Position numbers and translations under genes: made by a program | Assembly: GCF_000013185.1 (NCBI RefSeq) | Contig: NC_007984.1 | Coordinates: 582,136 to 619,692 of the forward strand | Length of the DNA: 37,557 nucleotides | Direction: 5' to 3' | Source of the DNA: Baumannia cicadellinicola str. Hc (Homalodisca coagulata) | GTDB lineage: Bacteria > Pseudomonadota > Gammaproteobacteria > Enterobacterales > Enterobacteriaceae | Notes under the pieces: model-generated | Told to the model about the DNA's origin: nothing | What the model saw: the letters and a program-made list of their open reading frames with translations, nothing else | Databases searched by the model: none | Part shown: positions 1-37,557 of the stretch, piece by piece | Position numbering within the stretch: position 1 is the stretch's first letter | Layout of the letters: each line of letters opens with the position of its first letter

Positions 1-786
1 GATTTACGTTATAATATTGAACTAACTCTTGAAGAAGCCGTGCGCGGAGTTACTCGTGAAATTTGTATTCCTGTTTTAGGGGAATGTCAAACATGCCATG
101 GTAGTGGTGCTAAACCAGGTACATCATCTATTACCTGTCCTACTTGTCATGGACAGTGCCAAGTACAAATACGACAGGGGTTCTTTACAGTACAACAAGC
201 ATGTCCAACTTGTAATGGACAAGGTAAAGTAATTAAAGATCCTTGTGTTAAATGCAATGGTAACGGTAGACTTAAAAAATCAAAAACGCTCTCAGTGAAG
301 ATTCCGTCTGGTGTGGATACTGGTGATCGTATCCGTCTATCTGGTGAGGGCGAAGCTGGTGAGTATGGTGCACAAGCTGGTGATTTATACGTACAAGTTA
401 AAGTACGTAAACACCTTATCTTCGAGCGTGAAGATAATAACCTATACTGTGAAGTACCAATTAATTTTGCTATGGCAGCATTAGGTGGTGAAATTGAAGT
501 CCCAACTATTGATGGTAAGCTTAAATTAAAAGTCCCAGCAGAAACCCAGACAGGTAGAATTTTACGTATACGTGGTAAGGGAGTTAAATCAATGCGTAGC
601 GGCAGCTACGGTGATTTACTGTGCCGTGTAGTGGTAGAAACACCAGTAAAATTAAACGAACGTCAGAAACAACTTTTACTCGATTTAGAAGATAGCTTTG
701 GCGGACCAAGTGGAAATAAAAATAGTCCGCGTTTGAAAAATTTTCTTGATGGAGTAAAAAAATTTTTTGATGATCTAACTCATTAG
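1..786 (+). CDS. dnaJ: Chaperone DnaJ (Hsp40), 5' end outside the window
   Basis: Co-chaperone that delivers unfolded substrates to DnaK and stimulates its ATPase. The frame is open from base 1, so 261 codons are visible, matching about residues 115 to the end of the 376-residue E. coli protein; the J domain and G/F linker lie upstream. Four zinc-binding repeats are seen at the start ([32 protein letters not shown]), followed by the two beta-sandwich substrate-binding domains and the conserved end FFDDLTH. The second zinc repeat ends in Cys where Gly is usual. The gene runs convergently into rpsT with 32 bp between stop codons. Identity is certain; only the start is missing. Confidence 0.97.
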
Positions 787-818
787 AATTCCATCTAATA
801 TTATAGAAATTCTATATG

Positions 819-1082
819 CTAGTGCATTTTGTTTATTTGTGTTATAAGATGAGATTTATAACGTGCTGCTTTATTTTTATGGATTAAACCTTTGCTTGCT
901 TGACGATCAACTATAGGTTGCATAGCAGAAAAAGCTTGCTGCGCAGCTTTCTTATCTTGAGTCAAGATAGCATTATATACTTTTCTTACAAAAGTTCGTA
1001 CCATTGAACGTCTACTTGCATTGTGTAGACGATGTTTTTCAGACTGTACGGCACGTTTTTTTGCTGACTTAATATTTGCCAA
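819..1082 (-). CDS. rpsT: 30S ribosomal protein S20
   Basis: Small basic primary-binding protein of the 30S subunit. It has 87 residues, the same as E. coli S20, and begins [17 protein letters not shown] after the initiator. The start codon is TTG, as in E. coli rpsT, where the weak start is part of autoregulation; a GGAG lies about ten bases upstream. Arg/Lys-rich helices cover the whole length. The gene is divergent from ribF and convergent with dnaJ, so it is probably transcribed alone from the 1083-1200 region. Confidence 0.97.
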
Positions 1083-1151
1083 GGTTGTTGATCTCCATTT
1101 TACAAGAAATATTCTGTTGATTATTCATCAAAAATAATTCTAGCACAATAG

Positions 1152-1157
1152 ATTATA
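1152..1157 (-). promoter_or_regulatory. Putative -10 element of rpsT
   Basis: On the minus strand this reads TATAAT, about 70 bp before the rpsT TTG codon. It sits inside the 13-bp word AAGCTATAATCTA, which recurs in mirror orientation in front of ribF. No good TTGACA-like -35 box is seen at 16-18 bp, so the call rests on the exact -10 consensus and its position. Confidence 0.3.
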
Positions 1158-1256
1158 GCTTTATTAGCTAATACACTAGAAAAAATTGATAGCTAAATGC
1201 TACTTTTTTTATATGCTTGATCTTAAAGAGAAAACAACAAATAGGTAAACTTAAGC

Positions 1257-1262
1257 TATAAT
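1257..1262 (+). promoter_or_regulatory. Putative -10 element of ribF-ileS-lspA-ispH
   Basis: A perfect TATAAT ends 29 bp before the ribF ATG, in the same 13-bp context as the rpsT -10. The -35 position (about 1234-1239) is not a consensus match. Because ribF, ileS, lspA and ispH follow with almost no spacing, this would serve the whole cluster. Confidence 0.3.
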
Positions 1263-1291
1263 CTACGAATATTTACTGTATTGAGTCAAAT

Positions 1292-2275
1292 ATGGAGCTA
1301 ATTCGTGGTATACATAATTTACAGCAACGTCACCATGGCTGCGTACTAACTATTGGTAATTTTGATGGTTTTCATCGTGGACACCAAGCATTAATTAATA
1401 AACTACAGACTGAGGGTCGCCGTCGTAGGCTGCCAGCCATAGTAATTATTTTTGAACCACAACCACAAGAATATTTTGCTGGTACTAAAGCACAGGTACG
1501 TCTTACACGTTTTAGAGATAAAGTTAAATATCTAGCTACCGCTGGAGTAGATGCAATCTTATGTATTACATTTAATAAATACTTTTCTAACCTTAGTGCT
1601 AAAACTTTTTTGTTTGATATTTTAGTACATAAGCTAGGAGGTCGTTTAATTTGTGTTGGTGATGATTTTTGTTTTGGTAAGTGTCGCCAGGGTAATTTGA
1701 CTATGCTAAAGCATGCAAGTAACCAAGTTGGGTTCGATATAATAAATATTATGACTTACAATACAGAAGATGGACAACGTATTAGTAGCACTGCTATACG
1801 TCAAGCACTAGTACAAGACCGCTTAGATGAGGCGGAAATGCTACTAGGTCACTTATACCGTATTTCCGGGAGGGTAATTTATGGCGATGCACTTGGCCGT
1901 ATTATAGGGTTCCCTACCGCAAATATATCGCTGAAAGGGAGACTTGCTCCATTAAATGGAGTATATGCGGTACAAGTATATGGTATTACTAAAGATCCAT
2001 TACCTGGAATAGCTAATATAGGTACTCGTCCAACCGTAACTAATTACAGTCACAACCAGCAACATATGGAAGTTCATCTACTAGATGTGACCTTAAATTT
2101 ATATGGTTATCATCTAGAAGTTATTATACTTGCCAAAATACGTAAAGAACAACGTTTTGCTTCTCTAGAAGAACTTAAGCAACAAATAGTGAATGATATA
2201 GCAAATGTTCGTAACTATTTTAAATACGCACCAATGCTACTATCGGCAAATAAAGAACAATTAAGAATGAACTGA
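1292..2275 (+). CDS. ribF: Bifunctional riboflavin kinase / FAD synthetase
   Basis: Converts riboflavin to FMN and FMN to FAD. The N-terminal FMN adenylyltransferase domain (about residues 1-185) shows the nucleotidyltransferase motif TIGNFDGFHRGH near residue 20 and the ISSTAIR motif near 165. The C-terminal flavokinase domain shows GRIIGFPTANI and GVYAVQV. It has 327 residues against 313 in E. coli. Start MELIRGIHNLQQRHHGCVL matches the family start. The stop lies 11 bp before ileS, and ribF-ileS-lspA-ispH form an operon-like run as in E. coli. It marks retained flavin cofactor synthesis. Confidence 0.97.
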   Translation: MELIRGIHNLQQRHHGCVLTIGNFDGFHRGHQALINKLQTEGRRRRLPAIVIIFEPQPQEYFAGTKAQVRLTRFRDKVKYLATAGVDAILCITFNKYFSNLSAKTFLFDILVHKLGGRLICVGDDFCFGKCRQGNLTMLKHASNQVGFDIINIMTYNTEDGQRISSTAIRQALVQDRLDEAEMLLGHLYRISGRVIYGDALGRIIGFPTANISLKGRLAPLNGVYAVQVYGITKDPLPGIANIGTRPTVTNYSHNQQHMEVHLLDVTLNLYGYHLEVIILAKIRKEQRFASLEELKQQIVNDIANVRNYFKYAPMLLSANKEQLRMN

Positions 2276-2286
2276 GATTCAAATGA

Positions 2287-5103
2287 ATGATAGATTATAA
2301 AAATACTTTGAATTTACCAAAAACACAATTTGCTATGCGTGGTAATTTAGCTATACGCGAACCAATTATGCTAAAACGTTGGCATCAACAAGATTTATAT
2401 CAACTTATTTGTCAAGCTACACAGGGCAAAAAAACTTTTTTTTTACACGATGGTCCACCGTATGCTAACGGTAGTATTCATATTGGTCACTCTGTAAACA
2501 AAATTCTTAAAGATATTATTATTAAGTCTAAAAGATTAATGGGTTACTGCTCACCATATATTCCTGGTTGGGACTGCCATGGTTTACCTATTGAGCTCAA
2601 AGTAGAGCAACTAATTGGAAAACCGGGTAAAAAAGTTAGCGCTTCTGAGTTTATAATTGCTTGCCGTAATTATGCATCAGAACAGGTTACCTGGCAGAAA
2701 AAGGATTTCATTCGTCTAGGTGTACTTGGCGACTGGGATAATATATATCGAACGATGGATTTTCATACAGAGGCGAATATAATCCGGACACTAAGCAAAA
2801 TTATTGAAAATGGTCACGTATATCAAGGCAACAAACCCGTTCATTGGTGTATCGATTGTCGTTCTGCGCTAGCAGAAGCAGAAGTAGAATATTACGACTA
2901 TACTTCGCCTTCCATCTATGTTATTTTTGCGGCTACTAATACGCATGATGTAGCAGCTAGGTTTGGTATCCCCAATGTTTTATCATCAATTTCATTTTTA
3001 GTCTGGACTACTACGCCTTGGACAATACCTGCTAATAGAGCAATATCTATACATCCTAATTTAAATTATCAATTAGTTAAAGTAAATCAACAAGGTTTCA
3101 TACTTGCTGCCGATTTAGTAACCAGTGTGCTAACGTATTTAGGAATTCAAAATTGGACAGTAGTTAAAAATATTAAGGGATATGTATTAGAGCTATTACG
3201 GTTTAGTCATCCATTTATGAAATTTGATGTTCCTGTAGTATTAAGTAATCACGTTACTATCAATGTTGGTACCGGTGTAGTTCATACTTCTCCTAGTCAT
3301 GGTCCAGATGATTATCTCATAGGTCGAGAATATAATTTAGAAATCGTCAATATAGTTGGTCCTGACGGTTGCTATTTACCTGGAACTTTTTCATTACTTG
3401 ATGGAACATCTGTCTATCAGAGTAATCAGACCGTAATTAGTCTATTAAAGGATCGTGGTGCACTATTACATACGGGAACAATACAGCATAGTTATCCACA
3501 CTGTTGGCGCCATAAAACACCACTAATATTCCGTGCTACACCACAATGGTTTATAAGTATGGACAAAAAAAAATTACGTCAACAGTCGCTGAAAGAAATT
3601 AAAAAAATACAATGGATCCCAAGTAATAGCCAAGCAAGTATTACGAATATGGTTAATAATCGCCAAGACTGGTGTATTTCGCGCCAACGTATTTGGGGTG
3701 TCCCAATGTCATTATTCGTACATAACCATACTAAAAAATTACATCCACAAACTAGCGAAATTATGGAGTATGTAGCTAAACAAGTGGAGAAAAAGGGTAT
3801 TCAAGCTTGGTGGGATTTAGATCCAATAAAAATATTGGGTGATGATATAGTTAACTATAGTAAAATTAACGATATACTAGATGTATGGTTTGATTCTGGT
3901 TCTACACACTCATCTGTTATTAATGCGCAAACTGAATTTGCTAATCATGAGATAGATATGTACTTAGAAGGAGCAGATCAACATCGTGGCTGGTTTATGT
4001 CATCTTTGATCAGCTCGACAGCTATAAAAGGTAAAGCTCCATATAAAACAGTAATTACCCATGGTTTTGCCGTAGATAGTAATGGACGCAAGATGTCTAA
4101 ATCTATTGGTAATGTAGTTAGTCCACAGCAAGTAGTAGATAAACTAGGTGCAGATATTCTACGCTTATGGGTAGCCTCTACTAACTATACTGATGATATG
4201 ACTATTTCGGATGAAATCTTGAAAAGATCCGTTGATACTTATCGTAGGATACGTAATACCGCACGTTTTCTATTAGCTAACTTAAATGGTTTTGAACCAA
4301 AACAACATAGTGTTAGTATAGATAAAATGATTATTTTAGATCAATGGGCTATTGATCGTGCACAAGTTGCTCAGGATGAAATTATTGCTGCTTATAACAG
4401 CTATGAATTCCATAGTGTGGTACAACGTATTATGCAGTTTTGCTCAGTAGAAATGGGTTCTTTTTATCTCGATATTATCAAAGATCGCCAATATACAACT
4501 CAATATAATAGTATTGCACGACGTAGCTGTCAAACTGCACTTTTTCATATTATTGAGGCAATGGTACGATGGATTGCTCCTATTATATCATTTACTGCTG
4601 ACGAAATTTGGGGTTTTATACCCGGAAAACGTTCACCATCAGTTTTTATAGAAGAATGGTATAAAAATCTATCTAGGTTAGACGCAGAGCAACATATGAA
4701 CGATACTTACTGGAATACATTACTGCAGGTAAGAAGTGATGTTAATTACCTTATTGAACAGGCACGCATTAAGAAGAACATTGGTAGTTCTTTAGAAACA
4801 CAGGTAACGTTATACTCAGAACCTATTCTTGCCATGCAATTACGCCAACTGGGCAATGAGCTACATTTTGTGTTACTGACCTCCGCAGTACAAATCGCTG
4901 ATTATCAGGAGGCAGATAATAATGCACTTCAAAGTACTAGAATAAAAGGACTAAAAATTACCCTAAATCATGCTACAGGAAGAAAATGTCAGCGTTGTTG
5001 GCATTACGAGCAAGATATTGGCAATAATACTCAATATCCAGAGATATGTGGTCGTTGTGTTATTAACATAGCCGGTAATGGCGAAGAACGTAAGTTTGTC
5101 TAA
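2287..5103 (+). CDS. ileS: Isoleucyl-tRNA synthetase
   Basis: Class I aminoacyl-tRNA synthetase that charges tRNA-Ile and edits valine. The HIGH signature appears as NGSIHIGH (about residues 61-68), the CP1 editing insert has [15 protein letters not shown], and the second signature is GRKMSKSIG. The C-terminal zinc finger is complete (CQRCW then CGRC). At 938 residues it equals the E. coli length. A second ATG four bases upstream (2283) is out of frame. The stop codon overlaps the lspA start by one base (TAATG), which implies translational coupling. Confidence 0.98.
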
Positions 5104-5606
5104 TGAAATTCATACCTACAACATATAATACTTTTCTTTATACTGGAATACGCTGGCTTTGGCTTGCATTCGTCGTTTTTGCAATAGATTTTGGTAGTAA
5201 GCAATGGGTTATTAATCATGTTAAGTTAGGAGAATCTATATCTATTATACCTAATATTCAGTTTTTTTATACTCTAAATTCAGGAGCTGCGTTTAGTATC
5301 TTAGCAGATAAAGGTAATTTTAATATATGGTTGTTAACGCTGATAGCTATTATACTATGCATATTACTATTGGTTATGATGTATTATGCAAATTATATGG
5401 CCAAAATAATAAATGTTTCCTATGCTCTCATACTTGGCGGTGCATTAGGTAATTTATTCGACCGTATAAAGTACGGTGCAGTAATAGACTTCATTGATAT
5501 TTACGTTCAATCTTGGCATTGGCCAACCTTTAATATAGCTGATTTGAGTATTTGTATTGGTATCATACTAATAGTATTAGAACATTTTTATTCTCCTGCT
5601 AAATAA
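5103..5606 (+). CDS. lspA: Prolipoprotein signal peptidase (signal peptidase II)
   Basis: Inner-membrane aspartic protease that removes the signal peptide of diacylglyceryl-modified lipoproteins. It has 167 residues with four predicted membrane segments (about 16-32, 75-96, 103-120, 142-163). The family motifs are present: TLNSGAAFSI, NLFDRI, and the catalytic aspartates at D129 (GAVIDF) and D147 (FNIADLSI). The start overlaps the ileS stop. BamE in this window carries a lipobox and is a likely client. fkpB, which lies between lspA and ispH in E. coli, is absent (28-bp gap). Confidence 0.97.
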   Translation: MKFIPTTYNTFLYTGIRWLWLAFVVFAIDFGSKQWVINHVKLGESISIIPNIQFFYTLNSGAAFSILADKGNFNIWLLTLIAIILCILLLVMMYYANYMAKIINVSYALILGGALGNLFDRIKYGAVIDFIDIYVQSWHWPTFNIADLSICIGIILIVLEHFYSPAK

Positions 5607-5634
5607 AAATCAGCAAAAATCAAGGAGATTTTAA

Positions 5635-6576
5635 GTGCGGATTTTGCTTGCTAACCCACGTGGTTTTTGCGCTGGTGTAGAACGTGCCATTAACATTGTT
5701 GAAAAAGTTATAGCAATTTATGGTCCGCCAATATATGTACGTCATGAATTAGTCCATAATAGTTACGTAGTAAATACACTACGTAATCAAGGTGTCGTAT
5801 TTATTGAACAGATACATGAAGTACCGGATGGTGCTGTTATTATTTTTTCTGCACATGGAGTTTCCAAAGCTATACGTAAAGAAGTACAAAGCCGTAATCT
5901 AACTATTTTTGATGCTACTTGCCCTCTAGTGACTAAAGTGCATATGGAAGTTGCACGCGCAAGCCACAAAGGCATAGAAACCATTCTTATTGGCCACTAT
6001 GGTCATCCTGAAGTAGAAGGTACGATAGGACAGTATAATAATACGGATGGTGGAATATATTTAGTAGAGTCGCTAGAAGATGTATGGCAACTCAAAGTTA
6101 AAAATAAAAATAATTTATGCTTTATAACCCAAACTACTTTTTCTGTAGATAAAAGTTCAGCAATTATAGATGCATTACGCCAGCGCTTTCCCTTTATTAA
6201 GGGGCCACATAAACAGGATATTTGCTATGCTACAACTAATAGGCAAGAAGCAGTACGTAATTTAACTATGGCGACTGATATAGTACTAGTAGTAGGTTCA
6301 AAGAATTCCTCAAATTCTAACCGTTTAGTAGAACTAGCACAGCAAACTGGGAAACCAGCATATTTAATCGATTGTGCTAGTGATATCAAAGAAAACTGGC
6401 TACAGGGAATCAATATTATTGGTGTTACTGCTGGTGCATCAGCCCCTAATATTCTTGTCCTACAAGTAATATTAAAGCTGCAATCTTTTGGTGCAGAAAG
6501 CGCTGAAGAGCTAAGAGGATATGAAGAGAAGATGATATTTGATCTTCCTAGAAATCTACATGTAGTAAATAAATAA
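5635..6576 (+). CDS. ispH: 4-hydroxy-3-methylbut-2-enyl diphosphate reductase
   Basis: Last enzyme of the MEP isoprenoid pathway: an iron-sulfur enzyme reducing HMBPP to IPP and DMAPP. The three cluster cysteines are in NPRGFCAGV (C12), DATCPLVTK and [11 protein letters not shown], and the [10 protein letters not shown] and TAGASAP substrate-binding loops are intact. It has 313 residues against 316 in E. coli. The start is GTG, preceded by a strong AAGGAGA seven bases upstream. It closes the ribF-ileS-lspA-ispH cluster. The 149 bp to carA, which hold rihC and dapB in E. coli, contain no recognisable remnant of either; a perfect 8-bp stem (TATATCTA/TAGATATA, 6582-6603) follows the ispH stop but has no T-tract. 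Confidence 0.97.
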
Positions 6577-6725
6577 CTATTTATATCTATAAGTTTAGAT
6601 ATATCGGGTAAGATTAATTAGCGGGTTATATTTATGCTGTATTTGGCTTTAATTTTATCAACAAGGTACCTTATTAATTAGCTATTTTCTTCAAATAAGA
6701 CTGATGAGACTTTGAGGAGGCTTTT

Positions 6726-7871
6726 TTGACAAAATCAGCGCTGTTAGTTCTAGAAAATGGAACTAAATTTTATGGAAAAGCAATTGGAGCTAGAGGTACC
6801 ACAGTTGGTGAAGTAGTTTTCAATACTTCTATGACTGGTTATCAAGAGATTTTATCTGATCCTTCTTATTTTCATCAAATTGTGACTCTTACTTATCCTC
6901 ATATAGGTAATACAGGCACGAATGAAATAGATAACGAATCTTTACATGTGCAAGCGCAAGGATTAGTAATACGTGATTTACCGATATTGACTAGTAACTT
7001 CCGTAGTAGTATGTCGCTATCGGAATACCTTGAGCGCAACAATATTATTGGAATATCTGATATAGATACGCGTAAATTAACGCGTTTACTACGCGAAGAA
7101 GGTACACAAAATGGTTGTATAATTGCTGGTGATCCATTAAATACTAAACTAGCACTATGTAAAGCGCGTGAGTTTCCTGGTTTAAATGGCATAGATTTAG
7201 CGAAAGAAGTTAGCACAACTCAGCCATATATTTGGAATCATGGTAGTTGGAACCTCAATCAAAGTACAAATAATATTACCAATGCATATTTGCCATATCA
7301 TGTAGTTGTCTATGATTATGGTATAAAACGGAATATCATGCGTATGCTAGTTGATCGTGGCTGTCGATTAACTGTAGTGCCAGCGCAGACTACTGCGGAT
7401 ACTGTACTAGCTATGTATCCAGATGGCATTTTACTCGCTAATGGGCCGGGAGATCCAGCCCCCTGTGATTATGCTATTACCGCAATCCAACAAATACTTA
7501 CCCAAAATATTCCTATATTTGGTATTTGTTTTGGCCATCAGTTATTAGCCATAGCAAGCGGCGCAAAAACATTTAAAATGAAGTTTGGTCATCATGGTAG
7601 TAACCATCCGGTTAAAGATTTAACATCAGGACGAATTTTTATTACATCACAAAACCATAGTTTTGCTGTAGATAAGTATACCTTACCAGACACAATAAGA
7701 ATAACTCATACATCTCTATTTGATGGAACCTTACAAGGATTACATCTTACTGATAAGCCTGCATTTAGCTTTCAGGGACATCCAGAAGCTAGCCCTGGAC
7801 CACAGGATATAACATTACTATTCGATTATTTTATTAAATTAATTATTTTGTATCGTTCTCAGCATAACTAA
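6726..7871 (+). CDS. carA: Carbamoyl-phosphate synthase small (glutaminase) subunit
   Basis: Hydrolyses glutamine and channels ammonia to CarB for carbamoyl phosphate, the precursor of pyrimidines and arginine. The C-terminal class I amidotransferase domain has the nucleophile C268 in GICFGHQ and the H352/E354 pair in [11 protein letters not shown]. It has 381 residues against 382 in E. coli. The start is TTG, as in E. coli carA, with a strong GAGGAGG six bases upstream. No clear ArgR or PurR operator was recognised in the 149-bp leader. carB follows after 18 bp. Confidence 0.97.
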
Positions 7872-7889
7872 ACAAGTAAGAATTTCTAT

Positions 7890-10800
7890 ATGCCAAAACG
7901 TACCGATATAAAAAGCATCCTAATTATAGGATCAGGCCCAATCGTGATTGGGCAAGCTTGTGAGTTCGATTACTCTGGTGTACAAGCTTGTAAAGCACTA
8001 CGCGAAGAGAACTACCGAGTAGTTCTAGTAAACTCTAATCCAGCAACTATTATGACTGATCCAGATATGGCTAATGCTACTTATATTGAGCCTATTCATT
8101 GGAAAGTCGTACATAAAATCATTGCAAAAGAGCGCCCAGATGCAATGCTACCTACTATGGGTGGTCAGACTGCACTAAATTGCGCACTTGACCTAAATCG
8201 TAAAGGTATACTAAAAGATTTTGGAGTAGAGATGATAGGTGCTACCGCCCATGCTATTGAGCAAGCGGAAAACCGTCAACTATTTAATCAGGCTATGAAA
8301 AAAATAGGATTAGATATTCCACGTTCAGGTTTGGCTAGTAATATGAGAGAAGCAAAAGATGTTGTTGCTAATGTTGGATTTCCTTGTATTATTCGCTCCT
8401 CATTTACTTTAGGAGGTACAGGAGGTGGTATTGCTTACTCACAAATAGATTTTCAAGAAATTTGCGAACGTGGATTCGATCTATTTCATCATGGTCAACT
8501 TCTCATAGAAGAATCGCTAATAGGTTGGAAAGAATATGAAATGGAGGTTGTGCGTGATAATAAAGATAATTGTATTATAGTTTGTGCACTAGAAAACGTA
8601 GATCCTATGGGTATTCATACTGGTGACTCTATTACTGTTGCGCCAGCACAGACACTAACAGACAAAGAATATCAAATTATGCGGAATGCTTCTATAGCCG
8701 TTTTGCGTGAAATAGGTGTCGATACTGGAGGTTCTAATGTACAGTTTGCGGTAAACCCAACTACTGGACAACTCATTATTATAGAAATGAATCCACGCGT
8801 ATCTAGATCATCTGCTTTAGCTTCTAAAGCAACTGGATTTCCTATTGCGAGGATAGCCGCAAAACTAGCAGTAGGCTATCATCTTGATGAATTAATGAAC
8901 GGCATTACTGGTAGCCTAACACCAGCTTCATTTGAACCATCTATCGACTATGTAGTCACGAAAATACCAAGATTTAACTTTGATAAATTCTCTGAGACTA
9001 ATAATCGTCTAACGACACAGATGAAATCAGTAGGTGAAGTCATAGCTATAGGACGTACACAACAGGAATCACTACAAAAAGCATTACGTAGCTTAGAAGT
9101 TAACGTAAAAGGATTTGATCCTAAAGTTAATCTACAAGATCCTGCTGCATTAACGATAATTAATTATGAGCTGAAGAACGCTGGTAGTGAACGTATTTGG
9201 TTTATTGCAGATGCATTTCGTGCTGGAATGTCAGTGGATAATGTTTTTCATTTAACCAATATTGATCGTTGGTTTCTCGCCCAAATTGAAGAACTTATAC
9301 AAATAGAAAATAAGGTAGCAAAACATGGCATGATTGGTTTAACAGCAGAGTTTCTTCGTCAATTAAAACGTAAAGGATTTGCTGATGCACGTTTAGCGAC
9401 GTTAGTTAGCGTTAAGGAAGAAGATATTCGTAAATTACGAGAACATTATAACTTATATCCAGTTTATAAGCGAGTAGATACCTGTGCTGCGGAGTTCTCA
9501 ACTCAAACTGCATATATGTATTCTACTTATGATGATGAGTGTGAATCCTTTCCTTGTCATGATCGCAAAAAAATTATTGTTTTAGGTGGAGGACCAAACC
9601 GTATTGGCCAAGGCCCGGAATTTGACTATTGTTGTGTACATGCTCTGTTAGCATTACGTGAAGAAGGTTATGAAGCTATTATGATTAACTGTAATCCAGA
9701 GACAGTTTCTACCGATTATGATATGTCAGAGCGACTCTATCTAGAACCTGTAACAATAGAAAATGTTTTAGATATAGTACGTATCGAACAACCTGATGGT
9801 GTTATTATCCAGTATGGTGGACAAACACCACTAAAATTAGCATTAGCACTAGAAGCAGCTGGAGTACCAATTATAGGAACAAAACCTGATGCAATTGATA
9901 GGGCTGAAAATAGAGAAAGATTCCAGAATCTAATTAATTACCTTGGTTTAAAACAGCCTCCCAATGCTACTGTTACTAGTATAGAGATGGCGGTAGAAAA
10001 GGTAGCTACTATTGGTGGTTATCCACTTATGGTACGTCCATCTTATGTTCTTGGCGGTCAGGCAATGAATATTATTTATAATGAAATGGATTTAATGATA
10101 TCTTTTCAAAAAGCATTTAGTATTTCTGTTCATAAAACACCAGTACTAATAGAGAAATTTATTGATGATGCAATAGAAGTTGATGTAGATGCTATCTGTG
10201 ACGGAAAAACAGTTTTAATTGGCGGTATTATGGAACATATCGAGCAAGCTGGGATACATTCTGGTGATTCAGCTTGTTCGCTACCAACTTATACCATGAA
10301 CCATAATATTAAAGAGGAGATACGTAGGCAGGTTAAAAAAATTGCTTTAGAGCTCCAAGTAATAGGTTTAATTAATGTGCAGTTTGCAATCAAAAAAAAT
10401 GATGTTTACTTGATTGAGGTTAACCCACGTGCTGCACGTACTGTTCCTTTTGTCTCTAAAGCTATAGGAGTAGCTCTTGCTAAAGTTGCTACTAAAGTAA
10501 TGATTGGAAAATCACTTATTGAGCTAGGAATAATAAATGAAGTTATTCCACCTTATTTTTCAGTAAAAAAAGTAGTACTTCCATTCCATAAATTTGCTGG
10601 TGTTGATCCTATTCTCGGACCAGAAATGCGTTCTACTGGGGAAGTAATGGGAGTAGGTAGTACTTTCGCTGAAGCATTTGCAAAAGCAATGCTTGCTAGC
10701 CAATCCTATATAAAAAAAAGTGGGCGAGTTCTACTATCGATAGGTGACCAACATCCACACCGAATTGTTAATCTCGCAAATAAATTACTTCAGCATGGTT

Positions 10801-11129
10801 TTGAGTTAGATGCTACAGATAGTACCGCAGTTATACTCCGGAAATATGGTATTAATGTTCGTATAATTCAAACATTCGATTACATCAGCCTAAATCAACA
10901 AGTTCAAGATGGTATAAAAAATGGTAGATATAGTTATATAGTAACTACAAGTCAACATATTAAAGTGTTTAAGCAAATTTGTTGTAGTGCTATACAACAT
11001 AAAGTGCATTACGACACTACTATGAATAGCGCTTTTGCTACAGCAATATCTCTTAATGCTGATGCTACAGCTCAAGTGAGTTCAATACAAGATATGCACT
11101 TAAAAATAATGTCTAATAAAAATAAATAA
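7890..11129 (+). CDS. carB: Carbamoyl-phosphate synthase large subunit
   Basis: Synthetase subunit that uses two ATP, bicarbonate and ammonia from CarA. Two homologous ATP-grasp halves are seen: the first begins [24 protein letters not shown] and the second, near residue 560, [21 protein letters not shown]. An MGS-like C-terminal domain (about 940-1079) normally carries ornithine and UMP allosteric sites. It has 1079 residues against 1073 in E. coli. The C-terminal 70 residues look less conserved than the catalytic halves, which could mean relaxed allosteric control (inference). It forms an operon with carA. Confidence 0.98.
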
Positions 11130-11171
11130 AGACTTAATTACATTGTTAACTAATTATTAGTAATTTACTAA

Positions 11172-11669
11172 ATGATTATTAGTTTAATTGCTGCAATGAC
11201 AGTAGATCGCATCATAGGTATAAAAAATACTATGCCTTGGCATTTATATGATGATTTGATCTGGTTTAAAAAACATACAAATAATAAACCAGTCATTATG
11301 GGCCGTAAAACCTTTGATGCTATTAAGAAGCCTTTATCTGGTCGATTGAATATCGTATTAAGCCGTAATTTCATCCCGTCTAGAGACCAAGACATTATCT
11401 GGGTAGATAATCCTATTAAGGCGTTGATAGCAGCAGGTAATGTTACCGAGGTAATGGTAATTGGTGGTGCTCAAATATATAATATTTTTATCTTACAGGC
11501 TCATAGACTTTATCTAACCCATATTGATATTAATATCAAAGGTGATACTTGGTTTCCCCATTATCACACTAATCAGTGGAGGGTTACATTTCGTAAATAC
11601 CATAACGATCAAGAAAAAAATTTACCAAGATATTACTTCGAAATTCTAGAAAGAATGACAAATTCTTAA
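11172..11669 (+). CDS. folA: Dihydrofolate reductase
   Basis: NADPH-dependent reduction of dihydrofolate to tetrahydrofolate, needed for thymidylate and purine synthesis. It has 165 residues against 159 in E. coli. The N-terminus MIISLIAAMTVDRIIG, the active-site MPWHLYDDL (W23, catalytic acid D28), the cofactor-binding VIMGRKT and VIGGAQIY, and the closing FEILER are all recognisable. The gene is convergent with apaH; the two stop codons are one base apart, as in the E. coli folA/apaH arrangement. Confidence 0.97.
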   Translation: MIISLIAAMTVDRIIGIKNTMPWHLYDDLIWFKKHTNNKPVIMGRKTFDAIKKPLSGRLNIVLSRNFIPSRDQDIIWVDNPIKALIAAGNVTEVMVIGGAQIYNIFILQAHRLYLTHIDINIKGDTWFPHYHTNQWRVTFRKYHNDQEKNLPRYYFEILERMTNS

Positions 11670-11670
11670 C

Positions 11671-12537
11671 TTAATTTTTTTTACCTTTACCATTATAGCA
11701 CAAATAGCTGCATTTTTTATTTCTCTTTTTTTGTGAGGGAATCTGTATAATTTTTTTATCTTCCCAGCATAGGAGCGTTAATTTACCACCCCAACAACAG
11801 CCGGTATCTAAACCGTAAATTCCTGTTGGTGTTCCTTTGCCTAAAAGCGAAGACCAATGACCAAAGATAATACTATATTTTTCTACAATTGTACTAGGTA
11901 GATTAAACCAAGGTCTGAGTGGTTCAGGAGCTTTATTTGGGATATCCTTACATAACATGTCAAGTTTCCCATTAGGAAAGCAGTAGCGCATCCTAGTAAA
12001 AACGTTAGTACTAAACTGTAATCTAGCTCGGTAACTTAATTCATTGCTCCAGTAATTCGGTATATCTTCATATATGCTATGCAAAAATAGCGGATAACTC
12101 TCACTTCTAAGTACCGTTTCAATTTCACTTGCGCATTGTAGTGCGGTATCAATATTCCATTGTGGTGTAATACCAGCATGGGCCATGAGAATTTTTTTCT
12201 TATTATCAACTTGTAGTACTGGTTGATAACGTAGCCAATTCATTAGATCTTCAGCATCAGGAGCTGTTAATAGTGGGATTGTATGATCTTTAATCCTATT
12301 CCGCATAATACCGGTATATACTGCTAGTAAATGTAAATCATGATTACCCAGTACAATACGTACGCTATTCCCTAACCTACGTATCATACGTAATACTTCT
12401 AGCGAACTTGGTCCCCGGGCTACTAGATCGCCGGTCAACCAAAGTGTATCAATTAATGGATCAAAAGCCACTTTCTCTAGAATAGTCTGTAATTCATCAT
12501 AGCAACCATGGATATCACCAATGAAGTAAGTAGACAT
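11671..12537 (-). CDS. apaH: Symmetrical diadenosine tetraphosphatase (Ap4A hydrolase)
   Basis: Hydrolyses Ap4A to two ADP; a metallophosphoesterase also linked in E. coli to removing Np4 caps from RNA. Conserved metal motifs are [20 protein letters not shown] and GNHDLHLL in the first 70 residues, with MAHAG and IFGHW later. It has 288 residues against 280 in E. coli; the extra length is a Lys/Asn-rich tail. It is the last gene of the surA-pdxA-rsmA-(apaG)-apaH minus-strand cluster. Its normal upstream partner apaG is broken, so it now follows about 230 bp of decayed sequence. Confidence 0.96.
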
Positions 12538-12562
12538 AATTAATAGATCATATTATAAAATA

Positions 12563-12764
12563 CTAAAAGGGATAGTAACATAAAATAATTTTTATTCTAA
12601 TAGAGCATTTCTTCATTGTACCGAACATTAGTGTCCTCAGAGGAAAAATATTATTTTTATTACCTTCCTGATTAGTAAAAGTAAAAACATAGCGATTATG
12701 TTCTGGTTTAGACTGTCTTTCAAGGTACTGGTTTAAAATGAAGGCAAATATATTACGTATTCAT
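12563..12764 (-). pseudogene. apaG: apaG remnant (broken, internally deleted)
   Basis: This lies exactly where E. coli has apaG, between rsmA and apaH. From an ATG three bases after the rsmA stop, the frame reads MNT-stop-YICLHFKPV. After a frameshift it continues YLERQSKPEHNRYVFTFT, which aligns with E. coli ApaG VYIEAQSSPDNERYVFAYT (recalled from memory). The same frame then reaches FGTMKK (compare LGTMQG) and SIRIKII (compare SIDIPVF) before a stop. Only about 66 codons remain of the usual 125, so the middle is deleted. Stop, frameshift and deletion together show that it is dead. ApaG is a small Ig-like protein of poorly known function. Confidence 0.85.
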
Positions 12765-12766
12765 CC

Positions 12767-13582
12767 TTATTTTTTAGGCAGGCATTCGGCTAGTGTACTA
12801 GCTAAACAGCAATATTGTTCAACACTTAAGTTTTCGGCACGAAGCGTAGAAATTATGCCCTGTGTTAATAACTGTTCAACACTAAATAGATTACGTAAAC
12901 TATTACGTATAGTCTTCCGACGCTGTTGGAACGCAAGGCTCGTTAAGAGATACAGTTTATTGATATCTTTGACAGGATAGGGTGGTATAACATACGGTAC
13001 TAGCCGTACTACTGCTGAATCTACCTGAGGCACGGGTCTAAAAGACTCAGGTGGAACATCTAGAACTAAATCTATTTGGCAGTAATGTTGGGCTATCACG
13101 CTAAGTTTACCATAATTCTTATTATTAGGTTTAGCTAATAAACGGCTGACAACTTCTTTTTGCAACATAAAATGCATATCACGAATCATATGAATATGGC
13201 GAAATAGGTTAAACATCAGTGCTATAGAAATGTTATAAGGTAAGTTGCCAAAAATACGTAATGGTTGACTAAGTTTTTTTGCTAGGTCAGAGAAATTAAC
13301 TTTCATTACATCCTGTGACAGAATATTTAACTTGTGTTGTAGAATAGGATGATTAGCTAAATAGGCTACTAAATTATGGTCTAGCTCAATTACAGTGATA
13401 GTCTTAACATACTTAGCTACATATTTAGTTAATGCACCTAAACCTGGTCCTATCTCTACTAGAGCTTGACTAGGTAGAGGATGGATAACAGCAACAATAG
13501 ATTCAATAATATTCTGGTCGTGCAAAAAGTGCTGACCAAGACATTTACGTACTAAATGTCCTTGATAAAAATAGTTATACAT
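12767..13582 (-). CDS. rsmA: 16S rRNA (adenine1518/1519-N6)-dimethyltransferase
   Basis: Dimethylates A1518 and A1519 in helix 45 of 16S rRNA, a late 30S assembly checkpoint (KsgA). The SAM-binding motif [11 protein letters not shown] is near residue 42, the acidic VIELD follows, and the catalytic NLPY is near 113; [10 protein letters not shown] and [11 protein letters not shown] mark the C-terminal domain. It has 271 residues against 273 in E. coli. Its start overlaps the pdxA stop by 8 bp, as in the enterobacterial operon, so translation is probably coupled. Confidence 0.97.
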
Positions 13583-14579
13583 TACTATTTTTGACCATTT
13601 CTATGGCTAAATTAAGGGCATTTTTCATGCTATTAGCCTTAGCTAAACCGGTACCAGCGAGCGAAAGTGCAGTTCCATGATCAACAGAAGTACGAATAAA
13701 AGGTAGACCAAAGGTGATATTAACTGCACTACCAAATCCCTGGTACTTAAGTACTGTTAAACCCTGATCATGATACATTGCTAGTACTACATCAGCTTCC
13801 TGTATATATTGAGGCAGAAATATCGTATCAGCCGGTAATGGACCCACAAGATCATAATGTTCTACTGCACGTAATGCTTTTAATACTGGAATTATTACTT
13901 CAATCTCTTCTTTACCTATATAGCCATCTTCACCAGCGTGTGGATTTAAACCGCAAACATAAACCCGCGGCTGTAGAATCCTTAATTGCTTGCGCAAATT
14001 CTCTACTAATAGAGTAATCACTTCATGTAGCATATTATAAGTAATTGTCCTGGGTACTGCACTAAGCGGTAAATGCGTTGTTGCTAATGCTACGCGCATC
14101 GACTCTGTTACAAGCATCATCACAACCATTTTTTTCTTACTACGTTCGGCAAGAAATTCTGTATGACCGCTAAATGGTATTCCACATGCGTTTATTATGC
14201 CTTTATGTACTGGTCCAGTTACTAGTGCAGCAAACTCACCATTTAAACAGCCATCACAAGCTCGAGCTAGCGTAGCTATAACATAGTTACTATTTGCTAC
14301 ATTAAGAATACCAGGAGTAACTATATCTGATGTATTAATTGCAAGTATGGTTAGTTCACCAATATTATTTAACCTAACATAATTAGGTTGATAAGGATGT
14401 AGTAATAGCGGTGGTAAACCTAGCTGTTTTACACGATGGATTAACAAGTATGGATCAGTACAAACAACTATTTCAACCGGCCACGCCTGTTGAGCTAACA
14501 TTGCTACCAGATCGATTCCAATCCCAGCTGGTTCACCAGGAGTGATAATTATACGTAGTGATTTACTATCTATTGTCAT
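13575..14579 (-). CDS. pdxA: 4-hydroxythreonine-4-phosphate dehydrogenase
   Basis: NAD-dependent oxidation in the DXP-dependent route to pyridoxine 5'-phosphate (vitamin B6), acting before PdxJ. Family motifs are [11 protein letters not shown] at the start, the metal-ligand histidines in [18 protein letters not shown] and AMYHDQGL, and the [15 protein letters not shown] loop. It has 334 residues against 329 in E. coli. It overlaps rsmA downstream and surA upstream by 14 bp. With ribF and folA it is a third cofactor-synthesis gene kept in this reduced genome. Confidence 0.97.
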
Positions 14580-15867
14580 GGTGGTTGATAATTTTTATAT
14601 AAGCTAAATCTCGCTGTTCCTGTATCCAGATATGTGCTATTTCAGCTAGCTTACGATGCCATAGTATACGGTAGGCTGCTTCTTTATTTGTGGTGTTTTC
14701 TACCTGACGAATATTTTGTAGCTGAATCAAATGCCATCCTTGTGATGAACGAACAGGTATACTTAGTTGTCCCTTATTTAGAGATAGTAATAATTTACGG
14801 AATGTAGGAGTAAAGGCATTCAATGCATTCCAACCTAGATCACCTCCCTGTTGTGAAGAAATAATATCTTCTGATATTTGCTTTGCTACTATACTAAAGC
14901 TAATATCACCAATATTAATTTTCCGTGCTATATTAAGTAGCTGAACACGAGCCTGATTATCATTCCTCTTTACTGAAGTACGTAGTAAAATATGGCGAGC
15001 ATAAACCTCGGTAATAGGGATATTACTCATATGAGTTCTTATCATATCATGAACCTTCAATATATGAATCCCAATATCTGAATATATAGGGCCTATAACA
15101 CTGCCTTTTTGTGCTCCATATAAATGTTTAGCTAATATTAGTGGTAATTTTGTATGCTGTATCCCAATCATGCTGAAAGAATTTAACATTTGAGTATCAG
15201 TAGAGTATTTAATAGCTAGCTCCCGAAAATCATTTTGTTTTTCGCTTTGTGCCATTAGAAATAAAGCTAATGCTTCTGCCTCATTTTTTTGCTTACGCGA
15301 AGGTTTTTCCGGTAATGGGATCAACATATGACTAAGATTAAATGTTGTATTTTTGCGTATTGCTATTTTCTTGGCTAAAAATTCTACTTCTTGAGGAAGA
15401 ATAGTTATTCTTCGGTGAAGAGCGCTATTAAGTACTTCAGCTATTAATAGATCTTGACGAAGTTGCGCTCGATAAATATCGTAGATATTTCTGTTAGAGT
15501 ACATTAGGTGACGTAATTTAGCTATAGATAGATTCTGACTAGAAGTTAGATCGTGGATAATTTTATTTAACTTAGTCTCTGCTATAGTAATATGACTAAG
15601 TTTAGCTTGTTGTTGTATAATTTTTTTTATAATTAAACGATCTATAATATGTTTATTGAGCTGATTATCTTCTAGCTGTTCCTGATAGTTAAGTTTAGCG
15701 TAATTTTGAATACTATCCCGTAAAATTTTTAACTCACTTTCTAGAATAATATCGTTATTAACGATAGCTACTACTTGATCTATAAGATTAGGTTCTGCTA
15801 TAGCGCAATTAATATATGTATAAAAATATAGTATAATAATACTTAGAAGAAGTTTTATCCCATCCAT
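14566..15867 (-). CDS. surA: Periplasmic chaperone / peptidyl-prolyl isomerase SurA
   Basis: Escorts outer-membrane proteins across the periplasm to the BAM complex. The ATG at 15867 gives 433 residues (E. coli 428) and a good signal peptide (MDGIKLLLS, a hydrophobic core, CAIAEP). A longer start at 15933 would add 22 residues before the signal peptide and overlap the divergent bamE, so I reject it. Next come the N-terminal chaperone region ([15 protein letters not shown]) and two parvulin domains. The second keeps QQGGDLGW, but the first reads NSFSMIG where E. coli has NGGQMGW. lptD, the usual upstream neighbour, is absent. Confidence 0.94.
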
Positions 15868-15915
15868 CCTAATTGTTCTACGTGAAAGTGATAAAAATTT
15901 ACTTGTATTGACTAA

Positions 15916-16248
15916 ATGAACCTTATATATCATCAGTTAACAGTTATTGTTTTATTTGCTTTAATTTTTACTTCAAGTTGTTCTATGTATAATATAGTCA
16001 TCTATCATCATAACCTTCATCAAGGTAATTACTTGACGAAAACTGACGTTGATCAAATTCATATTGGCATGACTAAGCAACAGGTATCTAATATCCTTGG
16101 AACACCAATTTTTCAAGATCAAAATAATACTTGGTATTATATTGATCGCTGTAAAATAAATCACCAACATCTTACTCAAAAGAGAGTAATATTAACCTTT
16201 AATAAGAGTGATATTTTAACTAATCTTGATAAGTTTACAGACTATTGA
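15916..16248 (+). CDS. bamE: Outer membrane protein assembly factor BamE (SmpA)
   Basis: Small lipoprotein of the BAM complex that stabilises BamA-BamD. A 22-residue hydrophobic signal peptide ends in the lipobox-like FTSSC, with C22 the expected lipidated residue and LspA the processing enzyme. The family core is clear: QGNYLTKTDVDQIHIGMTKQQV, then LGTP and WYYID. It has 110 residues against 113 in E. coli. It is divergent from surA with 48 bp between and convergent with rnfH, as in the E. coli bamE-ratB-ratA-smpB cluster. The surA/bamE border is a rearrangement junction relative to E. coli. Confidence 0.93.
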   Translation: MNLIYHQLTVIVLFALIFTSSCSMYNIVIYHHNLHQGNYLTKTDVDQIHIGMTKQQVSNILGTPIFQDQNNTWYYIDRCKINHQHLTQKRVILTFNKSDILTNLDKFTDY

Positions 16249-16275
16249 TCTAACACAAGATAACAACTATTTTAG

Positions 16276-16551
16276 TTATAATGTACGTAAGCGGATACGA
16301 TCTTTAGGATTTATAAGTAATGGTCGGTAAATTTCTATCCTGTCACCATTACTTAATGGTTCTTTTAATGATATAATTTTGCTAAAAATACCTACTTTAT
16401 TAATCTTTATTAGATCAATTTCTGGTTGTAAAGATAGAATACCTGAAGCCTCAATAGCCTGCTCTACGCTACTACTTTTAGGTAAGAGTAACGATAATAT
16501 ATACTGATGATTTGGTAGGGCATAAACTACCTTAACTATAATATTAGACAC
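16276..16551 (-). CDS. rnfH: RnfH / RatB family ubiquitin-fold protein
   Basis: Member of the RnfH (RatB, YfjF) family with a beta-grasp fold; its biochemical role is not established. The core VVYALPNHQYIL, the SSVEQAIEASGIL block, KINKVGIFSK and the diagnostic GDRIEIYRPLLINPK are all present. I chose the GTG at 16551 (91 residues, E. coli 96) because VSNIIVKVVYALP matches the family start; the longer ATG at 16605 adds 18 hydrophobic residues with no counterpart. Its usual upstream partner ratA has been lost, so it stands alone, convergent with bamE. Confidence 0.85.
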   Translation of the reverse strand: MSNIIVKVVYALPNHQYILSLLLPKSSSVEQAIEASGILSLQPEIDLIKINKVGIFSKIISLKEPLSNGDRIEIYRPLLINPKDRIRLRTL

Positions 16552-16631
16552 TATAAATTGAATTATCTTTATTAGATAGTGAACTATTTTTTGATATAAT
16601 AACAATATTATTAACTATATATATAATTATA

Positions 16632-16713
16632 TTATGCATTAATATTATTAACTAATCGTCCAGTTGCTTTTATTATATCACAGAGGTAATCATTACCGAT
16701 GATAAAAATCATT
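16632..16713 (-). pseudogene. Possible ratA relic
   Basis: The position between rnfH and smpB is where E. coli keeps ratA. On the minus strand one frame gives IND, then LP, and the shifted frame gives CDIIKATGRLVNNINA. These could correspond to RatA VND, LPGC and SRILESTPGQMTAAV (recalled from memory). Several stops and shifts interrupt it and the similarity is short, so chance in AT-rich DNA is possible. Nothing else is recognised in 16606-16729. Confidence 0.28.
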
Positions 16714-16729
16714 TATTTATCTTATCTAT

Positions 16730-16758
16730 TTGATAAATTAATGCTTAATAAGTATTAT
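16730..16758 (+). promoter_or_regulatory. Putative sigma-70 promoter of smpB
   Basis: TTGATA (16730-16735) and TATTAT (16753-16758) are separated by 17 bp and end 22 bp before the smpB ATG. Each box has one or two mismatches to consensus and the spacing is ideal. The AT-rich background lowers the weight of the match. Confidence 0.35.
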
Positions 16759-16780
16759 ATAAAGCATAGTTATTGTTAAA

Positions 16781-17266
16781 ATGAAAAACCAAACACCATG
16801 CCGAGTTAGTAAAATAACTACTATTACACAAAATAAACGTGTACGCTACGAATATTTTATAGAGCAAGAATTTGAAGCAGGAATTTCTTTACTTGGTTGG
16901 GAAGTAAAATCGCTACGTGCTGGAATAGTTCATATAAACGATAGTTATATTTTACTAAAAGATAGCGAGGCATTTTTATTAGGCGCAACATTACGACCAC
17001 TGATAGTTGCTTCATCGCATATTCTTTATTCTCCTATGCGGAGTAGAAAGCTACTACTTCGTAGACGTGAACTTGATACGCTATTAGGTAAAGTTCATCG
17101 TAAAGGTTATACTATTGTTCCAATATCATTATATTGGAGAAATAGTTTAGCTAAAATCCAGCTTGGTATAGCTAAAGGTAAAAAACAATATGATAAACGG
17201 CATTGTATAAAAGAACGTGAATGGCTACTGAATAAAGCCCGCATTACCAAATTAGTCCATCGATAA
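16781..17266 (+). CDS. smpB: SsrA-binding protein SmpB
   Basis: Binds the tRNA-like domain of tmRNA and brings it to stalled ribosomes in trans-translation. It has 161 residues against 160 in E. coli. Family features are the N-terminal [20 protein letters not shown], the core [11 protein letters not shown], the [14 protein letters not shown] segment and the basic C-terminal tail ([16 protein letters not shown]) that enters the empty mRNA channel. The tmRNA gene starts 78 bp downstream on the same strand, as in E. coli. Confidence 0.97.
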
Positions 17267-17296
17267 AATTTAAATATTGATGTGCCGAAGAGAGAT

Positions 17297-17325
17297 TTAT
17301 GCTATAGGAGAAGATAAACTATTAA
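17297..17325 (+). promoter_or_regulatory. Possible promoter of ssrA
   Basis: TTTATG (17297-17302) and TATTAA (17320-17325) with a 17-bp spacer lie about 20 bp before the expected 5' end of mature tmRNA. The -35 match is poor. Read-through from smpB is an alternative source of the transcript. Confidence 0.22.
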
Positions 17326-17344
17326 TAAATAAGGATTAATATAT

Positions 17345-17719
17345 GGGGCTGATTATGGATTCGACAGGATTGTCGTAACCTTAGGTGCATGCCGAGGTAA
17401 GGTAATCTCGTAAAATAACCTAACATAAACAATTGCAAATAACTCGCAATATGAATCTGTTGCATTAGCAGCTTAAATCAGCTTAAGAACTGAAGATTCC
17501 CTCTCTCCCTAGTCTTATCTCTTAGAACGGGGTTAAGAGAGGTCAAATATCAAAGAGATAGCGTAAATATCAAACCTGGGGATAAAACGCTAAAAACACA
17601 GGTTAGTTTGTCAATAGCGTGTCTGTTCGCTATAGACAAACGAAAATTAAAACAGTACTAAGCATGTAGTACCAAGGGCGTAGTAATTCTGGACGCGGGT
17701 TCAAATCCCGCCAGCTCCA
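17345..17719 (+). ncRNA. ssrA: tmRNA (ssrA), trans-translation RNA
   Basis: Rescues stalled ribosomes by acting as alanyl-tRNA and then as mRNA for a degradation tag. The 5' end GGGGCTGATTATGGATTCGA and the T-arm/acceptor end GGTTCAAATCCCGCCAGCTCC pair as in E. coli. The tag frame starts at GCA 17435 and ends at TAA 17474-17476, encoding ANNSQYESVALAA. It is longer than the E. coli tag ANDENYALAA but keeps the protease-recognised ALAA end. Pseudoknot segments such as CCCTCTCTCCCTAG and CTTAGAACGGGG are conserved. After discriminator A 17719 the DNA reads GTC, so the CCA end is not encoded and must be added by the CCA-adding enzyme. Confidence 0.96.
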
Positions 17720-17746
17720 GTCAAAATAAATATAAGAACTAATTAA

Positions 17747-18490
17747 TTAAAATGAGACTTTAAAGTTAGGATTAAGAAAAGATTTACGTGGTAAATAATC
17801 AATTTCTTTTTGATGCCAGTCATGCACTTTTGCTCCAGCAGCTATAGCAATTGCATGACCTGCCGCAGTATCCCAGATATTAGTTGGTGTAAAACGTGGA
17901 TAAATCTGTGCACTACCTTCTGCAATCATACAAAATTTTAGAGATGACCCGATAGTTTTGATCTGATATTCTCCTATTTGTGTTAAGTAATTAAATAGTT
18001 CATGATTATTACCATGAGAACGGCTAACTACTACGATCGGTGGTTTTGCATCTGTTACTACTAGTTCAAATAAAGAGTTATTTTCATCTACTTTCCATGC
18101 TTTCATATTATCCGCTGCATACAATATATCTATAGCAGGTGCATATACTACTCCCATGATTGGCTTGCTATGTTCAATGAGAGCAATGTTAACCGTGAAC
18201 TCACCATTACGACGCAAAAACTCTTTAGTTCCATCTAATGGATCTACTAACCAAAAGTAGCGCCAATGCTGTCGTAAATCCCAGTTAGCAGGATTCTCTT
18301 CCGAGAGAATCGGTATATCAGGAGTTAATTGATGTAAATGATCCACTATTACCTGATGTGATACTAGATCTGCCGCTGTTACAGGAGAAGAATCTGGCTT
18401 ATTATTTAGTGCTAGTGGCTGATTGCCCATGTATACCTGCATAATAGCTTTTCCTGCAGTACGAGCGATTGCAATTATTTTATTGATCAT
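17747..18490 (-). CDS. cysQ: 3'(2'),5'-bisphosphate nucleotidase CysQ
   Basis: Hydrolyses 3'-phosphoadenosine 5'-phosphate (PAP) to AMP, preventing toxic build-up from sulfate assimilation or 4'-phosphopantetheine transfer. The inositol-monophosphatase metal motifs are complete: LSEEN (about residue 63), DPLDGTKEF (about 83-91) and WDTAAGHA (near 207). It has 247 residues against 246 in E. coli. It is convergent with ssrA, only 27 bp away. Its presence here, next to rplI, marks the start of the inverted 94-95 minute block. Confidence 0.96.
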
Positions 18491-18510
18491 CGTAATTTAC
18501 TATATACTTA

Positions 18511-18963
18511 TTACTTTTCAGCTATAACAAGTACATTTATAGCTACGGAAATATCGCTATGAATACGAATACTAACTATGTGATTACCAGTCGTACGTAA
18601 AACACCATTAGGTAAGCGAACTTCACTTTTTTTTGTATTGATGCCAGCCATAGAAATAGCGTTAGCAATATCGCGAGTACCGATAGAACCAAATAATTTT
18701 CCTTCTTCGCCTGCTTTTGATAGTATAGTGATACTACCAAGTTCATTAATTTTATTAGCTCTAGCTTCAGCAGCCGACTTAATATTAGCTAGTTTTGCTA
18801 CTAATTCAACACGACATTTTTCAAAATACTCAACGTTTTTTCTAGTTGCAGGTACTGCTTTACCCTGGGGTACTAGATAGTTACGAGCATATCCCGCTTT
18901 AACGTTTACTTGTTCACCTAACTTGCCAAGATTACTAACATTATCAAGTAAAATTATTTGCAT
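18511..18963 (-). CDS. rplI: 50S ribosomal protein L9
   Basis: Two-domain 50S protein that binds 23S rRNA domain V near the L1 stalk and helps frame maintenance. The N-terminal rRNA-binding domain [22 protein letters not shown], the loop [17 protein letters not shown], the long connecting helix and the C-terminal [17 protein letters not shown] are all present. The ATG at 18963 gives 150 residues (E. coli 149) and has AGGATAAG just upstream; an ATG 24 bases earlier lacks family support. Last gene of the rpsF-priB-rpsR-rplI ribosomal operon. Confidence 0.96.
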
Positions 18964-19048
18964 AATCTTATCCTGTGCTCTAATCAATTTTTTTAAAATA
19001 TATTACTTTATACAAAAAGTTTATACAACAAGTCGAATTATATTAGGT

Positions 19049-19279
<231 letters not shown>

Positions 19280-19594
19280 TTATTCTCCAGACTTTATTAA
19301 ATAAATCTGCTCAGCATGTAATACTATTTTACTGAGTCCATTACGCCCTTGATGACTACTAATAAAACCATTTATGCTAATTTTCTCGCCAACTATTATA
19401 CTATTAGTAATATCGTTAAAAGCATTACCACTCATTACTACCGATATTCTACACCATGCTTGACGTTTAAAACCAGCTTCTTCTTGTACAGAATAATGTT
19501 CAAGCACAAACTGACAATGTTTTATCCCAGATGGACTTACCTTTCTAACAGGCGTATTACAAATAATTCCTGATAATATCAGACGATTAGTCAT
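19280..19594 (-). CDS. priB: Primosomal replication protein N (PriB)
   Basis: Homodimeric OB-fold single-stranded DNA-binding protein that links PriA to DnaT in replication restart. The ATG at 19594 gives 104 residues, exactly the E. coli length, starting [20 protein letters not shown] and keeping [19 protein letters not shown] and [14 protein letters not shown]. An in-frame ATG at 19633, 3 bp after the rpsF stop, would add 13 residues; close coupling to rpsF could favour it, and neither start has a clear Shine-Dalgarno. Embedded in the rpsF-priB-rpsR-rplI operon. Confidence 0.93.
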
Positions 19595-19636
19595 GCTAAA
19601 TTTTAGGCTATATAAATGATGTTGTTGTAACATGTA

Positions 19637-20014
19637 TTATAATTCAGAATTTTTTTCTTCAGAATATTTATTTATTTCGGTTACCAAATTGTCATCTTTC
19701 GTCTTCACCATAGGAGATGCTTCAGTTACTATGTGCTTAACACGCATTATCATACTCCGGATAATAGCTTCATTGAAACGTAAATATTTGCTTAACTCAT
19801 CCATAACTTTCTGTGAAGCTTCTAAGTTAATAAGTACATAATGTGCCTTATGTAGCTTTTTAATTGGGTAAGATAACTGACGACGGCCCCAATCTTCTAA
19901 GCGATGAATTTTTCCTTGAGCACTCGTTATAACGGTACTATACCGTTCAATCATTCTAGAAACTTGTTCACTTTGGTCAGGATGAACCATTAAAACAATT
20001 TCGTAATGACGCAT
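19637..20014 (-). CDS. rpsF: 30S ribosomal protein S6
   Basis: Platform protein that forms a heterodimer with S18 on 16S rRNA. It has 125 residues against about 131 in E. coli, reading [37 protein letters not shown] and the [15 protein letters not shown] strand. The acidic C-terminal tail, a target of RimK glutamylation in E. coli, is shortened to EKNSEL. A strong AAGGAG precedes the ATG. First gene of the ribosomal operon, so the promoter should lie in 20015-20130; a CCG triplet just upstream of the ribosome-binding site could belong to the known S6:S18 leader motif. Confidence 0.96.
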
Positions 20015-20130
20015 TAAATAGCTCCTTATAGACGGATAATCTACGATAGTAAATTTAACTGTTTAGTAAAACTCAGTGATAATCATTTATTACATCTATT
20101 ATCATTACATTTTAACGGGTAGAACGTAAA

Positions 20131-20153
20131 GACGCGAAGTTCATTTTCGCGTT
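20131..20153 (-). terminator. Putative terminator after rlmB
   Basis: Inverted repeat ACGCGAA / TTCGCGT (20132-20138 and 20146-20152) with a 7-base loop and an extra G-U pair. It is an unusually GC-rich hairpin for this AT-rich genome, lies 15 bp after the rlmB stop, and is followed on the minus strand by CTTTACGTTCT. The U-tract is poor, so termination may be weak or the hairpin may protect the 3' end. Confidence 0.45.
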
Positions 20154-20167
20154 ATTGAATAATGTTT

Positions 20168-20914
20168 TCAACTAGATAATCTTTGGCGAACTACCTCAAA
20201 AAGAAAGACACCAACTGCAACAGAAACATTAAGTGAAGCTACAGAACCAACCATAGGAATTCGAAGAAGCTCATTGCAATATTTTTTAGTCAAACGACGG
20301 ATGCCATTACCTTCAGCACCGACGACTAGTGCGATTGGGCTAGTAAACTTAAATGAAGTTTGATAAATATGACTATCCGCTTCAATAGTAGTACCTAAAA
20401 TCAAGATGTTATGTTCTTGTAGCAATCGTAATGTACGTGCCAAGTTAGTTACTTGGATTAATGGCATGGTTTCTGCCGCTCCACTTGCAACTTTTTTCAC
20501 TGTTGCGTTCAGATATGCCGAACGATTACGTGGAATAATAATGGCATTAACTCCAGCTGCATCAGCACAACGCAAGCAAGCACCTAAATTATGAGGATCT
20601 GTAACACCATCTAATACTAATAAGAGTGGTGCTGTATGTTGTGCTAGTAATGCTGGTAGATCTTGTTCCTGAAATTGACGTCTATTAGTTTGTACTCGTG
20701 CGATAATTCCTTGATGTGTAGCACCTTTAACTTGCATATCTAGCCATTGGCGATTAACTATCTTGATGATAATTTTTTTTTGTTTTAGTTGCTTAATAAT
20801 ACATTGGAAACGCTGGTCATTACGTCTTTCGAGAAGATATACTTCTTTAAATAATTGAGGATCACGTTTTAAAATAGCCTGTACAGCGTGTATACCGTAA
20901 ATTATTTCATTCAT
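20168..20914 (-). CDS. rlmB: 23S rRNA (guanosine2251-2'-O)-methyltransferase
   Basis: SPOUT-class (TrmH/SpoU) enzyme that methylates G2251 in the 23S rRNA peptidyl-transferase P-loop. The three knot motifs are intact: DPHNLGACLRCADAAG, VVGAEGNGIRRLT and SLNVSVAVGVFLFEVVRQR. It has 248 residues against 243 in E. coli. The N-terminal substrate-binding domain begins MNEIIYGIHAVQAIL. It lies 88 bp downstream of rnr, as in the E. coli rnr-rlmB pair, and probably shares its transcript. Confidence 0.97.
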   Translation of the reverse strand: MNEIIYGIHAVQAILKRDPQLFKEVYLLERRNDQRFQCIIKQLKQKKIIIKIVNRQWLDMQVKGATHQGIIARVQTNRRQFQEQDLPALLAQHTAPLLLVLDGVTDPHNLGACLRCADAAGVNAIIIPRNRSAYLNATVKKVASGAAETMPLIQVTNLARTLRLLQEHNILILGTTIEADSHIYQTSFKFTSPIALVVGAEGNGIRRLTKKYCNELLRIPMVGSVASLNVSVAVGVFLFEVVRQRLSS

Positions 20915-21002
20915 TAGTTATATTGTATAGTTATTTGGTAAGTATATTCATTCGGATACATACGACTGGTAGAACATAGCAATCGGTAACTTAGTGTTAA
21001 AA

Positions 21003-23252
21003 TTAGCTACGAACAAACAGCTTATTACTGCTAATTTGGTGGTTATTTTTATGATGGTATTGTCTCGTTGATATTAGTGAAAAGTTAATTTTACGATCAC
21101 TCATATGTATTGCTTCAACACGAATTCCTACTGTATCACCAATACGATAAATTTTACCTCCAGATTCACCGATCAGTAGCTGATTAACATTATCATAACG
21201 GTAATAGTCATTTTCTAGTGACGAGATATGTACTAAACCATCAATAAAAAGTCCATTAATGCGCACGAAAAAACCAAAACAAGTGATATTCGCAATAGTA
21301 CCGTAGAATACTTCACCGACATGTTCTTGCATAAAATCGCATTTTAACCAATCTGTAACATTACGGGTAGCTTCATCAGCTCGACGCTCGTTCATCGAAC
21401 AATGCTGGCCAATCTGTAACATCTCTTTTAGCTCAGAATGCCAACCACCAGATGGCGTAGAACGGCCATTTGCTTTACCATTCTGCCGACCTAAAAGATA
21501 TTTTATTGCTCGGTGTAAAACAAGATCAGAATAACGACGGATAGGTGAAGTAAAATGAGTATAAGCCTGTAAAGCTAAACCAAAATGACCACGATTTTCT
21601 GGATCATAGATAGCTTGCTTCATTGATCGTAAGAGCATAGTTCGTAACATTTCGTAATCCGTTCTACGAGAAACTACACTCATTATTTCAGCATAATCCT
21701 TAGGTTGAGGTTGATCACCTCCTCCTAAGTTTAAACCTCGTTTACCTAAAATTGCACGTAGTAAAGTTATATTATCATTACTAGGACGATCGTGCACACG
21801 ATACAGCGCTGGCTCTTTGTTTTTCTCAATAAATCGTGCAGCGGCAATATTTGCTAATATCATACACTCTTCAATAAGCTTATGTGCTTCATTACGTACT
21901 ACTAGCTCAATCCTTTCAATACGTTGTTCTGCATTAAAGATAAACTGAGTTTCTTCGGTATCAAAGGAGATACCACCACGTTGTATCCTTGCCTGCTCTA
22001 ATTTTAGAGACATAGTATGTAAATTGTTTAGTGGCTGAACTAATTGTGCATAATAAGTGCACAATTGTTGATTACCCTGTAATATTTGCCAGACATTATT
22101 ATATGTTAGACGAGCTTTAGAATTTATTATTGCTTCATAAAACTTATAGGAAGAAAGTTTACCTTGAGCGGAAATTGTCATTTCGCATACCATGCATAAC
22201 CGATCTACCTGTGGGTTCAGTGAACATAAACTATGAGAAAGAATTTCAGGTAGCATTGGAATAACTTGAGATGGAAAATAAATTGATGTAGCTCGATTTC
22301 TGGCTTCATTATCTAATGGTGTATGTGGACGAACATAATAGCTAACATCAGCAATAGCTACCCATAAGCGCCATCCACTACTCTTTTTCTCACAGTATAC
22401 CGCATCATCAAAATCACGTGCTTCTTCCCCATCAATAGTTACTAGTGGTAGCATACGTAAATCCACACGACTACGCTTAACAACTTCTGGGACTTCTTTT
22501 GTAAAAGTAGCCGCTTGTTCTTCTACTTCTGGTGGCCATATATAAGGTAGTGCATAGCTACGTAAAGCAATATCTACCACCATACTTGTATTTATATGAT
22601 CACCTAGGACTTCAACTATTTTTCCTATTGCTTTAATATTACGGTTCGGACGCTGAATTAATTGAACAACAACCAGACAACCAACATCAGCATTATTTCT
22701 ATCTGCTGGTGGAATAATTATCTTAAAGCTAAGACGGCTGTCATCAGGTACGACAAAAGCACGATTAGTATCGACATAAAATTTACCAACTATTGGTTGA
22801 TTTTTAGGTATTAGTACGCGTATAATGCGAGCTTCTCTGCGCCCTTTATTATAGTGCTCTCCTTGAGAGAGAGCAGCTATTACTATATCTCCATGAATCA
22901 CTATCTTCATCTGTTCTACTGAAAGATACAAATCTTCCTTACGACCGCTAACCCGTAGAAAACCAAAACCATCTCGGTGACCAATAACTGTACCTCGTAG
23001 TAAATTATTATCTGTAGGTAGAATAGAATATTGTCTGTGAGTAAATGTTAATTGTCCATCTCTTTTCATGGCGCGTAGACGTCTGCGTAGACCATCTAAT
23101 TGCTCTGCGCCACATACATTTAGTTCTAGTGCTAAATCCTTGCTGCTTATTGGTACTTCTCTTTTAGCTAGGTGAATAAGAATTAATTCCCTACTAGGAA
23201 TTGGGCACTTATATTTTTCTGTATTGTGCGCCAAAAAAGGATTTTTTGACAT
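21003..23252 (-). CDS. rnr: Ribonuclease R, lacking the lysine-rich tail
   Basis: Processive 3'-5' exoribonuclease that degrades structured RNA and rRNA. In order: an N-terminal winged-helix segment, two cold-shock domains (about residues 85-230), the RNB catalytic domain with metal aspartates D274, D280, D282 and D283 in TIDGEEARDFDDAVYCE, then an S1 domain (GEVFYGTIANITCFGFFVRI). It has 749 residues against 813 in E. coli; the Lys-rich C-terminal extension is gone, ending shortly after KINFSLIST. In E. coli that tail is involved in recruitment to tmRNA-SmpB stalled ribosomes. nsrR, normally upstream, is missing. Confidence 0.96.
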   Translation of the reverse strand: MSKNPFLAHNTEKYKCPIPSRELILIHLAKREVPISSKDLALELNVCGAEQLDGLRRRLRAMKRDGQLTFTHRQYSILPTDNNLLRGTVIGHRDGFGFLRVSGRKEDLYLSVEQMKIVIHGDIVIAALSQGEHYNKGRREARIIRVLIPKNQPIVGKFYVDTNRAFVVPDDSRLSFKIIIPPADRNNADVGCLVVVQLIQRPNRNIKAIGKIVEVLGDHINTSMVVDIALRSYALPYIWPPEVEEQAATFTKEVPEVVKRSRVDLRMLPLVTIDGEEARDFDDAVYCEKKSSGWRLWVAIADVSYYVRPHTPLDNEARNRATSIYFPSQVIPMLPEILSHSLCSLNPQVDRLCMVCEMTISAQGKLSSYKFYEAIINSKARLTYNNVWQILQGNQQLCTYYAQLVQPLNNLHTMSLKLEQARIQRGGISFDTEETQFIFNAEQRIERIELVVRNEAHKLIEECMILANIAAARFIEKNKEPALYRVHDRPSNDNITLLRAILGKRGLNLGGGDQPQPKDYAEIMSVVSRRTDYEMLRTMLLRSMKQAIYDPENRGHFGLALQAYTHFTSPIRRYSDLVLHRAIKYLLGRQNGKANGRSTPSGGWHSELKEMLQIGQHCSMNERRADEATRNVTDWLKCDFMQEHVGEVFYGTIANITCFGFFVRINGLFIDGLVHISSLENDYYRYDNVNQLLIGESGGKIYRIGDTVGIRVEAIHMSDRKINFSLISTRQYHHKNNHQISSNKLFVRS

Positions 23253-23354
23253 TATGCTCCCTCCATAATATCGTTAAATATTCACTGTGTTGTGTATGTA
23301 GGTAAGCTATGTGTACTAACCAGAGATCAGGAATACTTCAATAGGTTATTGACC

Positions 23355-24656
<1,302 letters not shown>

Positions 24657-24680
24657 TTATTTTACATTTACCAAATAACT

Positions 24681-24715
24681 AAAAATTAAATTTTAGCATC
24701 TGAAATTTAATTTTT
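24681..24715 (-). terminator. Putative terminator after hflKC
   Basis: A perfect 13-bp inverted repeat, AAAAATTAAATTT / AAATTTAATTTTT, with a 9-base loop lies about 40 bp after the hflC stop. On the minus strand the right arm runs into TTTTTAGTTATTT, giving a U-rich tail. The stem is A-T only. A second smaller hairpin (CTTTATT/AATAAAG, 24721-24738) sits between it and hflC. It would separate hflX-hflK-hflC from purA. Confidence 0.42.
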
Positions 24716-24756
24716 CAGCACTTTATTTTACAATAAAGAATAAGTACAGTGAAATA

Positions 24757-25758
24757 TTATTCATGCCAATGACCAGGAGATTTCATAAAGCGTAAGAAAT
24801 CACTTTCTGGGCTTAATATAATAAAATTATTTTTATCATTAAAACTATTTTCATATGCACGTAAAGTACGTATAAAGGCATAGAAAGCAGGATCAATACT
24901 AAAAGCATCAGCATATAATTTAGCAGTTTGTGCGTCAGCCTCACCACGAATAATCAATGATTGTCGCTCTGCTTCTGCTAAAGTTCTCGTAACCTCATAG
25001 TCTGCAGTTGCACGTAGTTTTTCAGCCTCTTCTTGGCCCTGTGAACGATGACGACGAGCTACTGCCTCACGTTCTGCACGCATACGTTGATATATAGCAT
25101 CGAAAACTTCGGTCGGTAAATTAATCTGTTTAATGCGTACATCTACTACCTGAATACCTAGAGCCGCCATGCTATTTGAGTTAACTGCTGCCGATTGCGA
25201 ACCTTTCGTTTCTCGTTCAACACGTGCTGCAGCAGAAGCTATAGCGTGATCTGTAGCTTGTAACTCATCTTCATCCCCAGAAGTTCCATGATTTAGTGCT
25301 TCCCTTACGTCGGTCATTAGCTGATTGCGTGAGTCAGTCACTATACCCTTAACATGTAAACGCCCTAATTCTGAGCGTAAACGATCAGAAAACTTACGTT
25401 TTAGAAGTACTTCTGCCTGTGATATCTCGCCGCCACCTGTAGCAAGATAATAACGACTAAAATCACTGATGCGCCACTTAATATAAGAATCGACAATTAG
25501 ATCTTTCTTTTCCATCGTTACAAAGCGATCAGCCTGATTTTCCATTGTTTGAATACGGGCATCTAAATTCTTAACTGTTTCAATAAAAGGAATTTTGATA
25601 TGTAAACCAGGATTATAAATTAGTGGTTTTTCATCGCGATCACGTAGTACTTTACCAAAGCGTAAAACTATGCCACGTTGTCCTTCTTGAACAACGAATA
25701 GTGAAGCACATAACATTAAATAAACTATCGTAACAATCAGTATTAAAGGTTTATTCAT
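24757..25758 (-). CDS. hflC: HflC, band-7 membrane protein of the HflKC-FtsH complex
   Basis: With HflK it forms a large cage in the inner membrane around FtsH and modulates its proteolysis. It has an N-terminal membrane anchor (about 4-21), then the SPFH/band-7 domain starting VQEGQRGIVLRFGKV and a long helical region rich in Arg/Glu/Ala (AEREAVARRHRSQGQEEAEK). It has 333 residues against 334 in E. coli. It starts 6 bp after hflK, so the two are surely co-transcribed and probably translationally coupled. Confidence 0.96.
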   Translation of the reverse strand: MNKPLILIVTIVYLMLCASLFVVQEGQRGIVLRFGKVLRDRDEKPLIYNPGLHIKIPFIETVKNLDARIQTMENQADRFVTMEKKDLIVDSYIKWRISDFSRYYLATGGGEISQAEVLLKRKFSDRLRSELGRLHVKGIVTDSRNQLMTDVREALNHGTSGDEDELQATDHAIASAAARVERETKGSQSAAVNSNSMAALGIQVVDVRIKQINLPTEVFDAIYQRMRAEREAVARRHRSQGQEEAEKLRATADYEVTRTLAEAERQSLIIRGEADAQTAKLYADAFSIDPAFYAFIRTLRAYENSFNDKNNFIILSPESDFLRFMKSPGHWHE

Positions 25759-25764
25759 TAGTTA

Positions 25765-26925
25765 CTATCTTCCTTGACGGGTATTATTATTGCGCGTTGC
25801 ATTAGCTTGGCGCTGCTGGTTTTTTAGAATGATGCTATCTGTTTTGTTAGTTATGGGTAACTGCATATCAATACCAGGAATATATTTATTTTTTTTAGTC
25901 GCCTCAGATTGATAACGTAACATACTATCTAATGGTAATAAGATTAAGTTGTTACTATTTTTTTCGTTCACTATGATCTTATTAGTTTTACTTAATAAAC
26001 GCTCCATAGCATCTATATAGAGACGTTCACGAGTTACTTCTGGTGCTGCCTTATACTCTGGTAATACCTTAGCAAAACGTTGAACTTCACCCTTAGCTTC
26101 TAATATAGTACGTGCTTTGTATGCGCGCCCCTCTTCTAGAATACGCTGTGCCTGACCATTAGCCCTAGGTTGTACCTCATTTGCATAAGCTTCTGCTTCA
26201 CGAATATATTGCTGTTCATTTTCACGTGCGGCAATAGCATCATCAAACGCAGCTTTTACCTCTTCTGGTGGCCGTGCAGCCTGGAAATTTACATCTAGTA
26301 ATGTTAGACCCATATTATATGGTTGGATTGTTTCTTCTAGTACACGTTGAGTATCACTACGCACTACAGTACGACCTTCAGTCAGAATACGGTCCATAGT
26401 ATATTTGCCGATTACCCCACGTAGGGCGCTATCAGTAGCCTGACGTAGACTATCGTCGGCATCAGTAACACTAAAAAGATAACGTTCTGGGTCAGTAATG
26501 CGGTACTGTACATTCATTTCTACGCGTACTACATTTTCATCGGAAGTAAGCATAACACCTGAAGCTGCTAATTCTCGTACTGATTCTACGTTAACCATAG
26601 TAACGGTATCAATAAAAGTAGGTTTCCAATTTAAGCCTGGATTCACCAGACGGTAAAATTTACCAAAACGAAGCACTACGCCACGTTCAGCTTCTTTAAT
26701 AGTATACAAACCACTACCTAACCAAATAAGTGTTATTACTATGAGACAAATATATAGACTATTTTTACCTGGTATACCGTTACGACTAAAGCGGCCTAAT
26801 AATTTACGGCTTAACTGATTGTAAATATCAGTCCAATCTAGCTGACGGTTATAATTACTGTTATTATTGCTACTTCCCCATGGGTCACGTTCATGTCCTT
26901 GATTACCTGGCTCATTCCACGCCAT
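25765..26925 (-). CDS. hflK: HflK, band-7 membrane protein of the HflKC-FtsH complex
   Basis: Partner of HflC in the FtsH-regulating cage. The N-terminus is a Gly/Asn-rich cytoplasmic segment (MAWNEPGNQGHERDPWG), followed by one membrane segment at about 55-76 and the SPFH domain (IKEAERGVVLRFGKF). The coiled-coil region contains ARENEQQYIREAEAYANEV. It has 386 residues against 419 in E. coli; the shortening is mainly in the Gly/Asn-rich N-terminal part. It is 42 bp downstream of hflX and 6 bp before hflC. Confidence 0.96.
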   Translation of the reverse strand: MAWNEPGNQGHERDPWGSSNNNSNYNRQLDWTDIYNQLSRKLLGRFSRNGIPGKNSLYICLIVITLIWLGSGLYTIKEAERGVVLRFGKFYRLVNPGLNWKPTFIDTVTMVNVESVRELAASGVMLTSDENVVRVEMNVQYRITDPERYLFSVTDADDSLRQATDSALRGVIGKYTMDRILTEGRTVVRSDTQRVLEETIQPYNMGLTLLDVNFQAARPPEEVKAAFDDAIAARENEQQYIREAEAYANEVQPRANGQAQRILEEGRAYKARTILEAKGEVQRFAKVLPEYKAAPEVTRERLYIDAMERLLSKTNKIIVNEKNSNNLILLPLDSMLRYQSEATKKNKYIPGIDMQLPITNKTDSIILKNQQRQANATRNNNTRQGR

Positions 26926-26967
26926 GTTTTAGCTCCATTTTACTCTAGTGTTTCTAATTTAAAATAG

Positions 26968-28251
26968 TTAGACAAGGTAGTCTAACAATTCTACTTCCCG
27001 TTTACATAAACGATACCATTGAACAATAGGTATTTTTACTAATAATCGAATACTACCATCTTGTTCACTCCACTCTTGTTCTATAGCCTGTAACTGATAA
27101 AAAAGGCTACGTAAGCGGCTAGCTTGAGGTGGTAAACGTAAATTATAGCGGATTATTTTATGTTTTCGTATTAAAAGCTCACTTAGTGCTTGCATTAGTA
27201 ATGTAATACCATCAGCATTTTGCGCTGATAGCCAAACACGTACTGGTTCATTATCAGTATTACGATCAATACGTGGTATGAAATTATCAAGTTGGTCTAT
27301 TTTATTCATTACTAGTAAGGTAGAGATATGATTAGCATTAATTTCTACTAATACTTTTTTAACTGCATCTATTTTGATATTAATGCACTGATCGGTAGCA
27401 TCTACAATATGTAGTAGTAATTTTGCCTGCTGTGTTTCCTGTAATGTTGACTTAAATGATGCGACAAGATGATGAGGTAGATGTTGGATAAAACCTACAG
27501 TATCGGCGAGTACTATATTACCAATAGTAGGGATATTCAGGCGTTTTAGTGTTGGATCGAGGGTTGTAAATAATTTATCAGCAACATCTACACTAGCTTC
27601 AGTGATACTATTGAATAATGTTGATTTTCCAGCATTTGTATAACCTACCAGTAAAATAGTAGGAATAGAAGCACGTGCATACCGTCCTTGCTCACGTCTT
27701 CTCTCTACTTTTGCTAAACGTAATTTAATTGTATTCATTCTATTACGCAATAATCTACGATCAGTTTCTAGCTGAGTTTCACCAGGTCCACGTAATAGGC
27801 TAATACCACCTTTTTGTCTTTCAAGATGCGTCCAGCCGCGTACTAATCTAGTAGCAATATATCGTAATTGTGCTAATTCAACTTGTAGTTTTCCCTCGTG
27901 AGTACGTGCGCGCTGCGAGAAAATACTAAGTATTAATCCCGTCCGATCAATGACACGACACTGACATAAACACTCTAGATTACGTTCTTGAGCAGGAGAT
28001 AAAGCATGATCAAAAATAACTACTGATGCACTACTGATCTTAACTTTTTCTGCAATTTCTTCTGCTTTACCTTCACCAACGAAATATTTAGAATTTGGCT
28101 CCTTACGGCTACAGGTTACTATATCTAATACCGATAAACCTGCAGATAAAACTAAAGTTTCAAACTCTTTTATATCTGCTTTATTATGATCTTTTGTAAA
28201 AAAGATATGAACTAGTATTGCTTGAGTACCAAACTTAGAACAATTAAACAA
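26968..28251 (-). CDS. hflX: GTPase HflX (ribosome-splitting factor)
   Basis: Binds the 50S subunit and splits stalled ribosomes in a GTP-dependent way. The N-terminal HflX domain (about 1-190) has YFVGEGKAEEI and the conserved RGPGETQLETDRRLLRNR. The GTPase domain has G1 GYTNAGKS, G3 DTVGFI and G4 NKID. It has 427 residues against 426 in E. coli. It sits between hfq and hflK as in the E. coli miaA-hfq-hflX-hflKC operon, with a 107-bp gap after hfq. Confidence 0.97.
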   Translation of the reverse strand: MFNCSKFGTQAILVHIFFTKDHNKADIKEFETLVLSAGLSVLDIVTCSRKEPNSKYFVGEGKAEEIAEKVKISSASVVIFDHALSPAQERNLECLCQCRVIDRTGLILSIFSQRARTHEGKLQVELAQLRYIATRLVRGWTHLERQKGGISLLRGPGETQLETDRRLLRNRMNTIKLRLAKVERRREQGRYARASIPTILLVGYTNAGKSTLFNSITEASVDVADKLFTTLDPTLKRLNIPTIGNIVLADTVGFIQHLPHHLVASFKSTLQETQQAKLLLHIVDATDQCINIKIDAVKKVLVEINANHISTLLVMNKIDQLDNFIPRIDRNTDNEPVRVWLSAQNADGITLLMQALSELLIRKHKIIRYNLRLPPQASRLRSLFYQLQAIEQEWSEQDGSIRLLVKIPIVQWYRLCKREVELLDYLV

Positions 28252-28358
28252 GCGTATAACCTCGTGCTTCTATAGTAAATATTCAATACTAAAAAGAATT
28301 ATGAAATCTTAAGTGAGGACTAGAACCTAATAACAATCTAGCTATCTCAGTTATAAAC

Positions 28359-28859
28359 CTAATTACGATCACCACTATGATTGCTATAGTTACTACTATT
28401 ATTAGCATAGTGTGATACAAATTTTGATGGTACAATAGTGGATACAGCGTGTTTATAAACCATTTGGCTAATAGTATTTTTAAGTACAATCACAAACTGA
28501 TCGAAAGACTCAATATGGCCTTGTAATTTAATGCCATTAAACAAATAAATAGAAACCTGAATACGTTCTCGACGTAATACATTTAAGAATATATCTTGCA
28601 AAGATTGCCCCTGAGCCATTCTATCTTTTCTATCGTGAGCTATTCTATCTTTTCTATCGTGAGCTATTCTATCTTTTCTATCGTGAGCTATTCTATCTTT
28701 TCTATCGTGAGCTATTCTATCTTTTCTATCGTGAGCTATTCTATCTTTTCTATCGTGAGCTATTCTATCTTTTCTATCGTGAGCTATTCTATCTTTTCTA
28801 TCGTGAGCTATTCTATCTTTTCTATCGTGAGCTATTCTATCTTTTCTATCGTGAGCCAT
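28359..28859 (-). CDS. hfq: RNA chaperone Hfq with an N-terminal (AHDRKDRI)n repeat extension
   Basis: Hexameric Sm-like protein that pairs small RNAs with mRNAs. The last 86 codons are a normal Hfq: [43 protein letters not shown] (Sm1, in parts) and the Sm2 signature [11 protein letters not shown]. The C-terminal tail is short ([12 protein letters not shown]), against 102 residues in E. coli. The frame stays open upstream through 80 extra residues, ten copies of AHDRKDRI, to ATG 28857-28859. That ATG has the good Shine-Dalgarno (AAGGA, nine bases upstream). The ancestral ATG at 28617-28619 has only GAAAAGATAGA before it. The extended start is therefore the better one, though initiation at both sites is possible. 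Operon miaA-hfq-hflX. Confidence 0.9.
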
Positions 28860-28870
28860 TCTATCTTTTC
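28615..28870 (-). repeat. 24-bp in-frame tandem repeat spanning the hfq start
   Basis: Ten complete 24-bp units (28615-28854) plus 16 bp of an eleventh; the units look identical except at one base. The unit begins on the minus strand with AAAAGATAGAATAGCTCACG. The first and last copies, in transcription order, have ATG where the nine internal copies have ATA. The unit resembles the ribosome-binding/start region itself (AAAAGATAGAATGGCTCA), so it probably arose by duplication of the hfq start. Being 24 bp, any copy-number change keeps the frame. It has no spacers, so it is a minisatellite, not a CRISPR array. Confidence 0.97.
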
Positions 28871-28931
28871 CTTGCTTAGTTTACTTATAATATACATGTA
28901 GCTGGCAATAATATAAAAAATATTCCAGTAT

Positions 28932-29861
28932 CTAACTAATGTGTTTGCTTATCATTTGTAATATTTTATTCAAAGCCATGTCCTGTTGTTCACTATCTAA
29001 CCAACAAATATTTTGCCAGCTCTTTAACCATGTTATTTGGTGCTTAGCAAGTTTTCTTGTTGCTGAAATAGCACGAAATATCATCTCATGATAATTAGTT
29101 TCTCCTGCCAAGTATGACCACATCTGACGGTAGCCAACACAGCGGATAGATGACATGTTTGTATTTAAATCAGTTCGTGCAAACAGTTGACTAACTTCAT
29201 ATTCAAATCCATTAGCTAACATCTGATGAAATCGTCGCGTAATACGATCGTGTAGTAAGGATCTATTAACAGGCATAATAGCAAATTGATATACCTGATA
29301 CTTTAGCGCATTACCGGATTTTTGGATCATTTCAGTTAAAGTGTTACCTGAAACTAAAAATACCTCTAGTGCTCGTAATAATCTATATGAATCATTTGGA
29401 TGAATACGATTAGCTGCTACTAAATCAATTTTTTTTAATTTTTGGTGTAAAGCAGCCCATCCAACAGCTTTAGCTTCACGCTGAATAAGTGTGCGTATTT
29501 CAACATTTGCTGGAGGTAATGGAGATAGACCATGGAGTAACGATTTAAAGTAAAGCATAGTTCCACCAACAAGCAATGGTATACGTCCTGCTGCTGTTAT
29601 TACTGTCATCTCATTAAGTGCATCAAGACAAAAATTAGCTGTGGAATATGATTCAGCAGGATCACAAATATTTATTAACCGGTGTGGTGCTTGAGTTAAC
29701 TCTTCGTGGTTTGGTTTAGCGGTACCTATATCCATACCACGATAAATTAAAGCAGAATCAACACTAATAATTTCAACTGGTAACTTTTGACGTAATTTAA
29801 TCGCTAAATTAGTTTTACCCGAGGCTGTTGGTCCTATAATAAATATAGCTATAGGTAGCAC
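28932..29861 (-). CDS. miaA: tRNA dimethylallyltransferase
   Basis: Transfers a dimethylallyl group from DMAPP (made via IspH) to A37 of tRNAs reading UNN codons, the first step to ms2i6A. The Walker A motif [11 protein letters not shown] is at residues 8-18, followed by [18 protein letters not shown] and the RHxI-like [10 protein letters not shown]; the C-terminal region has [19 protein letters not shown] and [11 protein letters not shown]. It has 309 residues against 316 in E. coli. It begins 9 bp after the mutL stop and leads into hfq, whose promoter probably lies within miaA as in E. coli. Confidence 0.97.
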
Positions 29862-29870
29862 TGATATATC

Positions 29871-31679
29871 TTAGCTATTATTTAAAGCTTTGATCGCCAT
29901 TTTTAGATCTAGCTTAACTATAAGTGCATTCGGTGGATTTTTTATCCAATGTGGACATAGGCGTTCAACTTCTGCAATTAATGGTATTGCTCTAGAATAA
30001 TTCCATGTAGTTATTTGACTATTTAAGCTACATGCAAGCCAGGAAGCAATTTTATGATACGTAACAGATGTTTCATTATTTAAGTATCTTAACAAATCTA
30101 AAATTAAGTTAGATAAATTTTTTTTTCTTAATAATGGTAAAGGAACGGCATTTAGTATTGTTTCATTTTCATTAGGTTGTAGTAGAATCCCCATACGCTG
30201 TAATAATAACCTATGTTGATGAAGGGCTGAGGCTTCACCATTGCTTAGTATTATACGTAATGGAATCAACAGTGGTTGAGCTAATATAGTATCACTGTTA
30301 TTTTCTGGAGTCAGTTGACGTTCAGTAATATAGCGTTCTGCGAATTGTAATGATAATAGTGATAATCCTTGAGCTGATTCTAACAATGCATAGCAAGGAG
30401 AACAAAAAGTTAGCATTTTGCCAAAACTATAAAAATCATTACTTAATGATGTTGAACAGGAGTTTTTTGTAGCTTGGCATTTCGCTGGAATATCTTGCAT
30501 TTTTGCTTCATCAGGATCCTGAATTATTTGATTACTTAATAATTCATCAGCATTTTTAGCTGCCGCAGAATAACTGACTAATATATTGTTCTTACCTTCA
30601 TTAAGCTGATTAAGAGCATGACTAGGTATTATTTTCCCTATGGGTTTTTGTGTAGTACTATAACAAGTATCTGAGGAAAGTTTTACTCGTTGTTGCAAAA
30701 CAGTCATTAATGCTTGATAGATAAAATGATGAACTTTTCTCGCCTCGTAAAATTTGATCTCTTTTTTAGCTGGATGTACATTAATATCTAATTGTTGAGG
30801 GTTAATAACTATAAAAATCACAAAAGATGGTTGATGAGGACCTTTCAGCTGATCTTGGTAAGCATGGCGAATCGCGTGATTAATCAGTTTATTTCTGATA
30901 ATACGTTGGTTAACGTAGCTATATTGCATCTCTGGTAATTTTATACAGCTAGGGTCTTCAACCCAACCTTGGATCGAAAAATCAATATTTTGCCAAGATA
31001 TCTTAAGGGCATTATTAACGAAAGTGTTTCCACATAAACGACTGAGACGTCGCCAATATTGACTAGGTTCTTTAACGGCTCTATAGTGCTGCACTATTTT
31101 ATTGTTATGCTGCAAAATAAATGTCACGTCGAATCGTGCTAGTGCCATTCGGCGAATAACTTCTTCAATATGCTTAAACTCAGTTTGTTCTGCGCGCATA
31201 AATTTACGCCGAGCTGGAGTATTATAAAATAAATCGAGTACTTCTACAGTAGTACCGACTGGATGTGCTATAGGTAGAAGCATAACTTTTTCAGTATATC
31301 TTTCAGTGTATACTTGCCAAGCTTCATTTTGTTTAGCAGTACGCGAAGTAAGATTAAGATGAGCTACTGAACTTATACTAGCTAAAGCTTCACCGCGAAA
31401 TCCCATACTTTTAATACACTCTAAATCTTCTATGCTCGATATTTTACTAGTAGTATGGCGAGCAACAGCAAGTACTATATCTTTTTTGCTGATACCATAT
31501 CCATTGTCACGGATACGTATTACTTTTGCGCCCCCAAGTTCTACTTCAATATCAATACGTGTAGCACCAGCATCTAGGCTATTTTCTATTAGTTCTTTGA
31601 CTACTGAAGCTGGTCGTTCTACTACTTCACCAGCAGCAATTTGGTTGATTAATTGTGGTGATAGTCGATGAATTTGCAT
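29871..31679 (-). CDS. mutL: DNA mismatch repair protein MutL
   Basis: GHKL ATPase that couples MutS mismatch recognition to MutH incision and UvrD. The ATPase motifs are intact: VVKELIENSLDAGA with catalytic E29, IRDNGYGI, GFRGEALASI and the GTTVEVLDLFYNTPARRKF loop. A variable linker (about 335-420) is followed by the C-terminal dimerisation domain. No DQHAxxE endonuclease motif is seen, as expected for the MutH-dependent type. It has 602 residues against 615 in E. coli. Order amiB-mutL-miaA is conserved. Whether mutS and mutH exist cannot be judged here. Confidence 0.97.
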   Translation of the reverse strand: MQIHRLSPQLINQIAAGEVVERPASVVKELIENSLDAGATRIDIEVELGGAKVIRIRDNGYGISKKDIVLAVARHTTSKISSIEDLECIKSMGFRGEALASISSVAHLNLTSRTAKQNEAWQVYTERYTEKVMLLPIAHPVGTTVEVLDLFYNTPARRKFMRAEQTEFKHIEEVIRRMALARFDVTFILQHNNKIVQHYRAVKEPSQYWRRLSRLCGNTFVNNALKISWQNIDFSIQGWVEDPSCIKLPEMQYSYVNQRIIRNKLINHAIRHAYQDQLKGPHQPSFVIFIVINPQQLDINVHPAKKEIKFYEARKVHHFIYQALMTVLQQRVKLSSDTCYSTTQKPIGKIIPSHALNQLNEGKNNILVSYSAAAKNADELLSNQIIQDPDEAKMQDIPAKCQATKNSCSTSLSNDFYSFGKMLTFCSPCYALLESAQGLSLLSLQFAERYITERQLTPENNSDTILAQPLLIPLRIILSNGEASALHQHRLLLQRMGILLQPNENETILNAVPLPLLRKKNLSNLILDLLRYLNNETSVTYHKIASWLACSLNSQITTWNYSRAIPLIAEVERLCPHWIKNPPNALIVKLDLKMAIKALNNS

Positions 31680-31755
31680 CAGAACTAGTCCTATTAGATA
31701 GGTAATAGAGTTAATTAATCTTAATAATTTAAATAGATTATTATAATTTTTTCTT

Positions 31756-32973
31756 TTAAGAAAGTTTGTCGTATTCCATGCAATAAGAGCGTAATCCTAG
31801 ATGTAATGCCTTAGCAATTTTTTCTTGATAAGCACAGCTACCTAATAGTTTTTCTTCTAGTGCATTACTAATAAAACCTATTTCCACAAGCAATGATGGA
31901 ATATCTGGAGAACGTAATACTCCTAGGCTAGCATGTTCAGGATTTTTTTTGTGTAAGATACTAATCTCTCTTAAGTGCTTTAGTATATTTACTGCTATAT
32001 CATAGCCTACTCGCTGTGCATTACCAAATTGTAAATCTAATATTACTTGACTAAAATAGGGATTAGTCTTACCGCTTGCAAGCAAGTTACCTGCCCCACC
32101 TAGTAATTTTGCTTGTTTATCATTTTTTTCGAGCAAATTTGCTATTTCACTATTAGCTCTTTTATTCGAAAGTACCAAAACTGAAGCACCACGAGCGTGA
32201 ATATTTGGTGCAGCATCAGCATGAATAGAAACTAGTACACATGCTTCATGTTGCCTTGCTACTTCAGATCGACCCATTACTGAGATAAATTCGTCACCAT
32301 TGCGAGTAAGTACTGGCTTAAACATAGGATCTCTGTTTAGCATTACTTTAAGTTTATGGGCAATAGCTATTGTAACGTTTTTTTCTTTAATACCATGAGG
32401 ACCAATAGCTCCTGGATCTGGACCACCATGTCCAGCATCAATAGCAACTATTACTGTTTTAGTACTAATTTTTTTCTCTTTATTATTGATATTAGAATTT
32501 AAATTTTTTGTATTACTATTAGCATTAGTATTTAATTTCAATAATGTTTGTTGTTTCTGAAAATTAGATAATGGTGGTAGTGCTGTCCTAATTGTTACTA
32601 TCAGATTATAATAGCTACTAATTTTTTTTATTTTAATATTTATTTGTGATTTATTAATTAGCTCAAAAACAATACGAATACTATTTTCGCTTATTGGTGT
32701 ACTAGTTCTAATACATTTAATGAGATTATGACCGTTAAAATTTAGTGGCAACCTGTATGGTAAATTAAGTTCTTGGTTTAGATCTAAGACTAACCTTTCT
32801 GGATGATGCAGATAGAAAAAAGTATAAATAGGTGGCGTATTAAAGCTGAATATTACTATTGATTGAATTACATTATTAGTAACAGGTATATCACGTAAAG
32901 GCATAGCTATTGATGATTGAATTATTAAAAATCCTATTATAAATAACAAACATGAATAAAAGTAGGTATTCAT
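31756..32973 (-). CDS. amiB: N-acetylmuramoyl-L-alanine amidase AmiB
   Basis: Periplasmic zinc amidase that splits septal peptidoglycan during cell separation, activated by EnvC in E. coli. It has a signal peptide (about 1-23), then an AMIN domain (VIFSFNTPPIYTFFY through RIVFELI). An Asn-rich linker follows (about 145-172, NTNANSNTKNLNSN). The Amidase_3 domain has zinc ligands in AIDAGHGGPDPGAIG, the glutamate of GIKEKNV, SIHADAAPN, and catalytic E in LVEIGFISN. It has 405 residues against 445 in E. coli and ends just after the catalytic domain, with no LysM domain seen. It lies upstream of mutL, as in E. coli. Confidence 0.95.
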   Translation of the reverse strand: MNTYFYSCLLFIIGFLIIQSSIAMPLRDIPVTNNVIQSIVIFSFNTPPIYTFFYLHHPERLVLDLNQELNLPYRLPLNFNGHNLIKCIRTSTPISENSIRIVFELINKSQINIKIKKISSYYNLIVTIRTALPPLSNFQKQQTLLKLNTNANSNTKNLNSNINNKEKKISTKTVIVAIDAGHGGPDPGAIGPHGIKEKNVTIAIAHKLKVMLNRDPMFKPVLTRNGDEFISVMGRSEVARQHEACVLVSIHADAAPNIHARGASVLVLSNKRANSEIANLLEKNDKQAKLLGGAGNLLASGKTNPYFSQVILDLQFGNAQRVGYDIAVNILKHLREISILHKKNPEHASLGVLRSPDIPSLLVEIGFISNALEEKLLGSCAYQEKIAKALHLGLRSYCMEYDKLS

Positions 32974-33107
32974 TAATTACAAACTTATTAAATGTAGCAT
33001 TTTATACTTTTGTACTAAATGCTTATATTTTAACTTGATGTGTTATTCTGCTAGCTTCTAGGTTCTAATATTATTGATCAATCTATCATGGGTCAAACCC
33101 CTATATC

Positions 33108-33142
33108 ATGATGAAACTCTATTGTTAATAGAGTTTCATCAT
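33108..33142. repeat. Perfect 16-bp inverted repeat with 3-base loop
   Basis: The left arm ATGATGAAACTCTATT and right arm AATAGAGTTTCATCAT flank the loop GTT. It lies between the tsaE relic and amiB, 135 bp before the amiB start. No T-tract follows on either strand, so it is not a classic intrinsic terminator. It could end the orn transcript, protect an RNA end, or be a by-product of decay. The rest of 32974-33107 contains nothing recognised, and no tRNA-Gly genes (present near orn in E. coli) were found. Confidence 0.7.
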
Positions 33143-33153
33143 ATAAGTATTTA

Positions 33154-33315
33154 TGTATGCCAATTAACTAAAATTTCTCTATTTATGCTATACAAAATGA
33201 CAATGATATACTGTCCAACGTTTTAATACATGCTGTTCTACTAAAGAATAGGTAAAAATAAGGTTATTACCTGAGATAATAACTTGATAACATAGTCAAT
33301 TTTATTGAGGTTTAT
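33154..33315 (-). pseudogene. tsaE: tsaE (yjeE) remnant
   Basis: This lies between orn and amiB, where E. coli has tsaE directly upstream of amiB. One frame (from 33315) reads INLNKIDYVIKLLSQVI, a decayed match to the Walker region DLGAGKTTFSRGFLQAL of E. coli TsaE (from memory). After a frameshift it continues GNNLIFTYSLVEQ then LKRWTVYH, matching GNVKSPTYTLVEP and LDNLMVYH. A stop follows at 33188, then LVNWHT in another frame (compare LVEWPQ). Walker A lysine context is lost, frames shift and much is deleted, so no functional protein can be made. TsaE is the ATPase partner in t6A37 tRNA modification. Confidence 0.75.
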
Positions 33316-33341
33316 TCATTATTTTTCTACTAAAACTAAGA

Positions 33342-33896
33342 TTAAATATTAGAACTAAGCAGGAGAAAATGTGCACGATAATATACTAATTCTGCTACTG
33401 ATTCACGAATATCATCTAAAGCTTTATGGCTATTTTTTTTCTTTATTCCTGCCATAATTTTAGGTTTCCATCGACGCGCAAGTTCTTGTAAAGTGCTAAC
33501 ATCTAAGCAACGATAATGAAAATAAGACTCTAGTATTGGCATATAACGGTAGAGAAAACGACGATCTTGACTTATACTATTTCCACAGATAGGTGATTTA
33601 CCTGCTGGTACCCATTCTTGCAAAAACGCAATAGTTTGTGCCGCTGCTGTTTCTTCATTTAATGTACTCTTACGAACTTTTTCTATTAATCCATTAGCAG
33701 TATGTATACGTATATTCCATGTATTCATTAATTTAAGTTGTTCTTCTGACTGATGAATAGCTAAAACTGGACCTTCTGCTATTATATTAAGGTTAGCATC
33801 AGTAATTAATGTAGCTATTTCAAGAATACGATCTTGCTCAGGATTAAGACCTGTCATTTCTAGATCTATCCATATTAGGTTATGGAGTGATATCAT
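33342..33896 (-). CDS. orn: Oligoribonuclease
   Basis: 3'-5' exonuclease of the DEDDh family that clears dinucleotides at the end of RNA decay; essential in E. coli. Motifs are WIDLEMTGL (D11, E13), the [18 protein letters not shown] segment and the closing [17 protein letters not shown]. It has 184 residues against 181 in E. coli. Start [13 protein letters not shown] fits the family. In E. coli rsgA and psd are divergent from orn; here rsgA is gone and psd lies 375 bp away. Confidence 0.96.
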
Positions 33897-34271
33897 TTTA
33901 GTATTAAGATCTTTAATAAAGTATATGATGTACCTTTTGCTAATGAAGCAATATTTAATTACTATGTTTGATAGTTAAATATCAAACTATAATAAAAATT
34001 TATAATGAAAAAATCTCTTGATCTAGAGTAAAAATTCATCCAAAAGAAAAATATAATTATAAAAAAATAGTTAATTATAAATTATAAGATGATTGATCTA
34101 TCTATTCAATAGATTCCTAAACTATGTAACAATAATTTTTAGTTAGTATTTATATATTTACTCATCCCTGTACTATACTAAATGATAAAATAAATAACAC
34201 GATGATATTTTAGTCGTATGGGTAATTATATACTTCCTAAGTAATAACATTATAAGAGGTTACTTATATAC
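33897..34271. other. 375-bp very AT-rich intergenic stretch where rsgA is missing
   Basis: In E. coli rsgA lies between orn and psd. No RsgA motif was recognised in any frame. The stretch contains a hairpin GTTTGATA / TATCAAAC (33966-33987, 6-base loop) and must hold the promoters for the divergent orn and psd, but none stands out from the AT-rich background. A short frame at 34005 (MKKSLDLE, then a stop) could be an rsgA start relic, but the evidence is too thin to call. Confidence 0.6.
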
Positions 34272-35150
34272 GTGCTTTATATTATAAAGCCATTTTTGCA
34301 AAAATTAAGATACTTACTTCAACTATTATTAACCCAGATAGTAGGTTGGAGTGCTGAATGTCATGGTAGTTGGTTTACTAGAATTATCATTAAGTTATTT
34401 ATATTATTTTATAAAGTTAATATGCAAGAATCACTACAGCAAGATATCGCTTTTTATAAAACATTTAACGCTTTTTTTATTAGATATCTCAATAAAAATG
34501 CTCGTCCAATTAATTCTAATCCATCAGTGATAGTGCAACCAGCCGATGGTATTATATCACAATTAGGAACCATTCAAGATCATCTAATATTACAGGCAAA
34601 AAAACATTTCTATAGTTTAGAAGCTTTACTTGCTGGGCAAACTAGAATTATTAATTACTTTCGTTGCGGTAATTTTACGACAATATATCTCTCTCCTAGA
34701 GATTATCACAGGGTCCATATGCCTTGTAACGGTGTCTTACGTCAAATGATTTATGTACCAGGTAATTTATTTTCTGTTAATCCTTCCATGGTCACTCATG
34801 TTCCTAATTTATTTGCTCGTAATGAGCGAGTAATTTGCTTATTTGATAGTAATTTTGGTTTAATAGCACAAATTCTTGTTGGTGCTACTATTGTAGGTAG
34901 TATCGCAACCATCTGGTCTGGTACCGTCATGCCACCGCGAGAAAAAGTCATTAAATGTTGGCATTATCCCAAATTCGGAGATAAAAATGCAGTTATCTTA
35001 CTTAAAGGTCAAGAAATGGGATACTTTAAGCTTGGTTCTACCGTCATTAATTTATTCCGATATGGTAGAATAGAGTTATGCGATCACTTATATACTAATT
35101 GTATTACTCGTGTAGGACTACCGTTAGGTTATAGTAACAAAAAAATATGA
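34272..35150 (+). CDS. psd: Phosphatidylserine decarboxylase proenzyme
   Basis: Inner-membrane pyruvoyl enzyme making phosphatidylethanolamine from phosphatidylserine. The proenzyme cleaves itself at the LGST motif (residues 254-257), S256 becoming the pyruvoyl group; catalytic D92 (QPADG) and H149 (DYHRVHMPC) are conserved. It has 292 residues; E. coli is longer only in its variable C-terminus. The start is GTG with AGAGG about twelve bases upstream, a rather long spacing. mscM and rsgA, its E. coli neighbours, are missing. It is convergent with epmA; the 275 bp between them hold a 7-bp stem (35161-35179) and nothing else recognised. Confidence 0.96.
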
Positions 35151-35425
35151 TTACAAATTATTAGTAGTAATACTGCTAATTAGTTACTCAATTAATATAT
35201 TACAGCAAATTAATAATTTAATTTCTTTAGAGCTAAATATTAAGATATATACTCTATTGCATACAGAATAAATTGAGCAAAATAATCGAATGTTAATTCG
35301 TTCCGACCAATGATAACTTAGTACGAATCATCAATAGTTATTATCATGCTTCAGTAACCAATGATTTACTTCTGTAATAAGCTTAATATCTCAAACTAGA
35401 TGTTAATTTTAGGCAGAAGCCTTAA

Positions 35426-36409
35426 TTACGCATCTGTTACAGAAAAAGCCATAACTTCGCTAATATGCTTAGCTTTTAAAGTTAACATTAATAAGCGATC
35501 AATACCTAATGCTACACCTGAGCAAGAAGGTAAACCACATTCTAACGCTGCTAATAACTGTTCATCGATAAGTCGCGGTGGTCTGTTCATTGCTACTTGT
35601 TTATTATTTTCCTGCATAAAACGTTCACGTTGTAGGTCTGCATCAGTTAACTCACGAGAACCATTAGCTAATTCTATACCATGAAAATAAACTTCGAACC
35701 TTTCAGCTACTCGGTGATCATCAGAATTTAACTCAGCTAGTAATGATTGGGAAGCAGGAAAATTATAAATAAAAACAGGCTTATTATTACCAAGATGAGG
35801 TCTTACTAACATTAAAAATAAAAAATCAAGTAATTTATCACGGTCATTATATAGTGATATAGTACTACTAAGATTGAACTTAACTAATACTTGATTTAGT
35901 TCATCTAGCTCTGCTAATAGTGGATCGATACCAACATGTAGGCGAAAAACCTGTTGGTAAGACAACATCTCGGCACTATCGCAATGAATAATTGTTTGTA
36001 AAAAAATATTAACTTCATCCATAATATCAACCATATTATAATATGGTCTATACCATTCTAATAGAGTAAACTCTGGATTATGATAATTGCCGTATTCTTG
36101 ATTACGGAAGCTATGGCATATTTGAAAAATTGGACCACTACCTGCAGCAAGTAGACGTTTCATATGATATTCTGGACTAGTTATAAGATACATTGGCACT
36201 CCTTTCTCTGGTACTTTTTCTAAAAAATATAAATTTGTCTGGAAAGGAAAAAGATAAATGTCAGGTACTGTAGTATGACTCATAACTGGTGTTTCAACTT
36301 CTAGTAAACCACGATTTATAAAAAAAATTCTAATATTGTTTATTATTTTAGCTCTAATGAATAAATTATGAATAGAAGCACGAGGTTTCCAACTGATTAA
36401 TTTATTCAT
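35426..36409 (-). CDS. epmA: EF-P--(R)-beta-lysine ligase EpmA (PoxA/GenX)
   Basis: Class II LysRS-like enzyme, without an anticodon domain, that attaches (R)-beta-lysine to K34 of EF-P. Class II motifs are ETPVMSHTTVPD near residue 40, RIFQICHSFRNQE-like FQICHSFRNQEYGNYHNPEFTLLEWY (motif 2, given in parts: FQICHSFRNQE and HNPEFTLLEWY) and GVALGIDRLLML (motif 3). It has 327 residues against 325 in E. coli. It follows efp by 87 bp on the same strand; substrate (EF-P), ligase (EpmA) and aminomutase (EpmB) are all within 2.2 kb. Confidence 0.96.
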   Translation of the reverse strand: MNKLISWKPRASIHNLFIRAKIINNIRIFFINRGLLEVETPVMSHTTVPDIYLFPFQTNLYFLEKVPEKGVPMYLITSPEYHMKRLLAAGSGPIFQICHSFRNQEYGNYHNPEFTLLEWYRPYYNMVDIMDEVNIFLQTIIHCDSAEMLSYQQVFRLHVGIDPLLAELDELNQVLVKFNLSSTISLYNDRDKLLDFLFLMLVRPHLGNNKPVFIYNFPASQSLLAELNSDDHRVAERFEVYFHGIELANGSRELTDADLQRERFMQENNKQVAMNRPPRLIDEQLLAALECGLPSCSGVALGIDRLLMLTLKAKHISEVMAFSVTDA

Positions 36410-36496
36410 TAATATACCTAATGTAAGGAAAAATTTTGCTTCAGATCATAATAAAATACTATATATATATAAAATCTATATTTGATCCATCATCTA

Positions 36497-37066
36497 CTAC
36501 TTAACTCGTGATATATACATACTAGTACGAGTATCTACTTTAATTATTTCTCCTTTATTAATGAATAAAGGTACCTTAACTATTACACCAGTAGTTAAGG
36601 TAGCTGGTTTATAAATAGAGCTAATAGCATCTCCTTTTATCCCAGGATCAGTAGATAATACTTCTAATTCTACGAAGTTAGGTGGGACTACGGCAATAGG
36701 CTGGTCTTTCCATAAAGTTAATACACAAGGAGTTTGTTTGACTAACCATTTAGCATAGTCACCTACGGCTTTAGCATCTGCAGCAACTAGCTCGTAGTTT
36801 TGATTATTAATAAAATACCAGAATTCACCATTATTATACAAATAATTTAAGTGTCGATCGATAATATCGGCAGCTTCAACAGCATCACCAGACTTAAATA
36901 TTTTTTCAATTATTTTTTTACCAGAAAGTAATTGACGTAGACGTACTCTATTAAATGGTTGACCTTTTCCCGGTTTAACAAATTCATTTTCTATAATAGC
37001 GTATGGTTCGCCATTAAGCATAATTTTCAAACCAACCCGAAATTCATTAGTACGATAAAAATGCAT
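36497..37066 (-). CDS. efp: Elongation factor P
   Basis: tRNA-shaped factor that relieves ribosome stalling at polyproline stretches. It has three OB-like domains; the modified lysine is K34 in the tip loop [10 protein letters not shown], counted from the ATG at 37066, which reproduces E. coli numbering exactly. It has 189 residues against 188 in E. coli. A longer start at 37108 would overlap the divergent epmB start, so it is rejected. The C-terminus [13 protein letters not shown] is typical. Only 33 bp separate its ATG from that of epmB, so the two promoters must overlap the genes. Confidence 0.96.
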
Positions 37067-37099
37067 AAGATTTTTCTTCAACAAATATGGTAATGAAAA

Positions 37100-37557
37100 A
37101 TGAAACATTTAAGAAGAAACAATTCTTCCGATAAAGAAGAATGGCTCAATGAACTTGCAGATGTCATAACTAATCCAATGGAATTATTGCAACAATTAAA
37201 GCTTGATCAAGATAAAAAACTACGTGAAGCTATAAAAGCTAGGCAACTATTCCCATTCCGTGTACCTAAAACATTCGTTAAACGTATGAAATATGAGGAT
37301 CCAACTGACCCATTACTCCGTCAGGTGTTAACGTTACCAGAAGAGTTTAAGCAACACTTAGATTTTAGCAAAGATCCAATAAATGAGCAGCAGTATAATG
37401 TTGCTCCAATGTTACTACATAAGTATTATAATCGTGCTATACTACTTGTCAAAAGTGGTTGTGCAATAAACTGTCGTTACTGTTTTCGTCGTTATTTCCC
37501 TTATCAAGATAATCAAAGCAATCAAGCTAACTGGAAACTAGCTATCGAATATATTAA
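37100..37557 (+). CDS. epmB: EF-P post-translational modification protein EpmB (lysine 2,3-aminomutase), 3' end cut by the window
   Basis: Radical-SAM, PLP enzyme that converts (S)-alpha-lysine to (R)-beta-lysine for EpmA (YjeK). The ATG at 37100 gives [20 protein letters not shown], placing the conserved W15-L16 exactly where E. coli has them. The [4Fe-4S] motif CxxxCxxC is C121, C125 and C128 in [18 protein letters not shown]. The frame is open to the last base with 152 codons visible of about 340; the PLP-binding part lies outside. No strong Shine-Dalgarno precedes the start. Confidence 0.95.

Follow-up and report, generated by a model that had tools for sequence, protein, structure and literature searches.

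A 24-bp minisatellite at the hfq start codon of a Baumannia strain, predicted to add 80 residues to Hfq

Introduction

How much can be added to the amino terminus of Hfq, and where could such an addition come from? A short, variable N-terminal extension, usually of four residues, is described as typical for the protein (PMC6561178), and many insect endosymbionts are reported to have lost Hfq (PMC4972996). The hfq locus of Baumannia cicadellinicola str. Hc, a species whose current genus name is Palibaumannia, raises the question in a particular form, as a tandem array occupies the translation start of the gene. A genome size of about 686 kb is given for the Baumannia of the glassy-winged sharpshooter, Homalodisca vitripennis (PMC8496328), and public reads and MAGs from two single insects exist (PMC9302190). 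The genome analyzed here is a single contig of 686,194 bp; "the window" denotes the stretch of 37,557 nucleotides that contains hfq, and unlabeled coordinates refer to it. Here, we ask what the array is, how it arose, whether it is translated and what it would do to Hfq.

Results

An in-frame minisatellite at the hfq start

Minisatellites are arrays of highly similar units, some 10-60 bp long and arranged head to tail. The hfq array belongs to this class: Tandem Repeats Finder locates it at 28612-28870 (259 bp) with a period of 24, 10.8 copies, 99% matches, 0% indels and a score of 504. Read from 5' to 3' on the minus strand, the order is AAGGA, nine nucleotides, an outer ATG at 28859, the array units and the ancestral hfq ATG at 28619 (Table 1). 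The nearest in-frame stop 5' of the outer ATG is a TAA at 28883, and the unit is free of stops in only one forward frame out of three, that of hfq. With a length of 24 bp, divisible by three, and no stop in this frame, every further copy lengthens the protein by eight residues and leaves the gene unbroken.

Table 1. Features of the hfq start region and coding sequence in the window
Feature	Position	Strand	Basis
Shine-Dalgarno sequence AAGGA of hfq, just outside the array	28869..28873	-	duplex energy with 16S tail; leader shared with L038, L039 and L040
Repeat unit 1, AAAGATAGAATGGCTCACGATAGA, with the outer ATG at 28859	28845..28868	-	unit parse
Repeat units 2-10, nine identical 24-bp copies, ATA replacing ATG	28629..28844	-	unit parse, Tandem Repeats Finder
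Partial 17-bp copy with the ancestral hfq ATG (28619-28617)	28612..28628	-	unit parse, comparison of relatives
80-residue N-terminal extension, M-(AHDRKDRI)9-AHDRKDR	28620..28859	-	translation, charge, AlphaFold2
Ancestral 86-aa Hfq, Sm core intact, short C-terminal tail without acidic tip	28359..28619	-	NCBIfam NF001602
Full 166-aa frame, extension plus Hfq	28359..28859	-	ORF, translation, NCBIfam

A preliminary description of this DNA had proposed an in-frame, stop-free 24-bp array between a Shine-Dalgarno sequence with ATG and the ancestral hfq ATG, with ATG in the first and last copies and ATA in the nine inner ones, and Tandem Repeats Finder, the unit parse and the open reading frame confirm all of this. 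Two of its details need correction. The inserted peptide, given as (AHDRKDRI)10, does have 80 residues, but its exact form is the one in Table 1, followed by the ancestral methionine; and the statement that no internal starts remain holds for the nine inner copies, but not for the ancestral ATG, which is still present.

The next-best tandem repeat in the window and 11 further stretches of 20 kb (about 258 kb of the 686 kb) scores just 72, with 2 copies, which argues that the hfq array is not a product of chance; no second array of its kind was found in this part of the genome. A search of the whole genome for the unit, with at most 2 mismatches, returned 10 matches, all inside the hfq array. 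Promoter and terminator predictions placed no site inside it. On the plus strand, a 101-aa open frame (28596-28901) runs across the array antisense to hfq and is probably a by-product of the repeat.

Database representation and the possibility of an artefact

No array-bearing Hfq was found among the matches listed in searches of a protein database clustered at 90%, one of which covered sizes of 0.55-1.75 x 166 aa (best 120 of 1418 matches) and another of which scored 8000 candidates (best 120). According to a local control, the Hfq core preceded by 2-12 repeat units would outscore the other matches. P0122, the representative that matches the 86-aa core exactly, begins at the inner ATG; the array cannot be seen in it, and other cases of this kind could escape notice in the same way. 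Two sequences from 3 contigs make up the P0122 cluster, and the one other than the representative may be longer than 86 aa. As even the Hfq of this genome is represented as 86 aa, the missing array-bearing matches are no evidence against an array in other strains. The array is also unreported in those parts of the literature that the searches on Baumannia hfq and tandem repeats and on Hfq N-terminal extensions covered, a scope outside which the genome paper (Wu et al., 2006) falls.

An assembly or cloning artefact would fit the facts that the array is known from one genome and that no protein carrying it was among the matches listed, even though forms with 2 to 12 units would have ranked above them. 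However, a protein search is blind to the array even in this genome, for the reason just given. Moreover, the 259 bp fit within one Sanger read, and the Baumannia genome was reportedly finished from such reads. The defined pattern of ATG and ATA codons over the units is also not what misassembly usually produces. We therefore consider an artefact very improbable.

Origin of the array

The preliminary description had derived the array from the hfq start region itself, and comparison with relatives agrees. The sequence AAGGAAAAGATAGAATGGCT is intact at the outer copy and identical in the array-free loci of two same-genus genomes (L038, L039) and of a relative with a 5.1-Mb genome (L040). In G002, G003 and the 5.1-Mb relative G019, the leader reads AAGGAAAAGATAGAATGGCTAAGGGGCAATC and no array is present; in the window, hfq has kept AAGGAAAAGATAGAATGGCTCA at the outer edge of the array and GATAGAATGGCTCAGGGGCAATC at the inner edge. 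Three more relatives (L062, L063, L014) have a different leader, and the array is likewise absent. The array pattern occurs in one of four same-genus genomes. For the suggestion that related symbionts be searched for repeats before Hfq, the outcome within the genus is that the other three genomes lack the array.

The sequence of events can be read in part from the units themselves. An A-to-C change in codon 3 is found at both edges of the array and therefore predates it. The identity of units 2-10 and their perfect 24-bp register speak for recent expansion or homogenisation, and one G-to-A change in the copy that was amplified explains all nine ATA codons. While the loss of the internal ATGs could be taken as a hint of selection, the single change before amplification explains the pattern.

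How the first unit was formed can be read in two ways. Aligned with a straight 24-bp copy of the leader that includes the Shine-Dalgarno sequence, an inner unit agrees at 19 of 24 positions; its final 7 nt agree with AGATAGA at 6 of 7. Judging by these matches, a 17-bp copy with filler would be as likely a source of the unit as a straight 24-bp copy. MutS and RecA matches are found in all four same-genus genomes and MutL lies within the window, so that there is no obvious repair defect that would favor slippage; we assume ordinary slippage or unequal exchange as the mechanism.

Which start codon is used

The duplex energy with the 16S tail, for which a generic sequence was used that may differ from that of this genome, is -5.4 kcal/mol before 28859 versus -0.9 before 28619, and the outer ATG holds the only strong Shine-Dalgarno sequence among 11 sites. 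As there is no stop between 28859 and 28619, initiation at the outer ATG must read into Hfq. Because the outer copy has kept the ribosome-binding site, the 166-aa protein is likely to be the main product; that it is made at all seems to us quite probable.

The array could, alternatively, be a long leader only, with translation starting at the ancestral ATG 28619 and yielding an ordinary Hfq of 86 residues. This would agree with the database representative P0122, which is the 86-aa form, and with the similar predicted accessibility of the two start regions (0.64 and 0.61 unpaired). Weak Shine-Dalgarno energies are also common in the window. The comparison took in 24 genes, hfq among them, that encode at least 100 aa and have a reciprocal match in G002, each read from its first possible start; the anti-Shine-Dalgarno energy is -0.9 or weaker for 11 of them and -5.4 or stronger for 6, so that weak pairing at 28619 does not exclude initiation there. 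Against this, a Shine-Dalgarno sequence and an ATG at standard spacing persist at the outer copy, with no stop before 28619, and an array that served as a leader only would not need to be open or to have a period of three. We regard the leader-only explanation as unlikely, but some 86-aa Hfq may be made as well from the inner ATG. The computed masses of the two forms, about 9.8 and 19.8 kDa, are close to, if slightly above, the 9.5 and 19 kDa estimated earlier.

The Hfq core is intact

The 166-aa form is recognized by NF001602 (125.7 bits, cut-off 95), TIGR02383 (92.4, cut-off 61.7) and PF17209 (96, cut-off 27), and the 86-aa core (28359..28619) by NF001602 with 128.1 bits (cut-off 95). The residues R16, Y25 and K56, described as rim, distal and proximal residues of Hfq (PMC6348989), are kept at positions 96, 105 and 136 of the 166-aa form. 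Compared with G002, the core has a pN of 0.173 and a pS of 0.569; the corresponding values are 0.170/0.610 for mutL and 0.148/0.519 for miaA, and 0.103/0.631, 0.055/0.623 and 0.068/0.523 for the more constrained hflK, hflC and purA. The core is thus under purifying selection, like mutL and miaA and laxer than hflK, hflC and purA.

Unique Hfq changes number 15 in the window genome versus 2 in G002 (p = 0.0023). We nevertheless rejected accelerated evolution of Hfq in particular, as six neighbors are also faster in the window genome (pooled changes 193 to 87), and Hfq does not differ significantly from them (Fisher p = 0.107). The C-terminus (28359-28424) ends in NHSGDRN, without the acidic tip that is found in G002 and several enterobacterial Hfqs; G003 Hfq likewise has no such tip. 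In E. coli Hfq, the acidic C-terminal tip is reported to displace RNA from the rim (PMC5606850).

Properties of the tail

The tail contains 30 K/R, 20 D and 10 H. Its net charge is about +10, in line with the earlier claim that the repeat arms are net positive, and by inspection D and R recur at i,i+4 along the repeat. A charged single alpha-helix is a stable monomeric helix with i,i+4 salt bridges. In an AlphaFold2 monomer model (56-sequence alignment), residues 3-82 form one helix with a block pLDDT of 56-80 over the tail, followed by the Sm fold; overall, the 166-aa model has a pLDDT of 64.6 and a pTM of 0.31, a weak indication of a helical tail.

Two database matches of the repeats were set aside. 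The repeats match PF22178 (phage gp5-type trimeric beta-helix) in Pfam with 35.0 bits (cut-off 30.9). Nine of nine shuffled octads, each repeated ten times, match this family as well (11.9-29.4 bits, all below the cut-off), with the real repeat scoring highest. We read the match as mostly an effect of period 8 and do not take it as evidence for a gp5-type trimerisation module. A PDB match of the repeat to a Dot/Icm chain has E = 3 and is of low complexity.

Could the tail be functional? Positively charged helices, six per hexamer and all on its proximal side, might alter RNA capture, RNA release, solubility or partner binding, and would perhaps offset the shortened C-terminal tail without acidic tip. 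The net charge and the modeled single helix point in this direction, as does the contrast between NHSGDRN at the end of this Hfq and PENYDAE in G002. The N-terminus of E. coli Hfq is described as protruding from the proximal face, consistent with the placement of the N-termini in the preliminary description, and the acidic C-terminal tip as competing with RNA at the rim (PMC5606850). However, the confidence in the helix is low to moderate. AlphaFold2 also tends to render charged repeats as helices. G003 Hfq and Arsenophonus Hfq (P0013) do without the acidic tip and also without an array, no second lineage with such a tail was found, and G001, of the same genus, has no hfq. We think it unlikely that the tail is functional in this sense. 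As the N-terminus of Hfq is free, the tail is probably tolerated; tolerance rather than selection is the most likely state by the present comparisons, and any function is probably slight.

The array as RNA

It is also conceivable that the array acts as RNA, multiplying an Hfq-binding site of the hfq leader and thereby tightening or titrating autoregulation. Repression of the E. coli hfq mRNA by Hfq is reported to act through site B (-20 to +4), which contains an (ARN)3 tract (PMC6348989), and the unit copies part of the corresponding region. In support of an RNA role, (ARN)2 tracts are three times denser in the array than in other genes (7.39 per 100 nt, against 2.33 on average; none of 77 segments is as high). 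Yet there is no (ARN)3 in the array (28868-28612), while coding segments average 0.62 per 100 nt, and the sole (ARN)3 of leader and array together, at 28872-28864, is the original tract, which covers the Shine-Dalgarno sequence and reaches five bases into unit 1. There is thus little support for the array as a series of copied operator sites. The related idea of an Hfq-trap RNA is weakened by the same absence of (ARN)3, and we would give an RNA-level role hardly any probability.

hfq in the genus and the family

In G001, a profile search gave no Hfq match; miaA and hflX flank a gap of about 260 nt at the place of hfq (L107, G001:C1:554900-557000), in which no Hfq match better than chance was found. 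Gene loss thus differs within the genus, as G001 lacks hfq and has kept hflX, while the window keeps both. No hflX match was found in the stretches of G002 and G003 that were searched (L097, L100), which both bear hfq. The first possible start of the hflX frame in the window (26968-28251) is a TTG. In the family sample, 194 of 246 genomes have an Hfq match. Among the matches listed, which do not include the window's own row, the longest open Hfq frame is that of G079 (153 aa), and its extra length is non-repetitive; the 20 Hfq-less genomes listed are all at most 1.6 Mb in size (32 more genomes are Hfq-less). Hfq is thus dispensable in some such genomes, which favors tolerance of the tail over adaptation. 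L091:7428-7619 matches the Yersinia sRNA family Ysr276 in Rfam with 100.1 against a gathering score of 100.

Discussion

The conversion of a start codon region into an in-frame minisatellite is real, and is seen in one lineage. Our comparisons suggest the following course of events. The ancestors of this Baumannia strain would first have acquired a tandem duplication of a short sequence around the hfq start codon, and slippage or unequal recombination would then have expanded the duplicate to ten full units of 24 bp. A Shine-Dalgarno sequence with a working ATG would have been retained at the outer edge, where ribosomes would start and produce an Hfq of 166 residues. This protein would carry an alternately charged, possibly helical tail of 80 residues before an intact Sm core, a near-neutral addition that would be tolerated, not selected. 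Taken as a whole, this reading, with recent amplification, use of the outer start, a tolerated tail and possibly a minority product of 86 residues, appears probable to us. A bolder version, according to which the minisatellite has rebuilt Hfq into a hexamer with up to six long, charged helical arms, whose length would follow the copy number in steps of eight residues, with altered RNA handling, a gene that always stays in frame and a possible mixture of long and short subunits from the two start codons, seems to us unlikely.

The protein shares with the enterobacterial Hfq family (NF001602/TIGR02383, PF17209) the intact Sm core, the rim, distal and proximal residues, the leader and the neighborhood, with miaA upstream and hflX and hflK downstream. 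It differs in its repetitive N-terminal extension and in the short C-terminal tail. Near-double Hfq length is also found in P0002 (158 aa), which we considered as a repeat-bearing relative and rejected: it is a metagenomic Hfq composed of two Sm-like halves, of which the second has diverged more, and owes its length to this second domain rather than to short repeats.

Repeats in coding sequences of insect symbionts have precedents. In Sulcia of Draeculacephala minerva, in-frame coding repeats are reported to vary in number, with 8 or 9 copies of a 6-nt unit and 12 to 17 of a 9-nt unit (PMC2859065). As at hfq, these are multiple-of-three units in coding sequences of a sharpshooter symbiont; the symbiont, the host species, the genes and the unit lengths are different, and the account consulted states no start-codon origin for the repeats. 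By analogy with the variable copy numbers in Sulcia, a change of copy number at the hfq array is plausible. Tandem repeats in tolA of Blochmannia are likewise found in a gene of an insect symbiont, differ between species and are described as absent from an early-diverging one; in contrast to the hfq array, they have units of 80-100 bp and reside in a membrane protein, and the repeats of E. coli tolA are located elsewhere in the gene (PMC4389277). Hfq and coding repeats in symbionts are known; unusual is an in-frame array that was seeded at a start codon and would lengthen Hfq.

The case shows that a start codon region can seed an in-frame repeat that doubles a conserved protein. With hfq normal, doubled and absent, one genus offers three states of the gene and thereby a natural test of the freedom of the Hfq N-terminus. 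If the tail is made, this Baumannia strain would provide a ready-made experiment on how much can be added to Hfq on the proximal side.
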